Below are positions 1 through 62,481 of a stretch of 62,481 nt of DNA, piece after piece. The translations under genes were made by a program, and so were the position numbers. The number at the start of each line of letters is the position of its first letter. Position 1 is the stretch's first letter. The DNA is from an uncultured Treponema sp. GTDB lineage: Bacteria; Spirochaetota; Spirochaetia; Treponematales; Treponemataceae. The notes below the pieces were generated by a model, which made no database searches, was not told the origin of the DNA, and saw only the letters and a program-made list of their open reading frames with translations. The DNA lies in NCBI GenBank assembly GCA_947167345.1, contig CAMVHR010000014.1:1-62481 (forward strand). Direction: 5' to 3'.

Positions 1-744
1 TTTTGTTCTTTGATAGCCAGTAGTGGTACAAACCTCCGTTTGTATAACTATGCAAATAATAATCCTATTAAATACACTGACCCAGATGGAGAATTTGCAG
101 ACACCGTATGGGATGCATTTTCTTTAGCAACAGGAGTTATATCTCTTGTCTCTGATATAAGAGAAGGAAACGTAACTGCGGCAACAATAGATGCACTTGG
201 TGTAGTAGCAGATGCCGCAGCAATAGCAATACCTTTTGTTCCAGGTGGTGCAGGAAACGCTATAAAAGCTTTAAGAACTATAGAAACCTCTGCCAATATA
301 ACATCAGGAATATTAACTTCATACGAAGGAATTCAATCAGGAAATTATCTTGAAGCGGGTTCTGGTATTTTACAAACTGGTAGTATAGCAAAACAGATAA
401 AAAAAACTTTACAAAATGATGCAAATGTTACCAAACTCTTGCCTTCTCCAAAATATTTTCAAGATCATCACATTATACCAGCTTTTCGTGGGAAAAGTAA
501 GAAATATGCAGATTTTATTAATTCAAGAGGAATTGATGTTGATAAATTCACAGTAACGATTTCTGGCGGTAAAGGAGGTGCTCATATGAATCTAATACAT
601 GGCAAGGGTAAATGGAATCAAAAGTGGATTGAATTTATTGATAACAATCCAAATGCAACAGCAAAAGATATTTTCCAATTTGCAGGAAAAATGATGGATG
701 AATATGGATTAAACAATTTACCCATTCATCAATATCATAGATAA
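1..744 (+). CDS. RHS-repeat protein, C-terminal end with HHxxP nuclease-like toxin tip (partial)
   Basis: The reading frame is open to the window edge, so this is the 3' end of a longer gene; the TTG at 10 is not a real start. The first visible residues include LYNYANNNPIKYTDPDG, the hallmark end of an RHS core, after which polymorphic toxins carry a variable tip. A hydrophobic, Ala/Gly-rich stretch follows, then a tip with HHIIPAF, a conserved GI-D segment and H-x3-IH...WN..W. These resemble the DUF2380/AHH-like group of HNH-type nucleases. RHS proteins generally deliver such tips into neighbouring cells. The next gene, 13 bp downstream, looks like its immunity protein. The RHS assignment is firm; nuclease activity is inferred from motifs only. 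Confidence 0.8.
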   Translation, partial: FCSLIASSGTNLRLYNYANNNPIKYTDPDGEFADTVWDAFSLATGVISLVSDIREGNVTAATIDALGVVADAAAIAIPFVPGGAGNAIKALRTIETSANITSGILTSYEGIQSGNYLEAGSGILQTGSIAKQIKKTLQNDANVTKLLPSPKYFQDHHIIPAFRGKSKKYADFINSRGIDVDKFTVTISGGKGGAHMNLIHGKGKWNQKWIEFIDNNPNATAKDIFQFAGKMMDEYGLNNLPIHQYHR

Positions 745-757
745 TAAAGGAGAATTT

Positions 758-1324
758 ATGACTAATTTTTTCACAGATATAAAAGACTACGTAAGAAAAA
801 ACTATATTATTACAGAACAAGAAGAAACATACGGTAATAATATAGTTAATTCCCTTTTAGGATTTGAACTTACAATTCAAATAAAATATATTTATGAACA
901 TTATGAAAAGTTCTCTTTATGCTGGTTTGATAATGAAGATAATTATGTAGGCGAAATACATTTTGTACCTTACAATTCTTTACTAAAAGAGCATGCAGAT
1001 TTAATTGAAATTATGAATGAAAGTTATAATGCCGATTTAGATGAATATTCTATAAAGCAAGATATTTTGAATTGGTATCCACTATTCAAATTTAAAAACG
1101 GAGATGCTTTTTGCGTTGATAAGAGAAATGGAAAAATTGTATATTATGAACATGAAGTATTCGACACTGGTAAAAATCTTCATGGGTTAGTAATAGCAAA
1201 TACAATATCTGATTTATACGAAAAATGGAGTCGCATACATTTTTCAAACATCTACTATTGGGATGAAATCGTAGATGAAAATGGAATTGATTTAACATCA
1301 GAACTTGCAAAAAAATATTTATAA
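758..1324 (+). CDS. SUKH/SMI1-like protein, probable immunity protein of the RHS toxin
   Basis: Acidic 188-residue protein without signal peptide or membrane segment. It starts at ATG 758 behind a clear AAAGGAG. The C-terminal half has the alternating beta pattern FKFKNGDAFCVD...GKIVYYEHE...LHG, followed by an amphipathic helix with W and F. This pattern is typical of SMI1/KNR4 (SUKH) immunity proteins. Its place directly behind an RHS toxin tip supports a neutralising role in the cytoplasm. The family call is by pattern, so another small immunity family remains possible. Confidence 0.6.
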   Translation: MTNFFTDIKDYVRKNYIITEQEETYGNNIVNSLLGFELTIQIKYIYEHYEKFSLCWFDNEDNYVGEIHFVPYNSLLKEHADLIEIMNESYNADLDEYSIKQDILNWYPLFKFKNGDAFCVDKRNGKIVYYEHEVFDTGKNLHGLVIANTISDLYEKWSRIHFSNIYYWDEIVDENGIDLTSELAKKYL

Positions 1325-1412
1325 AATCATGGAAATATAAGAGACTGAGAAAGTCTTTCTGTAAATTCCTAAAAAGTAGGCGATGTGGTAAAATAAACAC
1401 AGGAGCCTACTT

Positions 1413-2438
1413 ATGGCAAAAGAAAAAACAACACCACATAAAGTCGTAATGACAGAAGGCAAAAGAGAAATTATCAGAAATCTGCTTTCAGAATACGACA
1501 TCCAATCAGCCCAGGATATTCAGGAAGCACTGAAAGATCTGCTTGGCGGAACCATCAAAGAAATGATGGGAGCTGAGATGGAAGACCACCTGGGTTATGA
1601 AAAATCTGAGCGTTCTGACAATGATGATTACCGGAATGGTTACAAATCCGATGTCACAGACAAGATACTTCCGCAGATTGAAGAATGGCAGAACCGTCCG
1701 CTAGATGATGTTTATCCGGTCATTTACATCGATGCCATTCACTATTCAGTCAGAGACAACGGAATGATTGTCAAAAAAGCCGCTTATGTAATTCTTGGAC
1801 TTACCTGTGACGGACGCAAGGAAGTACTGTCTCTCGCCATAGGAGAGAATGAGAGCGCCAAGTTCTGGCTGAACGCTCTGAACGAGCTTAAGAACCGTGG
1901 AGTGCAGGATGTTATGATTATCTGCGCTGACGGCCTTACCGGCATCAAAGAGGCCATCTCTGCAGCCTTCCCGAAAACTGATTACCAGCGCTGTATGGTT
2001 CATATGGTTCGCAACACTCTGAAATATGTTGCATCAAAAGACATGAAGTCTTTCGCCGCTGACCTGAAGACTATTTACAATGCTGTTTCCGAAGATGAGG
2101 GACAGAAGGCCCGTGACCGTGTTGTCGAGAAATGGTCCGCTAAATATCCGAACTCCATGAAACGCTGGATTGAAAACTGGGATGTGGTCGTGCCGATATT
2201 CAAGTTCTCAAAAGATGTCAGAAAAATCATCTACACCACGAATGCCATCGAAAGCTTGAATTCCAGCTACCGCAAGCTCAACCGCCAGCGAAGCGTATTT
2301 CCGAACGACCTGGCTCTGCTCAAGGCTCTTTATCTTGCAACTTTTGAAGCAACGAAAAAATGGACTCAGCCGATTCACAACTGGGGTCAGGACTACGGTG
2401 AAATGTGCATAATGTACGAAGACCGCCTGCCTGACTAA
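1413..2438 (+). CDS. IS256-family (mutator-type) transposase with internal deletion
   Basis: 341 residues, whereas IS256 transposases usually have about 390-410. The DDE residues are present: D107 in YIDAIH, D173 in CADGLTG and E280 in TNAIESLN. The N-terminal part runs normally to YRNGYK (residue 78) and then jumps to SDVTDKILPQIEEW. Full-length relatives carry about 60 residues between these points, including the helix-turn-helix just before 'ISDVTDK'. The frame is kept. AGGAG lies before ATG 1413. The catalytic core looks intact, but DNA binding is probably impaired, so activity is doubtful. Confidence 0.9.
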   Translation: MAKEKTTPHKVVMTEGKREIIRNLLSEYDIQSAQDIQEALKDLLGGTIKEMMGAEMEDHLGYEKSERSDNDDYRNGYKSDVTDKILPQIEEWQNRPLDDVYPVIYIDAIHYSVRDNGMIVKKAAYVILGLTCDGRKEVLSLAIGENESAKFWLNALNELKNRGVQDVMIICADGLTGIKEAISAAFPKTDYQRCMVHMVRNTLKYVASKDMKSFAADLKTIYNAVSEDEGQKARDRVVEKWSAKYPNSMKRWIENWDVVVPIFKFSKDVRKIIYTTNAIESLNSSYRKLNRQRSVFPNDLALLKALYLATFEATKKWTQPIHNWGQDYGEMCIMYEDRLPD

Positions 2439-2445
2439 TCAAAAA

Positions 2446-2477
2446 AAAGACAACTTCCCGGCAGGGAAGCTGTCTTT
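2446..2477 (+). terminator. Terminator hairpin behind transposase (copy 1)
   Basis: AAAGACA-ACTTCCC, loop GGCA, then GGGAAG-TGTCTTT forms a long stem just after the transposase stop codon. An A-run precedes it and only a short T-run follows. The same hairpin is at 8795-8826 in copy 2. Confidence 0.7.
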
Positions 2478-2618
2478 AGTGTTTAACTCTTGATAAAAAA
2501 TCAGCAATATTTTATATTCAAAAAAAGAAACAGTAGCTGTCAGCTGCTTGCGGGATATACCTGCATTAAAACTTTTTACCGCAGCCTACTGAATTTACAG
2601 AAAGGACTTCACAGTCTC

Positions 2619-2762
2619 GTTTATTATATTTAGGCTACTTATTTTTTTGTCATACTTTGAATTTTATAGGGACTTTTTTAGTGGCGTCCTCCGATTTCGG
2701 AAGGTAATACATTAATACACCTTAAAACACAACAGTGGCACTAAGTGACACTGTTGAAATTT
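2619..2762. terminator. Short spacer with hairpin (2730-2756) behind abiL
   Basis: The 144 bp between IS copy 1 and the end of the AbiL genes contain no gene. At 2730-2737 and 2749-2756 CAACAGTG and CACTGTTG pair perfectly, with an inner CACT/AGTG. On the minus strand the hairpin follows the RloB-like stop codon and is followed by TGTTTT, so it is a plausible terminator of the AbiL operon. Confidence 0.5.
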
Positions 2763-3446
2763 TTATTGCGAATCTGACTCCTTATCTAACATTTCTTCGA
2801 TAAGTAAACCAATATTTGTTCCAATCTTGTCCTTTAATTCAGTTAAAGAAGTTTCATACAATTTTGAATTTAATATTGCTATTCGAATTTTATCTTTAAA
2901 ATTATTTTCAAAATGTATTCTGGCTTTATTATAACTTCCACCCAATTTTGCCATTAAACATTTTTCAATATAAGTTCTGTTTCCATCTTTAGCATTTTCA
3001 AAAATCTCATTTTGTGAATACTCTGAACAATCAGAAAAATGTAATAACAGCCAGAACTCAAAACAAGGATTAGAAACACAAAAACGTATTTCCTTGTTTG
3101 TATCTGCCTGTAAGAGTTGAGTATATTGTGCTTCCGAAAAACTGCTTCTATCTCTATCAACGATTATGCATAAATCATCACCATCAAGATAGTTGGGAGC
3201 AGTTTTTATAGCTTCAATTGCTTCTTGATAAATATGAAGAGGATTTGATCCAGTGTTAGGGTCATGATTAATAGGAATTATTTCAATTAAGGGATTGATT
3301 TTAATTTCAACCTTATTATCCATGATTCCCTTGAAATATTTGTATTCTGTCTTTTTCCCTTCGCAAGCTATAAAATAACGTTTCGTAGGTTCTTCAGAAA
3401 ACTCTTCATATTCATAACGGACTCCATATGGTTGATTAATTCTCAT
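2763..3446 (-). CDS. abiLii: RloB-like TOPRIM protein, AbiL system component ii
   Basis: 227 residues. N-terminal YFIACEGKKTE places the TOPRIM glutamate at E29. DLCIIVDRDR supplies the acidic DxD (D97, D99), and NPCFEFWLLLHF is the characteristic RloB signature. ATG 3446 lies 3 nt after the stop of the upstream ATPase gene, with AGGAG overlapping that stop, so the two are translationally coupled. In AbiL-type abortive infection systems (and the analogous PARIS and OLD/Gabija pairs) the ATPase senses phage and the TOPRIM partner acts as a nuclease effector. That role is inferred from the family and from the gene pair. Confidence 0.85.
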   Translation of the reverse strand: MRINQPYGVRYEYEEFSEEPTKRYFIACEGKKTEYKYFKGIMDNKVEIKINPLIEIIPINHDPNTGSNPLHIYQEAIEAIKTAPNYLDGDDLCIIVDRDRSSFSEAQYTQLLQADTNKEIRFCVSNPCFEFWLLLHFSDCSEYSQNEIFENAKDGNRTYIEKCLMAKLGGSYNKARIHFENNFKDKIRIAILNSKLYETSLTELKDKIGTNIGLLIEEMLDKESDSQ

Positions 3447-3448
3447 TA

Positions 3449-4843
3449 TTACTCCTTTGATTCTGAATCAAAAGGTGTATATATGGAATCAAACAAAGGA
3501 ACTGCTCCATATCTACCATCTAAATATGCATCTTCAATTTTTTTGTCAAACCGTTCCTTGAATTTATCAAATGGATAAAGAATACTTTCTCCACTATGAC
3601 CGGCTTCAACAAAGAAAATTTCATCCTGTCTTAATAATTTAAGATTTAATAAATGACTTTCATGTGTTGTGATAATCAATTGAATATTCTTATTTTCTGC
3701 TAATTTTAAGAATGACTTAATAAACTGCATTGTTAATTGAGGATGTAAACTTCTATCAATTTCATCAATAACAAAAACTGAATTTTCTTTTTGTATAAAT
3801 AAAACTGATAACAAATCCAATAAACGTTGAGTTCCATCTGATTCTTCTGCAAGAGAGAAATAAACTCCAGGAACATTGAAATGCTCAAATGTAATTTCTG
3901 TAAATACAGGAGTTCTGTCTCTGAATGTAACAAATATTAGACGACCATTACAATTCATCCTAAAACCACATTGATCGCAATCCTTGTCATTTTTATCACA
4001 TTCTGGTGGACAAGCACGAATAATCGACTCTTCTATTTCTTTACGGAATTCAGAGTTAAGTTTATCTAACGCTTGTTCTTTAGATATTTCGCATGGAATA
4101 ATTTTAGAAATACCTGTTTTAAATGAACTTAATGCATTAAATAATTCGTCAATGTTTTTTTGAGAGAAACAATCATAACCAGATATAGATGTATCAGGAT
4201 AAGAAATATTTAATCTAACAATCCAAGCAAATAATTTTCTAAGGATAATTAACTTAGGATTACTTCTGTAAAGTTCTTCCTTATTAGAAACAATTTCAGA
4301 AAGAAATAATTTTTTTGATACAGACTTAAAATCATCCATATAAACTTTCATTCTTTCTGCATTCTTTTCGGTCAAATATTCTGGATTAAAATAAATTTGT
4401 TTGTTGTCTATATTTCTAGTAAAAATTGGAATATCTTTATTATTCTTACCTAATTTTATAAGCCACTCTTCGCATACTCTTTTCTGGAAAATAAGTATTT
4501 CGAAACCATATGCATAAATCTCATCGTCAATACAAATTTCAAATTCAAAATAAGAAGTTTTGTCTTTGTTTTTTGGACTCAAACGATTATAACTATATCT
4601 CTTTGCCTCTAATAAAGGATGTTCCATTCCAACCATTACAACTGTTTGAGCATATTCCATAGCTTTTATGAAATTGGATTTACCTGAAGCATTTGCACCA
4701 AAGATAGAGGCAAACTTCAATAACTTAAAATCTTTTGTTTTAAACAATCTTTCTTTTTTATTCTGTATAGAACCAGATATAAGGGACAATGTTTGATTTT
4801 TATCAAAAGAACAGAAATTACCAACGGTAAAGCGAGTCAACAT
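3449..4843 (-). CDS. abiLi: AAA_21/RloA-like ABC-type ATPase, AbiL system component i
   Basis: 464 residues with an ABC/SMC-like ATPase fold. Walker A is GANASGKSN (K55), the signature-like LAEESDGTQR is near 331-340, Walker B is FVIDEID (D360/E361), and the H-loop is ITTHESHLL. Such DNA-repair-like ATPases pair with RloB proteins as phage sensors. Between the two ATPase halves sits a cysteine cluster (C278, C282, C289, C292, C298; C-x3-C-x6-C-x2-C-x5-C) that could bind zinc or an Fe-S cluster. GGGAGG precedes ATG 4843, and a good promoter lies at 4877-4905. It is divergent from the CBASS operon. Confidence 0.85.
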   Translation of the reverse strand: MLTRFTVGNFCSFDKNQTLSLISGSIQNKKERLFKTKDFKLLKFASIFGANASGKSNFIKAMEYAQTVVMVGMEHPLLEAKRYSYNRLSPKNKDKTSYFEFEICIDDEIYAYGFEILIFQKRVCEEWLIKLGKNNKDIPIFTRNIDNKQIYFNPEYLTEKNAERMKVYMDDFKSVSKKLFLSEIVSNKEELYRSNPKLIILRKLFAWIVRLNISYPDTSISGYDCFSQKNIDELFNALSSFKTGISKIIPCEISKEQALDKLNSEFRKEIEESIIRACPPECDKNDKDCDQCGFRMNCNGRLIFVTFRDRTPVFTEITFEHFNVPGVYFSLAEESDGTQRLLDLLSVLFIQKENSVFVIDEIDRSLHPQLTMQFIKSFLKLAENKNIQLIITTHESHLLNLKLLRQDEIFFVEAGHSGESILYPFDKFKERFDKKIEDAYLDGRYGAVPLFDSIYTPFDSESKE

Positions 4844-4876
4844 ATAGACCTCCCGTAAATTTTATTCCCTGATATT

Positions 4877-4905
4877 AATATAGCACGTCTCAAGGAAAAT
4901 ATCAA
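4877..4905 (-). promoter_or_regulatory. Promoter for abiL operon
   Basis: On the minus strand TTGATA (4905-4900), a 17-bp spacer and TATATT (4882-4877) give a near-consensus sigma-70 promoter. Start would be near 4870, about 27 nt before ATG 4843 and upstream of its Shine-Dalgarno. Confidence 0.65.
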
Positions 4906-4946
4906 TTTTAAAATGTGAAAAATTCACATTTTATTTGTGTTTTTAC

Positions 4947-4975
4947 TTGCTTTTTATAATTGTTATGATTATATT
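4947..4975 (+). promoter_or_regulatory. Promoter for CBASS operon
   Basis: TTGCTT (4947-4952), 17-bp spacer, TATATT (4970-4975). Transcription from about 4982 would give the patatin gene an unusually long leader of about 180 nt containing the structures described below. An overlapping alternative is TTTACT with TATGAT, 16-bp spacer. Confidence 0.55.
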
Positions 4976-4991
4976 TTCTTTAGAGGGGAAA

Positions 4992-5095
4992 ATAAAAAAA
5001 ACACTAAAGAACTGGTACTTCTTTAGTGCTTTACTCAACTATTTCGTATGAATTAGTAATCCATAAAAGAAACGGAGATTGCTTTTCAAAACAAT
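4992..5095 (-). ncRNA. Candidate ~100-nt antisense RNA between abiL and CBASS
   Basis: The minus strand has its own promoter (TTGACT 5130-5125, 17-bp spacer, TAAAAT 5107-5102) and a textbook intrinsic terminator (10-bp stem 5028-5019/5011-5002, 7-nt loop, then eight U from 5001-4994). The transcript between them is non-coding and antisense to the CBASS leader. It begins with a small hairpin (ATTGTT/AGCAAT) and carries AATCTCCGTTT. Alternatively it is an attenuated upstream start of the abiL operon. It is predicted from signals alone. Confidence 0.5.
4994..5028 (-). terminator. Intrinsic terminator upstream of abiL
   Basis: CACTAAAGAA (5002-5011) and TTCTTTAGTG (5019-5028) form a perfect 10-bp stem. 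On the minus strand it is followed by an eight-T tract (5001-4994). It lies upstream, not downstream, of the abiL genes, so it must end a short separate RNA or act as an attenuator. Confidence 0.75.
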
Positions 5096-5154
5096 GACCA
5101 AATTTTAATAAATTTGCCATTTCAAGTCAATCCTCCGTTTGCCCCATCAGGAGG
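5070..5154 (+). promoter_or_regulatory. Possible two-state leader controlling capV ribosome binding site
   Basis: In the CBASS leader CCTCC (5132-5136) can pair with the Shine-Dalgarno GGAGG (5150-5154). The same CCTCC region (5128-5140) is also complementary to AAACGGAGATTG (5070-5081): 12 bp with one bulged C. The two pairings exclude each other, so a switch between a closed and an open ribosome binding site is possible. The antisense RNA covers 5070-5081 and could tip the balance. The complementarity is seen; the function is inferred. Confidence 0.4.
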
Positions 5155-5162
5155 TGTGCCTT

Positions 5163-6134
5163 ATGAGCACAGAAAATAAAAAAACTTTCCATATCCTTTC
5201 AATTGACGGAGGTGGAATTCTCGGACTTTACTCTGCTGGTATCTTAAGCAACATTGAAAAAGATTTTTTCAATGGAGAACCTTTATCTTCTCATTTTAAT
5301 TTGATAACAGGAACTTCGACAGGTGGAATTATTGCCCTTGCGTTAGCTACTGGCTGTCATGCATCAGAAATAGGAGATTTCTATACGAGATATGCCAATC
5401 GAATTTTTCCATTAATAAGACGTAATAAAATTGGGCTATTTTCGAATAAATATTCCAATAAACAATTAAGAGAAGGACTCTACGAGTTTTTTGGAAGTAA
5501 AAAGATTAAGGATTGTGAGACTCATGTATGCATTCCAGCAATAAATGCTGCAACATGTGCTCCACTAGTATTCAAAACAAATAACAATGGTTCTCAGAAT
5601 CGTGATGATGAATGCAAACTTGTTGATGTCGCTTTGGCAACATCTGCTGCACCAACATTTTTCCCGTTGCACCACTTTGAAAACTATCAAGGTCTTGTTG
5701 ACGGTGGATTATGGCAGAATAATCCCTCACTTATTGGATTAATTGAAGCCTTAACTTGTTTTGTCGGAGAAGGAAAAGCTTTTGATGATATAAGTATTTT
5801 ATCTATAGGAAATCCTAATTCCAGTATAAAAGAATCTGTAGATACAAAATCTAAAAAGTCTGGTTTATTGAAATGGAAAGCAAATATTATTTCACTTCCA
5901 ATGAAAGTCAATTCAATAGGAACAGATTACATTATTAAAATTCTTCATCGTTCAAAATCATCATATTTAAGTAAATATGAAAGAATTGAATGCGGCTCTC
6001 TCACAAACGATTGTTCAACATTAAAACTTGATAGTGCTGATAAACATTCATTAGCAAAATTAATGGAATTAAGTCATCAGGATTACAACAACAAGAAAGT
6101 TGCACTGACAGATTTTTTTAAGGAGGAAAATTAA
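5163..6134 (+). CDS. capV: Patatin-like phospholipase, CBASS effector (CapV type)
   Basis: 323 residues from ATG 5163, chosen because CAGGAGGTG lies just before it; the TTG at 5139 has no such site. Patatin hallmarks are the oxyanion loop DGGGILG (residues 15-21), the nucleophile elbow GTSTGG with Ser52, and the catalytic Asp180 in VDGGLW. In CBASS such enzymes are switched on by a cyclic dinucleotide and degrade the inner membrane, killing the infected cell. It is first in a three-gene operon with a CD-NTase and an E2-like gene, the classic arrangement. The leader has unusual structure (5070-5154). Confidence 0.93.
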   Translation: MSTENKKTFHILSIDGGGILGLYSAGILSNIEKDFFNGEPLSSHFNLITGTSTGGIIALALATGCHASEIGDFYTRYANRIFPLIRRNKIGLFSNKYSNKQLREGLYEFFGSKKIKDCETHVCIPAINAATCAPLVFKTNNNGSQNRDDECKLVDVALATSAAPTFFPLHHFENYQGLVDGGLWQNNPSLIGLIEALTCFVGEGKAFDDISILSIGNPNSSIKESVDTKSKKSGLLKWKANIISLPMKVNSIGTDYIIKILHRSKSSYLSKYERIECGSLTNDCSTLKLDSADKHSLAKLMELSHQDYNNKKVALTDFFKEEN

Positions 6135-7061
6135 TTGAGTTTACATACAACTTTTATTGATTTCTGTTCAAAAATTACTATCTCTGACAGTAAGAAAGAC
6201 TCTATTATAAAGAGCCGCAATGCTATAAGAAATGTCATTCGAAATTATTTCAAAAATGAACTTAAAATAAATCAGCCAAAATTCCGTATACAGGGATCAT
6301 TCTCTATTAATACTGCATTACAACCCATTGATGATAATGAAGTCGATATTGATGACGGTTTGTATTTAGAGCACATAAATCCTTCTGATACAGATACCTG
6401 GCCAACGCCAAAAGAAATTCATAAAACTCTTATGGATGCCCTTGATGGTCAGACAAAAGATGGTTGCGAAGATAAAACAAGCTGTGTCAGAGTTGTTTAT
6501 CGCAATGATTACCATGTTGATATTCCAGTTTACATCATGAAAGATTCTCACGCTCTTTTGGCGAATAAAAAAGCAAATGAATGGCAAACAAGTGATTCAA
6601 AAGATTTTAAGGACTGGTTCTTTGAAAATAGAAAAAATGAACAAACGACCAGAATTGTAAAATACTTAAAAGCTTGGCGTGATTATAAAAATATTAATAT
6701 GGCTAGTATTGAGCTTACAATTCTGGCAGTTAAACACCATGTAAACGATGATGATGACGCCATATCTCTACAAAAGACTGTTGATGCAATATATTCAGAA
6801 TTAAATTTTTACCGATATATCAAAAAAACTGTGGCTCCATATGAAAATCTTTGGGAAGATAAAGACGACATAGATTCTGTATTAAAGAAAATCAAGCAGT
6901 TCAAAGATGACTTAAACTCTGCTGTTTCAAATGATTCTGAACATCGAGCGTCTGTTATTTTAAGGGAACAATTTGGAGACCGTTTTCCTCTAATAAAAGA
7001 AATCAATAATTCAGATTCTTTGAGAAATTATGAAACAGGTCCTAAACCATGGAAAATGTAA
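6135..7061 (+). CDS. CD-NTase (cGAS/DncV-like nucleotidyltransferase) of CBASS
   Basis: 308 residues. The nucleotidyltransferase motif is GS (G54-S55) followed by EVDIDDG with metal ligands D71 and D73, and a third acidic residue D129 in HVDIP. This fold makes cyclic di- or trinucleotides on phage infection. Translation starts at TTG 6135, immediately after the capV stop and behind AAGGAGG; no ATG occurs in the first 90 codons. The stop overlaps the next gene by 13 bp. The product (for example cGAMP) cannot be told from sequence, though patatin effectors commonly answer to 3'3'-cGAMP. Confidence 0.92.
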   Translation: MSLHTTFIDFCSKITISDSKKDSIIKSRNAIRNVIRNYFKNELKINQPKFRIQGSFSINTALQPIDDNEVDIDDGLYLEHINPSDTDTWPTPKEIHKTLMDALDGQTKDGCEDKTSCVRVVYRNDYHVDIPVYIMKDSHALLANKKANEWQTSDSKDFKDWFFENRKNEQTTRIVKYLKAWRDYKNINMASIELTILAVKHHVNDDDDAISLQKTVDAIYSELNFYRYIKKTVAPYENLWEDKDDIDSVLKKIKQFKDDLNSAVSNDSEHRASVILREQFGDRFPLIKEINNSDSLRNYETGPKPWKM

Positions 7062-7672
7062 TCGAAAATAGTATCAATTATATAAAAACTAAGTTTCCCG
7101 AAGTCTCAATAGCGTTAAAACCAAGCTCTGTTGAATTTGAAGGACGTTTTATAATTGATGCTAGAAGAAATAATTTCGAAATACATGAGGCACCCTTGTT
7201 AAAGATTGTGATGTCAAACAATTATCCAACAATACAACCTGTTTGTTATGATATCGATAATTGCGTGACTTATGATCATGTAAACAAAGATGGTGCTTTA
7301 TGTTTAAGTACGGAAATTGATATTGCTCTAAAGTTAAAAGATTCTAAGTGTATTTCTGATTTTATCGCAGAATTAATCATTCCTTACTTTCTTTCATATA
7401 AGTACTGGAAAGCAACAGGGCGAGACTTATTTGGAGATTATTCTCATGGATGGAAAGGTATTTTTGAATCCATAAGAACGTACTTAAAGACACCTTCTTT
7501 ATCAGATATGGACTGTTATTATTTATTGATATGGGCTTCAAAAACAAAGAAATTTAAAAAAGGTATTCCTCGTGAGAAACAAGAATATTTCAAAAAAAAC
7601 TATCTTCCCCTTATGAAGGAATTACGACTTTTTGGTATTCCATTATTAAGACGCCAGATCAAAATAATTTAA
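7049..7672 (+). CDS. E2-like protein of type II 'short' CBASS
   Basis: 207 residues. It resembles a prokaryotic E2 ubiquitin-conjugating fold: YP near residue 60, then H77 and the catalytic-type C85 in YDHVNKDGALCL. No E1 or JAB domain is present in this protein or nearby, matching the short type II CBASS in which an E2-like protein alone is thought to prime the CD-NTase. It overlaps the CD-NTase end, which indicates coupled translation. The C-terminus ends 17 bp before IS copy 2, so the stop appears native. The E2 call is confident; the conjugation target is inferred. Confidence 0.87.
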   Translation: MENVIENSINYIKTKFPEVSIALKPSSVEFEGRFIIDARRNNFEIHEAPLLKIVMSNNYPTIQPVCYDIDNCVTYDHVNKDGALCLSTEIDIALKLKDSKCISDFIAELIIPYFLSYKYWKATGRDLFGDYSHGWKGIFESIRTYLKTPSLSDMDCYYLLIWASKTKKFKKGIPREKQEYFKKNYLPLMKELRLFGIPLLRRQIKII

Positions 7673-7689
7673 AGCAATGGGGCTGTCCT

Positions 7690-8967
7690 GAGACTGAGAA
7701 AGTCTTTCTGTAAATTCCTAAAAAGTAGGCGATGTGGTAAAATAAACACAGGAGCCTACTTATGGCAAAAGAAAAAACAACACCACATAAAGTCGTAATG
7801 ACAGAAGGCAAAAGAGAAATTATCAGAAATCTGCTTTCAGAATACGACATCCAATCAGCCCAGGATATTCAGGAAGCACTGAAAGATCTGCTTGGCGGAA
7901 CCATCAAAGAAATGATGGGAGCTGAGATGGAAGACCACCTGGGTTATGAAAAATCTGAGCGTTCTGACAATGATGATTACCGGAATGGTTACAAATCCGA
8001 TGTCACAGACAAGATACTTCCGCAGATTGAAGAATGGCAGAACCGTCCGCTAGATGATGTTTATCCGGTCATTTACATCGATGCCATTCACTATTCAGTC
8101 AGAGACAACGGAATGATTGTCAAAAAAGCCGCTTATGTAATTCTTGGACTTACCTGTGACGGACGCAAGGAAGTACTGTCTCTCGCCATAGGAGAGAATG
8201 AGAGCGCCAAGTTCTGGCTGAACGCTCTGAACGAGCTTAAGAACCGTGGAGTGCAGGATGTTATGATTATCTGCGCTGACGGCCTTACCGGCATCAAAGA
8301 GGCCATCTCTGCAGCCTTCCCGAAAACTGATTACCAGCGCTGTATGGTTCATATGGTTCGCAACACTCTGAAATATGTTGCATCAAAAGACATGAAGTCT
8401 TTCGCCGCTGACCTGAAGACTATTTACAATGCTGTTTCCGAAGATGAGGGACAGAAGGCCCGTGACCGTGTTGTCGAGAAATGGTCCGCTAAATATCCGA
8501 ACTCCATGAAACGCTGGATTGAAAACTGGGATGTGGTCGTGCCGATATTCAAGTTCTCAAAAGATGTCAGAAAAATCATCTACACCACGAATGCCATCGA
8601 AAGCTTGAATTCCAGCTACCGCAAGCTCAACCGCCAGCGAAGCGTATTTCCGAACGACCTGGCTCTGCTCAAGGCTCTTTATCTTGCAACTTTTGAAGCA
8701 ACGAAAAAATGGACTCAGCCGATTCACAACTGGGGTCAGGACTACGGTGAAATGTGCATAATGTACGAAGACCGCCTGCCTGACTAATCAAAAAAAAGAC
8801 AACTTCCCGGCAGGGAAGCTGTCTTTAGTGTTTAACTCTTGATAAAAAATCAGCAATATTTTATATTCAAAAAAAGAAACAGTAGCTGTCAGCTGCTTGC
8901 GGGATATACCTGCATTAAAACTTTTTACCGCAGCCTACTGAATTTACAGAAAGGACTTCACAGTCTC
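7690..8967 (+). mobile_element. IS256-family insertion sequence, copy 2 (same internal deletion)
   Basis: 1278 bp, same orientation and ends as copy 1 (IR at 7690-7717 and 8940-8967). The left octamer gctgtcct and right octamer attttaca do not match each other or those of copy 1. With copy 1 it brackets 2619-7689 like the arms of a composite transposon. Confidence 0.92.
7762..8787 (+). CDS. IS256-family transposase with internal deletion (copy 2)
   Basis: Its 341-residue translation is identical to that of copy 1, including the missing segment after residue 78 and the DDE residues D107, D173 and E280. An identical deletion in both copies means either that the shortened element itself moved, with transposase supplied in trans, or that one copy arose by recombination or duplication from the other. 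Confidence 0.9.
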   Translation: MAKEKTTPHKVVMTEGKREIIRNLLSEYDIQSAQDIQEALKDLLGGTIKEMMGAEMEDHLGYEKSERSDNDDYRNGYKSDVTDKILPQIEEWQNRPLDDVYPVIYIDAIHYSVRDNGMIVKKAAYVILGLTCDGRKEVLSLAIGENESAKFWLNALNELKNRGVQDVMIICADGLTGIKEAISAAFPKTDYQRCMVHMVRNTLKYVASKDMKSFAADLKTIYNAVSEDEGQKARDRVVEKWSAKYPNSMKRWIENWDVVVPIFKFSKDVRKIIYTTNAIESLNSSYRKLNRQRSVFPNDLALLKALYLATFEATKKWTQPIHNWGQDYGEMCIMYEDRLPD

Positions 8968-9130
8968 ATTTTACATTCTAAACTTTCTCAAGATCTTATT
9001 CTCATCATTCAATAATCCATTCTGTAAGCTGGCTTTCAGTACTTGAATAGTTTACACCTACCTTGACGATTCTACTGTCGTCATCTGAGTAATTGTCAAA
9101 TGTTGTGGACAGAAGTTTGAATCAGCATTT
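8968..9130. other. Spacer without recognisable gene
   Basis: AT-rich stretch between IS copy 2 and the PBECR4 gene. I see no open frame, hairpin or repeat in it that I can assign. Confidence 0.5.
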
Positions 9131-9925
9131 TTATTCTTCCCTATCATTTTTTATTGATTCAAGAATAGATTTTAATTCAGGTGTTTTATTTATATAATCC
9201 TGTTCAAATTCTGCAAGCTCAAGATGTTTTCTAAAGTAGGAAGGATGAATAAAAAGAGTTTCGATTGTATTTTTTTTCAAGAACTTCTTTTTGATTAACA
9301 TACATTCTTCATGTTGACCACGAGAGTAATCGTCTCTGGGAGATATAATAGAAACGGTAGAATAAATAGATTCAGATATACCTTTATCAAGAAAAATGAA
9401 AACGTTATCCATAACGGTCTCTATGTTTTTCAAAAGATAAGGTGCCTTAATCTTGGATTTAAAGTCGTGGTCTTTTCCGTGGATTATTCCATCGAAATCA
9501 TAGATTTTTTTGTTAGTATCCAAAAGCTTTTCTAGCTGTAGCAGATAATACAGTCTTTTCTGTTTATCGATCGTATATGATTTTGAATTTTTAATATCTG
9601 CTGTTGTCAGGTAGCCGAGTTTCAGATCATAAAAGAAATCTTTAGAACTACGTTTATGTTCTCTGAAAAGCTTTAATTTAACTACATCATCAAAGTGCTG
9701 AAGACCGGAAAGATGATATAGATGTTCTCGAACAAATCTGATGTGAAGTTCTTTTGTGCCGGTTTCTGATGATTTACTTTTTAAGGTATAAATGTATTCA
9801 ACATCCAGAAGTTTTTCAAATGCATCAGCTATGTCTTTAAGTTCGCAATAATATGAATTTTGCACTTGTTGCTCCTGAAACGAAAAAAGCCCTGCAGATT
9901 GCAAGGCTTTATCCAAAGTAAGCAT
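9131..9925 (-). CDS. PBECR4-domain protein (predicted mobile-element RNase-like)
   Basis: 264 residues, cytoplasmic, Lys-rich. The segment ELHIRFVREHLYHLSGL followed by DDV and FYDLKLGYLTTADI matches the PBECR4 pattern (phage-Barnase-EndoU-ColicinE5/D-RelE-like nuclease family 4), a domain common in small proteins of phages and mobile elements. The middle and C-terminal parts are less distinctive. It starts at ATG 9925 with only a weak ribosome binding site. It stands alone between IS copy 2 and the chemosensory operon, and no partner gene is seen. Family call by motif; activity unproven. Confidence 0.7.
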   Translation of the reverse strand: MLTLDKALQSAGLFSFQEQQVQNSYYCELKDIADAFEKLLDVEYIYTLKSKSSETGTKELHIRFVREHLYHLSGLQHFDDVVKLKLFREHKRSSKDFFYDLKLGYLTTADIKNSKSYTIDKQKRLYYLLQLEKLLDTNKKIYDFDGIIHGKDHDFKSKIKAPYLLKNIETVMDNVFIFLDKGISESIYSTVSIISPRDDYSRGQHEECMLIKKKFLKKNTIETLFIHPSYFRKHLELAEFEQDYINKTPELKSILESIKNDREE

Positions 9926-10280
9926 TTTCTGTCAGCCACTCAACTAAGGTAGCCTAAGATAGGCGCTTGGTAAATGCATAACCCTTATACTGCTAACTGA
10001 AACAACGCAAATCCTATCTCGTTCCTTCAGCTCAAACGCACGATAGCTGAACCTGTCAACTACAATTCAAATATAACTTGAAAAAGGTAAAATGTCAAAT
10101 TCAAAACACTAAATTTGGATATATTATTTTCTTAAACTGTCTTGACCAATTTGCCAGCTTTGAACTTCTTGTTAAAGAGCGAAACTTTTTAAGAGAATAT
10201 CAAGCTAGCAATAAGCCAGATTGCACCAGATGACATTTTCAATTTCTCCCACATTGTATTCATAACCACTCGGTTTTTTC
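9926..10280. other. Structured, apparently non-coding stretch
   Basis: No credible gene. Inverted repeats are AGATAGG (9957-9963)/CCTATCT (10013-10019), the short hairpin GCCTA-AGA-TAGGC at 9952-9964, and TTCAGCT (10026-10032)/AGCTGAA (10045-10051). They lie just upstream of the PBECR4 gene and vaguely recall an integron attC site, but the core sequences are not convincing. Confidence 0.35.
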
Positions 10281-10309
10281 TTGCGGGACTGTCTATAATG
10301 GTTTATACT
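10281..10309 (+). promoter_or_regulatory. Leaderless promoter of alternative chemosensory operon
   Basis: TTGCGG (10281-10286), 17-bp spacer, TATACT (10304-10309), then only 6 nt to ATG 10316. No Shine-Dalgarno is present. A second -10-like TATAAT lies at 10294-10299. Confidence 0.5.
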
Positions 10310-10315
10310 TGATTT

Positions 10316-10813
10316 ATGGGTGACTCCCTTTTTGAAGACATTGTAAGTAACAATGATATAGATGCTCTATTAGGAGAAAATGACAACACTTCCTCACAAG
10401 CATGGCTTGTTTTTTCAGCAGGCACAAGGGATTATGCCGTAAATTCAATGGATGTAAAGCAAATTCTGCGTAACAATTCAATCTTTCCGATTCCGTTTGC
10501 ACCGCAATATGTCAAGGGAATTGTAAACTGCAACAGCAAGCCTATGGCCGTCATTGATTTTTCACTCTTACAAGGACAAGGCGAGCAATTGAAAAATCTT
10601 TTCCTTATCTTAAAAAACAAAAGTGATGTTGCTTTCCAGATTACAGATGTCAAGGAGTTTCAAAATTCCATGAATGTAACTATTCAGGATTTTCCAGACA
10701 AAACTGATGTAAGCTTCTTTTCCGGTGCTATAAATTTAAATGACTCCATCATTCCAATTCTGGACATTGAATCCATCATAAGCAAGGTGAAGGTGGATCT
10801 TGAGAACAGCTGA
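10316..10813 (+). CDS. cheW: CheW-like coupling protein
   Basis: 165 residues. After a 28-residue acidic lead it has a CheW domain: WLVFSAGTRDYAVNSMDVKQIL, then FAPQYVKGIVNCNSKPMAVIDF and a C-terminal beta core ending IIPILDIESII. CheW proteins hold the CheA kinase to receptor arrays beneath the inner membrane. It opens a ten-gene operon that also encodes CheA, CheB, CheR and four receptors, so it is the adaptor of that pathway and not of the flagellar one at 36-41 kb. The start is ATG 10316 on a probably leaderless message. Confidence 0.85.
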   Translation: MGDSLFEDIVSNNDIDALLGENDNTSSQAWLVFSAGTRDYAVNSMDVKQILRNNSIFPIPFAPQYVKGIVNCNSKPMAVIDFSLLQGQGEQLKNLFLILKNKSDVAFQITDVKEFQNSMNVTIQDFPDKTDVSFFSGAINLNDSIIPILDIESIISKVKVDLENS

Positions 10814-11204
10814 ATGGTTTGCATGCATAAATTTTTATGTCTTTGACATTCTCATACCGCAGGAACGCATTATTACTACAGAGTTTAATGACAAATCCAT
10901 TCCAGCCCTATCATTAGATACTGTTATACGTGAATTATTCAGCATCCAGACACCTACAGATGATGCAACAAGGCTTTTCATAAAATCCAGACACTATAAT
11001 ATAATTTCTACAGGCTGTAAAATCAAGCTTGAAAACATACAGCTCAGGGAATTTTCTACGCTGCCAAGAATAATGCTGCATCCTCTTATGGACTCTGGCA
11101 TTATTGCAATTCGTTTTCTATCTTCAAAGGTTCAATACCTTATAGATATACAGACATTCTTTAACAAGTGGAATAATAAAAATGATTTCAGTACTTATAG
11201 TTGA
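10800..11204 (+). CDS. Divergent CheW-like protein
   Basis: 134 residues starting at TTG 10800 inside the end of cheW, behind AAGGTGGA, so it is translationally coupled. It has weak CheW character: an opening strand FYVFDILIPQERIITTEF, a central PRIMLHP and a closing strand QYLIDIQTFFNKW. The canonical VKGI/NLRG segments are missing. It may be a second adaptor dedicated to this system or a short receptor-binding partner. The last 23 bp overlap cheB. The family call is tentative; that it is a real gene is supported by overlaps and spacing. Confidence 0.6.
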   Translation: MRTAEWFACINFYVFDILIPQERIITTEFNDKSIPALSLDTVIRELFSIQTPTDDATRLFIKSRHYNIISTGCKIKLENIQLREFSTLPRIMLHPLMDSGIIAIRFLSSKVQYLIDIQTFFNKWNNKNDFSTYS

Positions 11205-12210
11205 TGATTCAGTCCTTGTAAGAAAGGTTCTCAATCAGTTTTTTAAAGAAGATCCTCGATTTAATGTTGTTGGAGAAGCTGACAACGGGCTCCGTGCAAT
11301 AGTTGAAAACCGCCGTTTGTCACCAGATTTAATCATAATGGACATAAACATGCCCGTCATGAACGGCATAGAAGCAACTTCACAGATATTGGAAAACTCA
11401 TCCCCTGCAATAATAGTTTTTTCTACAGAAGATTCTGCAGACATAATGTATAAGTGTCTTGAAGCTGGAGCCTTGGACATCATCCAAAAGCCGAATATTT
11501 CGGGCATGAATGCTTCCATGTTAAAAAACTTCTATGACAGGGTATTCCTTATTGCAAAAAAGCACAAGGAAGAAAAAAATTCTAAATCGAGTTCCATAAA
11601 ATTTCATAATCAGGATTTTCCCCACTATCAGCATAATAAATATGACATTCTGATAATTGGAGCTTCGACAGGGGGACCTGCAGCAATTCAGACAGTTCTT
11701 TCAAAACTTAAAAAAGATTTTCCTGTACCAATACTTATTACTCAGCACATTGATTCTTTTTTTGATGAACAGTTTACAAAGTGGCTCAATGAAACAACAG
11801 ACATACCAGTGGAACTTGCCAGAACAGGAATTGAGCCACAAAACGGACATGCTTACATTGCCCCTGCAAACAAGCATCTGGTAATGCGCAATTCCCATGA
11901 CAAAATAACACTTGTACTTGATGACAGTGAGCCTATACATTTTTTAAAGCCTGCTGTAGACAAAATGTTTTTAAGCGTTGCGTCTATATATAAAGAAAAA
12001 ACACTGGCTGTCATTCTGACGGGAATGGGAAAAGACGGAGCTGAAGGATGTGTAGCCGTAAAAAATTCCGGCGGCTTTACAATAGCAGAAGATGAAAGTT
12101 CCTGCGTTGTGTTCGGAATGCCTAAGGCTGCCATAGATGAAGGGGGGGCATGTACTGTCCTTCCTCTTGATAAGATTGCAGGATTCATAGAGAACGTAAT
12201 TGGCAGATGA
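11182..12210 (+). CDS. cheB: Chemotaxis response regulator methylesterase CheB
   Basis: 342 residues, normal for CheB. The receiver domain (1-120) has DD at 8-9, phosphoacceptor D54 in IIMDINMP and K103. The methylesterase domain (about 155-342) has the catalytic triad Ser162 in GASTGGP, His189 in TQHID and Asp285 in TGMGKDGAEG. It removes methyl groups (and deamidates glutamines) on receptors, giving adaptation. It overlaps the gene before it by 23 bp and the cheR gene after it by ATGA, so all three are translated in tandem. Confidence 0.96.
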   Translation: MISVLIVDDSVLVRKVLNQFFKEDPRFNVVGEADNGLRAIVENRRLSPDLIIMDINMPVMNGIEATSQILENSSPAIIVFSTEDSADIMYKCLEAGALDIIQKPNISGMNASMLKNFYDRVFLIAKKHKEEKNSKSSSIKFHNQDFPHYQHNKYDILIIGASTGGPAAIQTVLSKLKKDFPVPILITQHIDSFFDEQFTKWLNETTDIPVELARTGIEPQNGHAYIAPANKHLVMRNSHDKITLVLDDSEPIHFLKPAVDKMFLSVASIYKEKTLAVILTGMGKDGAEGCVAVKNSGGFTIAEDESSCVVFGMPKAAIDEGGACTVLPLDKIAGFIENVIGR

Positions 12211-13505
12211 ATTATCTTGAAGAAATATACAAGACAATAGAATCAAGAAGTGGCCTCACAATAAATATTGCTCACAAGCGCTCAATGAAAGATTTTATCT
12301 TGCAGCGTATAAAAGAATGTAGCATGACAGAAGAAGAGTATTATTCTCATCTTCAGACATCGCAGAAAGAATTCAGTCTGATTATCAATGAAGCCGCAAT
12401 TAATGAAACCTATTTTTTTAGGGAAGAACGGCAGTTTGATTTCTTAAAACTTGTATATTTTCCGCAGAATACAGGTAAAACAATTTCTATCTGGAGCGCA
12501 GCATGTTCTTCTGGAGAAGAACCTCTTTCCCTTTATACGCTTGCCCGTCACAGTAACATTGACATAAAGATACATGCATCAGACATAGACACACAGGCAT
12601 TGCAGACACTAAAAAATGGTGTCTACAAACGCAATTCATTCAGGTCTGACGGCAGCAAATATCATTCTCTTTTAAATACAATCGGAACATACCAGAATGA
12701 AGAGCTTATCATTAATGAAGATGTTCTTAAAAACATTGACTCCTTTTACTATAATCTCATTTCAACGGCATCTCCAAAATTCATGCCAGAAACTATGGAT
12801 ATTATATTCGTAAGGAATGTATTCATTTATTTTAATCAGGAAATACGCAAACAGATATTAAAAAAATTAACTACAATGTTAAAGCCTTCAGGCCTAATGT
12901 TTCTGTCAATCAATGAAATTATAACAATTGACAATCCGGAAGAGTTGCATCTAAAGAAGGAGCATACAGGCTCCATATATTACTTGAAAAAAATTGATGG
13001 CAATGAACAGGAAAAAAAACATGATGTCACAAACATTGAATACAGAAGTCCTGTTCTAGCTGGGCAAGTAGAAAAAGCTACTCGGCAGAATTTAGACAAT
13101 GAAATGGAGAAGCTTTATGAAGCCATTACAAAGAGCCTGAACAAACATGACTGCACGGCAGCATGGTGCATGTTGCATGCACACTATTTTGCACCGCATA
13201 CAATGGAATTCATGTATTATTTTGAAGGTCTTATATACATTGAAGACAATAAAAATATTCAGGCAGAAGAAGCTTTTGGTAAAGCAACTATCTTGAACAA
13301 AGATTTTTGGCCGGCAATATTTGAGTTGGGCATGACTCAAAAAAAGAACGGAAAGCAGAGCGAAAGCGTAAAAACTTTTAACACCTGTGCCAAAACTTTA
13401 AATTCTTACGTAAAATCGAATAATATGTGTTATAATGCATTCACAGGAAGCTTTAGCCCAGAATATTTTCTTGTGTTATGCAATAATTTTATAAATGGAG
13501 CATAG
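12207..13505 (+). CDS. cheR: CheR receptor methyltransferase with C-terminal TPR extension
   Basis: 432 residues. The N-terminal helical domain carries INETYFFREERQF. The SAM-binding domain carries WSAACSSGEEPLSLY and SDIDTQAL, followed by DIIFVRNVFIYF. All are standard CheR motifs, so unlike the CheR-like part of the protein at 37424-38812 this enzyme looks active. The C-terminal 150 residues form TPR-like helices (AEEAFGKATILNKDFWPAIFELG), a known extension that mediates protein contacts. It starts within the cheB stop (ATGA). It should methylate the four receptors of this operon. Confidence 0.94.
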   Translation: MNYLEEIYKTIESRSGLTINIAHKRSMKDFILQRIKECSMTEEEYYSHLQTSQKEFSLIINEAAINETYFFREERQFDFLKLVYFPQNTGKTISIWSAACSSGEEPLSLYTLARHSNIDIKIHASDIDTQALQTLKNGVYKRNSFRSDGSKYHSLLNTIGTYQNEELIINEDVLKNIDSFYYNLISTASPKFMPETMDIIFVRNVFIYFNQEIRKQILKKLTTMLKPSGLMFLSINEIITIDNPEELHLKKEHTGSIYYLKKIDGNEQEKKHDVTNIEYRSPVLAGQVEKATRQNLDNEMEKLYEAITKSLNKHDCTAAWCMLHAHYFAPHTMEFMYYFEGLIYIEDNKNIQAEEAFGKATILNKDFWPAIFELGMTQKKNGKQSESVKTFNTCAKTLNSYVKSNNMCYNAFTGSFSPEYFLVLCNNFINGA

Positions 13506-13512
13506 ACCCTTT

Positions 13513-15543
13513 ATGGAATTTTCAAAAGAATCCTTTATTGACGGATTTTTGTATGAAACAACTGAAAACCTCAACGGAATAAATGATTGCATAATCAAAT
13601 TAAAAAATGCCCCAAAAGAAAAAAGTTTGCTGCAGGAACTACTCCGTTTCATTCATACCATAAAGGGTACAGCTAGAATGATGGGCTATGACACAATAGA
13701 AGAAACAGCTCACGGTATTGAAGATGTATTCAAGGGACTTCTTGAAGAAAAGTATGAGCTGACTGACAATATAGTACAGCTTACATTTATAGCTTCGGAT
13801 ATAATAAAAGAACAGATTGCCCACATAAAAAAGGAAGGAACTGATGCATACGACATTTCAAAACTTCTTGCAGTTTTTTCAAAGGCATCAAATGGACTTT
13901 TCTTTTCTCTAGAAGATTTAGAAAAAGAAAATAAAGAATTTACTAACGAAGTTTTTGAAGAACAGAATGAAATTACATCGATAAGAATAGAAATAAGCAG
14001 GATAAATTCACTGATCCAGTCTTTTGATTCCATTATAATGAAACAGTTTCAGCTGAAAAAAATAATGGAAGACAGTCTTGAACACATTCCTACCCAAGTA
14101 CAGGAAGAATTGTTTTCAATGGAAAATACAATTCTTGAAACACAACACAAGCTTTTGAATCTTCGAATGCTTCCGCTTGACATGATTCTTATTCCTTTAA
14201 AAAAACAGATTGAACAGGAAGCTATAAAATCACAGAAAAATGTAAAATTTGACATTCCTCAAACATTATTTCTTGTTGATAAAGTAATTCTTGAACAGCT
14301 TAAAGACATTTTCCTTCATATAATACGTAACAGCATTGATCACGGCATTGAGCCAATTATTGAGCGAGAAGCAGAAGGCAAGTCTCCAAATGGAACAATT
14401 TCAATCCATGCATCACACATTGCAAACTATATAAAAATAATAATAAGTGATGATGGAAGAGGTATTCAGTATGACACAGTAAGGGCAAAGGCAATGGAAC
14501 TTTACCCTGCAGAAAGGGAGAATATTGAAAACTATTCAGATACTGACTTGCAGCAATATCTGTTCCGGCCTGGATTTTCAACAAAAGAAAAGGCATCAAT
14601 GCTTTCAGGCAGAGGAGTAGGCCTTGACGTTGTAAGCAATGCCATAGAAACCATTAAAGGAAAACTACGGCTTACAAGTACATACGGTAAAGGAACTTCA
14701 TTTGAGCTGGTAATTCCTCTTACATTAGCGACACAACAGGGGCTGTTTATCAAATCAGGAAACATGAAATTCATGATCCCTTCAAACTATATCTATGAAA
14801 TACTTGATGCGCAGGCAATTACAAAAACAGTAATACAGGAACAGACTTTTTTACAATTGCAGAACCATCTTATTCCAGTATATTATCTTTCTTCTATTTT
14901 AAATACCACTAGTACAAGTACTGAAACTTCAATCATTGTAGTAGAATTTCTTGAAACACATATTGGAATAATTGTTGATGAAGTAGAACAATACGAGACT
15001 GTAATTGTAAACCCCCTGCCAGAAATATTAAAAACAATGAATTCTCTTCAAGGTATTGTTTTTGATGACAACTATGAAATAATACCTATTTTAAATATTC
15101 CGAATATCATGCAAAGGCTAAAAGCTCTGGTTGCTTACGATATAAAAAAATACAATACAAAAAATCAGAAGAAAACCAGAACAGTACTCATTATAGATGA
15201 TTCAACAACAACAAGACAGATTGAACAGGCAATATTCGAAAGCTCTGGATATATCGTAGAATCTGCGACAGATGGAATCGATGCTCTGGAAATTTTAAAA
15301 AGCAAGCATGTTGATGCAATTGTTACTGACATTAAAATGCCAAGAATGGACGGAAAAATGTTTTTGAACAATCTTCGCAGGATGGAGCAGTACAATAATA
15401 TTCCAGTAATAATTGTTTCAGGTGTATATGACAAAGATGCGCAGGAAACATTTTTAAACTCTGGGGCACAGGCATATATCGTAAAATCAGATTTCCAGCG
15501 CGGTAATTTAATTCAGGCGGTTAAGGAGTTGCTGAATGAGTAA
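13513..15543 (+). CDS. cheA: Hybrid chemotaxis histidine kinase CheA with C-terminal receiver
   Basis: 676 residues from ATG 13513, preferred over ATG 13495 because GGAG precedes it at a fitting distance. The order is Hpt domain (His48 in RFIHTIKGTARMMG), a helical linker with dimerisation region, HATPase (HIIRNSIDHGIEP; DDGRGI; GRGVGLDVV), a CheW-like domain, and a receiver (about 550-676, acceptor near D606 in VTDIKMPRMDG). No separate P2 domain is obvious. CheA-receiver hybrids are typical of non-flagellar systems such as Frz and Pil-Chp. The stop overlaps the next gene by 8 bp. Confidence 0.95.
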   Translation: MEFSKESFIDGFLYETTENLNGINDCIIKLKNAPKEKSLLQELLRFIHTIKGTARMMGYDTIEETAHGIEDVFKGLLEEKYELTDNIVQLTFIASDIIKEQIAHIKKEGTDAYDISKLLAVFSKASNGLFFSLEDLEKENKEFTNEVFEEQNEITSIRIEISRINSLIQSFDSIIMKQFQLKKIMEDSLEHIPTQVQEELFSMENTILETQHKLLNLRMLPLDMILIPLKKQIEQEAIKSQKNVKFDIPQTLFLVDKVILEQLKDIFLHIIRNSIDHGIEPIIEREAEGKSPNGTISIHASHIANYIKIIISDDGRGIQYDTVRAKAMELYPAERENIENYSDTDLQQYLFRPGFSTKEKASMLSGRGVGLDVVSNAIETIKGKLRLTSTYGKGTSFELVIPLTLATQQGLFIKSGNMKFMIPSNYIYEILDAQAITKTVIQEQTFLQLQNHLIPVYYLSSILNTTSTSTETSIIVVEFLETHIGIIVDEVEQYETVIVNPLPEILKTMNSLQGIVFDDNYEIIPILNIPNIMQRLKALVAYDIKKYNTKNQKKTRTVLIIDDSTTTRQIEQAIFESSGYIVESATDGIDALEILKSKHVDAIVTDIKMPRMDGKMFLNNLRRMEQYNNIPVIIVSGVYDKDAQETFLNSGAQAYIVKSDFQRGNLIQAVKELLNE

Positions 15544-17425
15544 AATACTTATTGCATTTGATTCCCTGACATTACGGTCTCTACTACGGCAGAAACTTGA
15601 AAATTCAGGATTTGAAGTTCATGAAGCTCAAGATGGATTGCAGGCACTTACTCAAATTCACAACTGGGAACCTGACTGTGTCCTTCTATACGTAAATCTG
15701 CCGGTAATTGATGCTTACACTCTTTGCAGGATAATAAAAAATACATCTGAACTTGAAGATATCAGAACAATTATATGCACTCCCGAAGATTCAAACATAT
15801 ATTCATTCTGGACTTCAAACTGCAATACAAACAGCTATTATAGCATGAATCCTGATGACATGGATGGACTCATCAAGGAAATACATAAAGTTCTTGAAAA
15901 CAAGGAAACAAAACTTTCTGACGAAAAAAAAGAGGGACTTTCTACAGAAGAAATAGTACGCAAAATAATTGGAGCAGTTGACAAAGAACTGTATGAATTA
16001 TATGTCATCCGTGGCGCATACTATGCTACACGGGAAGGGGTAGACATTTACAGGCTCATTGACCTTATGGTAGAAGTTCTGTATACCATATACCAGTTTG
16101 ATGCTTTTGGAATCATAATCAATGACAATAAGCTGTTGGAAATATATAGAAAGTCAGCATCTCTGTCTCAAAAAGAATTTGACGAATTTAAATACATTGC
16201 ACATTCAGATTTTCAGGAACGCATAAACACAAGGCTTTCCTATGACTGGAAAAACACTCAGTCAATAATGACAGAATTCAACATTGAACAAAAAAAGGAA
16301 AATCGAATAAAAAGCTATGAGTGCTTTCCATTAAAAAAAGAAAAGCATGAAAATGAAGACCTAATCTGCACAATTCACATAGGCAGTTCAAAAGAAACGG
16401 CATTTAACATGAGGACAAGAGAACGTATTGATTTCTTTTGCTCCGTATACATAACGCTTATCAGAAAAGCAATAATTTCAACCAGAATGAAGGAAACTGA
16501 AAAGAAAATAAAGAAAGCTTTTTCAAGATTTTTACCACCGAGTTTAATAGATAATATTATTTCTGAAGAAAATTCTTCTATTCCTCAAATCGGAGAAAGA
16601 AGGCAAGTTGCAATTCTTATTGCAGACATAAGAGATTTTACTGCAATAAGCGAAAAAAACAGTCCAGAAACAATCGTTGATTTTCTTAACAATTATTTCA
16701 CAACCATGGGTCAGATAATTATCAAGCATGGAGGTACAATCGATAAATTCATGGGTGATTCCATTATGGCTCTTTTTGGAGCACCAGAAAGCTATATATA
16801 TAATGGCAACCGCGCTGCAAATGCTGCTCTTGAAATGATCGAAGCCCTAAAGACAATAGACACATCTCAGCTTAATATGGGCAACATAAAATTCAACATA
16901 GGCATAGGAGTTCATTACGGACAGCCTATTGCAGGTTCCATAGGGAGCCAAGACAAAAAAGAATACACAGTTATTGGAGATGACGTAAATCTTGCTTCAA
17001 GAATTGAAGGGCTGACAAAATTATATGGAGTCTCTGTCATCATTACTGATTCAGTCAAAAAGGATATTGACACTTTAGAAAAAGACGCTCAGAACAATGA
17101 AAAACCTCAATCAGAAGAAGATTCCATTCCGCACATTATACATCACATTGACAATGTAAAAGTCAAGGGTAAATCAAAGTCAGTAAGAATATATACAATT
17201 ACACAAGACAAAGATCTTTACCCGGAAGACTTCTTGAAGAATTATAAAAAAGGATTAAACCAATATGAAATTGGAAATTTTGCAACAGCCGTTGATTATT
17301 TCAAGAAAGCTGAAGAAATTTGTCCTGCAAATATAGCTACAAAACGACTTCTTGAACGTTGTACGGCATATCAGGCAAATAAGCCGGACAATTGGGACGG
17401 AGCAGTTTCGCTGACGACAAAATAA
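15536..17425 (+). CDS. Class III adenylate cyclase with degenerate receiver and TPR tail
   Basis: 629 residues. Residues 1-120 are receiver-like, but the acceptor Asp is Tyr52 (LLYVNLPVID), the acidic pair is reduced to FD and the conserved Lys is absent, so it cannot be phosphorylated in the usual way. Residues 140-320 look GAF-like. The cyclase domain (about 355-520) keeps both metal ligands D364 (ADIRDF) and D408 (FMGDS), adenine-selecting K404, and transition-state N485 and R489 (GDDVNLASR). The C-terminus has a TPR. It should make cAMP under control of the chemosensory complex, as CyaB does downstream of Pil-Chp. The cyclase domain is confident. Confidence 0.92.
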   Translation: MSKILIAFDSLTLRSLLRQKLENSGFEVHEAQDGLQALTQIHNWEPDCVLLYVNLPVIDAYTLCRIIKNTSELEDIRTIICTPEDSNIYSFWTSNCNTNSYYSMNPDDMDGLIKEIHKVLENKETKLSDEKKEGLSTEEIVRKIIGAVDKELYELYVIRGAYYATREGVDIYRLIDLMVEVLYTIYQFDAFGIIINDNKLLEIYRKSASLSQKEFDEFKYIAHSDFQERINTRLSYDWKNTQSIMTEFNIEQKKENRIKSYECFPLKKEKHENEDLICTIHIGSSKETAFNMRTRERIDFFCSVYITLIRKAIISTRMKETEKKIKKAFSRFLPPSLIDNIISEENSSIPQIGERRQVAILIADIRDFTAISEKNSPETIVDFLNNYFTTMGQIIIKHGGTIDKFMGDSIMALFGAPESYIYNGNRAANAALEMIEALKTIDTSQLNMGNIKFNIGIGVHYGQPIAGSIGSQDKKEYTVIGDDVNLASRIEGLTKLYGVSVIITDSVKKDIDTLEKDAQNNEKPQSEEDSIPHIIHHIDNVKVKGKSKSVRIYTITQDKDLYPEDFLKNYKKGLNQYEIGNFATAVDYFKKAEEICPANIATKRLLERCTAYQANKPDNWDGAVSLTTK

Positions 17426-17434
17426 AGGTTTACA

Positions 17435-19207
17435 ATGAAACAGGATTATTACAGCATAGACAATAATAGATTACTAACCAGACTCAAAAACATAGAGTTT
17501 TTTCCAAACCTAATATTTATTGCAGTTGCAAGCATATATGTATTTTATTTTGCCAAAATTCCTTATGCACAGAAGGGAACTATTTGGACAGCAAAATTTA
17601 CATCAGTAACAATTCTTTTATTTGTACTGTCTCAGTTTATTACAGTGCCACTAACAGCAATGTTGATGCTGACAGAAATAAAAAAATTTCTTACAAAAGA
17701 AAAAGACAAAAACCTTACAGCAGAAGAAAGAACTTCATTTATAAAAAAACTTATGAACAGGCCTTTTCAGTTTGCCCTACACACTTCTTACTTCTGCTGT
17801 ACGACAATAGTCATACATTTTTTCATTACCCTGTTATATTTCCGCTGTGATATTGTACTGGCATTGTTTATTACAGCATCCATTTTCTTTGCACAGGCAA
17901 TAAATGCTGTAGTTACATACATTTTCACAGAAAGCCTCTGTTCAAAAAAAGTCAATGAACTTATGAAAGAAGAAATAGATAAGACTGTCATTAACAGGGA
18001 CAAGTTTTACGGTCTCAATCTGTACCTGCGCATATTCTTTCATATAATAATGCCGTCAATTATCTCAACGGTTATTCTAATATTCTTTATTGCAAAAGAA
18101 GTAAATAAAGGAATGCAGATTCAAAGCCTTACAGGATCTGTAATTCAAATGGTATTATTTAATTTTGTAATCACTTTTTTAATTTCCTTTTTGTTTTACC
18201 AGCATATCGTCAAATCAAACAACAGCTCTGTTCATGCACTTGAAAACTTAATAAGCAGCAGGACAGAAGGAATCATATCTTTTCCTGTAGATTTGGGATA
18301 TGAGCTGGAATATAATCTTTTTCAGATAAAAGAAATTATTATGTTCTGGCAGAATCTTGTTTCAGATACAAACATTTCAGGCCGAAATATTCTGGATCAC
18401 ACTTCTGCCCTTTTATCAATGGCAAAAGAAAATGCAACAACAACTGCCATTGAATATGGAAAAATTCAAGACAACCTTGAATATGTAAAAAACATAAAGG
18501 AATCTACAAAAAAAATTACTGATAACGTAAAAACCGTGCATGAGTCAGCAGAAAATACTCAAACATCAATATACGAAGCTATTGTTCTTTTGCAGGAAGA
18601 AATAAAGAAAATGACAACCATTACAAATGCAAACCTCATGACGATTACCGGCATAAAAAACCTTAACTCAAAAATTGAAGATGTATGGAAAGTCATAAAG
18701 AAAATTGAAATTCTTGCAGAAAAAGACAAAATGATAGCTTTTAATGCAGAGCTTAAAATAAATGCAGCAGAAGAAGAAGGTCAGAATTTTCATATCATTG
18801 CATATTCATTACGACGTCTTGTAGCAACAATAAAATCGTCAGCTAAAGAAATAAAAGAAAGCCTAAAATCAATTCAGGAAACAGCTGATAACCTTATCAT
18901 TACAAGTGAAGGCGGAACTCAACAAATTCGAAGCGGAAGCAATTTTTACACAAGTCTCGAAGAAAATTTCAAAACAATGCTGACATCAAGTGACATTACC
19001 CTTGAAAGCGTAACATCGATTCAGGATATTGTAAACAGGCAGTATGAGGCCTTTCTACAGATTAACACAAGCCTGCTTCAGATGAGCAGTGGATTTGACC
19101 AGTTTGCAAACAACTCAAAGCTAATACAATTGGCATCCGAAAAACTGATTAAAAATGCAAATGAACTGTACAATACAAATTCAAAAACGGGAGCTAAATA
19201 TGAATAA
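17435..19207 (+). CDS. Six-helix MCP-like receptor 1, most divergent
   Basis: 590 residues. Six membrane segments lie near 23-40, 55-78, 115-136, 140-160, 200-220 and 236-256. There is no large extracytoplasmic domain and no clear HAMP. The cytoplasmic coiled coil has a hairpin tip at about 434-440 reading MIAFNAEL, followed by NFHIIA. The tip differs from its three sisters: KIN replaces EA, and the QT before it is DK. Coupling to CheA may therefore be weak or specialised. It lies 9 bp after the cyclase gene and overlaps the next receptor. Ligand sensing is probably within or near the membrane. Confidence 0.85.
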   Translation: MKQDYYSIDNNRLLTRLKNIEFFPNLIFIAVASIYVFYFAKIPYAQKGTIWTAKFTSVTILLFVLSQFITVPLTAMLMLTEIKKFLTKEKDKNLTAEERTSFIKKLMNRPFQFALHTSYFCCTTIVIHFFITLLYFRCDIVLALFITASIFFAQAINAVVTYIFTESLCSKKVNELMKEEIDKTVINRDKFYGLNLYLRIFFHIIMPSIISTVILIFFIAKEVNKGMQIQSLTGSVIQMVLFNFVITFLISFLFYQHIVKSNNSSVHALENLISSRTEGIISFPVDLGYELEYNLFQIKEIIMFWQNLVSDTNISGRNILDHTSALLSMAKENATTTAIEYGKIQDNLEYVKNIKESTKKITDNVKTVHESAENTQTSIYEAIVLLQEEIKKMTTITNANLMTITGIKNLNSKIEDVWKVIKKIEILAEKDKMIAFNAELKINAAEEEGQNFHIIAYSLRRLVATIKSSAKEIKESLKSIQETADNLIITSEGGTQQIRSGSNFYTSLEENFKTMLTSSDITLESVTSIQDIVNRQYEAFLQINTSLLQMSSGFDQFANNSKLIQLASEKLIKNANELYNTNSKTGAKYE

Positions 19208-20897
19208 GACTTTTGAATCAGAAACATTCATAAACAGCATTCCGTGTAATCTTCTGGAAGACTTAGTAATTTTTTCTTACGGTCTTTTCTTTACATCTGG
19301 AATACGACCTGTTATTATTCCTGCAATAGTCATTTCAATTTTCATAATACTTATAGAAGAATTCATCATAGAACTTCCTCTTCATAAACTTATTACAAGA
19401 ACAATATCAAATGACATTGCATACAGCTATACAAATTCAGAACTTGACAATCTTGAAAAGACGAACCTCATTCAGAGAATCATGAGGATACCTCTTTACA
19501 AAGGTCTTGAAATCTATCTGCTGTTTATATGTAAGACAATCGCAATGTCAACAATTGAATATGCATTTTTGGGACTGACATTTAAATCATCAGTAGAATT
19601 CTTTTTTATCTGTACATCCCTGTCATACACAACTTTTACCGTTACAATTCATAACATGCAAAAAATATGTTCCCAAACAACAATTAAATTTTCAAAGTCA
19701 GGCTTTGTAAGTTCTATTGTAGACAAACATCATTTTTTTGGACTATCACTTTTTAAACTGTTTTCTATTTATGTTCTGTTCTCCATCATAAACAGTAGCC
19801 TGTTCTTTATGATTGCAATTGTATTGGGATATCAGCTGTCCATAATCATTCCTATTGCAGTTACAAATATAATTGTACTTACAATTTTCTCATATTTCTT
19901 TTTTAGCCGCATAAAATCTTATTCAATTCAGATGACAGAAACGCTGAATTCTATCTCACAGAATAAAATAAAAAATACAGAACTGCTTCCAAATGATTTT
20001 TCTAACGAAATATCATATTCAATGTATCTTTTAAATAAAACAATAGTAACATTCCAAACCTTGCTTGACAAAACAAATGACCTTAATAGTATTATAAATG
20101 AATCCACAGGCAGACTGTCCTTCATTGCAAACCAAACACAGTCAACATCAATGGAACAGTCTGCAACAACGCAAGAAATTACTTCTACAATAAAAAATAT
20201 TTTTGACAACTCAAAAATAATTCAGTCAAAAGTTGACGAAGTCATAAATGTTGCAGACAAGACTGAATACAATGTAAATTCAAACTTTTCAAACCTTGAA
20301 CAGAATCAGAATATGATGACAGAAATAACAAACGCAAGCATGTCCACAATAAATGGAATTCAGAACCTTTCAAACATGATTCCAAAGATTCAGGACATTG
20401 TAAATTTCATTAACAGTGTTGCATCCCAAACAAAAATCATTGCTTTTAATGCAGAACTTGAAGCAAGCGACATTGACAAAAAGACAACGATATTCCAGAA
20501 CGTTGCAAAAGAAATCAGACTTCTTGCAGACAATACCCTTGACCTGACAAAAGACATAAAGAACAAAATACATGACATTGAAAACGCCTCAAGACAACTT
20601 ATTGAAACAGGACAGGACTGCATGAATAAAATAAAGGAGGGGTCTCAGATTTCTGAAGAACTGGAAAAGAAATTCCATATCATACAAAAATCAGCAAAAG
20701 AAACCTCATTGAATTCAAAGCTCATACAGAATGATATATATAGTCAGACAAACATACTTGAACATTCTGTCAATTCATTACAGCTCATAAACGAGAATCT
20801 GATAAAATTTACAGACTCAACAAAAATAATTTCGTCAACGGTTTCAAACCTTCAGAACGAATCAATCATTATGAAAAACTTGACGCAGGAGAATTAA
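19200..20897 (+). CDS. Six-helix MCP-like receptor 2
   Basis: 565 residues from ATG 19200, which sits inside the end of receptor 1 behind GGGAGC; an upstream ATG in the same frame lies in the neighbour. It has several hydrophobic helices up to about residue 245, then a signalling coiled coil. The adaptation-like segment is TSMEQSATTQEI and the tip QTKIIAFNAELEA, followed by KEIRLLAD. It shares the architecture of receptors 1, 3 and 4, so the four arose by tandem duplication. The gene ends 1 bp before receptor 3. Confidence 0.87.
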   Translation: MNKTFESETFINSIPCNLLEDLVIFSYGLFFTSGIRPVIIPAIVISIFIILIEEFIIELPLHKLITRTISNDIAYSYTNSELDNLEKTNLIQRIMRIPLYKGLEIYLLFICKTIAMSTIEYAFLGLTFKSSVEFFFICTSLSYTTFTVTIHNMQKICSQTTIKFSKSGFVSSIVDKHHFFGLSLFKLFSIYVLFSIINSSLFFMIAIVLGYQLSIIIPIAVTNIIVLTIFSYFFFSRIKSYSIQMTETLNSISQNKIKNTELLPNDFSNEISYSMYLLNKTIVTFQTLLDKTNDLNSIINESTGRLSFIANQTQSTSMEQSATTQEITSTIKNIFDNSKIIQSKVDEVINVADKTEYNVNSNFSNLEQNQNMMTEITNASMSTINGIQNLSNMIPKIQDIVNFINSVASQTKIIAFNAELEASDIDKKTTIFQNVAKEIRLLADNTLDLTKDIKNKIHDIENASRQLIETGQDCMNKIKEGSQISEELEKKFHIIQKSAKETSLNSKLIQNDIYSQTNILEHSVNSLQLINENLIKFTDSTKIISSTVSNLQNESIIMKNLTQEN

Positions 20898-20898
20898 T

Positions 20899-22650
20899 AT
20901 GACATTTCAAAAGAAAATTATCATCAGAACTATGATTATGGATTTTCTTTCGGCCATAGTCATTTTTACATATTCAGCACTTTCAACTAGAATTTCTCAT
21001 AAAGTTTGGATGCCGTCGCTAAAATATATTGTTCCGGCATATCTGGTAATTCAATTGTGCATACAGCCCCTGGCAGCCCATCTTGTATTCTACAGGATTT
21101 CAAACCGTCTTGAAGATTTTAAAAGCAAGCTGCTTAATGAACAGGAAAGAACTAAGCTTCTTGAACAGCTCATGCTATATCCGTTCATCACAGGATTCCT
21201 TACAGGCATTTATTTCATAATTGTATTCATTATGGTCTTTTTTGTTTTCCGATTTGTAAATCACATGAATCGGGAGCTTTTGTCAATTCTTATTTTGGAA
21301 TGGACATGTGGTTCATATTTTGCAGGGCTGTTTGCCTACAGTTACACAATGAAAATTTGCAATTCCTACGCCCAAGAGATAATAAATGCAGGGATGAACA
21401 AAAAATATATTGCCCATAAAAAAATATTCGGACAGAGTTTATGGAATCAAAGCATTTTCTATATTATAATACCGTTTATCCTGACAATAATTATTTCTAC
21501 TACAATAGCCCTTTCCAGCAGCCTGCCATTATCAAATTCATTACTCCGCCCCGGAAAAACAGCAATATTGCAAAGAATGCTAATAACATCAATTGCAAAC
21601 ATAATTATACTAATATTCCTTATAATGCTATTTTTTACCAAGATGATTCATAATACAAAACTAATGCTTCAGACTTTGGAAAAGATTCAAAACTCAAACA
21701 TATTTAAAACAAACTATTTCAAGACAGACCTGAATGATGAGATTGCATATAACCAATACCTTTCAAACGAGACTCTAAAAAGAATGCTTTCCATTCTTGA
21801 ATCATCAGAATCCATAGGCAATGAAATAAGTAATTTTGCAAATGCACTCATAACGATTTCAAATGAAACCGAAGCAACCGCTGTAGAACAGTCAACAGCA
21901 ACAAAGGAAATTCTTTCTACAATGGAAGAAATGAATGCCCCTGCAAAAAAGATTGAAGACAGCATAAGCAACATTGCAGACCTGTCCGAAAAAACTGCAC
22001 AGGAAGTTTTATCAGGCTACACTGCCCTTCAGGAAAACTTAAAAAAGATGGAAGAGCTGACAACATTAAACAGCAAGCTCATAATAGGCATAAGAGAACT
22101 TTCTTCCAAAGTTACATCAATTGGGGACATCATAAACATAATCAATGCAGTTGCAGACCAGACAAAACTTATAGCTTTCAATGCAGAACTTGAAGCAAAT
22201 AAAGTTCAGGGTGATGAACAGAACTTCCGCAACGTTGCGACAGAAATCCGTCGTCTGGCAAACAAAATCATGGACAGTACACATGAAATAAAAAACTATA
22301 TCATACAAATTCAAAACGCAAGAGACATCCTCATTCAGGACTCCCAGAACAATACTTATCAAATTCAGCAGGGAATGGAACTTTCAAAAACACTTAACCA
22401 ACACTTCGGCAACATAAGCCGTTCTGCAAATACAAATGCAAACGCCTCGACAGAGATAAAAGACCTTATAGGACAGGAAAACGTTTCATTCAAGCAAGTC
22501 ATCATTACATTGCAGCAGATAAACAGCGGAATACAAAACTTTTCAGCTTCAACAAGAACTCTTACAGATACATCCTCGATATTACGCTCAAATTCTGACA
22601 AGCTAAAAACACTTTCTGCCGAAGGTGAAAAGGAAGGTAACAATGAATAA
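20899..22650 (+). CDS. Six-helix MCP-like receptor 3
   Basis: 583 residues, ATG 20899 with CAGGAG before it. Membrane helices occupy about residues 10-250. The cytoplasmic part has a canonical-looking methylation region (TAVEQSTATKEI and MEEMNAP) and the tip QTKLIAFNAELEA followed by ATEIRRLAN. It is the closest of the four to typical methyl-accepting proteins, so a good CheR/CheB substrate. No periplasmic ligand domain is seen. Confidence 0.88.
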   Translation: MTFQKKIIIRTMIMDFLSAIVIFTYSALSTRISHKVWMPSLKYIVPAYLVIQLCIQPLAAHLVFYRISNRLEDFKSKLLNEQERTKLLEQLMLYPFITGFLTGIYFIIVFIMVFFVFRFVNHMNRELLSILILEWTCGSYFAGLFAYSYTMKICNSYAQEIINAGMNKKYIAHKKIFGQSLWNQSIFYIIIPFILTIIISTTIALSSSLPLSNSLLRPGKTAILQRMLITSIANIIILIFLIMLFFTKMIHNTKLMLQTLEKIQNSNIFKTNYFKTDLNDEIAYNQYLSNETLKRMLSILESSESIGNEISNFANALITISNETEATAVEQSTATKEILSTMEEMNAPAKKIEDSISNIADLSEKTAQEVLSGYTALQENLKKMEELTTLNSKLIIGIRELSSKVTSIGDIINIINAVADQTKLIAFNAELEANKVQGDEQNFRNVATEIRRLANKIMDSTHEIKNYIIQIQNARDILIQDSQNNTYQIQQGMELSKTLNQHFGNISRSANTNANASTEIKDLIGQENVSFKQVIITLQQINSGIQNFSASTRTLTDTSSILRSNSDKLKTLSAEGEKEGNNE

Positions 22651-24376
22651 ATCAGTATCATTAAATCAAATATTACGCGAAAAGGGATTCATTCCATCTG
22701 TACTTTCATTTACTCTACTGGCATTTTTCACAATGTTCTTTGTTTCTTCTTCTATACAGGACTTAAAATGGGTAATAAGCATAGAATTAGTCATAATGAT
22801 AATTACACTGCTTATTATAATTCCAATTGAGAACATGATACTTACAAAGAGTTTGTCTTTAGAAATAGAAGAATGGCAGAATGCAAAAGAAACTTCAACA
22901 GAACAAAGGACAAGACTTTTCATATCGCTTGCTCATTTTCCGTTAAGAAAAGGGCTGTTTACTTTCTTTACATTTTTAGTCGCATCCTCTATTTCAATAG
23001 TGTGCTACATAAGCATCCCTTTTGTATACATCACCAAACATATTGCAGAGATTACATACATAGCATGTATATTCGGTTCATACATAGGATTCCTCATTAC
23101 TACAAACTACACAGAAAATGTATGCAGAAGTTATTGTGAAGAACTTGTCAGTCAGGGAATCGACAAGGAACTTATAGAAGAAAAAAAACATTTTGGCATA
23201 GGCATAACACTTCGCTGCATACTCTATCTTCTTGTTCCAATCTTCTTTTCATTTATCATTCTGTATTTTAACATTCTTATTAAAAACGGAAACAGTCTGG
23301 AAGTAATTCTGATGCCGCAAATGCAGATTATAAGAATCTTAATCATAACAACTGTAAACATCATAATCTATATAATACTTACAACCATATTTTATAAAAA
23401 GGTAAAAAACACAACCGATACTCTTTCAGAGGCGATCGAAGAAGTCCTTCAGCAGGGAAATCTCAGACTGTATATACGCACAAGTATATTTGATTCAATG
23501 CAGTACAGCATCTACGTTCTAAACGAAATAATTGAAGACTATTCAAACCTCATAAAAAAATCACGGAGCATAGGAAAAGAAGTTTTAAAAACAACAGAAA
23601 ACCTGACTGGAATTGCACGGGAGCTTGAAACAACATCAACAGAGCAAAATTCAGATGTTCAGGAAATTTCTGCAACCATGGAAGATACAAATGCAGCCCT
23701 CAAAAACATTGATTTAAAGCTTTCAAACATTTCAAGTGCCATTGACTCTGCAAATAAAGAAGTTTCTGTGGGTTTTGACGTTATGAGACAGAACATAAAT
23801 CAGATGGACATCATAGAAAATTCAAACAATTCCATTCTTAACGGCATAAAGAATCTTGCAGACCACATATCAATGATAGAAAACATCATTAACATCATTA
23901 ATGATATTGCAGAACAGACGAGAATCATAGCCTTTAATGCAGAACTTGAGGCAGTAGGTGCAGGAGCAAAGGGAAAAAATTTCCACATCATTGCATCAGA
24001 AATACGACGATTGGCAAACAGCATCGTAGACTGCATCATGGACATAAAGACTCATACTGACAACATTCAGAAAGCAACACAGACACTTACCGAAATTGCG
24101 AATACGGCAACAAACTTTATTCAGGAAGAACACAATATTGCACAGAAACTGGAAACACATTTCCACAACATACAGTTTTCTACAGATGAAACTGCAAACA
24201 AGACATCTGACATAAGCAGTACTGTATCACAGCAGGCATCGGCATTCAGTCAGATTGTCATTACATTAAATCAGATTAGCAGCAGCATTAGAAGTTTTAC
24301 AGTCTCTACAAAAGACATAAGCAATACTGCAAACCAAATACAGCAGGCGGCATCAAATCTGAATGCATTACATTGA
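22643..24376 (+). CDS. Six-helix MCP-like receptor 4
   Basis: 577 residues from ATG 22643, which overlaps the end of receptor 3 and has AAGGAAGG before it. The N-terminal six-helix membrane region is followed by the adaptation-like TSTEQNSDVQEI and the tip QTRIIAFNAELEAVGAGAKG, the nearest to the classical AGE tip motif. It is the last gene of the operon, and its final 9 bp overlap the convergent M28 peptidase gene, so no terminator separates them. Confidence 0.88.
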   Translation: MNKSVSLNQILREKGFIPSVLSFTLLAFFTMFFVSSSIQDLKWVISIELVIMIITLLIIIPIENMILTKSLSLEIEEWQNAKETSTEQRTRLFISLAHFPLRKGLFTFFTFLVASSISIVCYISIPFVYITKHIAEITYIACIFGSYIGFLITTNYTENVCRSYCEELVSQGIDKELIEEKKHFGIGITLRCILYLLVPIFFSFIILYFNILIKNGNSLEVILMPQMQIIRILIITTVNIIIYIILTTIFYKKVKNTTDTLSEAIEEVLQQGNLRLYIRTSIFDSMQYSIYVLNEIIEDYSNLIKKSRSIGKEVLKTTENLTGIARELETTSTEQNSDVQEISATMEDTNAALKNIDLKLSNISSAIDSANKEVSVGFDVMRQNINQMDIIENSNNSILNGIKNLADHISMIENIINIINDIAEQTRIIAFNAELEAVGAGAKGKNFHIIASEIRRLANSIVDCIMDIKTHTDNIQKATQTLTEIANTATNFIQEEHNIAQKLETHFHNIQFSTDETANKTSDISSTVSQQASAFSQIVITLNQISSSIRSFTVSTKDISNTANQIQQAASNLNALH

Positions 24377-25267
24377 TTTTAACTCTGCAAGCGTAACAAG
24401 AATATTGTGCATGATACGGAAACTCTCTGAAGAAAGGGAGTCTTCGTTATCTTGCGGAGTATGAAACAGCCTCCATGTTCTAGGCATTCTCTCCTTATAC
24501 GAATAGTCAGTCTGATGTCCTGACATCCGTTCTTTTTTAGAAGATTCACGATTCATGACGGCATCTACGAGATTTTTATGCTTATTCAATTCACGGGCGT
24601 ACAAAGATGCTTCATCAGCAGGAAGCATTGTAACAGCAACCGCAGGAATTCCACAAGCAAGAAAAGAAGCATTATCACTATATGGCACAGGAAGACTCAT
24701 CCATCGCCCAGGACAGGAACGACGCAATAAATCCTGAGTACGTTCATATAAATCAGTAAAACTAGAAACAAACTGTTTTCCTGCACCAGATGGCAAGATA
24801 GTTCTTGCAAGGACAGGCACTTCGCCCCTTCCGCATGCATCAAATACATACACATCATCATTAGTAATACCAAGACGGCGAAAAACACTTGCAATACCGT
24901 ATGCACCCTGCTCGCTGACACCCGTATTCCAGCCCAATTCCTCTCCATCTGTAAAAAAAATCCTTACATTATGAAAAGAATGGTAATTTTTTAATTCTAT
25001 TGCCCAGTTCATTATCTGCCAGACAGCAGCACTATTATCATTAGCACCAGGACTGCCTTCTACTCGGTCATAATGTGCTATAACTGTCTTTATCCTGAAC
25101 TGAGGATTATACGCCTGAGAACCAAACTGCACAAGAATATGATTTTTACCGTCAATTGCAGCAATGGCAGAATCAACACCATTATTTTTAAGATAAGTAC
25201 AAATTATACTGCATCTGTCTGCATTTGGGGCTATAAAATCTCTGAATTCCTGTGGCAGAAAACTCAT
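24368..25267 (-). CDS. M28-family zinc peptidase-like protein
   Basis: 299 residues, no signal peptide. The co-catalytic zinc ligands of M28 aminopeptidases are all visible: H in IAHYDR, bridging D in GANDNSA, the EE pair in TDGEELG, D in VFDACG and the last H in RLFHTPQD. The substrate is unknown; the family mostly trims N-terminal residues from peptides. It overlaps the end of the RRM gene by 4 bp (ATG inside), so the two are one operon. Confidence 0.85.
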   Translation of the reverse strand: MSFLPQEFRDFIAPNADRCSIICTYLKNNGVDSAIAAIDGKNHILVQFGSQAYNPQFRIKTVIAHYDRVEGSPGANDNSAAVWQIMNWAIELKNYHSFHNVRIFFTDGEELGWNTGVSEQGAYGIASVFRRLGITNDDVYVFDACGRGEVPVLARTILPSGAGKQFVSSFTDLYERTQDLLRRSCPGRWMSLPVPYSDNASFLACGIPAVAVTMLPADEASLYARELNKHKNLVDAVMNRESSKKERMSGHQTDYSYKERMPRTWRLFHTPQDNEDSLSSESFRIMHNILVTLAELKSM

Positions 25268-25539
25268 ACGCGTAGGCTTCTTGAAGGGCGAGGCTTTTCC
25301 TCAGCAAAACTGACACGAACCTTGCGTCCGTCGATTTCTCGTCCATTTAGTTCTGCAATCGCCCTTTGCGCAGCAGAATCATCTTCCATTTCAACAAAGC
25401 CAAAACCTTTTGACTGTTCCGTAAATTTATCTTTAATTATAACAGATGACAATACATTACCGTAAGATGAAAAATAATTGCTCAAGGATTCTTCTTTTGT
25501 AGAATAACTCAAATTACCAATATATATTCGCTTAGACAT
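25264..25539 (-). CDS. RRM-domain RNA-binding protein
   Basis: 91 residues forming a single RRM fold: RNP2 IYIGNL (residues 4-9) and RNP1 KGFGFVEM (about 44-51), with a short basic Arg/Pro tail. Such small glycine-poor RRM proteins are common in spirochetes and cyanobacteria and bind single-stranded RNA, often in cold or stress adaptation. It has its own promoter at 25565-25591 and leads into the peptidase gene. Confidence 0.93.
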   Translation of the reverse strand: MSKRIYIGNLSYSTKEESLSNYFSSYGNVLSSVIIKDKFTEQSKGFGFVEMEDDSAAQRAIAELNGREIDGRKVRVSFAEEKPRPSRSLRV

Positions 25540-25564
25540 ATAACTAAAATGCTCCTTTATTAAG

Positions 25565-25591
25565 ATTATAATAACTTTTTTCGCCTGTCAA
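25565..25591 (-). promoter_or_regulatory. Promoter of the RRM gene
   Basis: On the minus strand TTGACA (25591-25586), a 15-bp spacer and TATAAT (25570-25565); with a 17-bp spacer the -10 would be TAATCT. AAAGGAGC follows before ATG 25539. Confidence 0.6.
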
Positions 25592-25661
25592 GAATAGATT
25601 TTGCAGTCAGAAACTTTTGTAAAGACTTAAAATATAGCTTTTTTTTTATCAGACTATATGT

Positions 25662-25667
25662 TATAAT
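25662..25667 (+). promoter_or_regulatory. -10 box of leaderless add promoter
   Basis: TATAAT ends 7 nt before ATG 25675 and no Shine-Dalgarno is present, so transcription should begin at or beside the start codon. The -35 region is only a T-run. Confidence 0.5.
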
Positions 25668-25674
25668 TTCTTTT

Positions 25675-26721
25675 ATGAATGCAAAAGACTTTTACAGCCT
25701 TTTAAAATATGTACCAAAGGCAGAGCTTCACATTCATGAAGAGGCTGCCATAAGCAGAGGTACAATTAAAAAGCTATATAAAAAATATAAAGGCACGACC
25801 ATGCCTGTTGCAGAATTAAATAAGTTGTTTGATTATAATGATTTGCCAGGCTTCTTGGACTCTTTTATCTCCATTCAGAATATGTTTAAAAAAGCTGAAG
25901 ATTTACGTTATACTTTTGCAGACCTTTCAACTTATCTTAAAAAAAATAATATCACATATTGTGAGACTTTTTTTAGCCCTACTTCACACATCAAAAAAGG
26001 ATTCTCATTTAAGGAATTATCACACCTTCTTACAGAAGGTGTAGAAATGATACAGCAACAAACAGGTGCTACAATACGCATAATTGTTGATGTAAGCCGA
26101 TCTTTCGGGGTGGAAAATGCGCAGCAGAACCTTAATTATGTGCTTGAAGAAAAAAATCCATACATTATAGGCATAGGACTTGGCGGAGACGAAGAAAAAG
26201 GTCCTGCAAAAGATTTTGAAAGTGTTTTTCTACAGGCAGAACAGGCAGGATTGCACCGCGTAACACATGCAGGCGAAACATGCCTTAGTTTTTCAATAAC
26301 AGATTCAATAAATATCCTTCATGCAGAAAGAATTGGTCATGCCTTGACAGCAGGATACGATGACAATTGCATAAAAGAACTTGCAGAAAAGAAAATCCCT
26401 GCCGAGTTATGTCCTACCAGTAATACATTTATCAAGAAATATATAACAAAAATACAGCAACATCCTGCAAAAAAGCTTTATGATGCAGGTGTTCACATAA
26501 TGATTAATACAGATGACCCTACATTCTTTAAGGTCTCATTAATTGATGAATACTGGAGAGTATATAAGGGACTTAAGTTTTCGCTGGACGAAATAAAACA
26601 GGTTATAAAAAATGGATTTACAGCGGCATTCATTTCAGACGAGCAGAAACTTGAATATTGCCATCAGGTTGATTCGGCATGGGATGAATGGTTCAAAATT
26701 AATCCAGATTGCAAGGATTAA
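25675..26721 (+). CDS. add: Adenosine deaminase
   Basis: 348 residues, normal length. The metal and catalytic motifs are in order: AELHIHEE (two metal His), THAGE with the catalytic His/Glu, ERIGHAL and NTDDP with the metal-binding Asp pair. The first motif reads HIHEE instead of the usual HxHLDG, a small departure that keeps both histidines. It hydrolyses adenosine (or a related 6-aminopurine) to inosine in purine salvage. It is a stand-alone gene divergent from the RRM gene, with a leaderless promoter. Confidence 0.88.
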   Translation: MNAKDFYSLLKYVPKAELHIHEEAAISRGTIKKLYKKYKGTTMPVAELNKLFDYNDLPGFLDSFISIQNMFKKAEDLRYTFADLSTYLKKNNITYCETFFSPTSHIKKGFSFKELSHLLTEGVEMIQQQTGATIRIIVDVSRSFGVENAQQNLNYVLEEKNPYIIGIGLGGDEEKGPAKDFESVFLQAEQAGLHRVTHAGETCLSFSITDSINILHAERIGHALTAGYDDNCIKELAEKKIPAELCPTSNTFIKKYITKIQQHPAKKLYDAGVHIMINTDDPTFFKVSLIDEYWRVYKGLKFSLDEIKQVIKNGFTAAFISDEQKLEYCHQVDSAWDEWFKINPDCKD

Positions 26722-26724
26722 AAT

Positions 26725-26755
26725 CTTGACATGAAATAAAGCGCTTCATGTCAAG
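26725..26755. terminator. Hairpin between convergent add and GH2 genes
   Basis: CTTGACATGAA (26725-26735) and TTCATGTCAAG (26745-26755) form a perfect 11-bp stem with a 9-nt loop. No strong T-tract follows on either strand; its position between two convergent stops suggests a shared terminator. Confidence 0.5.
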
Positions 26756-26788
26756 AAATCAAACCCATTCATTCTAAAATACTATCTT

Positions 26789-29191
26789 CTATATTTTCTT
26801 TACAGTAAATGGAATCTTTATAGAATTTCCCATCCAGTCAGTTACTTTTAATGCCCCAGAACCTTCTTTTCCAACAGATTTTACATAAGTTCCAGCAAAA
26901 CCGCCTTTTAAAGAAACCGCAGAAGGACCTATAAGCTCTATATCACCTTCACATGTCAACACTACAGCTTCCTGACAATACGGCTGAACGTTTCCATTTT
27001 GGTCAACAACAGACAGCCTTACAGAAGCAACATCATAGGAATTATCTTCTATAAGAGTATCTCTCATAACAACAGCCTTTACACAAACTTCTTCAGAAGG
27101 AATCCTTACAAGGGTCTTTACAACCTTTCCATCCCTTATTGCCTCGAATTTATGCTGTATTATTGCTCCTCCCCATCCTGCTACATACTTTCCGAAAAGG
27201 CTTTTGAGCCTGTTTTCATCAATTTTATGGACACTAGTTATTTTTGAGGCAAGAGCTTTTTCTTTTGAAGTAAGTCGTTCAAAATTTCCGGCATATTTCC
27301 GCAAAATCATGAGGAATTCCTTTACATCTTTAGCACAGCCTTCATCAAGACCGTCTTCATCTGCAAGGCGGTTTCCTATAAAATCATCAACAAGAATAGG
27401 GCCATGTGCAAGATTCTTATACGGAGAATCTTTTTTAGAATATTCCTTAATAAATACTCCGTTTTCATAGAATTTTACACTGTCAGCATTTGTATAAATC
27501 CAAATTTGACCAATTGCCCCAGCTGGGTATTCCCCAATGTCAAGGCTTGAATTTACAAAAAGAACATCCCCTGTTACAGACGGCTCTTCCTGGCTCTGAT
27601 AAACATAGGCTGCAAGCTTAGGGTTTCGGAACATGTCCATTACACCATGATAACAAATCTTATCGCCGCTACCAAAATCCCTGTGCGTATTATAGTCAAA
27701 AGCACACCATCCGCTTGTTCCGGCAAGATTATCCATGCCAGCAGACGCATCAAGTACAGTAGCATGTCGGACTGCATGTTCAGTACGATGAATCTCATCA
27801 TCAAATGTTTTGGTAGGATACATGTGTCCGTTGTACTCAGTAACCATATATCCCTTATCCGTATCCGTAACGTTTTTTTTCTGAGTCAGCCCTTCGTTTG
27901 TTCCAAAATGAACAAAATCATTATAAGTATACACATCTTCAAGCAGATGCGAATGCTTTATACAGCGGACACCACCTGTAGGTCTTGTAGGATCAAGTTC
28001 CCGACATACACTATTCGTGCGCTCATAGAATTCATCATCGTCCATGCTTTCATTAATGCGGACTCCCCACAGAAAAATTGAAGGATGATTGCGGTACTGT
28101 TTTACCATGTCACGAACATTCTGCACGGCAATGTCTTTCCATTCTGATCCACCTATATGCTGCCATCCAGGAATTTCTGTAAAAACAAGGAGACCTATTT
28201 CATCACAACGATCAATGAAATAATGGCTTTGAGGATAATGAGAGGTTCTAACTTCATTAAGTCCAAGCTCAAATTTAAGGATATCAGCATCTTCTCTCTG
28301 CATGTTTTTAGGCATTGCATATCCTACATAAGGATAACTTTGATGACGGTTTAGTCCCCGAATCTTTATTTTCTTACCATTCAGGTAAAATCCGGTATTA
28401 TCAAAACGGATGTCCCTGAATCCGAAGCGGACAATTTTAGTATCTACAACAGTTCCAGAACCGTCAACAAGGTCTGTAACAAGATTATACAATGCAGGAT
28501 TATCAAGTTCCCATGCAGAAACAGGCTGAGCTCCAGCTTCTGTCAGAATTTTTGAAGAAGAAACACCTGTATTAATTTCAGCACAAACAGTATCATCAGA
28601 GCTAGCACTTATCACCTTCTGATGAATTGAATATTCGCAATTGCACTCACATGAAAGTGTTATTTCAGTTGCAAAGTGATTCTTATTAGTCTTTACAAAA
28701 ACATCTTTTATGTAAACAGGATTTTTTACTTCAAGATAGACATCGCGGTAAATTCCACCGTAAGTCATGTAGTCAATGACAAAACCAAAAGGGGGTTGAT
28801 TAACGCTTTCACGGCTGTCAAGCTTTACAGCAAGTATATTTTTTTCAGAGGAAGGTGAAAGATATTCCGTCAAATCAACAGTAAATGCCGTGTATCCGCA
28901 CGGATGAACAAAAACAGACTTTCCATTTATAAAAACTTCGCTTCGATGGGCAGCACCTTCAAAAGTCACTAAAACTTTTTTCCCGTTCCATGACGGATCT
29001 GTTACAAATTCTTTTCTGTACAGACTAAGCTTTTCGTAACGAGAAACTGAAAAATTATTAAACGGAGTGACTGCAACTGTATGTGGCAGTCTTATTTCTT
29101 CAAAAGAACCTGTATATGAAGGTTCAATCATCTCTTCTGAAAATTCAGGGGCATAAAGCCATCCATCATTAAAATAAAGCTTGTTATCCAT
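26789..29191 (-). CDS. Glycoside hydrolase family 2 (beta-galactosidase/beta-glucuronidase type)
   Basis: 800 residues, no signal peptide, so an intracellular enzyme. The jelly-roll sugar-binding domain spans about 1-155, then an Ig-like domain and a TIM barrel with RGLNRHQ, NEVRTSHYP, the acid/base Glu381 in RINES (usually NEP) and the nucleophile Glu452 in TEYNGHM. Further beta domains close the protein. It removes non-reducing beta-linked sugars from oligosaccharides; the exact sugar cannot be told. It fits a plant-glycan or mucin degrader. It has its own leaderless promoter and no neighbouring transporter. Confidence 0.9.
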   Translation of the reverse strand: MDNKLYFNDGWLYAPEFSEEMIEPSYTGSFEEIRLPHTVAVTPFNNFSVSRYEKLSLYRKEFVTDPSWNGKKVLVTFEGAAHRSEVFINGKSVFVHPCGYTAFTVDLTEYLSPSSEKNILAVKLDSRESVNQPPFGFVIDYMTYGGIYRDVYLEVKNPVYIKDVFVKTNKNHFATEITLSCECNCEYSIHQKVISASSDDTVCAEINTGVSSSKILTEAGAQPVSAWELDNPALYNLVTDLVDGSGTVVDTKIVRFGFRDIRFDNTGFYLNGKKIKIRGLNRHQSYPYVGYAMPKNMQREDADILKFELGLNEVRTSHYPQSHYFIDRCDEIGLLVFTEIPGWQHIGGSEWKDIAVQNVRDMVKQYRNHPSIFLWGVRINESMDDDEFYERTNSVCRELDPTRPTGGVRCIKHSHLLEDVYTYNDFVHFGTNEGLTQKKNVTDTDKGYMVTEYNGHMYPTKTFDDEIHRTEHAVRHATVLDASAGMDNLAGTSGWCAFDYNTHRDFGSGDKICYHGVMDMFRNPKLAAYVYQSQEEPSVTGDVLFVNSSLDIGEYPAGAIGQIWIYTNADSVKFYENGVFIKEYSKKDSPYKNLAHGPILVDDFIGNRLADEDGLDEGCAKDVKEFLMILRKYAGNFERLTSKEKALASKITSVHKIDENRLKSLFGKYVAGWGGAIIQHKFEAIRDGKVVKTLVRIPSEEVCVKAVVMRDTLIEDNSYDVASVRLSVVDQNGNVQPYCQEAVVLTCEGDIELIGPSAVSLKGGFAGTYVKSVGKEGSGALKVTDWMGNSIKIPFTVKKI

Positions 29192-29198
29192 GCTTTTA

Positions 29199-29227
29199 AG
29201 TGTAAGTCAGTTTTTTTCAGGAAACAA
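29199..29227 (-). promoter_or_regulatory. Leaderless promoter of the GH2 gene
   Basis: TTGTTT (29227-29222), 17-bp spacer, TACACT (29204-29199), then 7 nt to ATG 29191; no Shine-Dalgarno. Confidence 0.55.
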
Positions 29228-29262
29228 GTTATTTTTGTACCGCAGAATAAATACAAATATAA

Positions 29263-29291
29263 TTGACACAAAAAAATCAAAAGCATACAAT
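29263..29291 (+). promoter_or_regulatory. Strong promoter upstream of hairpin-terminator leader
   Basis: TTGACA (29263-29268), 17-bp spacer, TACAAT (29286-29291): the best -35 in the window. Start is expected near 29298. Confidence 0.7.
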
Positions 29292-29297
29292 ACTATA

Positions 29298-29368
29298 TCA
29301 TTTTGAGCAAAGACGCTCATTCAATCTGAGGACACCATTGTCTTCAGGTGGAATGGGCGTCTTTTTTT
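29298..29368 (+). ncRNA. Candidate attenuator leader or ~70-nt small RNA upstream of ykgJ-like gene
   Basis: From the predicted start at about 29298 the RNA folds into an outer stem GACGCTCATTC (29312-29322)/GAATGGGCGTC (29351-29361) and an inner stem CTGAGGACA (29326-29334)/TGTCTTCAG (29339-29347), each with one G-U pair. A T-tract at 29362-29368 follows directly. This is a full intrinsic terminator only 19 bp before the next ATG. It may therefore be a conditional attenuator for that gene or the end of an independent small RNA. No known riboswitch class is recognised. Confidence 0.55.
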
Positions 29369-29386
29369 GTTTAAAGCGAGTTTTTT

Positions 29387-30055
29387 ATGAAGGCTGATGA
29401 AAACGAACTGAAAAATATTATCAATGAATTGAAAGGAACGTACAAAGAAGAAATTCTAAAATCAATGCAGAAACTTTATTCTAAAATTGCAAAACTACAA
29501 GCGTCATGGTATGAAAAATCAGGATTTACATGTGTCAAGGGATGCGGAGAATGCTGCAGAAATTTTGAGCCAGATCTTTTGGAGTGTGAAAGTATTTTCA
29601 TGGCGGCCTGGCTTTTGGAAAACCAAAGAGAAGTCGCTGATAATGTAATTGATGGCAAATTTCCTTTTCCAAATAACAAAGGTTGTCCATTTTGGGATGA
29701 ACAAAAAGAATATCACTGTACGATTTACGGAGGGAGACCTTTTATATGCAGATTTTTTGGAGCATGTGGCTCAAAGGGAAAAGATGAAAAGACTGTATTC
29801 AAACCATGCAAGTTTTATCCTGCAAAAATTCTTGAAGAACATAATCCGCCACTCGCACACAAACAGTATTCAGATGCCGAAATTATGAAAATTTTCGGTA
29901 TTCTGCCACCAGTTACAACAGATATTATGGAAAGTGCAGTTTCATTAAATCCAAATAATCATTCCACAGAATTACTTAGAACGGCCTTGCCTAAAGCCAT
30001 AAAGGAGCTAAAATGGATTTGTAAAGTATCAGACGCAAGAATTTTGTCAGACTGA
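29387..30055 (+). CDS. YkgJ-family cysteine cluster protein
   Basis: 222 residues. The zinc/iron-chelating pattern is C49-x3-C53-x2-C56-C57 (CVKGCGECC), with later cysteines in GCPFW, YHCTIYGGRPFICRFFGACG and PCKFYP. This matches the PF03692-type 'putative zinc- or iron-chelating' family, whose role is not settled. The gene stands behind a promoter plus terminator-like leader (29263-29368), so its expression may be conditional. GCGAG lies before ATG 29387. Confidence 0.8.
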   Translation: MKADENELKNIINELKGTYKEEILKSMQKLYSKIAKLQASWYEKSGFTCVKGCGECCRNFEPDLLECESIFMAAWLLENQREVADNVIDGKFPFPNNKGCPFWDEQKEYHCTIYGGRPFICRFFGACGSKGKDEKTVFKPCKFYPAKILEEHNPPLAHKQYSDAEIMKIFGILPPVTTDIMESAVSLNPNNHSTELLRTALPKAIKELKWICKVSDARILSD

Positions 30056-30087
30056 CTTTGACTTATTGTCAGACTGACCTTGGCTTA
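30044..30087 (+). repeat. Tandem 22-bp repeat forming two small hairpins
   Basis: Two adjacent units (30044-30065 and 30066-30087) differ at 2 of 22 positions. The first overlaps the stop codon of the ykgJ-like gene. Each can form a small hairpin around a TTATT loop: TTGAC/GTCAG around 30058-30071 and CTTGGC/GCCAAG at 30079-30095. They may serve as transcript end signals. Confidence 0.6.
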
Positions 30088-30123
30088 TTGCCAAGCTCAC
30101 AAAATCAATAAGCAAAATAACAA

Positions 30124-30900
30124 TCATAAATTCAAGACATTACCATAAAATCCAGAAGCAGAGACAGGTTCCCCATGTTCTATCAAATGGCGGACATCCC
30201 CTAGTTGTTGCACACGAAAAACAACTTCCCCAGGAACTCTTTCTTCTGCCCCTAGAACCGTAACAGATGTAGGCGCAACAAAGAAGCCCTGCCATAATTG
30301 AAGGGGAGAAAGTCCTGTAAGATGAGAAATTATAAGAAACATAACACCTAAATGACAGACAAATACAAGATTCTTATTGTCCAAATCCTTTTGTTCTGCA
30401 TTCAAATGAGTATCAATTGCCGCTTCTTCATCAGTAAGATGAGGAAAACAGGTGTATATAGGTACATCCTTTTCTAACCGTGTATAATCATACTGCATAA
30501 GAATGCTGTCAAAGCCCGAACACACTTTTTCTGCATGCATTTCTATATTGCCACTTTTCATAGTTTTTGACTTGAACCATTCCCAGCGATTAAAGTATTT
30601 TTTTTCTCCATAATAAGTACGAGGAAGCCAGTCCCACGCACCTCGTTCCTTTTTAGACAGGGGATCAGAAACCTTAAAATCAAATTCATGAAGCCAGTCT
30701 AAAGTTTCTGCTGTTTTTCCAAGCCGTTCCAAAGCAGGGGCTATGGTAGCTTGTGCCCTTCCATACGGCGAGACATAAAAATCATCAACTTTCCATTTTA
30801 AAATGCGCTCCGTTAAAAGAGCGGCTTCCCTTTTTCCCTTTTCTGTAAGATTATCATTTTTATAATCAGGATCACCGTGACGAATAAATATCAAATGCAT
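30124..30900 (-). CDS. Histidine phosphatase superfamily protein
   Basis: 258 residues from ATG 30900, preferred over the TTG at 30912 because GGAGG lies 12 nt upstream of the ATG. The phosphoglycerate-mutase-like signature is LIFIRHGDPDY, where the His becomes phosphorylated. Further on are SPYGRAQATIAP, supplying the second Arg, and VCHLGVMF with the partner His. Substrate unknown; this branch includes sugar-phosphate and nucleotide phosphatases. It overlaps the end of the yigZ-like gene and is last in the parE operon. Confidence 0.88.
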   Translation of the reverse strand: MHLIFIRHGDPDYKNDNLTEKGKREAALLTERILKWKVDDFYVSPYGRAQATIAPALERLGKTAETLDWLHEFDFKVSDPLSKKERGAWDWLPRTYYGEKKYFNRWEWFKSKTMKSGNIEMHAEKVCSGFDSILMQYDYTRLEKDVPIYTCFPHLTDEEAAIDTHLNAEQKDLDNKNLVFVCHLGVMFLIISHLTGLSPLQLWQGFFVAPTSVTVLGAEERVPGEVVFRVQQLGDVRHLIEHGEPVSASGFYGNVLNL

Positions 30901-31493
30901 GATTCTATACAAACCTCCGTTTTTCCTTTGGTTATATCTTTTATGACAGATTTAAAAGTTTCCAGTTCTTCTGACCATATAAAACCCGCAACATGTACAT
31001 CTGAGGCGTATTCTTCCTGTACTTCTGAAAAATGAAATCCCTCGCACTTACGTTTTATAGCTTCATAAAGGGAATAATCCGCTGAAAATGAAATCTTTAT
31101 TTTTTCTACATAAGGTTCAGTTTTACAAACAGAAAGCACCAGCTTTGCAGAGTCAGAATATGCATGAACCAATCCTCCAGTTCCTAATAAAGTACCTCCA
31201 AAATAGCGAGTTACAGTAAGAAGAATATTGGTTATACCACTTCCCTTAAGGACATCAAGTACAGGTCTGCCTGCAGTACCGGAAGGTTCGCCATCATCAC
31301 TCATTCCACTAGTTTCAGCTTTTAATCCTGCAATAAATGCATGAACTACATGAGTAGCATCTTTATACTGCATTTTGACAGAATGAAGCTTTTCACGGGC
31401 TTCAGCCTGAGAAGAAACAGGATACACTTCTGCAATGAAACGAGAATTTTTTACTGTCAGTTCTGAAACAGCATATTCCGTCAAAACATTCAT
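30891..31493 (-). CDS. YigZ/IMPACT-family protein
   Basis: 200 residues, typical length. The N-terminal UPF0029 domain has the family motifs KNSRFIAEVYPV, KDATHVVHAFIAG, SDDGEPSGTAGRPVLDVL and VTRYFGGTLLGTGGLVHAYSDSA. The C-terminal half is the smaller DUF1949-like domain. The family is linked to translation control in eukaryotes (IMPACT) and is of unsettled function in bacteria. It starts 2 nt after the stop of the membrane protein gene, so it is co-transcribed with parC/parE. Confidence 0.92.
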   Translation of the reverse strand: MNVLTEYAVSELTVKNSRFIAEVYPVSSQAEAREKLHSVKMQYKDATHVVHAFIAGLKAETSGMSDDGEPSGTAGRPVLDVLKGSGITNILLTVTRYFGGTLLGTGGLVHAYSDSAKLVLSVCKTEPYVEKIKISFSADYSLYEAIKRKCEGFHFSEVQEEYASDVHVAGFIWSEELETFKSVIKDITKGKTEVCIESCI

Positions 31494-31495
31494 AG

Positions 31496-32353
31496 TCAGT
31501 TTCCGTTTTCGGAAGAAACTGGAGGCTGGGAGTCTTCAGTCTTATGAGAATGGATCACGCCAGTCAATGTATAATAGTATATCGGTATGGCAACAAAAAG
31601 CCTCGTCAGAGTTCTGTACTGGGCCATAACCCCTGCAATACTTAGAAAAGTCAATAAAATGGAAGTGCTAGAATTGGAACCAGCTGAAAATGCAATAAGG
31701 GCAAACTGTATGATTATGACCTGTATTAAAGATCTTCCACATGCATACAGAACAAATCCTATAAAATGAAAGAACCGTCCTTTCATAAGCATCATGCTTT
31801 TTTTAAAGGCCTGCAATACTTTTATTTCATTATTTTTATATAAAATCAGACGAACAAACGAAAAAGGAATGGAAACAAGCATCGTAATGGACAAAACTAT
31901 AATGGCAGCGTATGAAAGCACAGTTCTAGGACTTAAATTTTCATACAGTGCCGAAAAATAATTTTTACAAAAAAAATATGCAATGGAAAGAACAACAACA
32001 ACAGATGCATAGATTGCAGTAAAAACAATAGCAGATCTAAAAACAGGTTTCTGATTTTTTCTGAATCCTATAAATAAAAAACCTATTGTAACATACTTTT
32101 TTTCAATGAAGCGTGCCATGATTACAAAAAGCCCATATAGTAAAACTTCAGAACAAATATTCATGCCGACAAGAAAAGCAAGAGCCAGCATAACTGTAAA
32201 TAAAGAACTTACAGCTGCAGGAGATACAGCTATGCCCATTATGATAAACTGTATCAGAAAATACAGAAAAACTGAAAACATTGCTTTACCTGCATTCAGG
32301 CGTAGGCATTGATTTAGAATCACATGCATGAATTTATAATCTGGCTTTGTCAT
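31496..32353 (-). CDS. Polytopic membrane protein of unknown function
   Basis: 285 residues with about six to seven hydrophobic helices (near 23-45, 48-75, 105-130, 143-165, 195-220, 225-245) and a hydrophilic C-terminus rich in Ser, Glu and Pro. No family motif is recognised. ATG 32353 is 3 nt after the parC stop, without a clear ribosome binding site, so it probably depends on coupling with parC. Confidence 0.7.
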   Translation of the reverse strand: MTKPDYKFMHVILNQCLRLNAGKAMFSVFLYFLIQFIIMGIAVSPAAVSSLFTVMLALAFLVGMNICSEVLLYGLFVIMARFIEKKYVTIGFLFIGFRKNQKPVFRSAIVFTAIYASVVVVLSIAYFFCKNYFSALYENLSPRTVLSYAAIIVLSITMLVSIPFSFVRLILYKNNEIKVLQAFKKSMMLMKGRFFHFIGFVLYACGRSLIQVIIIQFALIAFSAGSNSSTSILLTFLSIAGVMAQYRTLTRLFVAIPIYYYTLTGVIHSHKTEDSQPPVSSENGN

Positions 32354-32356
32354 ATA

Positions 32357-34291
32357 TTAAAATAATTTTTGCTGAGTATCAGCATCCTCCACTTTTATTT
32401 CAACAACTTCTCTTGAAGAAAGTCTGACACCATTAGCTTTTAGTCCTTTTTCTTCAAAATCACCTGCAATAAAATCTTCCTTTACAATCTTTACTCGAGG
32501 CTTTTTTTCATATTTCAAGGTAAAAGCAAAGGTCTGCCGTGTATCTATGTGAAGAATTTCCATACCATCAGGGGCTATCATATAATCCCTGTTCATAATC
32601 CATCCAGAAACGCGGAACCTTTTTATGAAACAGAATTTTGTCTTAGGATCACGATAAATTGCAGTAAATAATGTGGCTGAAATAATGTCTTTGTCAGCAT
32701 AATTACAATACCACATGCCAGCATCAACAAACAGCTTTTCCGGTACATCACAAACCGTATAAATTCCACTATGCCTTATAAAGAAAATGCGGTCAAACGG
32801 TGTGACCTTTAGAATTTCAGAACCACCATTAACTCCTGTTCCAAGATAGCCCTTGTCATCATATCGCAAAGGACTGTCACGTTTTACAACCTGCTTTACA
32901 TCAACCGCAGAGAATTTTGAAATCTTTGTATGACGAACAAGTTCTTCAGGGGAAAACTTCTTTAACATTTCTGAAAGATAGTCTATTGCACAGTCAGTAA
33001 GATGCTTTAGTTTTTTATTAATGTCCTTGAGTTGCTTATTAATTGCAGATACCTGCTCCTTATTTTTATTTATATCAAACAAAGAAATTCTGCGGATTGG
33101 AATCTTTAGCAAACGTTCTACATCTTCATCAGAAATTTCACGAATAAGTTCTGCCTTAAACGGTACAAAACCTTTTTTAACGGCCTTGTTTACGTCCTCT
33201 GCAGTTTTCATCAGCTCTATCTTCTTATAAATTCGCTCTTCAATAAAAATACATTCCAGTGTCCTAAGATGAAGTTCTTCTGTAAGCCGGCGTTTTTCAA
33301 ATTCAAGCTCTTCTTTTATGATAATTATTAATTTTTTTGCATAATATTTTATAATTTCTGTTGCAGTCATTGCGACAGGCATGTTGTCTTTTATAACAAG
33401 CATCTGGCAGGAAATGGACTTTTCGCAATCAGTATAAGCATACAATGCCTTTTCAACTTCAGAAGCATATACCCCGCGTGGAAGCTTTATTTCTATATGA
33501 CAGTGATCAGTAGTAAAATCATTTATTGAACTGATTTTTAATTTTCCTGATTTAAATGCCTCATCTATAGAATTTTTTAATTCACGGGCATTTGTATCAA
33601 CAGGAAGTTCTGTAATGACGATTTTTTTCTCATCACTTAAATCAAGTTTTGCTCTTGAAACAATCTTTCCATTGCCATCATTATAGTTGCTGACATCAAT
33701 AAGACCTCCTGTAGCTACATCGGGATATATCTGAAAATCCTCACCTTTAAGAGCCTTAATCTCTGCCTCAAGAACTTCTTTCAAATTATATGGCAGAATT
33801 TTAGTACTCATTCCAACAGCAATACCTTCCGCTCCAATTATAAGAGCGACAGGTATTTTTGCCCTATAAACTTCTGGCTCTGTACTACGACCATCATAAT
33901 TCGGAATGTAATGTGTTACCTCAGGATTAGTTACAAGAAAATCTTTAGCAACAGGTCTGACACGACATTCAATGTAACGGGAAGCAGAAGCTTCATCTCC
34001 AGTAAACATGTTACCGAAGTTTCCCTGTCTCTCAATAAAAATTCCTTTATTCGCAAGAACAACAAGTGCAGCACCAATAGAAGCATCTCCATGAGGATGA
34101 TACTTCATACATTCGCCGACAACATTTGCAACTTTTTGAAAGCGACCGTCATCCATTTTAAACAGAGTATGCATGATGCGCCTTTGAACAGGCTTTAGAC
34201 CATCTTCCAAATCAGGAATTGCCCTGTCGCGAATTACATAACTTGCATATTCTATAAAATTCTTATCAAATAAATTTTTTACAAAAGCCAT
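32357..34291 (-). CDS. parC: DNA topoisomerase IV subunit A
   Basis: 644 residues, shorter than usual because the C-terminal beta-propeller is reduced. The N-terminal breakage-reunion domain is clear: DGLKPVQRRIM, KYHPHGDAS, RQGNFGNM and the catalytic Tyr106 in ASASRYIECR. It acts with ParE to unlink daughter chromosomes. The small C-terminal domain and the lack of a GyrA box favour topoisomerase IV over gyrase. It follows parE by 27 bp on the same strand. Confidence 0.9.
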   Translation of the reverse strand: MAFVKNLFDKNFIEYASYVIRDRAIPDLEDGLKPVQRRIMHTLFKMDDGRFQKVANVVGECMKYHPHGDASIGAALVVLANKGIFIERQGNFGNMFTGDEASASRYIECRVRPVAKDFLVTNPEVTHYIPNYDGRSTEPEVYRAKIPVALIIGAEGIAVGMSTKILPYNLKEVLEAEIKALKGEDFQIYPDVATGGLIDVSNYNDGNGKIVSRAKLDLSDEKKIVITELPVDTNARELKNSIDEAFKSGKLKISSINDFTTDHCHIEIKLPRGVYASEVEKALYAYTDCEKSISCQMLVIKDNMPVAMTATEIIKYYAKKLIIIIKEELEFEKRRLTEELHLRTLECIFIEERIYKKIELMKTAEDVNKAVKKGFVPFKAELIREISDEDVERLLKIPIRRISLFDINKNKEQVSAINKQLKDINKKLKHLTDCAIDYLSEMLKKFSPEELVRHTKISKFSAVDVKQVVKRDSPLRYDDKGYLGTGVNGGSEILKVTPFDRIFFIRHSGIYTVCDVPEKLFVDAGMWYCNYADKDIISATLFTAIYRDPKTKFCFIKRFRVSGWIMNRDYMIAPDGMEILHIDTRQTFAFTLKYEKKPRVKIVKEDFIAGDFEEKGLKANGVRLSSREVVEIKVEDADTQQKLF

Positions 34292-34318
34292 TCTATTTCC
34301 TAAGTTTATATCTAAAAA

Positions 34319-36274
34319 TTATGCATCTATATCAGCATTCGAAAGCAGATGCTTTTCAATAAACTGCCTGCGTTCAGGAGTGTTCTTTCCCATATAAAAC
34401 GCTAAAAGCTGAGGAATAACTTTTAGCTGACTAATTTCAACAGGAGTCAGATGCATAGTTGCAGGATCTATGAATTGCTTAAATTCACTCGGATTTATTT
34501 CACCCAAACCTTTAAATCGAGAAGTCTCTGCACTTGCTCCAAGTTTCTTTATAGCCTTATCCCTTTCATCTTCACTATAACAGTAAATATTTTCTTTTTT
34601 ATTACGAACACGGAAAAGAGGCGTTTCCAAAATGTAAATGCGTCCACTTGTTACAAGTTCCTCAAAATACCCAAGAAAAAATGTCATTACCAGATTGCGT
34701 ATATGAAAACCATCATTATCAGCATCAGTAGCAATGACTATCTTAGAATATTTAAGATTCTCAACACTTGTTTCTATTCCCAATGCCATCATGAGCTGGT
34801 ACAATTCATCATTTTTATAGATTTCTGCCTGCTTTTTACCATACATATTTTCAGGCTTACCGCGTAATGAAAATATCGCCTGAAAATCAGCATTTCTAGA
34901 ATGAGTCATTGTTCCAGAAGCAGAGTTTCCTTCTGTAATGAAAATCATTGAATTTTGACCTTTTGTACCATCCTGTACATGATAGCGGCAATCTTTCAAT
35001 TTTGGAATTTGAATGCAGATTTTTTTTGCAGCTTCCTTAGCCTTTGACTTTACAGCACTAAGTTCTGTGCGGAGTTTTTCATTTGCCTGTATTTTTTCCT
35101 GAATTTTTTTTGCCGCATCTGAATTTCTATGGAGCCAGTCATTTAGCCCTGATTGAGTTTCAGAAACAATCCATTGCCTAATATCAGTATTTCCAAGCTT
35201 ATTTTTAGTCTGGCTTTCAAAAACAGGATCTTTGACCTTTACAAGAACTGCAGCAGCAATTCCATCTCGAATGTCTTCGCTTTTATACGAAGTATTATAA
35301 AAATCATTTATACCCTTTACAAAACCTTCCTTAAAGGCAGAAAGATGAGTTCCCCCGTCAGCAGTATATTGCCCATTCACAAAAGAAAAATAATTTTCCC
35401 CATAGGCATTCGTATGTGTAAAAGCAAATTTTAAATGATCCCCCTGATAACTTCCAATCGGATACAAGGCTGTATCTTCGATTTCTTTAGAAAGCAAGTC
35501 ATAAAGTCCATTTTCACTAAAAAAATCCTGACCGTTTAACCTTACTGTCAACCCAGAATTAAGATATGCATAATTCCACATGCGTCGTTCAACAAATTCC
35601 ATGTTAAACGAATATTTTCCAAAAATCTCTTCATCAGGAACAAACTCAAAATATGTTCCATCTGGCTGTTTATTTTTCAAAGTACCAGTATGCTGCTTTT
35701 TTAAGACGCCTTTTTCAAAAATTGCTTCTGTAGCTTTTCCATCCCTTGTTGAAACAACCCTAAAATAAGAAGAAAGAGCATTAACGGCTTTTGTACCAAC
35801 ACCATTCATTCCAACTGAAAATTGAAAAACATCATCATTATATTTTGCACCAGTATTAATTTCACTAACACATTCCACCACTTTACCAAGAGGAATGCCT
35901 CGCCCATAATCCCTTACTTTTACCGTAAAATTTTCAATCTCAACATCAATACGCTTGCCATATCCCATTATGAATTCATCAACAGCATTATCAATGACTT
36001 CTTTTAACAAAATATAGATGCCATCATTCTGATTAGAACCGTCACCAAGGCGACCTATATACATGCCAGAACGAAGACGTATATGCTCAAGGGCATCCAG
36101 ATGTTTTATTTGAGATTCATCATACACAGCTTTTTTAGGACTGCCAGCTTTTCTAGAAGCAACAGCCTTTACAGAAGTTTTTGCAGTTTTTGATGTTGAT
36201 GTTTTTTTTGATTTTTCTACTTTTGAATTACCAGATTTAGATAAGGACTGATTTTTCTTAGTACTTCCACCCAT
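34319..36274 (-). CDS. parE: DNA topoisomerase IV subunit B
   Basis: 651 residues. A basic low-complexity N-terminus of about 50 residues (Lys/Ser/Thr rich) precedes the GHKL ATPase: KEVIDNAVDEF, DYGRGIP and GMNGVGTKAVNALS. The TOPRIM domain reads FITEGNSASGTM and IATDADNDG, whereas standard GyrB/ParE have EGDSAGG and DADVDG; the acidic catalytic residues are kept. The C-terminus ends with the usual RFKGLGE and TPERRQFIE. It is first gene of a five-gene operon with a leaderless promoter. Confidence 0.9.
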   Translation of the reverse strand: MGGSTKKNQSLSKSGNSKVEKSKKTSTSKTAKTSVKAVASRKAGSPKKAVYDESQIKHLDALEHIRLRSGMYIGRLGDGSNQNDGIYILLKEVIDNAVDEFIMGYGKRIDVEIENFTVKVRDYGRGIPLGKVVECVSEINTGAKYNDDVFQFSVGMNGVGTKAVNALSSYFRVVSTRDGKATEAIFEKGVLKKQHTGTLKNKQPDGTYFEFVPDEEIFGKYSFNMEFVERRMWNYAYLNSGLTVRLNGQDFFSENGLYDLLSKEIEDTALYPIGSYQGDHLKFAFTHTNAYGENYFSFVNGQYTADGGTHLSAFKEGFVKGINDFYNTSYKSEDIRDGIAAAVLVKVKDPVFESQTKNKLGNTDIRQWIVSETQSGLNDWLHRNSDAAKKIQEKIQANEKLRTELSAVKSKAKEAAKKICIQIPKLKDCRYHVQDGTKGQNSMIFITEGNSASGTMTHSRNADFQAIFSLRGKPENMYGKKQAEIYKNDELYQLMMALGIETSVENLKYSKIVIATDADNDGFHIRNLVMTFFLGYFEELVTSGRIYILETPLFRVRNKKENIYCYSEDERDKAIKKLGASAETSRFKGLGEINPSEFKQFIDPATMHLTPVEISQLKVIPQLLAFYMGKNTPERRQFIEKHLLSNADIDA

Positions 36275-36280
36275 ATCAAT

Positions 36281-36309
36281 AGTATACAGGTTATAAAGAA
36301 TTTAGTCTA
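36281..36309 (-). promoter_or_regulatory. Leaderless promoter of parE operon
   Basis: TAGACT (36309-36304), 17-bp spacer, TATACT (36286-36281), 6 nt, ATG 36274. No Shine-Dalgarno. Confidence 0.5.
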
Positions 36310-36330
36310 GTTTTTTAATTTATAAAGAAT

Positions 36331-36404
36331 TGCGCGGCTTTGGAATCGAACCAAAGACCCCAAGCGTGTCATGCTTGTACTCTAACCAACTGAGCTAGTC
36401 GCGC
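36331..36404 (-). tRNA. tRNA-Val (anticodon GAC)
   Basis: 74 nt on the minus strand, starting GCGCGAC at 36404. D-arm GCTC/GAGT, anticodon stem CAAGC/GCTTG with loop ATGACAC (anticodon GAC, reading GUC/GUU), five-base variable loop, T-arm TTTGG-TTCGATT-CCAAA and acceptor GCCGCGC plus discriminator A. The acceptor stem has one A-C mismatch at position 6-67. CCA is not encoded. It lies between the cheY terminator and the parE promoter. Confidence 0.92.
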
Positions 36405-36415
36405 TAAAATAAATA

Positions 36416-36442
36416 CCCGTAAATCAGTATACAATTTACGGG
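36416..36442 (-). terminator. Terminator of the cheA operon
   Basis: CCCGTAAAT/ATTTACGGG, a perfect 9-bp stem with a 9-nt loop, followed on the minus strand by TATTTATTTT. It is 9 bp beyond the cheY stop. Confidence 0.8.
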
Positions 36443-36451
36443 ACATTTTGT

Positions 36452-36886
36452 CTACTTCAATGAAGCACTAATTCTTTCAAGAACCTTTTTTCGATCCAAT
36501 GGTTTTACAATATAGTTCTTTGCACCAGCAAGAAGAGACTTCTTTACAAGTTCTTCCTTACCCAAAGCACTAACCATAACAACCTTTGCATTCTTATCAA
36601 AAGCAATAATCTGTTCAAGAGCAGAAATACCATCCAAACGAGGCATAGTAATATCCATTGTTACTAAGTCAATATTAGGACACAATTCCTTATACTTGTC
36701 AACGCCTTCTTTTCCGTCTTGAGCAGTTGCAACAATTTCATAACCATCACTTGACAGAATCTGTGTCAACTGCTTTGCAACGAATACAGAATCATCTACA
36801 ACAAGTACGCGATATTTTGATCCATCTTCCTTTAAGCCCTCTGGTGGACGATCATTTACTGTAGGAAAATCATCTTTCGTCTTCAT
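36452..36886 (-). CDS. cheY: Chemotaxis response regulator CheY
   Basis: 144 residues: a 24-residue charged N-terminal extension, then one receiver domain with DD31-32, acceptor D78 (TMDITMP), S106 and the conserved Lys in YIVKPLD. It carries the phosphoryl signal from CheA to the flagellar switch. AAAGGAG precedes the start. It is last in the operon cheA-cheW/R-cheX-cheY, an order conserved in treponemes. Confidence 0.95.
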   Translation of the reverse strand: MKTKDDFPTVNDRPPEGLKEDGSKYRVLVVDDSVFVAKQLTQILSSDGYEIVATAQDGKEGVDKYKELCPNIDLVTMDITMPRLDGISALEQIIAFDKNAKVVMVSALGKEELVKKSLLAGAKNYIVKPLDRKKVLERISASLK

Positions 36887-36901
36887 ATTGTAACTCCTTT
36901 A

Positions 36902-37384
36902 TTATACACGTTCGCGAATTGCGACGTTGACCTCAATTTTACCATATTCTGTAATAAGAGGAACAATCAATGCCTCTACATTCTCGTTTGTCCTGCCAAG
37001 AGCAGCAATCTCCATTTTTTCACCTGCAAACAAAGTTGGAGGTGTCAAGTCAAATTTAAAACCCAACTCATGGAGCTTTGTAACAGCCTGAGCTGTAATA
37101 ATATTAGCCAACTCACTTATAGTAGCCTTTGCCAAATCATCGAAATCAGCTAACTTCTCCCCATTCATCACAGAAGCAATATTCAAAGCAGTTTCATACG
37201 TCATGTCAAAGAGAACACGTCCTTCAACATCACCGGCAAGTCCGACAAGTGCTGCAACACCCATCACAGGCATTGCTGTCGATTTGAGATAAAGATCTCC
37301 TCTTTTTACATCGGCACCACCTAAAACTTCTTGTAACACACGATATGAAGTTTCTACAAATGGGTTAATGTATTCGACTCTCAT
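36902..37384 (-). CDS. cheX: CheX, CheY-P phosphatase
   Basis: 160 residues with the CheX/CheC fold. The phosphatase helix carries E and N in ISELANIITAQAV, followed by a second region with FDLTPPTLFAG. It dephosphorylates CheY-P; spirochetes use CheX in place of CheZ. It sits between the cheW fusion gene and cheY, 39 bp after the former and 15 bp before the latter. Confidence 0.93.
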   Translation of the reverse strand: MRVEYINPFVETSYRVLQEVLGGADVKRGDLYLKSTAMPVMGVAALVGLAGDVEGRVLFDMTYETALNIASVMNGEKLADFDDLAKATISELANIITAQAVTKLHELGFKFDLTPPTLFAGEKMEIAALGRTNENVEALIVPLITEYGKIEVNVAIRERV

Positions 37385-37423
37385 TATTTCCCCCTGGAAA
37401 GTTTCTATTATTTAAAGATACCA

Positions 37424-38812
37424 TTATTTTGAATAAACCGCAACATTTCCAATCATTTTTTTCTTGAAACCTGCTGCAGATATATCTTCATTATCACCAA
37501 CAATAATGACACCATTACCTTTCATCTGTTCCTTAAACTCATTCAGCATGGTCTTCTGTGAAGATTCTGGCAAGAATGATATAAGATCCCTTGCAAATAT
37601 GATATCAATATCAGAAAGATTATTTGTATTCACACAATCATGATATTCAAACATAATAGAATCTTTTATTTCTTTGCTGAAAGTATAATCTCCAGAAACA
37701 GTACGAGTCAGATATGGCTGATACCAGTCCCTACTTGCCTCTTCAGAAAGAGTCAGCAAAGGAGCATTTGATACATTAAGCAAATCAATATCATGCGCAT
37801 AGATACGAATATTTGCAGACGGATATTTCTTTTTCAAAATACAAGCAAGAGAATACGATTCAAAACCTTTATTACAACCCGCATTCCAAACAACAATATT
37901 TCTTGCATTGTTATCAGGCAATGCCTTCAACACTTCATTAGAATACCCTTCATCCCACCATGCACAGTTGCAACGAGAATAGAACGGCTTCAAGAAAGCA
38001 TCAGCATCCGCATCATTCTGAATCTGAGTTTTATCTGCCCCCCTCTGCTTTTTCCATTCTGAATAACGCTTATTTACCCAATCTTTCGTTATAGCATTTA
38101 CACAGAATTTTTTCTGATTCAGCAAGGATTCTGTAATAAACTTCAAATCTTCATCTGTAACAGGTTCATCAAGAGGCTGTACAGGAGCGAAATCTTTTGA
38201 ATCAGAAGAAGATTCCGCAGCAAGAGACTTTCTTCTCTCCATTTGAATTTTTGCAGTTTCAGCAAGTTTTTCTTCTTCTTCTGGTGTCCTTACACCAAAA
38301 ATTGTATCAATATCAAGAAGAATATACAGATGTTTTTCTGCTTCAGCTACACCATAAATATATTTAATATTTATATCACCAAAAAGAGGATGCGGAGGCT
38401 GAATCGTACTCTGCTGAATTCCAACAACATTGTCAATTGCATCAACGACAACACCAAACATCTGCTCTCCAACAGTAACAACAAGCATATTTTCCATCTT
38501 ATTGTCATCATGTGGAGGAACATCAATATTAAAGAACAGGCGAAGGTCAATAATAGGTATAATTTCACCACGAAGGTTATATACACCCAATACAAAAGGC
38601 AAACTGTTAGGAACATAAGTAAAATTACCAGCCTTTACAATTTCCTTTACCTTTCGAATGTCAATTGCATAATCTTTTCCTGCAAGAGAAAAAGTTACCA
38701 TTCTATAATCAATAATACTGTTGCGTGCTTTTTCTTCAGTATTCAATGTTGCCTTACTAACATCCTCTGTCGTACTGGCAAAAGCACTCAATCTTTCCTG
38801 TATCGTTGCCAT
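37424..38812 (-). CDS. cheW: CheW fused to a CheR-like domain
   Basis: 462 residues. N-terminal CheW domain (about 35-185: MVTFSLAGKDYAIDI, PFVLGVYNLRGEIIPIIDLR), a charged linker, then a CheR-like domain (about 220-462) with VWNAGCNKGFESYSLA. The functional CheR motif GxSxGEEPYS is degenerate here (KGFES), so SAM-dependent activity is doubtful and the domain is probably structural. This fusion is known from Treponema chemoreceptor arrays. It is 3 bp downstream of cheA, so tightly coupled. Confidence 0.93.
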   Translation of the reverse strand: MATIQERLSAFASTTEDVSKATLNTEEKARNSIIDYRMVTFSLAGKDYAIDIRKVKEIVKAGNFTYVPNSLPFVLGVYNLRGEIIPIIDLRLFFNIDVPPHDDNKMENMLVVTVGEQMFGVVVDAIDNVVGIQQSTIQPPHPLFGDINIKYIYGVAEAEKHLYILLDIDTIFGVRTPEEEEKLAETAKIQMERRKSLAAESSSDSKDFAPVQPLDEPVTDEDLKFITESLLNQKKFCVNAITKDWVNKRYSEWKKQRGADKTQIQNDADADAFLKPFYSRCNCAWWDEGYSNEVLKALPDNNARNIVVWNAGCNKGFESYSLACILKKKYPSANIRIYAHDIDLLNVSNAPLLTLSEEASRDWYQPYLTRTVSGDYTFSKEIKDSIMFEYHDCVNTNNLSDIDIIFARDLISFLPESSQKTMLNEFKEQMKGNGVIIVGDNEDISAAGFKKKMIGNVAVYSK

Positions 38813-38815
38813 GGC

Positions 38816-41275
38816 TTACCCTCTTCTTATTGCTTCTTCTTCACGAAGCTGCTGTGCATCAAGTTCCTGCTTTACACCAAGTTCCAATAACTGACTTACA
38901 TCAATAATAAGAGAAACAGAACCATCACCCAATATTGAAGCACCGGCAATTCCTGGAGATGCAGTAAACTGATCACGCAACGGCTTAATTACAACATCTT
39001 CTTCGCCTACCAAAGCGTCAACCATAACGCCAATTTTCTTTTCCTGAGAACCTACAATTACAATAAAGCAATAATCATTCTTAGACGTATCTTTAATGTT
39101 AAACAGTCTGTTCAAGCGAAGAATTGAAATAACTTCATTACGGACATTTAAAACTTCATAGCTGTCAATTGTATTAATGCTGCTTTTTTTGACTCGCTGG
39201 CTTTCAATTACATTTGCAATAGGAATTGAGTAAACTTCTTTTCCGACGCGAACCAAAAGACCCTGAATAATAGCCAAAGTCAATGGCAGCCTAATACTAA
39301 ATTTAGAACCTTTATGGCGTTCACTAACAATGCTTATCGAACCTTTAAGTTTTTCAACCATTGTCTTAACAACATCAAGTCCAACACCACGACCAGAAAC
39401 ATTACTGATTTTATCGCTTGTTGAAAATCCTGGCATAAAAATAAGATTATATGCTTCCTGATTAGACAAAACTTTATTAGGACTAATCAGTCCCTTATTT
39501 ATTGCCTTCTGTCGGACTTTATCAACATCAATACCCTCACCGTCATCAATAATGTCGATAATAATCATATTACCTTCATTAGCAGCACGGAGAGTTAAGG
39601 TTCCAGTTTCATCCTTTCCAAACTTTACACGCTCTTCCGGCATTTCAATGCCGTGGTCAACAGAATTTCTGACACAATGCATGATTGGATCAAGCAAATC
39701 ATCAACAACAGTCTTATCAAGTTCGGTTTCTTCACCTTCTATAACCAGATTAACTTTACGTCCCAAATCACGGCTTAAATCACGAACAACACGAGGGAAC
39801 CTATTGAAAATAGTTCCAATAGGAACCATTCGTATTTTCATGACGCCTTCCTGCAACTCACTGGCAATTCGACCCAAATTCTGAGTTGAAGAACGAAGTT
39901 TACTTGATGTAAGTTTGAAGTCATTTTCAAATGAATCAAACCAGTTTGAAAGACTTCCGTATTCTTCAGAAAGTTTCTGACGAACTTCTTTTACAGGAAC
40001 ACCTTTCTGTACATCTTCAATATATTTTGGAACATCCTCAAACAGATGATGTTGCTTTTCCTTAAAACTACTGTTAAGAGTCTGCAACTGAACCTGAAGA
40101 TCCGCAGTATGCAAACCGATCTGGTTAAACGCAGCCTTTGTAATAACAGTCTCACTGACGAGATTCATCAAGATATCAACACGGCGAGAATCTACACGCA
40201 ATATAGAACCTGTCTGAGTTACCTTATGAGTCTGAGACTGCTGATTTCCAGCTGCAGGCTTTGCGGCCTGTGCAGGAGATTCGGCTTTAGGCTCTTCTGC
40301 AACGGAAGGAGCTGAAACCTCTTCAACAACAGGAGTAACCTTTGCAGCAGGAGTTGAAGCGGCAGGTTTTGGTGCAGGTGCAACAGGAGCAGAAACTGCA
40401 ACAGGTGCTTCAGAAGTAACTTCAGATGCAGACAGTGCAAAAGTGCTTGCGCCCTTAACTTCACGAGCATCAGCAGCCAGTGTCACATCATCAAGGAATG
40501 CAGCATCTTCTATATCATCTTGCTTTGCATCCGTCGCAATATAGTAAACTACCTGTGAATAGAAAGTATCTTCATATAAAGATTCAAAATCTGGAATTGT
40601 TTTTAGAACCGCACCTATACCCTTAAGGGCTGCAAACACCTGAATGCCACCGACACTGTTCATTGGATTAGATTCATCAAACGTGACATTAACAGACCAA
40701 AGTTTTTGACCTTCAGGAGTAGCCTGCTTCAATTCTGTGTAATCAGAATCAGAAAGAGGAGGAACAGGCGGCATGCCTGGAACTGAAGGCTGAGGAGCTG
40801 GTGCAGCAGGCTTTTTAGCGACAGGGGCAGGAGCAGAAACAGGAGCCGCAGTGGCAGCAGGCTTTTTCTTAGCCCCCTTAGCAGGAATATAAGACTGAAT
40901 TTTCTCTACAAGAGGGGAAACATTTTCCTGATAGACGGATCCGTTTTTCCGTGCCTCAAGCATTGCCTTAATTGTATCGATTGATGTAAGCAAAACATCC
41001 ACAATAGGTTCTGTTACAGAAGCCGTTCCGCCACGAAGAGCATCAAGCAAATCCTCTACATCATGACAAAATGTTGAAAGCTCAGTCATTTCAACAGTTG
41101 CGGATCCCCCTTTCAAAGTATGAGCCGCACGGAAGATTTCATCAATAGAGTCATGATTGTTAGGATCATTTTCAATGACAAGAATATTGCTTTCAAGATT
41201 TTCTACCTGCTGTTCTGCTTCGGCAAAGAAGTCTTGAAGAAGTTCTTCGTTATTAGGATCAAGATAATCACTCAT
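38816..41275 (-). CDS. cheA: Chemotaxis histidine kinase CheA
   Basis: 819 residues. Hpt with His52 in RAAHTLKGGSA, an Ala/Pro-rich linker, a P2-like region (about 180-270), a second Ala/Pro linker, dimerisation helices, HATPase (MHCVRNSVDHGIE, DDGEGIDVD, GRGVGLDVV) and C-terminal CheW-like domain. It is the kinase of the flagellar chemotaxis pathway. Unlike the CheA at 13.5 kb it has no receiver. The first gene of its operon, it is transcribed from a leaderless promoter. Confidence 0.96.
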   Translation of the reverse strand: MSDYLDPNNEELLQDFFAEAEQQVENLESNILVIENDPNNHDSIDEIFRAAHTLKGGSATVEMTELSTFCHDVEDLLDALRGGTASVTEPIVDVLLTSIDTIKAMLEARKNGSVYQENVSPLVEKIQSYIPAKGAKKKPAATAAPVSAPAPVAKKPAAPAPQPSVPGMPPVPPLSDSDYTELKQATPEGQKLWSVNVTFDESNPMNSVGGIQVFAALKGIGAVLKTIPDFESLYEDTFYSQVVYYIATDAKQDDIEDAAFLDDVTLAADAREVKGASTFALSASEVTSEAPVAVSAPVAPAPKPAASTPAAKVTPVVEEVSAPSVAEEPKAESPAQAAKPAAGNQQSQTHKVTQTGSILRVDSRRVDILMNLVSETVITKAAFNQIGLHTADLQVQLQTLNSSFKEKQHHLFEDVPKYIEDVQKGVPVKEVRQKLSEEYGSLSNWFDSFENDFKLTSSKLRSSTQNLGRIASELQEGVMKIRMVPIGTIFNRFPRVVRDLSRDLGRKVNLVIEGEETELDKTVVDDLLDPIMHCVRNSVDHGIEMPEERVKFGKDETGTLTLRAANEGNMIIIDIIDDGEGIDVDKVRQKAINKGLISPNKVLSNQEAYNLIFMPGFSTSDKISNVSGRGVGLDVVKTMVEKLKGSISIVSERHKGSKFSIRLPLTLAIIQGLLVRVGKEVYSIPIANVIESQRVKKSSINTIDSYEVLNVRNEVISILRLNRLFNIKDTSKNDYCFIVIVGSQEKKIGVMVDALVGEEDVVIKPLRDQFTASPGIAGASILGDGSVSLIIDVSQLLELGVKQELDAQQLREEEAIRRG

Positions 41276-41282
41276 ACAATAT

Positions 41283-41310
41283 ATTTTAATCGGTTACAAA
41301 TATAAGTCAA
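41283..41310 (-). promoter_or_regulatory. Leaderless promoter of cheA operon
   Basis: TTGACT (41310-41305), 16-bp spacer, TAAAAT (41288-41283), 7 nt, ATG 41275, no Shine-Dalgarno. Confidence 0.6.
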
Positions 41311-41443
41311 GATAAAAAAATGAAATCACATCAATTTTTTTTACAGATTCAATTTATTTTATAGCAGTATATAAATATATCTAAAGACAAAAAGAAAATG
41401 CACCGATAAATAAGCAGAGGTGTTCTACACGTCAAAGAGGAGG

Positions 41444-41457
41444 ATGTAAATTTACAT
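41444..41457 (+). promoter_or_regulatory. 14-bp palindrome at the start codon of the barrel protein gene
   Basis: ATGTAAATTTACAT is perfectly palindromic and lies between the Shine-Dalgarno AGGAGG (41438-41443) and the ATG (41456). It could bind a dimeric repressor or hide the start codon in RNA. Function is inferred. Confidence 0.35.
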
Positions 41458-42700
41458 GAAAAAGTATCTTTCTTCTATTATCGTAACTTTATTTTCATTC
41501 ATTAGCATTTATGCAATTGAAACTCCCTATTTTACAGGACACGCAGGCCTTATAGGAGATTTCACGAGCAATTCTGATTCAAAAAATTTTGATCCGGCAT
41601 TTTATTCTGCAGGATATTTCGGCGGTCAGATAAACTTCCTTGACACACTTATTTTCCGCAGCGAATTCTCAATAAAGACTAATGACATTCTTGCAGGAGA
41701 CATCTTTAAGGCACCAGAAGGAACTTCATCTATTTTTAAAGTGCAGGAACTTTCAGGAACATACAAACTCAGTACATCCCGACTGACTCACTATTTTTCT
41801 ATTTTTTATGGAGAATACGAACCTATAGGTTCTGACATTTTTTTACAGCGCCAGTTTGGAATATCAGAAATCTCTTCTCCCCTTACAGAAACTTGGCAGG
41901 GCATAAACGGTTCTTCAATAAACCATTTTTACGGCGGCGGCATATCATATATCCTGAGGTTTGAGCAACCAATAGCTTTTGGCGCATATCTTTATAAAGA
42001 TTTTGATGACTATCACAACCAGCGTTCATTAAATATGGACATCAGAATTGCAGGTGCCTTTCCCATGTTTATTTTTGATGCATCCAGTGGGGTAGGATTT
42101 TCTTCCGGCAGCACAGAAGGTACGCTAGACGACTATGTGCTTATAATCCGCGAAGCAAGTTTTCATGGAGGATTCAACTTTCTCATCGGCAATTCGGCAG
42201 AACCAATATCAGTTCTGTCACAAGTAGGCTTTTCAGATGTCATTCTTGCACCAGGCAAAAAAAATCCAAAGAATGACATAGACAGGGCTTGGGATGAATT
42301 CTACTTTTTGTTTGAACCGCGGGTAAACTTGAAACAGTTATCGTTTGCACTGACATTCTTCAACATACCGTACAGCAAACTTGAAACAGGTGCATACGAA
42401 TATATCAGAGATCCTATGGGTATAAACGCAAACATTTCTACAAGCTATTTCCATCTTGGAAATTTAAATTACACAATGGGAATGCATGCAACACTCACTC
42501 TAAGTGATCAGCCTATAAAAAAAGCAATACATGAAGGCACATGGAAAAGAAACTTCTATATAAGTCCATATGCAAAATTTCCTCTTTTTGGAGGAGAGTT
42601 GTCTTCTTCACTTACCATAAACTGTACACAACTATTTAAATTCAATCACAACTGGTTCAGCAGCATGGACTACAGGCTAGGCTTCCGCTCTCAATTCTAG
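41456..42700 (+). CDS. Probable outer-membrane beta-barrel protein
   Basis: 414 residues. The signal peptide covers about 1-20 (MKKYLSSIIVTLFSFISIYA). The rest shows alternating hydrophobic/aromatic strands with many Gly, Tyr and Phe and no hydrophobic helix. It ends in RLGFRSQF; a C-terminal Phe is the signal for BAM-mediated insertion. I recognise no named family. It could be a channel or a structural outer-membrane protein of treponemes. AGAGGAGG precedes the start, and a terminator follows at 42713-42748. Confidence 0.65.
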   Translation: MKKYLSSIIVTLFSFISIYAIETPYFTGHAGLIGDFTSNSDSKNFDPAFYSAGYFGGQINFLDTLIFRSEFSIKTNDILAGDIFKAPEGTSSIFKVQELSGTYKLSTSRLTHYFSIFYGEYEPIGSDIFLQRQFGISEISSPLTETWQGINGSSINHFYGGGISYILRFEQPIAFGAYLYKDFDDYHNQRSLNMDIRIAGAFPMFIFDASSGVGFSSGSTEGTLDDYVLIIREASFHGGFNFLIGNSAEPISVLSQVGFSDVILAPGKKNPKNDIDRAWDEFYFLFEPRVNLKQLSFALTFFNIPYSKLETGAYEYIRDPMGINANISTSYFHLGNLNYTMGMHATLTLSDQPIKKAIHEGTWKRNFYISPYAKFPLFGGELSSSLTINCTQLFKFNHNWFSSMDYRLGFRSQF

Positions 42701-42712
42701 AGACAAAAAAAA

Positions 42713-42748
42713 CACCCGGTCAATGAAATCTCTTTCATAAACCGGGTG
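42713..42748. terminator. Bidirectional terminator
   Basis: CACCCGGT (42713-42720) pairs with ACCGGGTG (42741-42748), with an inner ATGAAA/TTTCAT. A seven- to eight-base A-run on the left gives a T-tract for the convergent dapL transcript. Confidence 0.8.
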
Positions 42749-42775
42749 ATTATGTTTTCAGAGTTACCCGAAAGT

Positions 42776-44002
42776 CTAAAGTTTCAATCCCGAAAGGCGG
42801 CGACAAGCCTCTTCCACATCAGAACGATGTCCAAAGCAGCTGAAACGAAGATAACTTTCTCCAGATGGGCCAAAACCGCTACCAGGTGTAGTAACAACAT
42901 TGCACTCATCAAGAATTTTATCAAAAATATCCCAACTCTTCCATTTAGGAAAATAAACCCACAAATAAGGAGAATCGCCAGTATAGTAAACCTTTACACC
43001 AGCATCTGCAAAATTACTTCCTGTCAAAGCCTTCTGCATCAATTTTGCATTTTCAAGATAGTAATTTACAAGCCCAGTCGTTTCTTTTATTCCTTCATCA
43101 TCAAGGGCTGCAAGCCCCCCCTGCTGAGCAATATTGCTGGCACCATTAAAGAGAGTTGTCATTACACGATTCCAATCCTGCTTTACAGGTGTACCATCTG
43201 CAAATTTTAGTTCAGAAGGAACAACAGACCATCCTAAACGGATTCCTGTAAAACCTGCGAGCTTAGAAAATGAATTAATTTCTATCGCACACTTTCTTGC
43301 ACCAGGAATTTCATAAATAGTACGAGGCAGTTTTGAATCCCTTATAAAAGAATAATATGCTGAATCATAAATAATAATGCATCCATTCTTAAGCGCAAAA
43401 TCAACAAGCTTGGTAAGCTGTTCACGAGTGCTTGCAACACCAGTTGGATTATTAGGGCTACAGAAATAAATCAACGTATCAGGCTTAATTACAGACAAAT
43501 CAGGAAAAAAATCATTCTCTGCAGTACAAGGCAAATAAGTAACGCCTTCGTAACCACCTTCAGAAGAAGCTTTACCAGCCGCACCGACAATAACACTTCC
43601 GTCAACATAAACAGGATAAGCCGGATCCTGAACGGCAATTTTTGAATTTCTTCCAAACAAAGTCTGTATTCTGGCAATATCACATTTTGCACCGTCAGAA
43701 ATAAAAACTTCATCTTCAGAAGCCATATCCTTGTACAACACATCTGCTATCTTTTTACGAAGAGCAGATAACCCCTGTTCATCTCCATATCCAGAGTAAC
43801 CTTCTTTAGTTGAAAGCTTTTGTACATAATCAGACATAGCCTTTGCAATGTGTGGAGTAATAGGTTCTGTTGTATTTCCAATACCAAGACTTATTATTTT
43901 TGCATCCGGATGAGCTTCCTGATAAACCTTTCTTCTCTTGGCAACTTCCGGAAAAAGATATCCAGCCGTTAAATTAGCAAAACCTTCATTACGAGTCAAC
44001 AT
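42776..44002 (-). CDS. dapL: LL-diaminopimelate aminotransferase
   Basis: 408 residues, class I/II PLP aminotransferase. Features typical for DapL are LGIGNTTEPITP, YSGYGDEQG, FISDGAKCDIARIQ, DPAYPVYVD, SPNNPTG and the PLP-lysine in NSFSKLAGFTG. It converts tetrahydrodipicolinate directly to LL-diaminopimelate, the short lysine/peptidoglycan route used by spirochetes, chlamydiae and plants. Start ATG 44002 with GAGAGG upstream; promoter at 44038-44066. Confidence 0.94.
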   Translation of the reverse strand: MLTRNEGFANLTAGYLFPEVAKRRKVYQEAHPDAKIISLGIGNTTEPITPHIAKAMSDYVQKLSTKEGYSGYGDEQGLSALRKKIADVLYKDMASEDEVFISDGAKCDIARIQTLFGRNSKIAVQDPAYPVYVDGSVIVGAAGKASSEGGYEGVTYLPCTAENDFFPDLSVIKPDTLIYFCSPNNPTGVASTREQLTKLVDFALKNGCIIIYDSAYYSFIRDSKLPRTIYEIPGARKCAIEINSFSKLAGFTGIRLGWSVVPSELKFADGTPVKQDWNRVMTTLFNGASNIAQQGGLAALDDEGIKETTGLVNYYLENAKLMQKALTGSNFADAGVKVYYTGDSPYLWVYFPKWKSWDIFDKILDECNVVTTPGSGFGPSGESYLRFSCFGHRSDVEEACRRLSGLKL

Positions 44003-44037
44003 ATTAAACCTCTCAATGTTTTCATTTACGATAAAAG

Positions 44038-44066
44038 ATTATACTCTCATCACAATGCATCTTCAA
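44038..44066 (-). promoter_or_regulatory. Promoter of dapL
   Basis: TTGAAG (44066-44061), 17-bp spacer, TATAAT (44043-44038). It overlaps the end of the regulator gene upstream and gives a leader of about 30 nt with a Shine-Dalgarno. Confidence 0.55.
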
Positions 44067-44730
44067 GAGAATAACCTATACCACGTGCAGTACGAATTCT
44101 TGTTTTTACTCGTAAATCTTCCATTTTTTTACGTATGAAAGAAATATAAACTTCAACATTATTATATTCAGCGTTGCTGTCTTCGCCCCAAATCTTTTCA
44201 ATAATCTTTTCTTTTTTTATTACTTGATGAGGATTTTCAAAGAGAAGTTCAATAATCTGCAGTTCTTTCAAAGAAAGCTTCAATGCCTGCCCACCAACCT
44301 TCTGGAGTTCGCAGTTATTTTTATCGAGTGTCAAATCACCAAATGTAACGGAATTTTCTTTTATTGCACCTTTTCTACGTGTAAGGGCACGCACTCGTGC
44401 AAGAAGCACATCGGTATTAAAATCATTCTTTATTACATAGTCATCAGCTCCACTGTCAAGGGCATTTACAATACTATGCGGATCATTCTTAGAAGACAGA
44501 ATCATGATAGGAACCTGAATCTTATTATCCCTTAAAGATTTTAGCATTGAAACATTTTCATTTCCTGAGGAAGAAATATCAATGATCACAGCATCATAAA
44601 TATCGCTGGATGCATATTTCAATCCATCAGCAACTGTAAAAACAGAATCAACACCATAATGATTTTTCTCGAAACTCTCTACCAGTGATTGTGATAAACG
44701 AACATCATCTTCTACTAATAATAATCTCAT
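44050..44730 (-). CDS. OmpR-family response regulator (orphan)
   Basis: 226 residues from ATG 44730 (MRLLLVEDD), chosen because a promoter ends 6 nt before it; the longer frame from 44766 would start inside the -35 box. The receiver has the acidic pair, acceptor Asp in VIIDISSSG and Lys in YVIKND. The C-terminal winged helix carries LTLDKNNCEL, LSLKELQIIELL and VEVYISFIRKK. No histidine kinase gene is adjacent, so its input is unknown. Confidence 0.88.
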   Translation of the reverse strand: MRLLLVEDDVRLSQSLVESFEKNHYGVDSVFTVADGLKYASSDIYDAVIIDISSSGNENVSMLKSLRDNKIQVPIMILSSKNDPHSIVNALDSGADDYVIKNDFNTDVLLARVRALTRRKGAIKENSVTFGDLTLDKNNCELQKVGGQALKLSLKELQIIELLFENPHQVIKKEKIIEKIWGEDSNAEYNNVEVYISFIRKKMEDLRVKTRIRTARGIGYSLEDAL

Positions 44731-44736
44731 AATTAA

Positions 44737-44766
44737 ACTATAAACTTTTTTTAAGAAAATGTCCAA
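44737..44766 (-). promoter_or_regulatory. Leaderless promoter of OmpR-type regulator
   Basis: TTGGAC (44766-44761), 18-bp spacer, TATAGT (44742-44737), 6 nt, ATG 44730, no Shine-Dalgarno. Confidence 0.5.
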
Positions 44767-44804
44767 AAAAAAACAAATTATTACAAAAAATTATAATATT
44801 ATTT

Positions 44805-45302
44805 TTACCCTATTTTAAATAACTGGTCTATATGATTCTGCCGAACAACTAAAACGGAACAATGGGCACTTCCAATTATTTCACTCTGCTGCATACTTAC
44901 AACATCATGATTTACTGTAGACAGGGAATTTGAATTATCAGAACCGCCTAGCAAAATTAAATCGGCTTTAAAATCATCAGCACAGGCAATAATTTCAGAC
45001 CAGACAGAACCTTTACGCATTTCCGTCTCAATCTTAACCCCCTTAGACTTAGCAAGCCCAAGGGCAAAATCAAGATTTCGCTTTGCATCAGATTCAAGGC
45101 TTTCCGAAAAGTGCCTGCCCTCATCTTCTATTACAAATTTCGTAAGCATAAGTTGCTTTATGGTAGCCGTATCAACAACACTAACAACCTTTACATGGCA
45201 TTTATAACATTTTGCCATCAACACAGCATACATAACAGCATGAAGAGAAGATTTCGAGCCATTATACGCCACAACAACTTTTTGAAAAAGAGATTTTATC
45301 AT
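44805..45302 (-). CDS. Universal stress protein (UspA family)
   Basis: 165 residues. It begins KVVVAYNGSKSSLHAVMYAV and has the ATP-binding-type motif LILLGGSDNSN, then GSAHCSVLVVR near the end. The usual G-2x-G-9x-G(S/T) pattern is partly changed, so nucleotide binding is uncertain. It starts within the stop of the V-ATPase D gene (TGATG) and therefore belongs to the ATPase operon, an unusual partner. Confidence 0.85.
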   Translation of the reverse strand: MIKSLFQKVVVAYNGSKSSLHAVMYAVLMAKCYKCHVKVVSVVDTATIKQLMLTKFVIEDEGRHFSESLESDAKRNLDFALGLAKSKGVKIETEMRKGSVWSEIIACADDFKADLILLGGSDNSNSLSTVNHDVVSMQQSEIIGSAHCSVLVVRQNHIDQLFKIG

Positions 45303-45922
45303 CAGCTGCCCTGTCTATTTTTTAAGGATTTTAATACAAAAACATTGTCACGTTCCCTTTCTTCTAGAACACTTTCTATATATTTTACAGTTTCCTTAGA
45401 TTGAGGAATAACCATTTTATCAAGAGCATTAACCCTGCGCTGAGTCTTTTTTACTTCCATTGCAAGTCGCCAGACTATTGTGCGTATGCTTGCAAGCTGA
45501 GTCAAAAGCGTAAGAAGCTCAAAAAACCGAGCCATAACTTCATCACTGTCAGGAAACGTGCCTAAAAAAGAAGAAAAAAGCTCCTTCTTGGGCAATTCAA
45601 CATCAATAGTCGTAAACCCCATGCCACCAATGACGACAGGCTTCTTTTTAATATTAAACGAATATTCTACAGAATGGGCAATACGCTCAACCCGATCACC
45701 GCCAACGGTCATAAGCATGTTCTTCAATGCCGGGTAGGCTCTGTCAATGCATTTGTCAACATCAGCTTCAAGGAGCTTTACTCGATCAACCATTCGCATA
45801 AGCTCCATGACAAGGATTTCCCTTTTCTGCTCAAGCAAATCATAGCCTTCCGTACTGACAGCAAGCTGCTCTTTTATTGCCAGGAGATTCGACTTTGTCG
45901 GAGCAATATTCAGTTTTGCCAT
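45302..45922 (-). CDS. atpD: V/A-type ATPase subunit D
   Basis: 206 residues, largely coiled coil: LNIAPTKSNLLAIKEQL at the N-terminus, a middle beta-hairpin, and a C-terminal helix with TQRRVNALDKMVIP. Subunit D is the central rotor axle between the A3B3 head and the membrane ring. Gap of 14 bp to atpB. Confidence 0.95.
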   Translation of the reverse strand: MAKLNIAPTKSNLLAIKEQLAVSTEGYDLLEQKREILVMELMRMVDRVKLLEADVDKCIDRAYPALKNMLMTVGGDRVERIAHSVEYSFNIKKKPVVIGGMGFTTIDVELPKKELFSSFLGTFPDSDEVMARFFELLTLLTQLASIRTIVWRLAMEVKKTQRRVNALDKMVIPQSKETVKYIESVLEERERDNVFVLKSLKNRQGS

Positions 45923-45936
45923 AAAACTACAGTTCC

Positions 45937-47319
45937 CTAAGCTTCAGTTTTTGGAAGATATGCATCCAAAAGATCATCTTTTATTCTGTACAACTCTGTT
46001 CTAGGAAGAATACTGAGTATTTTCCATCCCAAATCAAGAGTTTCTTCTATAGAGCGGTTTTCATATTCTCCCTGAGTAAAGAACTTTTCTTCCAGTTCAC
46101 GTCCAAACTTAAGATACAACTTATCAAGATCAGAAAGTTCCTCTTCACCTATAATGGAAGCAAGATTTCGAATAGTCTTTACCTTACTGTAAGAAGCAAA
46201 CAACTGGCTTGAAACAGCAGCATGATCCTCGCGTGTCATGCCTTTACCAATACCGTCTTTCATCAAACGGCTAAGACTTGGCAAACCAGAAACAGGAGGA
46301 TACATTCCTTTCTGAGACATTTCCCTGTCAAGAACGATCTGTCCTTCTGTAATGTATCCTGTCAAGTCAGGAATAGGATGGCTGATGTCATCATTAGGCA
46401 TTGTAAGAATAGGAATCTGAGTAATAGAACCTGTACTTCCCTGTATCTTTCCCGCACGCTCATAAAGCTCTGCCAGATTAGAATACAGATATCCAGGATA
46501 ACCTTTTCGTCCAGGAACTTCTCCACGCGTTGTACTTATTTCACGCAAGGCCTCACAGTAGTTTGTCATATCAGTCATAACAACAAGAACATGCATGTTA
46601 CATTCAAAAGCAAGGTACTCTGCAGCAGTAAGGGCACAGCGAGGAGTAATTATACGTTCAATAGAAGGAGCATCTGCAAGACTCTGGAACATTACAACCT
46701 TAGACAAAACACCGCTTTCCTCGAAAGTATTTTTGAAGAACTGGGAAACATCATATTTAATGCCCATTCCGGCAAAGACCATAACAAAGTCTTCGTCTGA
46801 GTTCAAAATTTTCGCCTGACGGATAATCTGAGCGGCAAGCTTATTGTGTGGCAAACCGTTTCCAGAAAAAATAGGAAGTTTCTGACCACGAATAAGAGTG
46901 TTCATGCCATCTATAGAAGAAATGCCAGTTTGAATGAAATCCCTCGGATATACACGTGCATAAGGATTAATAGGGTTGCCGTTTACATTAACCTTTTTGC
47001 TTGAAATAATTTCAGGATATCCGTCAACAGGCTCTCCAAGGCCATTAAAGATACGTCCCAAAAGACCTTTTCCAACACGAAGTTCCATCGGTTCATCCAA
47101 AAATTCAATGGAAACATCATCAAGGTCAAGACCTGTAGTACTTCCGAAAACCTGAACAACAGCATGTTCTTCGTTTATATGAATTATACGGCCAGTTTTC
47201 TTTTCTCCGTTTTTATCGCGTACATAAACAACCTCATCATAAAAAGATGCGGGCGTACGCTTTACGACAACGATAGGTCCATCTACTTGCAGAAGACCTT
47301 TATATTCTAAACCTTTCAT
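45937..47319 (-). CDS. atpB: V/A-type ATPase subunit B
   Basis: 460 residues, non-catalytic head subunit. Motifs include [25 protein letters not shown] (a P-loop without Gly-Lys-Thr, as expected for B), [22 protein letters not shown] and [22 protein letters not shown]. Its ATG overlaps the stop of atpA (ATGA). Confidence 0.97.
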
Positions 47320-49082
47320 ACTACAGCATCCTTGCGGTACATCCGCACCAGTTCTGCCATCTGATCTTCAAGATGATTTGCAATGACCGTTAAATCATCA
47401 AGCTTATCATTAGGAACAACAGACTTTATACGTACAATTTCACTCTGAACAGGAAGCTCGCTTATCTTCAGAAGAGGTACACCGATTTTTACAGCTTCAA
47501 CAGCCTTATCATAAAATGTCATTATGAGAAGGAGCAGGCGAATCTGTTTTTCAGGAACAGAATACTGGTCAACATCATCAAAAGCATTCTGCTGCAAAAA
47601 TCCATTCTTTATCATTTCGCAGACAATCAGAACAAGCCTGTCAGTTTCCGGCAAGGCATCAGCACCAATCAGACGTACAATCTGTTCCAGACGCTGCTCA
47701 CGCTTAAGCAAATCCAAAGCCTTGATGCGGATTGTAGCCCATCGTGGATCAAACTTATTCCACCAGTCTTCAACTTCATCTGCATATTCAGAATATGAGT
47801 CAATCCAACCAATTGCAGGATAATGACGTGCATTTGCCAATTCACGGTTCAAAGCCCAGAAACAGCGGATAAACCGTTTTGTATGCTGGGTAACAGGCTC
47901 TGAAAAGTCACCGCCAGGAGGAGAAACAGCTCCAATTACAGAAACAGAACCTTCCTGACCACACAGACTTATAACATGACCTGCCCTTTCATAAAATTCT
48001 GCAAGACGTGTAGGAAGATATGCAGGGAAACCTTCTTCTGCAGGCATTTCTTCCATACGGCCAGAAAGCTCGCGCAAAGCTTCTGCCCATCGGCTTGTGG
48101 AATCTGCCATGATTGCAACGTGCATTCCCATGTCGCGGTAATATTCTGCAAGAGTAATGCCCGCATACAGAGAAACTTCACGAGCTGCAACAGGCATGTT
48201 TGATGTATTTGCAATCAAAATCGTACGTTCCATCAAAGAGCGTCCGTTACGAGGGTCTATCAGTTTAGGAAAATCAGTAAGAACGTCAGTCATTTCATTA
48301 CCGCGCTCACCGCATCCAATATATACAATCAAATCTGCATCGCACCACTTTGCGACGGCATGCTGTGTCATAGTCTTGCCAGTTCCAAATCCCCCTGGAA
48401 TGGCAGCCGTGCCGCCCTTACTCAAAGGAAAGAAAACATCAATAACTCTCTGACCTGTAAGCAATGGCTGAGACACTTCCATCTTTTGGGTAAAAGGACG
48501 AGGTTTTCGCAAAGGCCAGTACTGAGACATTTTTATTTCTTCATCCAGCTCTGTTGTAGCAATAACATCATCAACCGTATAAGAACCTGCACCAGCAAAA
48601 GTCTTCAGAGTCTTTCCCTTTATTGAAGGAGGAACCATTATTTTATGAAGGATTGAACCTGTTTCCTGAACAGTTCCAAGTACAGCCCCAGGTTCTATAG
48701 CAGCTCCAACTTCGACAGTTGGAGTAAAGTCCCATTTTTTTTCAGGATCAATAGGCTCAGTCCTCTGTCCAGGCAAAAGAAAAGAACCTCCTGTTTCAAA
48801 CATCTCGCGCAAAGGACGCTGAATGCCATCGTAAATAGTTCCGACAAGCCCTGGTCCAAGCTTCAATGATAAAGGACGACCACTACTGACAACTTCCTCG
48901 CCAACCTGCATACCGCTATCGTCTTCATAAACTTCTATTGTAGCGCGACCTTTATCCTGACGGATGATTTCACCTATAAGCTTTTTATTTCCAACATCAA
49001 CAACATCATACAGACCGCATTTTTCAAGCCCTTCTGCATACACAATAGGTCCAGAAATGCGCGTTATTCTTCCAGTAATCAT
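47316..49082 (-). CDS. atpA: V/A-type ATPase catalytic subunit A
   Basis: 588 residues from ATG 49082 ([12 protein letters not shown]), preceded by GGAGG; the 49100 start lacks support. Walker [12 protein letters not shown] (about 230), the family-specific bulge region 90-200, [12 protein letters not shown], and GYPAYL-type region [19 protein letters not shown]. It is the ATP-hydrolysing or -making subunit of a membrane proton or sodium pump. Overlaps atpE by ATGA. Confidence 0.97.
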
Positions 49083-49717
49083 TCCGGAATCCTCCCGCAA
49101 AAAAGAGTTTCTGCCAGTTCGCGGCTATATTTATCAAGGATTTCTTTTATTTTCTCGTCAAGTGTAAAACGGCATACCATGCTGCCGTCATCAGATTTCA
49201 AAATTATGCCTTCCCTTCTGTTAAACCCCTTTACGGCTTCATCAGCAATAAGGAAAGCTTCGCCTGTACTACTGGAAGCATAAGACTTTCCGAGTACCTT
49301 TTTCAACATTCTGTCAGCAGTCGTCTTCTTAAAGCCTATTATAACAGCATCAAAAGTCTTACCTGCAAGCAAATCTTTGGAACGTTCAACAAGAATACGA
49401 ATTACATCCAGACGCTCAGCCTCTTTAAGACCGTCAAAATATTCATTCATTGCGTCTATTACTGCATTATGGATGTTCAGTACAAGATACCTCTGCTTTT
49501 CCAAAGGCAAAGAAGCTTCTTTATTCTTTTTATAAATAGCAAGCCTTTCATCACTATTTTTCTGAGCCAAATTCTCTTCTTCTTGAACTTTCTGCTTTAC
49601 ATTATCAATAAGAGAACGGGCCGTTTCTTCAGCCCTTGCTAAAATCTGCTCAGCTTTTCTTCGGGCATCATTGCGAATTTCATTATCAAGAGCATCTGTA
49701 GAACGTAATTCTTCCAT
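49079..49717 (-). CDS. atpE: V/A-type ATPase subunit E (peripheral stalk)
   Basis: 212 residues: a long charged N-terminal helix (about 8-75) with [18 protein letters not shown], then a globular C-terminal domain ending with [19 protein letters not shown]. It pairs with the small G/H coiled-coil protein encoded at 53488-53793 to form the stator. Confidence 0.92.
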
Positions 49718-49731
49718 AAATCAAATTTCCA

Positions 49732-50067
49732 TTAAACTTGAATTCCTATTGCCTCTCGGATAGCATCAGAAAGAGTTTTTCTTCCCTGTATATGCCCCTG
49801 CAAGCCAGGAATTTCCACTATAAGAGGTGCATTGCCTTTCATCTGCCAGGATTTCAATTCATCCGACAGCATGTCTGCAACATCTTCTGTAAGAATGAGA
49901 ACTTTAGGTCTGTCCTCGGCAGACATTCTGCTAACAGAATTGTCCTGCCCCGTCATCCTCAAAAAGGAATCAAGAGCTTCCTGCCTATTAGAAACAGCAC
50001 TGCCTTTTACGCCTACAAGCATAAAGCCAAGGACAAGCTCTCGTTCTCCAATTACAAAATATTCCAT
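49732..50067 (-). CDS. atpF: V/A-type ATPase subunit F
   Basis: 111 residues with the Rossmann-like F fold: YFVIGERELVLGFMLVGVKG at the start, KVLILTEDVADML in the middle and PLIVEIPG, then an amphipathic C-terminal helix. It is part of the central stalk with D. Gaps of 14 bp to atpE and 6 bp to atpK. Confidence 0.93.
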   Translation of the reverse strand: MEYFVIGERELVLGFMLVGVKGSAVSNRQEALDSFLRMTGQDNSVSRMSAEDRPKVLILTEDVADMLSDELKSWQMKGNAPLIVEIPGLQGHIQGRKTLSDAIREAIGIQV

Positions 50068-50073
50068 TAGTAA

Positions 50074-50409
50074 TTACATCAATATAATGAACAACGCAAC
50101 AAGGAATCCCCACAGACAGATACCTTCCGCAAGACCTACAAAAGGAAGAGCCTTTCCCGAAAGTTCTGCATTTTCACTCATGGCACCCATAGCAGCAGCA
50201 CCAATCTTTCCAACGGCTGCGCCACCTCCAATACAGCCAATGCCTACAGCAAGAGCAGCAGCAATATACTTTACGGAAGAACCAAGACCTCCAGAAGTCT
50301 GCTCAACTGCCTGCTCCTCATTATGAGAAGAAGATGACTTCTGTGCAAAAGCGCCTGCCAAAGTTACTGCAACCATCAAAACCAGTGCAACCAAGAATTT
50401 CTTATTCAT
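50074..50409 (-). CDS. atpK: V/A-type ATPase subunit K (c-ring) with cleavable N-terminal signal
   Basis: 111 residues. Residues 1-22 look like a signal peptide (MNKKFLVALVLMVAVTLAGA, then FAQ), followed by a Ser/Glu-rich 25-residue segment and two membrane helices (about 48-75 and 87-110) with Gly-rich packing. E95 in GLAEGICLW is the ion-carrying carboxylate. A two-helix c-subunit with its own signal and hydrophilic spacer is unusual compared with the plain two- or four-helix forms. Confidence 0.93.
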   Translation of the reverse strand: MNKKFLVALVLMVAVTLAGAFAQKSSSSHNEEQAVEQTSGGLGSSVKYIAAALAVGIGCIGGGAAVGKIGAAAMGAMSENAELSGKALPFVGLAEGICLWGFLVALFIILM

Positions 50410-50475
50410 AAGAACACCTCATCATGATTAAAATCTATAAGATTTATAACATGCCGACTTTGCGGCAATATTACC

Positions 50476-52452
50476 TTATTTTGCCATTGCTCCATAAGTA
50501 ATGGAGAACGGACTAAACTCACGTCCTGTCTCAGTAAAGAATTTACTGAAAAATTCATAATACTGCAGACGGACAACCTGAATACAAACAATCATGCCTT
50601 CCAGCACAACCACAATCGCATTTCCTATTATGCAAACCAAGAGGCCTCCCACAGAAGGAGTTGCCTCAACCAGCATTTCAATTATAAATCCAAGTACCGC
50701 ATGAGCAAGTGCAAACGCACCAACGCGAAGGAAACTGACCGTATTTGAAAGGTATGAAGAAAACACTTCAATCACTTCAACAAGAGCCCCGATAACTGCC
50801 GCAAACACACCATTTTCGAATATAGGGCTTTCATGCTCAACAAAACGCTCCAATGGCTCACAGAAAGCAGTCATCAAAAGGGTTGCCGCAATAATAATCC
50901 AGTCTATAACATTCGGTACATGATGCAAGAATGCAACCCGTAAGCCAAATGCAATTACATACCAGAAAAAGATTGCACCACTCAAACCCGTTTTTCCAAA
51001 CAAAGCCTTTCCAAGACGCTTTAATGAGAACTGATTGAGTATGTTTACTATAAGCCCTGTAGTGTTGATAATAAAACCTACGCCAACAGTAAAACCGAAA
51101 AACAGGAACATTCTCTTTATGGAAGAAGGATCGCTGGAAGGCATCATAGGAAGAATTTCATCACGCGGAGTGCCGAACAGCCCAGTAATAAAACGCGACA
51201 GAGGACGGAGAATTTCACCGTTAGCAAAAAATTCTCCAGTAAGAATTCCCATTATGGTACTGCTTATACCTATTGCAATAAATATAATGTTAAATTTTTC
51301 CCAACCGCCAAGCTTTATTACCTTTTTAGTCATCAGAATGCCCAAAATAAGGAAAACAAGTCCCTGTCCGGCATCTCCAAACATTATGCCAAATAACAGA
51401 GTAAAGAAGATTGCAACAAAAGGCGTAGGGTCAATAGTTCCATAAAGAGGAGAACCATAACTGAATATCATGCGTTCAAAATTACGGAGAACCTTTCCAT
51501 GCTTAAGGTGTACAGGAACTTTTTCCGCACCAGAAACAACAGAAGGCACTTCAGTAGGAAGAAAATTGCGGATTCCTGTCCTGCCCTCCGTCATGTGATC
51601 AACGTCCCGAATAAACTCCTTTATTCTGTATGCAGGAAGCCATCCTGTGATGCGATATACATAATCAGTAGATTCCAGTGCATTCTTTACCCCTGAAATC
51701 TGACTTCCGGCAGAGTATACTTGCAAAAGATGATAGAGCAAGTCTTTATGAGTCTCTGCAAAATTTTTACGCTCCGCCTGAATGTCTGCAAGAGCTTTTT
51801 CCGCCGCCTCTTTTTCTACAGAAAGCTTTTCCAGAACATCTTCTGGAATTCCCTTAAAGTCCTTGGAAATTTCAATCTCAACAAAACCAACCTTCTTCAG
51901 TTCTGCATCTGCAAAAAAACGGGCTTTTTTAGGACATGCAACCATTACACGGCTATTGTCATTTCCCAGCTTGACAAGAACGACACGCTGCCCAAGGGCA
52001 AATTTCAATTCATCAAATTTTTCAGGAGGAATCTTTCCAATCCTCAGAGTAAGGAATGACAAAGACTCCAACTGAGAATAAGGCACCTGAAGATTACCAA
52101 AAGCAAGAGCTTCTGTATGAGCCTCAGAGACACGCTTAAGCTCATCCTGGGCACGAAGTTCCCTTTCGTGCAAAGAATCAACCATTCCGATAAGCTTTTC
52201 TGCATCCTTGGCATCCTGTTCATCAGGAAGTCTTATTTCTTCTATAAAAGAAGTCAAATCTTCAACGTCAAGTGCGACACGAACGTTCTGCAACCTGTTG
52301 AACATCTCAGAGTCGGCATTTGAACCTGTCTTCTGCAGTACATCATCCTGAAACTGGAATTCGCCGAGTTTTCCAAGGTAGGAAAGGACATTCTGTATGT
52401 CTTCCTTATATACCATAAGCTCAAGAAGACGCATTGTCGTTGTCTTAGACAT
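50476..52452 (-). CDS. atpI: V/A-type ATPase subunit I (a-subunit)
   Basis: 658 residues from ATG 52452 (MSKTTTMRLLELMV), with GGAGG 9 nt upstream; the longer frame from 52506 lies in atpC. The N-terminal cytoplasmic half is helical and coiled. The C-terminal half has about eight membrane segments with FGIMFGDAGQGLVF, VSFLRVGAFALAHAVL (the ion-channel Arg) and EGMIVCIQVVRLQYYEFFSKF. It forms the ion half-channels next to the K ring. Confidence 0.94.
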   Translation of the reverse strand: MSKTTTMRLLELMVYKEDIQNVLSYLGKLGEFQFQDDVLQKTGSNADSEMFNRLQNVRVALDVEDLTSFIEEIRLPDEQDAKDAEKLIGMVDSLHERELRAQDELKRVSEAHTEALAFGNLQVPYSQLESLSFLTLRIGKIPPEKFDELKFALGQRVVLVKLGNDNSRVMVACPKKARFFADAELKKVGFVEIEISKDFKGIPEDVLEKLSVEKEAAEKALADIQAERKNFAETHKDLLYHLLQVYSAGSQISGVKNALESTDYVYRITGWLPAYRIKEFIRDVDHMTEGRTGIRNFLPTEVPSVVSGAEKVPVHLKHGKVLRNFERMIFSYGSPLYGTIDPTPFVAIFFTLLFGIMFGDAGQGLVFLILGILMTKKVIKLGGWEKFNIIFIAIGISSTIMGILTGEFFANGEILRPLSRFITGLFGTPRDEILPMMPSSDPSSIKRMFLFFGFTVGVGFIINTTGLIVNILNQFSLKRLGKALFGKTGLSGAIFFWYVIAFGLRVAFLHHVPNVIDWIIIAATLLMTAFCEPLERFVEHESPIFENGVFAAVIGALVEVIEVFSSYLSNTVSFLRVGAFALAHAVLGFIIEMLVEATPSVGGLLVCIIGNAIVVVLEGMIVCIQVVRLQYYEFFSKFFTETGREFSPFSITYGAMAK

Positions 52453-53491
52453 GATTCGTAACCTCCAAAATACCAGCGTTTTCCATTGCCTGCTCAGACG
52501 GAACACTAAGTCTCAGGCTTTCAGACGCAGTTCTAATATTATCAAGCTCATTCTGCTTTACTATAAACCAGCAGACAAGAGGGCATTCCGTAAAAGGATA
52601 CAAATGAAACAGCCGGTACGCCTTGCGCACGTATTCCTTTCTGCTTACATTATAAATCCATCTGGGATCAACATTCCAAACGACACCTTCTTCATGAGGA
52701 TTCAGCAAATCCACATGCTTCCAGTCCTTCCATGATTCCCAGTTATCAGTTTCCCAGTCAATGACCTTAAGGGCATCCTGAATAAAAATGTCCTTTCGGG
52801 AACGCTCGTCAGAAGAATATGCCAGATGAGATACTATTTCATCCCTGCCCATTCCGTAGTAAATCTTAAGCCGCAATGCCCACAATACATTGTCAAGGCA
52901 TATTTTCTTAAAAAACAAATCCTTGACAACAGGCCTACACGAAGCCTTTATTTTACTGCAGGAATTCCACAGTTCACGAATATATGTACTGTCAATACGA
53001 TAATCATTCTTCTGCTGTTCAGAAACCAACGGAACCTTATTATACCACGAAAGTGCAGAACCTGCAGTCATTTCTTCAATTTTTGGCCATTTATCATAAT
53101 GAATGAAATTAAAAGGAGAAACATCGGCTATTTCAGGCATCTTCTCTTCCCTAAAGCACAATGCAGCCCCTATTTCCTTAAGGTTTTCATACTCATAGGA
53201 ATGAAGAAGCGTCGCATAAATATCTGATGGAGACGAATAATTATTTATTAATGATTTAAATTCTGCAATAAACTTTTTCTGGGCTTCTGCTTCAAGAGCC
53301 TTGGCAAGCAAAGTTTCAGGGATGACAGGCACTTCAGTTTCAAAAACCAGTCCCCACAATTCCTGCAATGTATGCACATTAAAAAGACGTACAGCCCGAG
53401 ATCCTACAAAAGATTTTGCAAGCATTCCACTCGCCTTTGAGTAAACGTAAGCATCTGCTGCAGACTTATCCATTGCCATACGCAGCCTCAC
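52445..53491 (-). CDS. atpC: V/A-type ATPase subunit C (AC39-like)
   Basis: 348 residues counted from GTG 53491, which overlaps the preceding stop; ATGs at 53479 and 53473 are alternative starts. Helix-rich, with AYVYSKASGMLAKSFVG at the N-terminus and three repeated Y-E-N/LRLKIYYGM elements typical of subunit C. It links the central rotor (D/F) to the membrane ring. The large C-terminal segment rich in Trp is unusual, but the position in the operon leaves little doubt. Confidence 0.82.
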   Translation of the reverse strand: MRLRMAMDKSAADAYVYSKASGMLAKSFVGSRAVRLFNVHTLQELWGLVFETEVPVIPETLLAKALEAEAQKKFIAEFKSLINNYSSPSDIYATLLHSYEYENLKEIGAALCFREEKMPEIADVSPFNFIHYDKWPKIEEMTAGSALSWYNKVPLVSEQQKNDYRIDSTYIRELWNSCSKIKASCRPVVKDLFFKKICLDNVLWALRLKIYYGMGRDEIVSHLAYSSDERSRKDIFIQDALKVIDWETDNWESWKDWKHVDLLNPHEEGVVWNVDPRWIYNVSRKEYVRKAYRLFHLYPFTECPLVCWFIVKQNELDNIRTASESLRLSVPSEQAMENAGILEVTNHV

Positions 53492-53793
53492 GCAAACAAG
53501 AGCTTTTGCAACAAAGTGTTAAATGATTCTTTATCTTTAGGAGTTGAATCAAGAGACTGAACGTACTCAGAGAAGACACTCTTCTGCTCATCATCAATAG
53601 CTTCGCGCCTTGCAGACTCATTAGCCTCAAGCTTTTCAGCAAACTTTGCATAAGTAGTTTTAAATTCGGACTCAGCCTTAGCACGGGCCTCTGAAATTAT
53701 TACATCTGCCTTTTTCTGGGCTTCATTAACAAGTTGAGATGCATCAGCTTCAACCTCCAAAAGATGTTGAATTGCATTCATTTCTTCTGTCAT
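53488..53793 (-). CDS. V/A-type ATPase small stalk subunit (G/H-like)
   Basis: 101 residues from ATG 53793 with AGGAG upstream. One long amphipathic helix with heptads (LLEVEADASQLVNEAQKKAD) followed by a short C-terminal part. It should pair with subunit E as the stator coiled coil. It is the first gene of the ATPase operon, read from the promoter at 53814-53841. Confidence 0.85.
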   Translation of the reverse strand: MTEEMNAIQHLLEVEADASQLVNEAQKKADVIISEARAKAESEFKTTYAKFAEKLEANESARREAIDDEQKSVFSEYVQSLDSTPKDKESFNTLLQKLLFA

Positions 53794-53813
53794 GTCAGAC
53801 TCCTGTATTACCA

Positions 53814-53841
53814 ATTATAAAGCATTATTCAGAAAAAGCAA
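53814..53841 (-). promoter_or_regulatory. Promoter of the V/A-ATPase operon
   Basis: TTGCTT (53841-53836), 16-bp spacer, TATAAT (53819-53814), then a leader of about 15 nt with AGGAG before ATG 53793. Confidence 0.6.
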
Positions 53842-53869
53842 ATTAAAAGGCATTTTTTTTCAATCAGAT

Positions 53870-54325
53870 TTAATAAAAAGATTTTCCCAATAAGTTATAG
53901 ACATCATCAGATATCTTGCAGTCAGAAAGATTCTGTAAAAACGAAGGATTTTCAAGTTTAAAAGAAAGCTCTTTCAACACTTCCAGATGAAGAGCATCTT
54001 CTATGGAATTGCAGATTAGCATAAAAACAAAGTGAACAGGCTTTCCGTCAAGGGAATCATAATCAATTCCGTTTCTTGAAATTCCAATCGAGCCTGCAAC
54101 ACCTCGAACAGTATCTATCCTACAGTGGGGAACTGCGACAGAATGAATGATACCGGTAGTCATTTTTGATTCACGCTCAGCCAAGGCAGAAAGAGCTTCT
54201 TCCCTGTTAATATCCGGCTGAACATTAACAATAGCCTGCAGCATTTCTTCAAAAAGCTCTTCCTTTTCCGTACTTTCTAAATCAGGAATGATACTTTGGC
54301 GAGAAAAAACTTGCTGCAGATTCAT
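53870..54325 (-). CDS. PTS EIIA-type (PtsN-like) protein
   Basis: 151 residues of the fructose/nitrogen EIIA fold: phosphorylatable His in VAVPHCRID, plus ALAERESKMTTGI and HLEVLKELSFKL. In organisms with an incomplete PTS such proteins act as regulators rather than sugar transporters; no EIIBC gene is near. It follows secG by 13 bp. Confidence 0.88.
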   Translation of the reverse strand: MNLQQVFSRQSIIPDLESTEKEELFEEMLQAIVNVQPDINREEALSALAERESKMTTGIIHSVAVPHCRIDTVRGVAGSIGISRNGIDYDSLDGKPVHFVFMLICNSIEDALHLEVLKELSFKLENPSFLQNLSDCKISDDVYNLLGKSFY

Positions 54326-54338
54326 CTATGCCTCTCTG

Positions 54339-54683
54339 TTATTTAGTCTCAGGCTCAATACTGTCAAGCCAAGAACCGGATTCAGCTGAAGACTCAACGT
54401 TGCTTTCCTGTTCCTGAACAGCCGTCTTTCCTAAATCAGCACCCCTATCAGAGGTCTTATTCAAAAGGGCAAGTCCAAATGTCAAAACAAAGAACAATGC
54501 AGTAAAAATACCAGTTGCCTTTGAAAGTACGCTAGCTGAATGTGCTCCGAATGCAGCAGACTGACCACCACCAAACACACCGCCCATACCGTTATTATCT
54601 TCATTCTGAATAAGAACCATCAAAATCAAAAGAACGCAGATAATCACAAATGCAACAAACAATATTGTCTTTACAATATCCAT
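54339..54683 (-). CDS. secG: Protein translocase subunit SecG
   Basis: 114 residues from ATG 54683 (GGAG 9 nt upstream). Two membrane helices (about 3-22 and 53-72) around the SecG signature QNEDNNGMGGVFGGGQSAAFG, and a Ser/Glu-rich C-terminal tail longer than usual. It helps SecYE move proteins across the inner membrane. Confidence 0.93.
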   Translation of the reverse strand: MDIVKTILFVAFVIICVLLILMVLIQNEDNNGMGGVFGGGQSAAFGAHSASVLSKATGIFTALFFVLTFGLALLNKTSDRGADLGKTAVQEQESNVESSAESGSWLDSIEPETK

Positions 54684-54714
54684 TTTTTCATACTCCAAAA
54701 ATTTAAGTCCTATA

Positions 54715-54743
54715 ATATTACATTAATAAGTTTATTTAGTCAA
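54715..54743 (-). promoter_or_regulatory. Promoter of secG
   Basis: TTGACT (54743-54738), 17-bp spacer, TAATAT (54720-54715), about 25 nt before the secG start. Confidence 0.65.
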
Positions 54744-54796
54744 TTGAATTTATTTTCATTTCAGAGACATCACATTTTTAGAGGTTCCCTTTTGCA

Positions 54797-54907
54797 ATGA
54801 AGCATGGTAATCACGAGCAGATTGCTAAGGCTGAGGGGATACCGCTTGAAAAAATCGAGGAGCAGGCTGCAAAGTTGGCAAAAGAGACAACTTTGCAAGA
54901 GATGTAG
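54797..54907 (+). CDS. Short charged reading frame, possibly a gene remnant
   Basis: 36 codons from ATG 54797 (begins MKHGNHEQIAKAEGI, ends TTLQEM). It is helical and Glu/Lys/Ala rich, and the only coding-like piece in the 54744-54960 gap. No family recognised and no neighbours on its strand. It may be the tail of a lost gene. Confidence 0.2.
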   Translation: MKHGNHEQIAKAEGIPLEKIEEQAAKLAKETTLQEM

Positions 54908-54960
54908 GGAACACTATGCAACAATGTCAGCCTCTATACAAAGAATCAGCTCTCGCAGAC

Positions 54961-54986
54961 AAAAAAGGACTGTCTTTACGACAGCC
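54961..54986 (-). terminator. Terminator of tpiA
   Basis: On the minus strand GGCTGTC, loop GTAAA, GACAGTCC (one bulge) and then TTTTTT, 24 bp beyond the tpiA stop. Confidence 0.7.
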
Positions 54987-55009
54987 CTCTTGGAAATTAC
55001 ACGCAGAAT

Positions 55010-55759
55010 TTACAATTCACAAATTGGAACGAATGTTTCTGCCTTAAGTGAAGCACCACCAATAAGGCCACCGTCAATATCCGGCTGTGCAAGAAGTTCC
55101 TTTGCGTTAGAAGCCTTCATTGAACCACCATACTGGATGATTACTTCATCAGCAACCTTCTGGTTGTACAGTTTTGCAATGTATCCGCGGATAAACTTAT
55201 GAATAGCCTGAGCATCTTCTGGAGTAGCAGTCTTGCCAGTACCGATTGCCCATACAGGTTCATAAGCAATTGTAACATTCTTCATCTGCTCTTCTGTAAC
55301 ACCTGCAAGCCCAGCACTCAACTGGAATGCACAAACCTGCTCAGCCTCACCAGCCTCTCGTTCTGCAAGAAGCTCGCCAATACACAAGTCAACTTCAAGA
55401 CCGTCATTCAAAGCCTTGCGTACTTTCTTGTTAATCAGCTCATCAGACTCACCAATTTCATGGCGGCGTTCTGAATGACCAAGAATTACACACTTGCAAC
55501 CAATGTCCTTGAGCATTGTTGTTGAAACTTCGCCAGTGTGAGCTCCGTTTGATGTTGCAGCACAATCCTGTGCAGCAAGAATAATGTTTGAACCTTTTAC
55601 AACCTGTGCTACTGCATCAAGATAAACAAAAGGAACACCAATCATGAATTTATTAGTCTTTCCCTTAAGCTGCTCAACCAAATCCTTAGCAAGAGCTACA
55701 GCTTCTGCCTTAGATGTATTCATTTTCCAGTTACCGGCAATATAATGTGTACGTGCCAT
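55010..55759 (-). CDS. tpiA: Triosephosphate isomerase
   Basis: 249 residues from ATG 55759 (MARTHYIAGNWKMN), with AAGGAG upstream. All hallmarks are present: N/K in AGNWKMN, catalytic His in ILGHSERR, catalytic Glu in AYEPVWAIGTG, and IQYGGSMKASN. It interconverts dihydroxyacetone phosphate and glyceraldehyde 3-phosphate. Single-gene unit with its own promoter and terminator. Confidence 0.98.
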   Translation of the reverse strand: MARTHYIAGNWKMNTSKAEAVALAKDLVEQLKGKTNKFMIGVPFVYLDAVAQVVKGSNIILAAQDCAATSNGAHTGEVSTTMLKDIGCKCVILGHSERRHEIGESDELINKKVRKALNDGLEVDLCIGELLAEREAGEAEQVCAFQLSAGLAGVTEEQMKNVTIAYEPVWAIGTGKTATPEDAQAIHKFIRGYIAKLYNQKVADEVIIQYGGSMKASNAKELLAQPDIDGGLIGGASLKAETFVPICEL

Positions 55760-55794
55760 ATATGACTCCTTAAAAAGTACTTTTATACACAAAC

Positions 55795-55823
55795 ATATTA
55801 CCGAAACAACTGAAAATTTTCAA
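55795..55823 (-). promoter_or_regulatory. Promoter of tpiA
   Basis: TTGAAA (55823-55818), 17-bp spacer, TAATAT (55800-55795), about 35 nt before ATG 55759. Confidence 0.6.
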
Positions 55824-55851
55824 CACAGTATGTTTCAAAACAGTAAACTTT

Positions 55852-56544
55852 TTAAGAATTGCTGACCATAAGACCACCGTGAAAATAACACTCGTAGACT
55901 TTTTTGTCATGAAAGAATATTTCCTCGTAGCCCTGAAACCAGCTGAAGTCGCCGTTGACGCTGCACTTGTAGATAAACTCTCCGTCTTCGTAATGCTCAG
56001 GGCCGCGGTAAGGCATTTTACAGTCGGCGTGCCGGAGTGCGTCCTTTAAGAAGTTTCCGCTAAAGTCTTTGGAAAGAACGCGACCAAGATAATTCATGGC
56101 GTAAAGGGCTTTACCGCTTTTCCAAACAGCTTCTTCTCCCGCGAACTGCTCGCCGCCAACATAAGTGTCGTGGTAAACGTAGTCGCCATTTTGATAGTGA
56201 AAGTCGTGGGAATCGAGCCGTGTTGATTCAACTTCGTTCATAAACGCCGCATAAGTATTTACGTTTGCCTCAAGGCGAAATTGAATGATCTCTTCAATGT
56301 TTGCACCGGTTCCTGCGTCAGCATCCGATGCAAGACTTTTAATGCACTCACCGTCGCGAACAAGATAATCCACCGTTACGTTCATCAAATTGCTGATTTG
56401 AATCAGGTTTGAAATGTCAGGATAAGCCTGTCCGCTCTCCCATTTTGCAACCGCCTGACGAGACACATTAAGTTTTTCTGCAAGAGCTTCCTGCGTAAGT
56501 CCTTTGTTCTTTCGCAATACTGCAAGTTTTTCTGAAAAAATCAT
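55852..56544 (-). CDS. XRE-family regulator with DUF5680 domain
   Basis: 230 residues. Helix-turn-helix at 5-60 (LRKNKGLTQEALAEKLNVSR, AVAKWESGQAYPD). The C-terminal domain (about 85-230) has YRGPEHYEDGEFIYKCSVNGD, WFQGYEEIFF and VYECYFHGGL, matching DUF5680, a domain found mainly behind such regulators in firmicutes and treponemes. Ligand unknown. It sits at the edge of the GNAT gene group, which it may regulate. Confidence 0.88.
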   Translation of the reverse strand: MIFSEKLAVLRKNKGLTQEALAEKLNVSRQAVAKWESGQAYPDISNLIQISNLMNVTVDYLVRDGECIKSLASDADAGTGANIEEIIQFRLEANVNTYAAFMNEVESTRLDSHDFHYQNGDYVYHDTYVGGEQFAGEEAVWKSGKALYAMNYLGRVLSKDFSGNFLKDALRHADCKMPYRGPEHYEDGEFIYKCSVNGDFSWFQGYEEIFFHDKKVYECYFHGGLMVSNS

Positions 56545-56615
56545 TTTACACTCCTTTTAAAAACATCATGACAGAAGAACTTACAACTCACAACCAACTG
56601 GCGGTGGCAATTTTG

Positions 56616-56702
56616 TTACTTTTGGTTGCGCAGATTTAACCGCATGTCCTCATATTTTTGCATTCTGTTCTCAAAGCCGAATTTTTTGTAGAGGTGAAAC
56701 AG
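56616..56702 (-). pseudogene. C-terminal remnant of a GNAT acetyltransferase
   Basis: The minus strand reads LFHLYKKFGFENRMQKYEDM followed by RLNLRNQK and a stop. This is the typical last strand and helix of a GNAT enzyme, with no N-terminal part. It is joined out of frame to the cyclase fragment upstream. Confidence 0.65.
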
Positions 56703-56911
56703 TTCAAATCAACATGATCGATTGTTTTCCCATCAGCATAAAAATGAAAGGGAGCATCAACGTGAGTTCCATAGTGTGCACACATTTTAAAGGCAGTCAG
56801 ATTGCAGACATCGCCTTTTTCAATGCTGAGAATTCTGAATCTTTCCGGGCTTGGATCTCCAGGGTAAACAGCACTTCCAAAAACTTCTTGTGAAATATCT
56901 TAAATTTTCAT
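56703..56911 (-). pseudogene. N-terminal remnant of a cyclase/kynurenine-formamidase-like protein
   Basis: From ATG 56911 the minus strand reads MKI, a stop codon, then DISQEVFGSAVYPGDPSPE, GDVCNLTAFKMCAHYGTHVD and APFHFYADGKTID. The HxGTHxDAPxH motif is the metal site of the cyclase family. The gene is broken by the stop at codon 4 and cut off after about 65 codons, where GNAT sequence takes over. Confidence 0.75.
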
Positions 56912-56934
56912 GAGCTACACCCATTTATTTTCTT

Positions 56935-57381
56935 TTATTTAACACTTTTAAATAAACTCACGTGCTTTTCAAGGTTTGTAAAGCCGTTCTTTGTGTAAAA
57001 CTTAAACGAAGGCTTGTCTATGTCGGTCTGAAGAAAAACGCCTGCAACCCCCAGTTTCTTTATGTCATCTTCAATCATTTTCATAAATCGGCTTCCGATA
57101 CCCTGTCCTTGAAAATCTTTTGATACGCAAAATTCATCTATGTTATAGTTGGCACCTTCCCACCAGTGACGGATTGAACCAAACGAAATTGCAGAAAGTT
57201 TTCCGTCAATCAAAAGACCGTAATTGAGAGAATTGTAGGCACCGGAAACTTCCTTGATGTATTCCATCAGTATCTTCTGATCGCTCCAGTCATCATTCCA
57301 GGGGTCACCACCAAAAGCTTTCTTGTAAAGTTGAGCAGCTTCTTCAAGATAGCTTGAATCAAGTCTTATAAATTCTTCCAT
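56935..57381 (-). CDS. GNAT-family N-acetyltransferase
   Basis: 148 residues from ATG 57381, with GGAG just upstream inside the previous stop. GNAT fold: beta-strand ISFGSIRHWW, IDEFCVSKDFQGQGIGSRFM with the acetyl-CoA pyrophosphate loop Q/R-x2-G-x-G, and the end GFTNLEKHVSLFK. Substrate unknown. Starts 1 nt after the second GNAT gene, so co-translated. Confidence 0.87.
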   Translation of the reverse strand: MEEFIRLDSSYLEEAAQLYKKAFGGDPWNDDWSDQKILMEYIKEVSGAYNSLNYGLLIDGKLSAISFGSIRHWWEGANYNIDEFCVSKDFQGQGIGSRFMKMIEDDIKKLGVAGVFLQTDIDKPSFKFYTKNGFTNLEKHVSLFKSVK

Positions 57382-57382
57382 T

Positions 57383-57844
57383 TTATTCTCCGGTCGGAAC
57401 AGCCGCATTCAGGCTTTTGTTACGGTAATTGAGGTTTGTGCGAAGTGAATATCCCATCTTTTCCCAGAAGGCGTTTGCTTTGTCGTTGTCCTTGAACACA
57501 AGCCCAAAAGCTTTTGTAATTCCTTCATTTTTAAGTGCCTCCTCCGCCTTTGCAACAAGGCTCCTTGCAATTCCCATTCGCTGAAAATCAGGATGCACAC
57601 AAAGATGATGAATGATTGCCCTTCTTCCGTCATGACCTGTCAAAATCGCACCGACAATTTTTCCGCCGCTTGTCGCCGCAAAGCATGAGGTTGGATTTCT
57701 CTCCATATAGCGTGTAATTCCTTCGCGACTGTCGTCCACAGGATTTAGAGCACGTTTTGTCTGCTCAACCTGATTCCATAATTTCCACAGTTCGTCATAG
57801 TCTGATGAGGAAAGGGGTTTATAGATGATTTCATTTGCTTTCAT
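57383..57844 (-). CDS. GNAT-family N-acetyltransferase
   Basis: 153 residues. Strand IVGAILTGHDGRRAIIHHLCVHPDFQRMGIARSLV includes the acetyl-CoA loop QRMGIA. The helix KANAFWEKMGYSLR and strand TNLNYRNKSL complete the fold. Middle of three GNAT genes. Substrate cannot be inferred. Confidence 0.88.
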   Translation of the reverse strand: MKANEIIYKPLSSSDYDELWKLWNQVEQTKRALNPVDDSREGITRYMERNPTSCFAATSGGKIVGAILTGHDGRRAIIHHLCVHPDFQRMGIARSLVAKAEEALKNEGITKAFGLVFKDNDKANAFWEKMGYSLRTNLNYRNKSLNAAVPTGE

Positions 57845-57861
57845 TTCACAACTCCAGTTTT

Positions 57862-58311
57862 TTAAATCGAAAGATTCATTCCTTCGCGATTGTCGCTGAA
57901 TCCCAAACTCTTATAAAGAGGATGTCCCATTTCAGTCGCATCCAAACTGATTTCCGTTACACCGCGAGATTTTGCTTCTTCAATTAAAAACTGAACCATC
58001 ATTTTTCCTACCCCCAGTCTGCGGAACGCCTCCCTTGTGTAGACGTTCATAAGATGCGCCCTCTTTCCTGTAGGATGATCAAATGTCGGCATGACACTGA
58101 TGTAGCTCAGGCTTGCGCAACCTGCAATTTTATCTTGCTCCATCGCAAAGACAGTCGTCTGGTCTCCACTCAAAAAATATTCACGGCTGCATTCGACAAG
58201 CGTTTTATCAAAAACAGCATCCGACTTTACGTTGTTTACAACCCGTAGCATTTCAAGGCGAATTCTCATCAAGGCATCTATGTCACTTGCGTTTGTCTTT
58301 TTTATCTCCAT
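57862..58311 (-). CDS. GNAT-family N-acetyltransferase
   Basis: 149 residues. Acetyl-CoA loop FRRLGVGKMM after NVYTREA, then SLDATEMGHPLYKSLGF. First of three tandem GNAT genes, 17 bp before the second. AAGGAG-like AGGAGAT lies upstream of ATG 58311. Confidence 0.88.
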   Translation of the reverse strand: MEIKKTNASDIDALMRIRLEMLRVVNNVKSDAVFDKTLVECSREYFLSGDQTTVFAMEQDKIAGCASLSYISVMPTFDHPTGKRAHLMNVYTREAFRRLGVGKMMVQFLIEEAKSRGVTEISLDATEMGHPLYKSLGFSDNREGMNLSI

Positions 58312-58369
58312 AACTTACATCTCCTTGTACATCAAATGAATAGCAAAAATTTATGCCAAGACAAGCACT

Positions 58370-58462
58370 CTTCTCTTCCCCTGGATAATCAAGTTGCAAT
58401 TCCCTTGTTTTTTATCTTGTCTAAAACTTCGCACATGGTCGTACCTCCCTCAGCCACATTAA
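58370..58462 (-). repeat. Partial duplicate of the Rpn-family gene
   Basis: 93 bp here closely match 58768-58860 inside the Rpn-like gene (same length, few substitutions). No frame runs through the copy, so it is a remnant of a second Rpn-like gene downstream of the first. Confidence 0.75.
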
Positions 58463-58597
58463 TAATAAGTCATGACGCAACCAGTTAAGCTTTTACGACA
58501 CAATTACTTAGGAAAAACCTAAAAACTTTCTACAACGTGTTAAAATGATTGGAAATATTACTTCGCCGTTTAAGCGAGCTTGAAGATAATGCAGAAG

Positions 58598-59430
58598 TTA
58601 CTCACTCAACAGTCCTTCATCTTCAAGTAACTGCTGAAGATACTCTCTGTCTGTAGATGCCCTGCGCAGGTCTTCCATGCGGTTCTCCTCCAACAAGCGG
58701 TTAATGAGTGCCTGAGTAGATGCAACTCCTGTAAGTAAACCTTCTTTTCTTCCTGTCGCCAGACCTTCTTTTCTTCCTCTGGCTAATCCTGTTGCAATTC
58801 CCCTGTTTTCTACCTTGTCTAAAACTTCACACATGGTCGTACCTCCCTCCGCCACATTAAGCGGTATCTGTATATCTGCAAACCTTCTGTCTTTCGTCAA
58901 TACTGACATCAACTGCAAAACCTCATGTACATGGCGGATTGTCTCCCTTGACGGCTCGTAATCCCGGTTTATCCTCATGCGCACAAAATAATCTGCTACA
59001 ATCCTAAAGTCGCTCTTGAACTTCCTCACTGTCTCTGGTTCCAGCCATGCTATCTCAAACACATTCACCCTGTAGTCGTTGACATACGGCTTCAGTTCCT
59101 CTGGTACATTGAAGCACTCCAAGAGGCTTCTGTGTTTGTTCCACCTTTCCATGCCGAAGTACAGCACCAGTGTCACTATCGGATAGCGCACCTTGCACAC
59201 TTTGCTGTCTCTGCTGTCCTTATCCGCCCTTCTTTCCAGAACTTCGCTACGTCTCGCTCCTGCTCGTGGAGCTTTCCGCCGTCAGCCTTGTACTGCGACA
59301 GCGGCATCGCGTCTGTAAGCTCCTCTTCCTTTACAAGTTCCCTTCCGTCAAAAAGCAGAACGTTCACTATGTCGCAGAATACATCGTTGTATGCTTCTAG
59401 CGTCTTTTCCGCTATGTCCTTTTCTCCCAT
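58598..59430 (-). pseudogene. Rpn-family PD-(D/E)XK nuclease/transposase-like gene, broken
   Basis: The N-terminal part (59430 down to about 59200) reads MGEKDIAEKTLEAYNDVFCD, FDGRELVKEEELTDAMPL and FWKEGRIR. The C-terminal part (from about 59194) continues in another frame with RYPIVTLVLYFGMERWNKHR, and ends with the Gly/Arg/Lys repeats GLARGRKEGLATGRKEGLLTG. The segment between, which in relatives holds the PD-(D/E)XK core, is lost along with the frame. The domain family is firm; the gene is inactive as it stands. Confidence 0.85.
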
Positions 59431-59544
59431 ACATAATCATTATAGGTCGTGCAAGGCGATTTTTCAAGAGATTCACGTCAAAGCAAGCCATCTGCGGTTT
59501 TCGCCATACTCGTAAAAATCCATTGTATTCGTAACCATCCATTA

Positions 59545-60465
59545 TCAAAAATCACATAAATCTATAGGAATCCGCACGGGAATAGTTTTAGGAGGAACTG
59601 TATTTGGAATGACATTCTTGTATTTTTCAGGCATAGGTTCTTCCTGATTTTTTAGCCAATCCAAAAACTCCTCTTCGATCAACGTAAGGTTATTTACTTC
59701 ATCAACAATATCACGATAGTTTATCAACAGAAAATCTACTTTCTTACATGTAAAAAGCTTGTTAAGCTTTTCGTATTTTTCTTTAAATGAATCGCCATAT
59801 GGTTGTTTGTCATTTGCAAAAGAAATTGCATTTTCACTTGCCACAAGGGATTTGTTCCCCCTGATAAAGTCATAGGTTACTGCCATTGAAGAATTTGTAC
59901 GTTCAATAAAATCTGCAAGAACTGTCGAAAAAAGTCTGCTGTTCATGATATATGCAAGAAAATGCAACAGGAAGAGTCCCGTGCACAGTATGCCAGCAGA
60001 GATACTTTTGCAATACATTATGACGACTATTATTACATTTTGGACAATCAGAAACATCGTATATATGTTATAAGGTGCAATCACATTCATGATGGTATCT
60101 ATGGAATTATCCAATAGATTAGAAAAAAATCCCTCACCTTTGCTTTTTATGTAAAAAGGGTTTTGATGCAGAATGGAATTCATTATGTGCAGTTGCAAAA
60201 CATTTTTTGCCTTGATTTGCTCTCGCCCATATATGAAGGATACAATACTTTGCAGAACAAATGATACTACGTAGAGAGATGCCGCCACAAACAGATACGT
60301 AGATTCAAAGAGACCTCTTTGTACACCATCTATGAACTTTTCTGCAAAAAAAGGCAAAATCATATTTGACAGCTTTAAAAGCGAAAATAGGCAGGATGTC
60401 GCAAAAAGAACAGCCGTCAGTTTTTTTCCGACTGATTTCTTTAGGAAACGAATTAAATTTGACAT
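59545..60465 (-). pseudogene. Truncated ABC exporter permease with foreign C-terminus
   Basis: Start taken at ATG 60465 (MSNLIRFLKKSVG); ATG 60516 is possible. About 230 residues form the first four to five helices of an ABC exporter membrane domain (LPFFAEKFIDGV, IYGREQIKAKNVLQLH, SILHQNPFY). No ATP-binding domain follows. The last about 60 residues (from DEVNNLTLIEEEFLDWL to IPIDLCDF) do not look like an ABC protein and probably belong to another gene joined by deletion. It follows the complete ABC gene by about 100 bp. Confidence 0.7.
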
Positions 60466-60569
60466 ATCAAGAGTCTCTCTTGCAAATAGTTGCCCCATAC
60501 GGTGGAGCCTGTTCATTCTTCATCTTACAATATAATCCTACTGCGGCAAGCAATTGTTCATGAATACCA

Positions 60570-62156
60570 TCAGTTCAATTCTATGATGCATGCCGACTCA
60601 AACTGCTGCTTTACAAAGTCATCGTGAGTCACAACGACAAGGATTTTTTCTGCACAAAGTTCCTTTATCCGCCGTGCAATTTTTGAAATGAGTTCCCTGT
60701 CCAGGTTTGCAAACGTTTCGTCAAGAATCACAAGGTCTTTGTGCTGCAAGCACAAAAACAGCCGTGCAAAGGCAATGCGCTTCCTTTCCCCTCCAGAGAC
60801 TTTTTCTATTTCGCTTACGCCAATCGGAGCGTAGATGTCGGGTAAGTCCAAAAAACGGGCTATTTCTTCCACATCCTGCCTGTCATACTCGCTGTGGAAC
60901 ATGCGCATGTTTTCTTCAATGCTGCCGTTTATGAGATATGGATTTTGGTTAAGCACGGCAATCCGTTCGTTCAATGACTTCTGGCAAACCAATTCGGCAG
61001 GTCTGCCGTTGTAAAAAAGAGATGCCGGTGTGCAAGGAATTTCCCGTGCAAGGGCATTTGCCAGAGTTGATTTTCCGACACCGCTCTTTCCGCATATGAT
61101 ATAGGTGCAGCCCTTCTTGAAGACATGGCTGAATGCGCGTATGCAGTCATTAAATGAAACGGAAAGCTTTGCCGCCGCTATGGATTCAATGCTTGCAATG
61201 CATTCATTCTGATTCCTGCAAGATTCCGTACCATTCAGCATGAAATCCACTATAGGCTTTTTGTAAGACTCGTTGTCTTTCCGCAAAGTCCTCAGGAACA
61301 GAATGCTGTCAAAGATGTCTGAATATTTTACCGTGTACATGTACATGGCAAACAGAGAGCCTGTAGAAATGTCCGTTGCAAGAAGATGTTTGTACAGCAG
61401 TATAATTGCGATGGTAGTAAAGTTGCCTATGATGGCAATGTACTGTGACAGCGAATGGCTAATCATGACCTTTGAGTTTGCATCGTTATAAGTTTCAAGC
61501 TTTTCATCAATGTTCTTGAAAAACTCATCCTTGTGCGAAAAATATTTGAATTCGAACGCACCGAAAATTGCATCCTTTGCAAAGGATACAACAGAGCTGT
61601 ATTTCATTCGCTCGGTAATCCTTTGTTGTGAAATTCTGTCTATGAATTTTCTTGAAACGAAATAGAACAAAGCATACCATGCAATGGTTATGAAAGCCAG
61701 CTTTATGTCCAGAAGGACGACAAAGAAAAGCAGTATTGCCAAGGAAACACAGGTTGACACACTTACGAAATACTGCTTTACAAGCGACTGTTTCAGTCTG
61801 TCAATGTCGCTTGTGGCAATTCTGAGTAGGGAATCGGGATCAGAGCGGGAAAGGTCAGACTTGGAAGCATCTAGAACTTTTCCCAAAAATTCATTCAGCA
61901 GCTGCATTCCAAGCGAATTCGTAAATTTCCAGTAATAGATGTCGGCAGCCAGTGTCGATGCAAACTTTACCACGCCGGCAATCACAAGAAGGACGCATAT
62001 TCCGGCAAGCCCAGTCAAGTCCACATTAACGATGGAATCTGAAAGGATTTTTATGCAGTACGGTATGCTCTGCGCTATGGCATATTCAATGACGATGAAA
62101 AAAGATATGACGGCTATTGTCTTTCTGTTGTTTCTGGCGATGTTGTCTATGTACAT
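60570..62156 (-). CDS. ABC-type peptide exporter (fused membrane and ATPase domains)
   Basis: 528 residues. Six membrane helices over about 1-290, then the ATPase: Walker A CGKSGVGKSTLAN, Q-loop in VLNQNPYL, signature VSGGERKRIA, Walker B LVILDETFANLD and H-loop VVTHDD. No C39 peptidase domain. GGAGG precedes ATG 62156, which is 1 nt after the stop of a radical-SAM SPASM fragment, so it was coupled to that gene. Together they suggest export of a ribosomally made, radical-SAM-modified peptide. Intact by sequence. Confidence 0.88.
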   Translation of the reverse strand: MYIDNIARNNRKTIAVISFFIVIEYAIAQSIPYCIKILSDSIVNVDLTGLAGICVLLVIAGVVKFASTLAADIYYWKFTNSLGMQLLNEFLGKVLDASKSDLSRSDPDSLLRIATSDIDRLKQSLVKQYFVSVSTCVSLAILLFFVVLLDIKLAFITIAWYALFYFVSRKFIDRISQQRITERMKYSSVVSFAKDAIFGAFEFKYFSHKDEFFKNIDEKLETYNDANSKVMISHSLSQYIAIIGNFTTIAIILLYKHLLATDISTGSLFAMYMYTVKYSDIFDSILFLRTLRKDNESYKKPIVDFMLNGTESCRNQNECIASIESIAAAKLSVSFNDCIRAFSHVFKKGCTYIICGKSGVGKSTLANALAREIPCTPASLFYNGRPAELVCQKSLNERIAVLNQNPYLINGSIEENMRMFHSEYDRQDVEEIARFLDLPDIYAPIGVSEIEKVSGGERKRIAFARLFLCLQHKDLVILDETFANLDRELISKIARRIKELCAEKILVVVTHDDFVKQQFESACIIELN

Positions 62157-62157
62157 G

Positions 62158-62430
62158 TCAGGCCTCCTCCAAATTACCTGTTATAGGATTATATTTACAT
62201 ACAGATTTGAGATTATAAATTTTCTTGTTTTTAAGGATAGAAGTACAACGATAGCAAAAAAGTCTAAATTCACAAATTTTACATTTATTCTCGTAATCAC
62301 ATACCGTTAATAATCTATCATATTTTTTTATAAACTTTTGATGCTGATTATACAACTCTTTTATATTTCCTATACACGTTGAATCTGAATGTTGTTCAGC
62401 ACAGGTATAAACATTTCCATTGTAATCGAG
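62158..62430 (-). pseudogene. C-terminal SPASM domain of a radical-SAM peptide maturase (remnant)
   Basis: The open frame begins after a stop at 62433-62431 with LDYNGNVYTCAEQHSDS, IGNIKELYNQH, CKICEFRLFCYRC and ends CKYNPITGNLEEA. The spacing of cysteines and the G-N-V-Y-x-C motif are typical of SPASM domains that hold auxiliary Fe-S clusters in peptide maturases. The radical-SAM core is not in the window in frame, so the gene is truncated or frameshifted here. Confidence 0.75.
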
Positions 62431-62481
62431 TTATAATCAAAAGTTGTGGATTGGCTAATATAGCCTAATATAGAAAAAGAG

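Follow-up and report, generated by a model that had tools for sequence, protein, structure and literature searches.

A predicted antisense RNA opposite the apparently captured leader of a Treponema CBASS operon

Divergent AbiL and CBASS genes

The window, by which we mean the whole stretch of 62,481 nucleotides analysed here, is contig C14 of a 3.2-Mb Treponema-family genome of a rumen-type Treponema. Within it, minus-strand AbiLi/RloB genes (4843-2763) diverge from a plus-strand operon of CBASS, a suicidal defence against phages, across an intergenic region of 319 bp, and the membership of this operon in CBASS is evident from its cyclase, effector and E2 genes, which are all adjacent (Table 1). 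The plus-strand promoter TTGCTT/TATATT and the ~180-nt leader that a first-pass annotation of this DNA had assigned to the patatin gene were both present, with the patatin ATG at 5163. Two Mutator/IS256-type elements of 1282 bp and 99.9% identity (1341-2622 and 7690-8971) bracket the AbiL and CBASS genes in the manner of a composite transposon; their transposases are 341 aa each and presumably share one common internal deletion relative to the usual length. A 94-bp direct repeat with 89% identity occurs at 58369-58462 and 58767-58860 of the window.

Table 1. Features of the AbiL-CBASS region, in window coordinates
Feature	Coordinates	Strand	Basis or remark
RloB/AbiLii	2763..3446	-	Pfam RloB 2.9e-35; PADLOC
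AbiLi-type AAA ATPase, divergent neighbour	3449..4843	-	PADLOC AbiLi 1.8e-77
Dyad TAAAATGTGAAAAATTCACATTTTA, candidate AbiL-linked operator between divergent promoters	4909..4933	.	25 bp; upstream of both promoters
Promoter of CBASS leader, TTGCTT (4947-4952)-17 nt-TATATT (4970-4975)	4947..4975	+	
Leader of the CBASS operon (~180 nt); its homologue precedes the 82-aa small-protein gene in G139/L099	4982..5162	+	local alignment
Intrinsic terminator of the predicted antisense RNA (stem 5028-5019/5011-5002 plus U8)	4990..5032	-	on the plus strand, leader hairpin 1 after an A tract
Predicted antisense RNA, ~100 nt	4992..5095	-	fold; ends deduced from promoter and terminator
Left arm AAACGGAGATTG, part of the antisense target	5070..5081	+	fold prediction
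Candidate antisense promoter, TTGACT (5130-5125)-17-TAAAAT (5107-5102)	5102..5130	-	sequence match; -35 position
Right arm CAATCCTCCGTTT, containing UCCUCC able to pair with the Shine-Dalgarno sequence	5128..5140	+	fold prediction
Shine-Dalgarno AGGAGG of capV	5149..5154	+	context CCCATCAGGAG..ATGAGCACA common to small-protein genes
CapV-type cGAMP-activated patatin phospholipase (CBASS effector)	5163..6134	+	Pfam Patatin 1.5e-28; NCBIfam CBASS_lipase 2.5e-87
DncV-like CD-NTase (CBASS cyclase)	6135..7061	+	NCBIfam cGAS 3e-56
E2-like CBASS accessory protein	7049..7672	+	PADLOC E2 2e-27

The dyad between the divergent promoters has the core TGTGA-N5-TCACA, which recurs upstream of AbiL homologues in the Treponema family and has no other occurrence in this genome; its uniqueness suggests a locally encoded regulator or autoregulation. 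The dyad at 4909-4933 probably belongs to AbiL control. In the form GTGAAAAAATCAC or TTCGATTTTTTCGAA, such a dyad precedes AbiL-type ATPase genes across the family; it was observed at L047, L048, L049 and L051-L053 and, in variants of TCGATTTTTTCGA, at L055-L066.

A leader shared with a small-protein gene

The closest relative of the CBASS leader was found not at another CBASS operon but at locus L099 (genome G139, Treponema sp. RGIG8034 by identity), where local alignment gave a score of 63 over more than 120 nt, compared with 42 for the best of 500 shuffles. The L099 leader precedes the gene of an unrelated 82-aa protein; the window leader precedes CBASS. Homologues of the small-protein gene at L099 and at L100 (genome G210) have long structured leaders, and the window leader folds better than all of 200 shuffles (z -3.7). 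The plus-strand promoter has equivalents at L099 (TTGCCG-17-TATATT), L100 (TTGCCT-17-TAAATT) and L101 (TTGCCG-17-TATCTT). No further close leaders were found in pattern and covariance-model searches of 274 family genomes, in which the covariance model recovered only the window and G139; a match in G105 was rejected because it lies within a coding gene. DNA searches with the leader against its own genome, the family and plasmids returned only the leader itself or short AT-rich matches, and an Rfam search gave no match above the gathering score and nothing meaningful. The inverted repeats had suggested an integron attC-like site, which was rejected by eye.

The start of the phospholipase gene also points to the small-protein gene. 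The other CBASS phospholipases begin with MEEERNSG, MNKTF, MKRCDR or MTAKK, so that the MSTENKK start in the window looks chimeric, and its start codons ATGAGCACA are common to small-protein genes. In G053 an AbiL homologue faces the 82-aa small-protein gene, whose ribosome-binding site and start, CCATCAGGAGGTGCCCATGAGCACAAATAAAAA, nearly equal the window's CCCATCAGGAGGTGTGCCTTATGAGCACAGAAAATAAAAA. G260 has the same divergent AbiL-CBASS layout as the window with a minimal leader, in which TTGCCG-17-TATCTT is followed directly by the ribosome-binding site and no hairpin is present. From these sequences we infer that CBASS may have come to stand behind the leader either through loss of intervening genes by deletion or through a recombination event within the A-rich stretch at the start. 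A 13-bp direct repeat, GAAAATAAAAAAA, occurs at 4988 and 5172, and a repeat of that length arose in 4 of 1000 shuffles; the transposon-like insertion that it might indicate was rejected, since the ends have no inverted repeats and recombination with a small-protein leader explains the join better. Matches in IMG/VR to CCATCAGGAGRTG..ATGAGCA were mostly starts of IS3-type transposases and were taken as coincidence.

The 82-aa protein itself (KVTSKK...AGSVLSQSNKER, phrog_5079-like; L099-L204 and L086-L098) occurs across many phyla and belongs to no Pfam or NCBIfam family. Its genes lie near HNH, PD-(D/E)XK, TIR and AbiL-type genes, often in defence loci.

The minus-strand unit and its conservation

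Opposite the leader, the first-pass annotation had placed a minus-strand promoter (TTGACT/TAAAAT, 5130-5102) and an intrinsic terminator, and we found both where it had put them, the promoter a good sigma-70-like one and the terminator strong. The promoter matches at 10 of 12 positions and is among the best three of 22 promoter-like matches in 3000-9000. However, such matches are of a kind common in the AT-rich DNA of the window and as a class are no commoner than in shuffles (mean 24.7), so that the match carries little weight by itself; its shuffle p value, taken over the stretch from hairpin to ATG, was 0.027. The terminator has a stem of 14 pairs (5032-4998, A-U closing pairs included) followed by U8; when the 220-nt leader was shuffled with its dinucleotides preserved, 0.4% of the shuffles had an equally strong terminator on the minus strand. 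The putative minus-strand RNA folds better than all 200 of its shuffles (z -4.0). The locus thus has the make-up of a candidate cis-antisense leader unit, with an opposite-strand promoter within the leader and a 3' end defined by an intrinsic terminator.

Conservation of terminator and promoter in related loci, which the first-pass annotation had named as a check, was followed in the window and in all three known Treponema loci of the 82-aa protein (L099, L100 and L101). In a uniform scan the minus-strand terminator was present in all four treponeme leaders, at shuffle rates of 0.4-0.8% each, and a plus-strand terminator in none. Minus-strand promoters, each followed by a hairpin and U tract, occur at L099 (TTGAAT-17-TATAGT) and L100 (TTGACA-17-TAATTT), and the distance from the start of the -35 box to the start codon is kept in three of the four leaders (32, 30 and 32 nt in the window, L099 and L100, respectively); at L101 the terminator is present and the promoter is poor and unconvincing. 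The likeness of L100 and L101 to the window is one of architecture, with none in sequence beyond it. At L099 the stem of hairpin 1 (GGTTGTTGAG/CTCAACAACC) has an entirely different sequence and still forms 10 bp, with the adjoining A tract kept, as expected of a minus-strand terminator.

Among 101 loci of the 82-aa protein from other organisms, only one, L191 (IMG/VR 3300025738_000034, 2237-2497), has the minus-strand terminator, which there follows a perfect minus-strand TTGACA-16-TATAAT. Although not from a treponeme, L191 carries the clearest candidate unit of all these loci; at L097, a Vibrio plasmid locus, the terminator comes with a weak promoter. The best-promoter p values combined to 0.043 for the four treponeme leaders and to 0.0013 with L191 and L097 added, the scores of L099 and L101 not being significant singly. 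The antisense unit is supported by a conserved terminator, promoter position and leader architecture. Comparison thus carries it beyond a guess made from one sequence, and the antisense RNA predicted at 4992-5095 is probably real.

Among the leaders of 12 CBASS effectors, including the window's, the other 11 have no minus-strand terminator or antisense unit. Since the homologous leader belongs to a small-protein gene, the unit recurs in treponemes and these 11 CBASS leaders, that of G260 included, are without it, the unit appears to be part of a captured leader. What had been proposed as a dedicated CBASS antisense RNA thus holds up as a conserved antisense unit, but not as one dedicated to CBASS.

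A predicted translational brake and its rivals

A possible mode of action is suggested by the folding of the leader. The CBASS operon would be transcribed from 4947-4975 through the captured leader, within which the opposing promoter would make an untranslated antisense RNA of ~100 nt ending at the terminator. In the free leader the left arm would pair with the right arm, leaving the Shine-Dalgarno sequence relatively open; with the left arm occupied by antisense RNA over 4992-5095, the right arm would be free to pair through its UCCUCC with AGGAGG and so block translation of the phospholipase. Sequence and comparison show the elements, their conserved layout in treponemes and the homology of the leader to that of a small-protein gene; synthesis of both RNAs, their pairing in the cell and the resulting repression of translation are inferred. 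The pairing of the arms recurs in differing sequence, as AAACGGAG/CTCCGTTT in the window and GCTCCATCGG/CCGGTGGAGC at L100; at L099 the arms GAACA..CAATTG/CAATTG..TGTTC were read by eye and lie outside the predicted minimum free energy structure. The long-range stem shows two compensatory double changes between the window and L099, which 111 of 500 shuffles equal; as the window and L099 are the sole close relatives among these leaders, covariation had to be judged from a single pair, which is too few.

When the antisense target was masked, predicted accessibility of the Shine-Dalgarno sequence fell from 0.33 to 0.17 in the window, from 0.93 to 0.75 at L099 and from 0.53 to 0.20 at L100. In the masked folds the window's CCUCC pairs with its own GGAGG, AGGAG of L100 is covered by a strong hairpin that the right arm closes, and the L099 right arm pairs across the start codon. 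Accessibility of the whole initiation region dropped in all four leaders compared (window, L099, L100 and L191), to a level matched or undercut by 18, 5, 0 and 13 of 150 shuffles, respectively. The effect in the window is the weakest, which leaves room for RNase III decay or polymerase collision. By these models a translational brake on the phospholipase is slightly favoured, and we put the whole account, of a captured leader with an antisense RNA that occludes the Shine-Dalgarno sequence, at a probability of roughly 0.6.

The antisense RNA might be real and act in another way: the duplex could be cut by RNase III, colliding polymerases could interfere with transcription, or the RNA could bind where ribosomes stand by. 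We regard this as unlikely: the weak prediction of occlusion in the window and the convergent promoters ~120 nt apart speak for it, as does an anatomy like that of type I antitoxins, a group with many members acting at sites other than the ribosome-binding site (PMC4147584), but complementarity between right arm and Shine-Dalgarno sequence recurs in leaders of different sequence. Less likely again is a functionless relic, carried along when CBASS recombined behind the small-protein promoter. The chimeric start, with its codons common to small-protein genes, would fit such recent shuffling, as would the weak occlusion and the absence of the unit from the CBASS operon of G260; against it, the terminator retains a perfect stem with U8 and the minus-strand promoter outscores those of L099 and L100.

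Two further readings would give the minus-strand signals to a gene. The first-pass annotation had held that no gene lies upstream of the terminator, which is true of conserved genes; a 29-codon open reading frame (5120-5031) is nevertheless there, with GGAGG at 5138-5134, an ATG at 5120 and a stop directly before the terminator. That the terminator ends this small or remnant gene is very improbable, as searches of phages, plasmids and the genus gave no convincing relatives of the frame, L099 lacks it, L100 does not share it, and it contains the promoter -10; by the same comparisons the predicted antisense RNA would be non-coding. The alternative offered earlier, that abiL transcription starts early here and is attenuated, has the shared strand and the adjacency of AbiL in its favour. 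It is nonetheless disfavoured and the least probable of these readings, since L099, L191 and L097 carry comparable units with no abiL after the terminator, and AbiL has a promoter-like site at 4905-4877 and a candidate operator of its own.

Antisense RNAs against a leader that act by transcription attenuation are known from pT181 (RNAI) and pIP501 (RNAIII). The window's candidate resembles them in its target; unlike them, the four treponeme leaders have no plus-strand terminator, which argues against attenuation of the pT181 type. The predicted mechanism is closer to that of pSK41 RNAI of Staphylococcus RepA_N plasmids, a counter-transcribed RNA of ~83 nt with two stem-loops and a 5' tail. Its complement in the rep leader lies ~100 nt before the start, and when it binds there a stem-loop forms in which the ribosome-binding site is hidden (PMC5703833). 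For the window's antisense RNA, induced sequestration of the ribosome-binding site is predicted, and weakly so; its target would be an immune effector and not a plasmid replication initiator; the likeness is one of predicted mechanism, and no sequence relation is claimed. Like the antisense RNAs of the type I toxin-antitoxin pairs SymR/SymE, SR4/BsrG and IstR-1/TisB, which restrain a potentially lethal protein at translation (PMC4147584), it would hold back translation of a potentially lethal protein; in contrast to the small peptides of those systems, this one belongs to a multi-gene signalling immune operon and is an effector that needs cyclic nucleotide activation.

The control described for CBASS is by proteins at the promoter. 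CBASS is kept low until needed by the protein regulators CapW, which acts at the promoter (PMC9122588), and CapK/CapS (PMC13373217); the window's candidate would instead act on leader RNA. Neither capW nor CapK/CapS lies next to the window's CBASS operon, whose neighbours are AbiLi/RloB and an insertion sequence, and no CapW-type palindrome covers the -10, the dyad being upstream of both promoters. A full-text search of open-licence PMC found no paper joining antisense RNA and CBASS in title or abstract; cis-antisense control of leaders is known, and its use on CBASS is apparently undescribed. If the proposed brake is real, it would add an RNA layer to CBASS control that could itself sense transcription shut-off. 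The apparent capture of the leader also points to defence genes exchanging entire regulatory leaders within defence islands. A broader and unlikely extension is that leader and antisense RNA form a movable cassette, acquired by different defence genes through recombination and setting a threshold on suicidal immunity: because the antisense RNA needs continual synthesis, shut-off of host transcription by a phage would lift the brake and release translation of the effector from pre-made mRNA.

A CD-NTase scan of the genome-contig collection and a patatin scan of the viral-contig collection gave no matches. At related loci in G036 (L031, 6297-7225) and G033 (L032, 6978-7908) the cyclase of CBASS is divided between two frames, and in G123 (L033, 3298-5487) cyclase and phospholipase are both broken; these are decaying copies or assembly errors. 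In G033 the CBASS operon is followed, after ~1.5 kb, by an HTH regulator that is WYL-like by eye (L032, 10115-11101). Between an Abi_2 gene and the CBASS operon, G129 (L029, 4720-4890) and G123 (L033, 5488-5650) have a promoter, a plus-strand intrinsic terminator within ~70 nt and a second promoter; this element, which has no Rfam match, is likely a small RNA gene, nearly identical in the two species.

Follow-up and report, generated by a model that had tools for sequence, protein, structure and literature searches.

The window, by which we mean the whole stretch of 62,481 nucleotides analyzed, is contig C14 of genome G000 (3.23 Mb). The leader studied here is located between a divergent glycoside hydrolase gene (26789-29191, minus strand), which flanks its promoter side, and a gene on the plus strand (29387-30055, ATG at 29387) that encodes a YkgJ-like CxxCxxCC protein of 222 amino acids (PF03692) and that the leader would control. 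A sigma-70 promoter was recognized at 29263-29291 of the plus strand, with a -35 box TTGACA (29263-29268) and a -10 box TACAAT (29286-29291) separated by a 17-nt spacer, and it agrees with the consensus in 11 of 12 bases. Between positions 28000 and 31000, it ranks first among 18 promoter-like sites, when compared to a mean of 9.1 sites in shuffled sequences. Judging from the position of the -10 box only, transcription on the plus strand would start at 29298, 6-7 nt before a small hairpin. No Rfam family reached its threshold at this site, and a tRNA-Val (GAC) at 36331-36404 of the minus strand was the sole tRNA and the sole Rfam match over threshold in the window.

An intrinsic terminator hairpin is predicted for positions 29312-29361 of the plus strand. 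Its outer part pairs 29312-29322 with 29351-29361, its inner part pairs 29324-29334 with 29339-29349, and a 1x1 mismatch (29323 x 29350) separates the two, amounting to a stem of 22 bp, or of 25 bp if A-U pairs into the U-tract are counted. The U-tract (T7) follows at 29362-29368 of the same strand. With a G+C-containing stem and then a U-run, the site has the hallmarks of an intrinsic terminator; the consensus terminator scan did not include 29312-29368 among its calls. Folding of the RNA from 29298 to 29375 yielded -40.2 kcal/mol (z = -8.93), a value equalled by none of 200 shuffled sequences. Another pairing is possible between 29302-29311 (UUUGAGCAAA) and 29366-29375 (UUUGUUUAAA), past the U-tract; it is good in several leaders of ykgJ-like genes, and it was not taken as part of the core structure because it is missing in G104, G156, and G018.

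A sequence complementary to the terminator 5' arm lies ahead of that arm, so that a small hairpin, UGAGC-AAAGAC-GCUCA, can form at the 5' end of the RNA (29304-29319, plus strand). In this putative antiterminator hairpin, the arms 29304-29308 and 29315-29319 enclose the hexaloop AAAGAC (29309-29314), which has an A at position 1 (A1) and a G at position 4 (G4). In stepwise folding of the window RNA, the small hairpin formed at nt 22 and persisted up to nt 58 while the inner hairpin grew next to it; the terminator appeared from nt 62 onward. Forcing the small hairpin led to a folding energy of -22.5 kcal/mol as compared to -36.8 kcal/mol and freed the sequence GGGCGUC before the U-tract, and with the small hairpin held, the leftover stem ends 7 nt short of the U-tract.

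Relatives of the leader were gathered with covariance models built from the same motif. The first model (R1) was derived from the first three leaders and, due to a structure line that was offset by two columns, acted mainly as a sequence profile, whereas the second model (R2) comprised 67 rows with the right pairs, and folds were counted independently of the R1 structure. Relatives were found by R1 in 92 of 196 genomes of the genus (E ≤ 1) and by R2 in 126 of 196 (E ≤ 0.01), whereby weak R2 matches include ordinary terminators; those in G000:C1, G290, and G305 are of this kind and have no regulon genes behind them. Because the hairpin is nearly palindromic, matches of both models were often reported on the reverse strand too, which affects match counts and leaves genome counts unaltered. 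The collection consists of 70 elements, 68 of them distinct, with weaker R1 matches lying outside of it, and the alignment A3 contains 67 rows, omitting the duplicates L077 and L112 as well as L115, which has no recognized gene behind it. Of the 68 distinct relatives, 53 have an upstream promoter match of at least 10 of 12 bases (shuffled mean 0.5). In the named genome collection, the conserved 24-mer GARCAAAGRCGYTCATTCRATTTG is present in 31 stretches, and its carriers include Treponema bryantii NK4A124, B25, and XBD1002 as well as many rumen Treponema assemblies.

Orthologues of the ykgJ-like gene are encoded in 71 of the 196 genomes of the genus. The same succession of promoter, hairpin, and T-tract precedes the orthologue directly in G014, G023, G217, G143, and G089, and a diverged leader does so in G018, G104, and G156. 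Many other orthologues (in G025, G006, G033, G028, G011, G003, G012, G021, G017, and others) lack the leader, which is therefore not tied to the ykgJ-like gene. The regions upstream of the orthologues in G025, G093, and G198 (L006, L044, and L051) contain no element and show the repeated or palindromic sequence GGGGTCTGTCCCC/GGTCTGTCCCTGTTT. A repeat or mobile element as the origin of the leader was rejected because BLAST finds the site only once in its own genome and because the element occurs at orthologous positions.

Both folds are well conserved among the relatives. All four core base pairs of the small hairpin are paired in 67 of the 68 distinct elements, with GAGC-AAAGAC-GCUC here and GAAC-AAAGGC-GUUC elsewhere as examples. 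Within the hexaloop, A1, A2, and G4 are present in 68 of 68 elements, position 3 is A in 62, G in five, and T in one, and position 6 is C in 67 and T in one; the diverged pyrG leader of G018, which is outside the set of 68, has a G at loop position 1. In the 67-row alignment, 99.6% of the cells of the small hairpin are paired, changes on both sides occur in three of its four pairs, and its covariation score of 0.295 compares with 0.169 in shuffles that ignore the relatedness of the rows (0 of 500 as high), while slides of the register reach at most 53% pairing. For the terminator, 94.1% of the cells are paired and both-sided changes occur in 15 of 21 pairs (0 of 500 such shuffles as good), and the first four positions of the U-tract are invariant. 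The position shared by both folds (column 12) is unpaired with the antiterminator arm in one of 67 rows and with the terminator 3' arm in seven. The small hairpin and the terminator are mutually exclusive folds, both with covariation support. In the terminator, A1 and G4 have pairing partners as well, in the U-tract and right next to it, so that their conservation does not constitute independent proof. The arms of the outer stem (CAUUCGAUUUGA/AUGGAAUG) are conserved within the genus beyond the needs of pairing; they have other sequences in a second family and in G396, where the A1/G4 hairpin is kept. The smallest element, L219 (G396:C47:14010-14055), has 46 nt and consists only of hairpin and terminator, and it precedes glnA with an ANTAR gene behind.

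These comparisons suggest that the segment 29263-29386 is a promoter followed by a conserved transcription attenuator, with termination predicted at the U-tract. The first-pass annotation had proposed a near-perfect promoter in front of a YkgJ-like gene and, as one of several readings, an attenuator expression platform made of two stacked stems and a T-tract. Its promoter, its T-tract, and its gene were confirmed, and the attenuator platform, for which it had asked for a conservation and covariation check, is now backed by two competing folds that covary in 67 relatives. Its two stems, however, turned out to be a single hairpin, and this strongly folding structure is not the only one, since the third pairing of 29304-29308 with 29315-29319 competes with it. 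The remark that no known class is matched was fair, given the Rfam result.

The genes behind the 68 elements share a theme. The first recognized gene is carA in 38 cases, pyrG in 13, glnA in seven, ykgJ-like in six (where three ykgJ-pyrG pairs were counted), nadE in three, and unclassified in one, and Pfam confirms example genes for carA, pyrG, glnA, and nadE. In G217, a carB-like reading frame (identified by eye) comes just before the ykgJ-like gene and pyrG after it, and in G095, also a member of the genus, an element precedes asnB (Pfam). In other genera and in the second family, the hairpin is found before genes identified by Pfam as encoding glutamate synthase (GOGAT), argG, type III glutamine synthetase, nifH, carA, and glnA, and outside the genus an ammonium transporter (amtB) fused to a P-II domain is also encoded behind an element (Pfam); for purF and a glutamine-amidotransferase-like GOGAT subunit, the names were assigned by eye alone. 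The leader before nifH (L206, G400:C80:8172-8234, minus strand) belongs to a genome from another family of the order. An element before an EAL-domain gene of the cyclic-di-GMP type (L217, G354:C3:92992-93076, minus strand) is off the nitrogen theme. Genome G000 itself has a second leader in contig C20 (locus L136, approximately 2408-2471, minus strand) with a GAC-AAAGAU-GUC hairpin, a long terminator, and a promoter that leaves few nucleotides before the hairpin; it is positioned between the ANTAR gene, which it follows directly, and asnB, in a cluster with the order glmS-glnA-ANTAR-asnB. In the stretches inspected for carA and pyrG of G000, no such leader was found. As relatives precede carA, pyrG, glnA, nadE, GOGAT, argG, nifH, amtB, and type III glutamine synthetase genes, the leader appears to be part of a regulon whose genes make glutamine, use it, or otherwise serve nitrogen metabolism, and the ykgJ-like gene is one of its members. 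The metal or Fe-S signal suggested at first finds no support, and a metal or Fe-S riboswitch was rejected, since the genes behind most elements belong to nitrogen and glutamine metabolism.

An A1/G4 hexaloop that overlaps a terminator ahead of nitrogen genes is known to characterize the targets of ANTAR proteins (Ramesh et al., 2012, PMC3369931; see also PMC3369936). The Treponema leaders resemble the ANTAR-target leaders of that account (eutP, eutG, eutS, eutA, nasF, and amiE) in having an A1/G4 hairpin over the 5' arm of the terminator, nitrogen-related genes behind it, and an ANTAR protein encoded in the genome. A six-nucleotide A1/G4 loop overlapping the terminator 5' arm was found in 68 of 68 elements, and the small 5' hairpin matches the P2 (terminator-overlapping) half of an ANTAR target. 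In contrast to the leaders described in PMC3369931, which have a P1 hairpin upstream, the Treponema leaders are without one, and no P1 (recruitment) hairpin was found a few nucleotides upstream. Also, their terminator is an unusually long single hairpin, unlike in the described ANTAR-target leaders. For the 57 of 68 elements with a clear promoter (promoter score of at least 9), the distance from the inferred start to the hairpin is below 12 nt in 54, and in 15 transcription would begin on the very first hairpin base. A second A1/G4 hexaloop hairpin was found at chance level, both within the 35 nt upstream (5 of 68 versus 4.2 in shuffles) and downstream within the element (12 of 68 versus 9.5), whereas the site itself carries an A1/G4 hexaloop hairpin in 67 of 68 versus 0.66. 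The loop of the inner hairpin was considered as a second ANTAR half-site and is unsupported in that role because in the genus it usually reads NNNAYU, not A1/G4, and because it is missing in G396.

Published EutV leaders have two hairpins and induction fails without either of them (PMC3369931), which is why a site with just one hairpin should not function under that model. According to Walshe et al. (2022, PMC8934654), a EutV dimer makes contact with only one hexaloop at any moment, a single hexaloop is the minimal motif, and the second hairpin is explained as a recruitment site that is needed because the polymerase is fast. In the same account, single-hexaloop sites are proposed as possible, more bioinformatics on such motifs is called for, and the extent of their role in ANTAR function is raised as a question. 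The Treponema leaders fit this proposal, with the difference that Walshe et al. expected single sites where the polymerase sets no time limit, whereas the Treponema hexaloop sits inside a transcription attenuator. For NasR, an affinity of about 12 μM for single-hairpin RNA is given in PMC7496416. By its sequence, the Treponema leader would be ANTAR-target-like and fall outside the two-hairpin definition, and we interpret it most readily as a variant of ANTAR antitermination that uses a single hexaloop. The carA motif of Polynucleobacter (PMC8632094), compared by description only, is alike in its extended hairpin upstream of carA; it is a betaproteobacterial riboswitch candidate, and no alternative 5' hairpin is described for it in the passages considered. 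In searches of the open literature, we encountered no description of such ANTAR leaders in Treponema or spirochaetes, which are not mentioned in the main texts of PMC3369931 and PMC8164766, and Treponema RNA candidates are named only before ribosomal protein genes in the relevant part of PMC8040213.

ANTAR domains (PF03861) were detected in 169 of 196 genomes of the genus and in none of 14 control genomes. A single one is encoded in G000 (G000:C20:44559-44717). In 29 of 30 ANTAR reading-frame entries, some of which are overlapping copies of one locus, glnA lies directly upstream on the same strand. The order sample comprised 291 genomes from 82 genera, 212 of these genomes being from outside the genus. 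Outside the genus, an ANTAR domain over the cut-off was found in 13 of 13 genomes with the element (E ≤ 1e-4) versus 14 of 199 without it (Fisher p = 1e-13) or, when counted per genus, in 6 of 6 versus 4 of 75 (p = 6e-7), and within the genus the association was modest, with the element in 83 of 169 ANTAR-positive versus 6 of 27 ANTAR-negative genomes (p = 0.007), all of these figures being uncorrected for phylogeny within genera. At E ≤ 0.01, R2 gave 20 matches outside the genus, of which 18 were accompanied by ANTAR; the exceptions, G290 and G305, are the plain terminators mentioned above. The six ANTAR-negative genomes of the genus with an element (E ≤ 1e-6) are G007, G066, G089, G095, G098, and G146, and with a full-length Treponema ANTAR profile no ANTAR domain was found in these assemblies, which are 72-94% complete. 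In four other ANTAR-negative genomes of the genus (G030, G130, G142, and G165), no carA was found and pyrG is present; pyrG of G130 and of G030 has no such leader.

We aligned 23 Treponema ANTAR sequences, one of which (L076) is cut by the end of its locus and blank at the positions tested. The RNA-binding residues K149, E160, and M172 (EutV numbers) are kept in 22 of 22 rows, Arg168 is replaced by Glu, and the position of Tyr164, which in EutV stacks on G4 of the hexaloop, is occupied by His in 21 of 22 rows and by Gln in the protein of G000. The Treponema proteins resemble AmiR, NasR, and EutV in their C-terminal ANTAR domain with these three residues, in a receiver-like N-terminus and, with AmiR, in the His at 164. 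They differ from them in being encoded behind glutamine synthetase and in a receiver domain that looks degenerate; the N-terminus of the G000 protein gave a weak match to Pfam Response_reg, below the cut-off, and the partner of the protein may therefore not be a kinase. We regard the receiver-like ANTAR protein whose gene directly follows glnA as the likely candidate for the regulator, which would bind the hexaloop.

We consider it probable that, as a whole, the leader is an attenuator switched by the glnA-linked ANTAR protein on a single 5' hexaloop and serves a nitrogen/glutamine regulon. RNA polymerase would make the small 5' hairpin (P) with its A1/G4 hexaloop first. If P is unheld, its loop and 3' arm would be captured by the 5' arm of the long terminator and transcription would stop at 29362-29368. 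If the receiver-like ANTAR protein sits on the hexaloop of P, the terminator stem would be shortened, leaving a gap of 7 nt before the U-tract, and the gene would be transcribed. The leader thus most likely halts transcription unless the ANTAR protein grips the small hairpin, with antitermination as the presumed direction of control and the nitrogen or glutamine state as the presumed signal. No recruitment hairpin stands upstream, and a single hexaloop, located at the start of the RNA, would do the work. One possibility for what replaces the recruitment step is that the hairpin, being made first and about 40 nt ahead of its competitor, has time.

In a different explanation, another RNA-binding protein stabilizes the small hairpin, or polymerase kinetics at the 5' end decide, for example through nucleotide-dependent start or slippage as for pyrG in Bacillus. 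Starts exactly at the hairpin in 15 of 57 clear-promoter leaders, the pyrimidine genes carA and pyrG behind many elements, and the six ANTAR-negative assemblies with an element would suit it, but glnA, nadE, GOGAT, nifH, amtB, and asnB are not pyrimidine genes, most leaders lack a starting run of G or U that could support slippage, the loop fits ANTAR, and the glnA-ANTAR pair is present in the same genomes. Under permissive settings, the Rfam model for PyrR-binding leaders gave 15.4 bits at this site, when compared to its cut-off of 54. We regard this explanation as unlikely, and a riboswitch as marginally less likely still. If the leader itself recognized a metabolite, for instance glutamine or a nucleotide, through an aptamer formed by the small 5' hairpin or by the conserved CAUUCGAUUUGA/AUGGAAUG arms, no protein would in principle be required, and the glutamine theme and the conservation of the arms within the genus beyond pairing needs would be accounted for. 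However, the leader spans only some 70 nt and shows neither a junction nor a pseudoknot, no Rfam glutamine riboswitch matched even at E ≤ 10, the arms vary in the second family and in G396 while the A1/G4 hairpin stays, down to the 46-nt element of G396, and the co-occurrence with ANTAR outside the genus is strong. A constitutive partial terminator or stand-alone sRNA of about 70 nt, in which polymerase reaches the gene by reading through and the 5' hairpin serves only to protect the RNA end, is very improbable, for even if a strong terminator directly follows a promoter and the 18 nt before the ATG are too short for a second one, the strict covariation of a pairing incompatible with the terminator and its placement before functionally related genes in dozens of species point to regulation. 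Hence the riboswitch and the 70-nt small RNA named in the first-pass annotation now appear less likely than a protein-controlled antiterminator.

Returning to the ANTAR protein on the single hexaloop, a more far-reaching version would be that in Treponematales, glutamine synthetase itself acts as the sensor, holding or releasing the ANTAR protein according to glutamine, much as AmiC holds AmiR. We put this forward tentatively, as a combination that we hold to be rather doubtful; its single-hexaloop part is supported by the sequences of the leaders, and the sensing role of glutamine synthetase is guessed at from the order of the genes alone. Our searches of the open literature found no global nitrogen control system described for rumen or gut treponemes, and the regulon reported here would be a candidate for such a circuit, into which a YkgJ-family protein of unknown role is placed as well. 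The leaders look like natural one-hexaloop attenuators, spread over 92 to 126 of 196 sampled genomes of the genus depending on model and cut-off; therefore, the question of Walshe et al. is directly testable, the cultured Treponema bryantii included, and the leaders could show how one hairpin suffices where known ANTAR leaders use two. A natural two-hairpin version with a terminator between the hairpins was also encountered, as at locus L204 (G400:C73:22497-22628, minus strand) a tandem of two complete elements, 71 nt apart, precedes a gene for type III glutamine synthetase.
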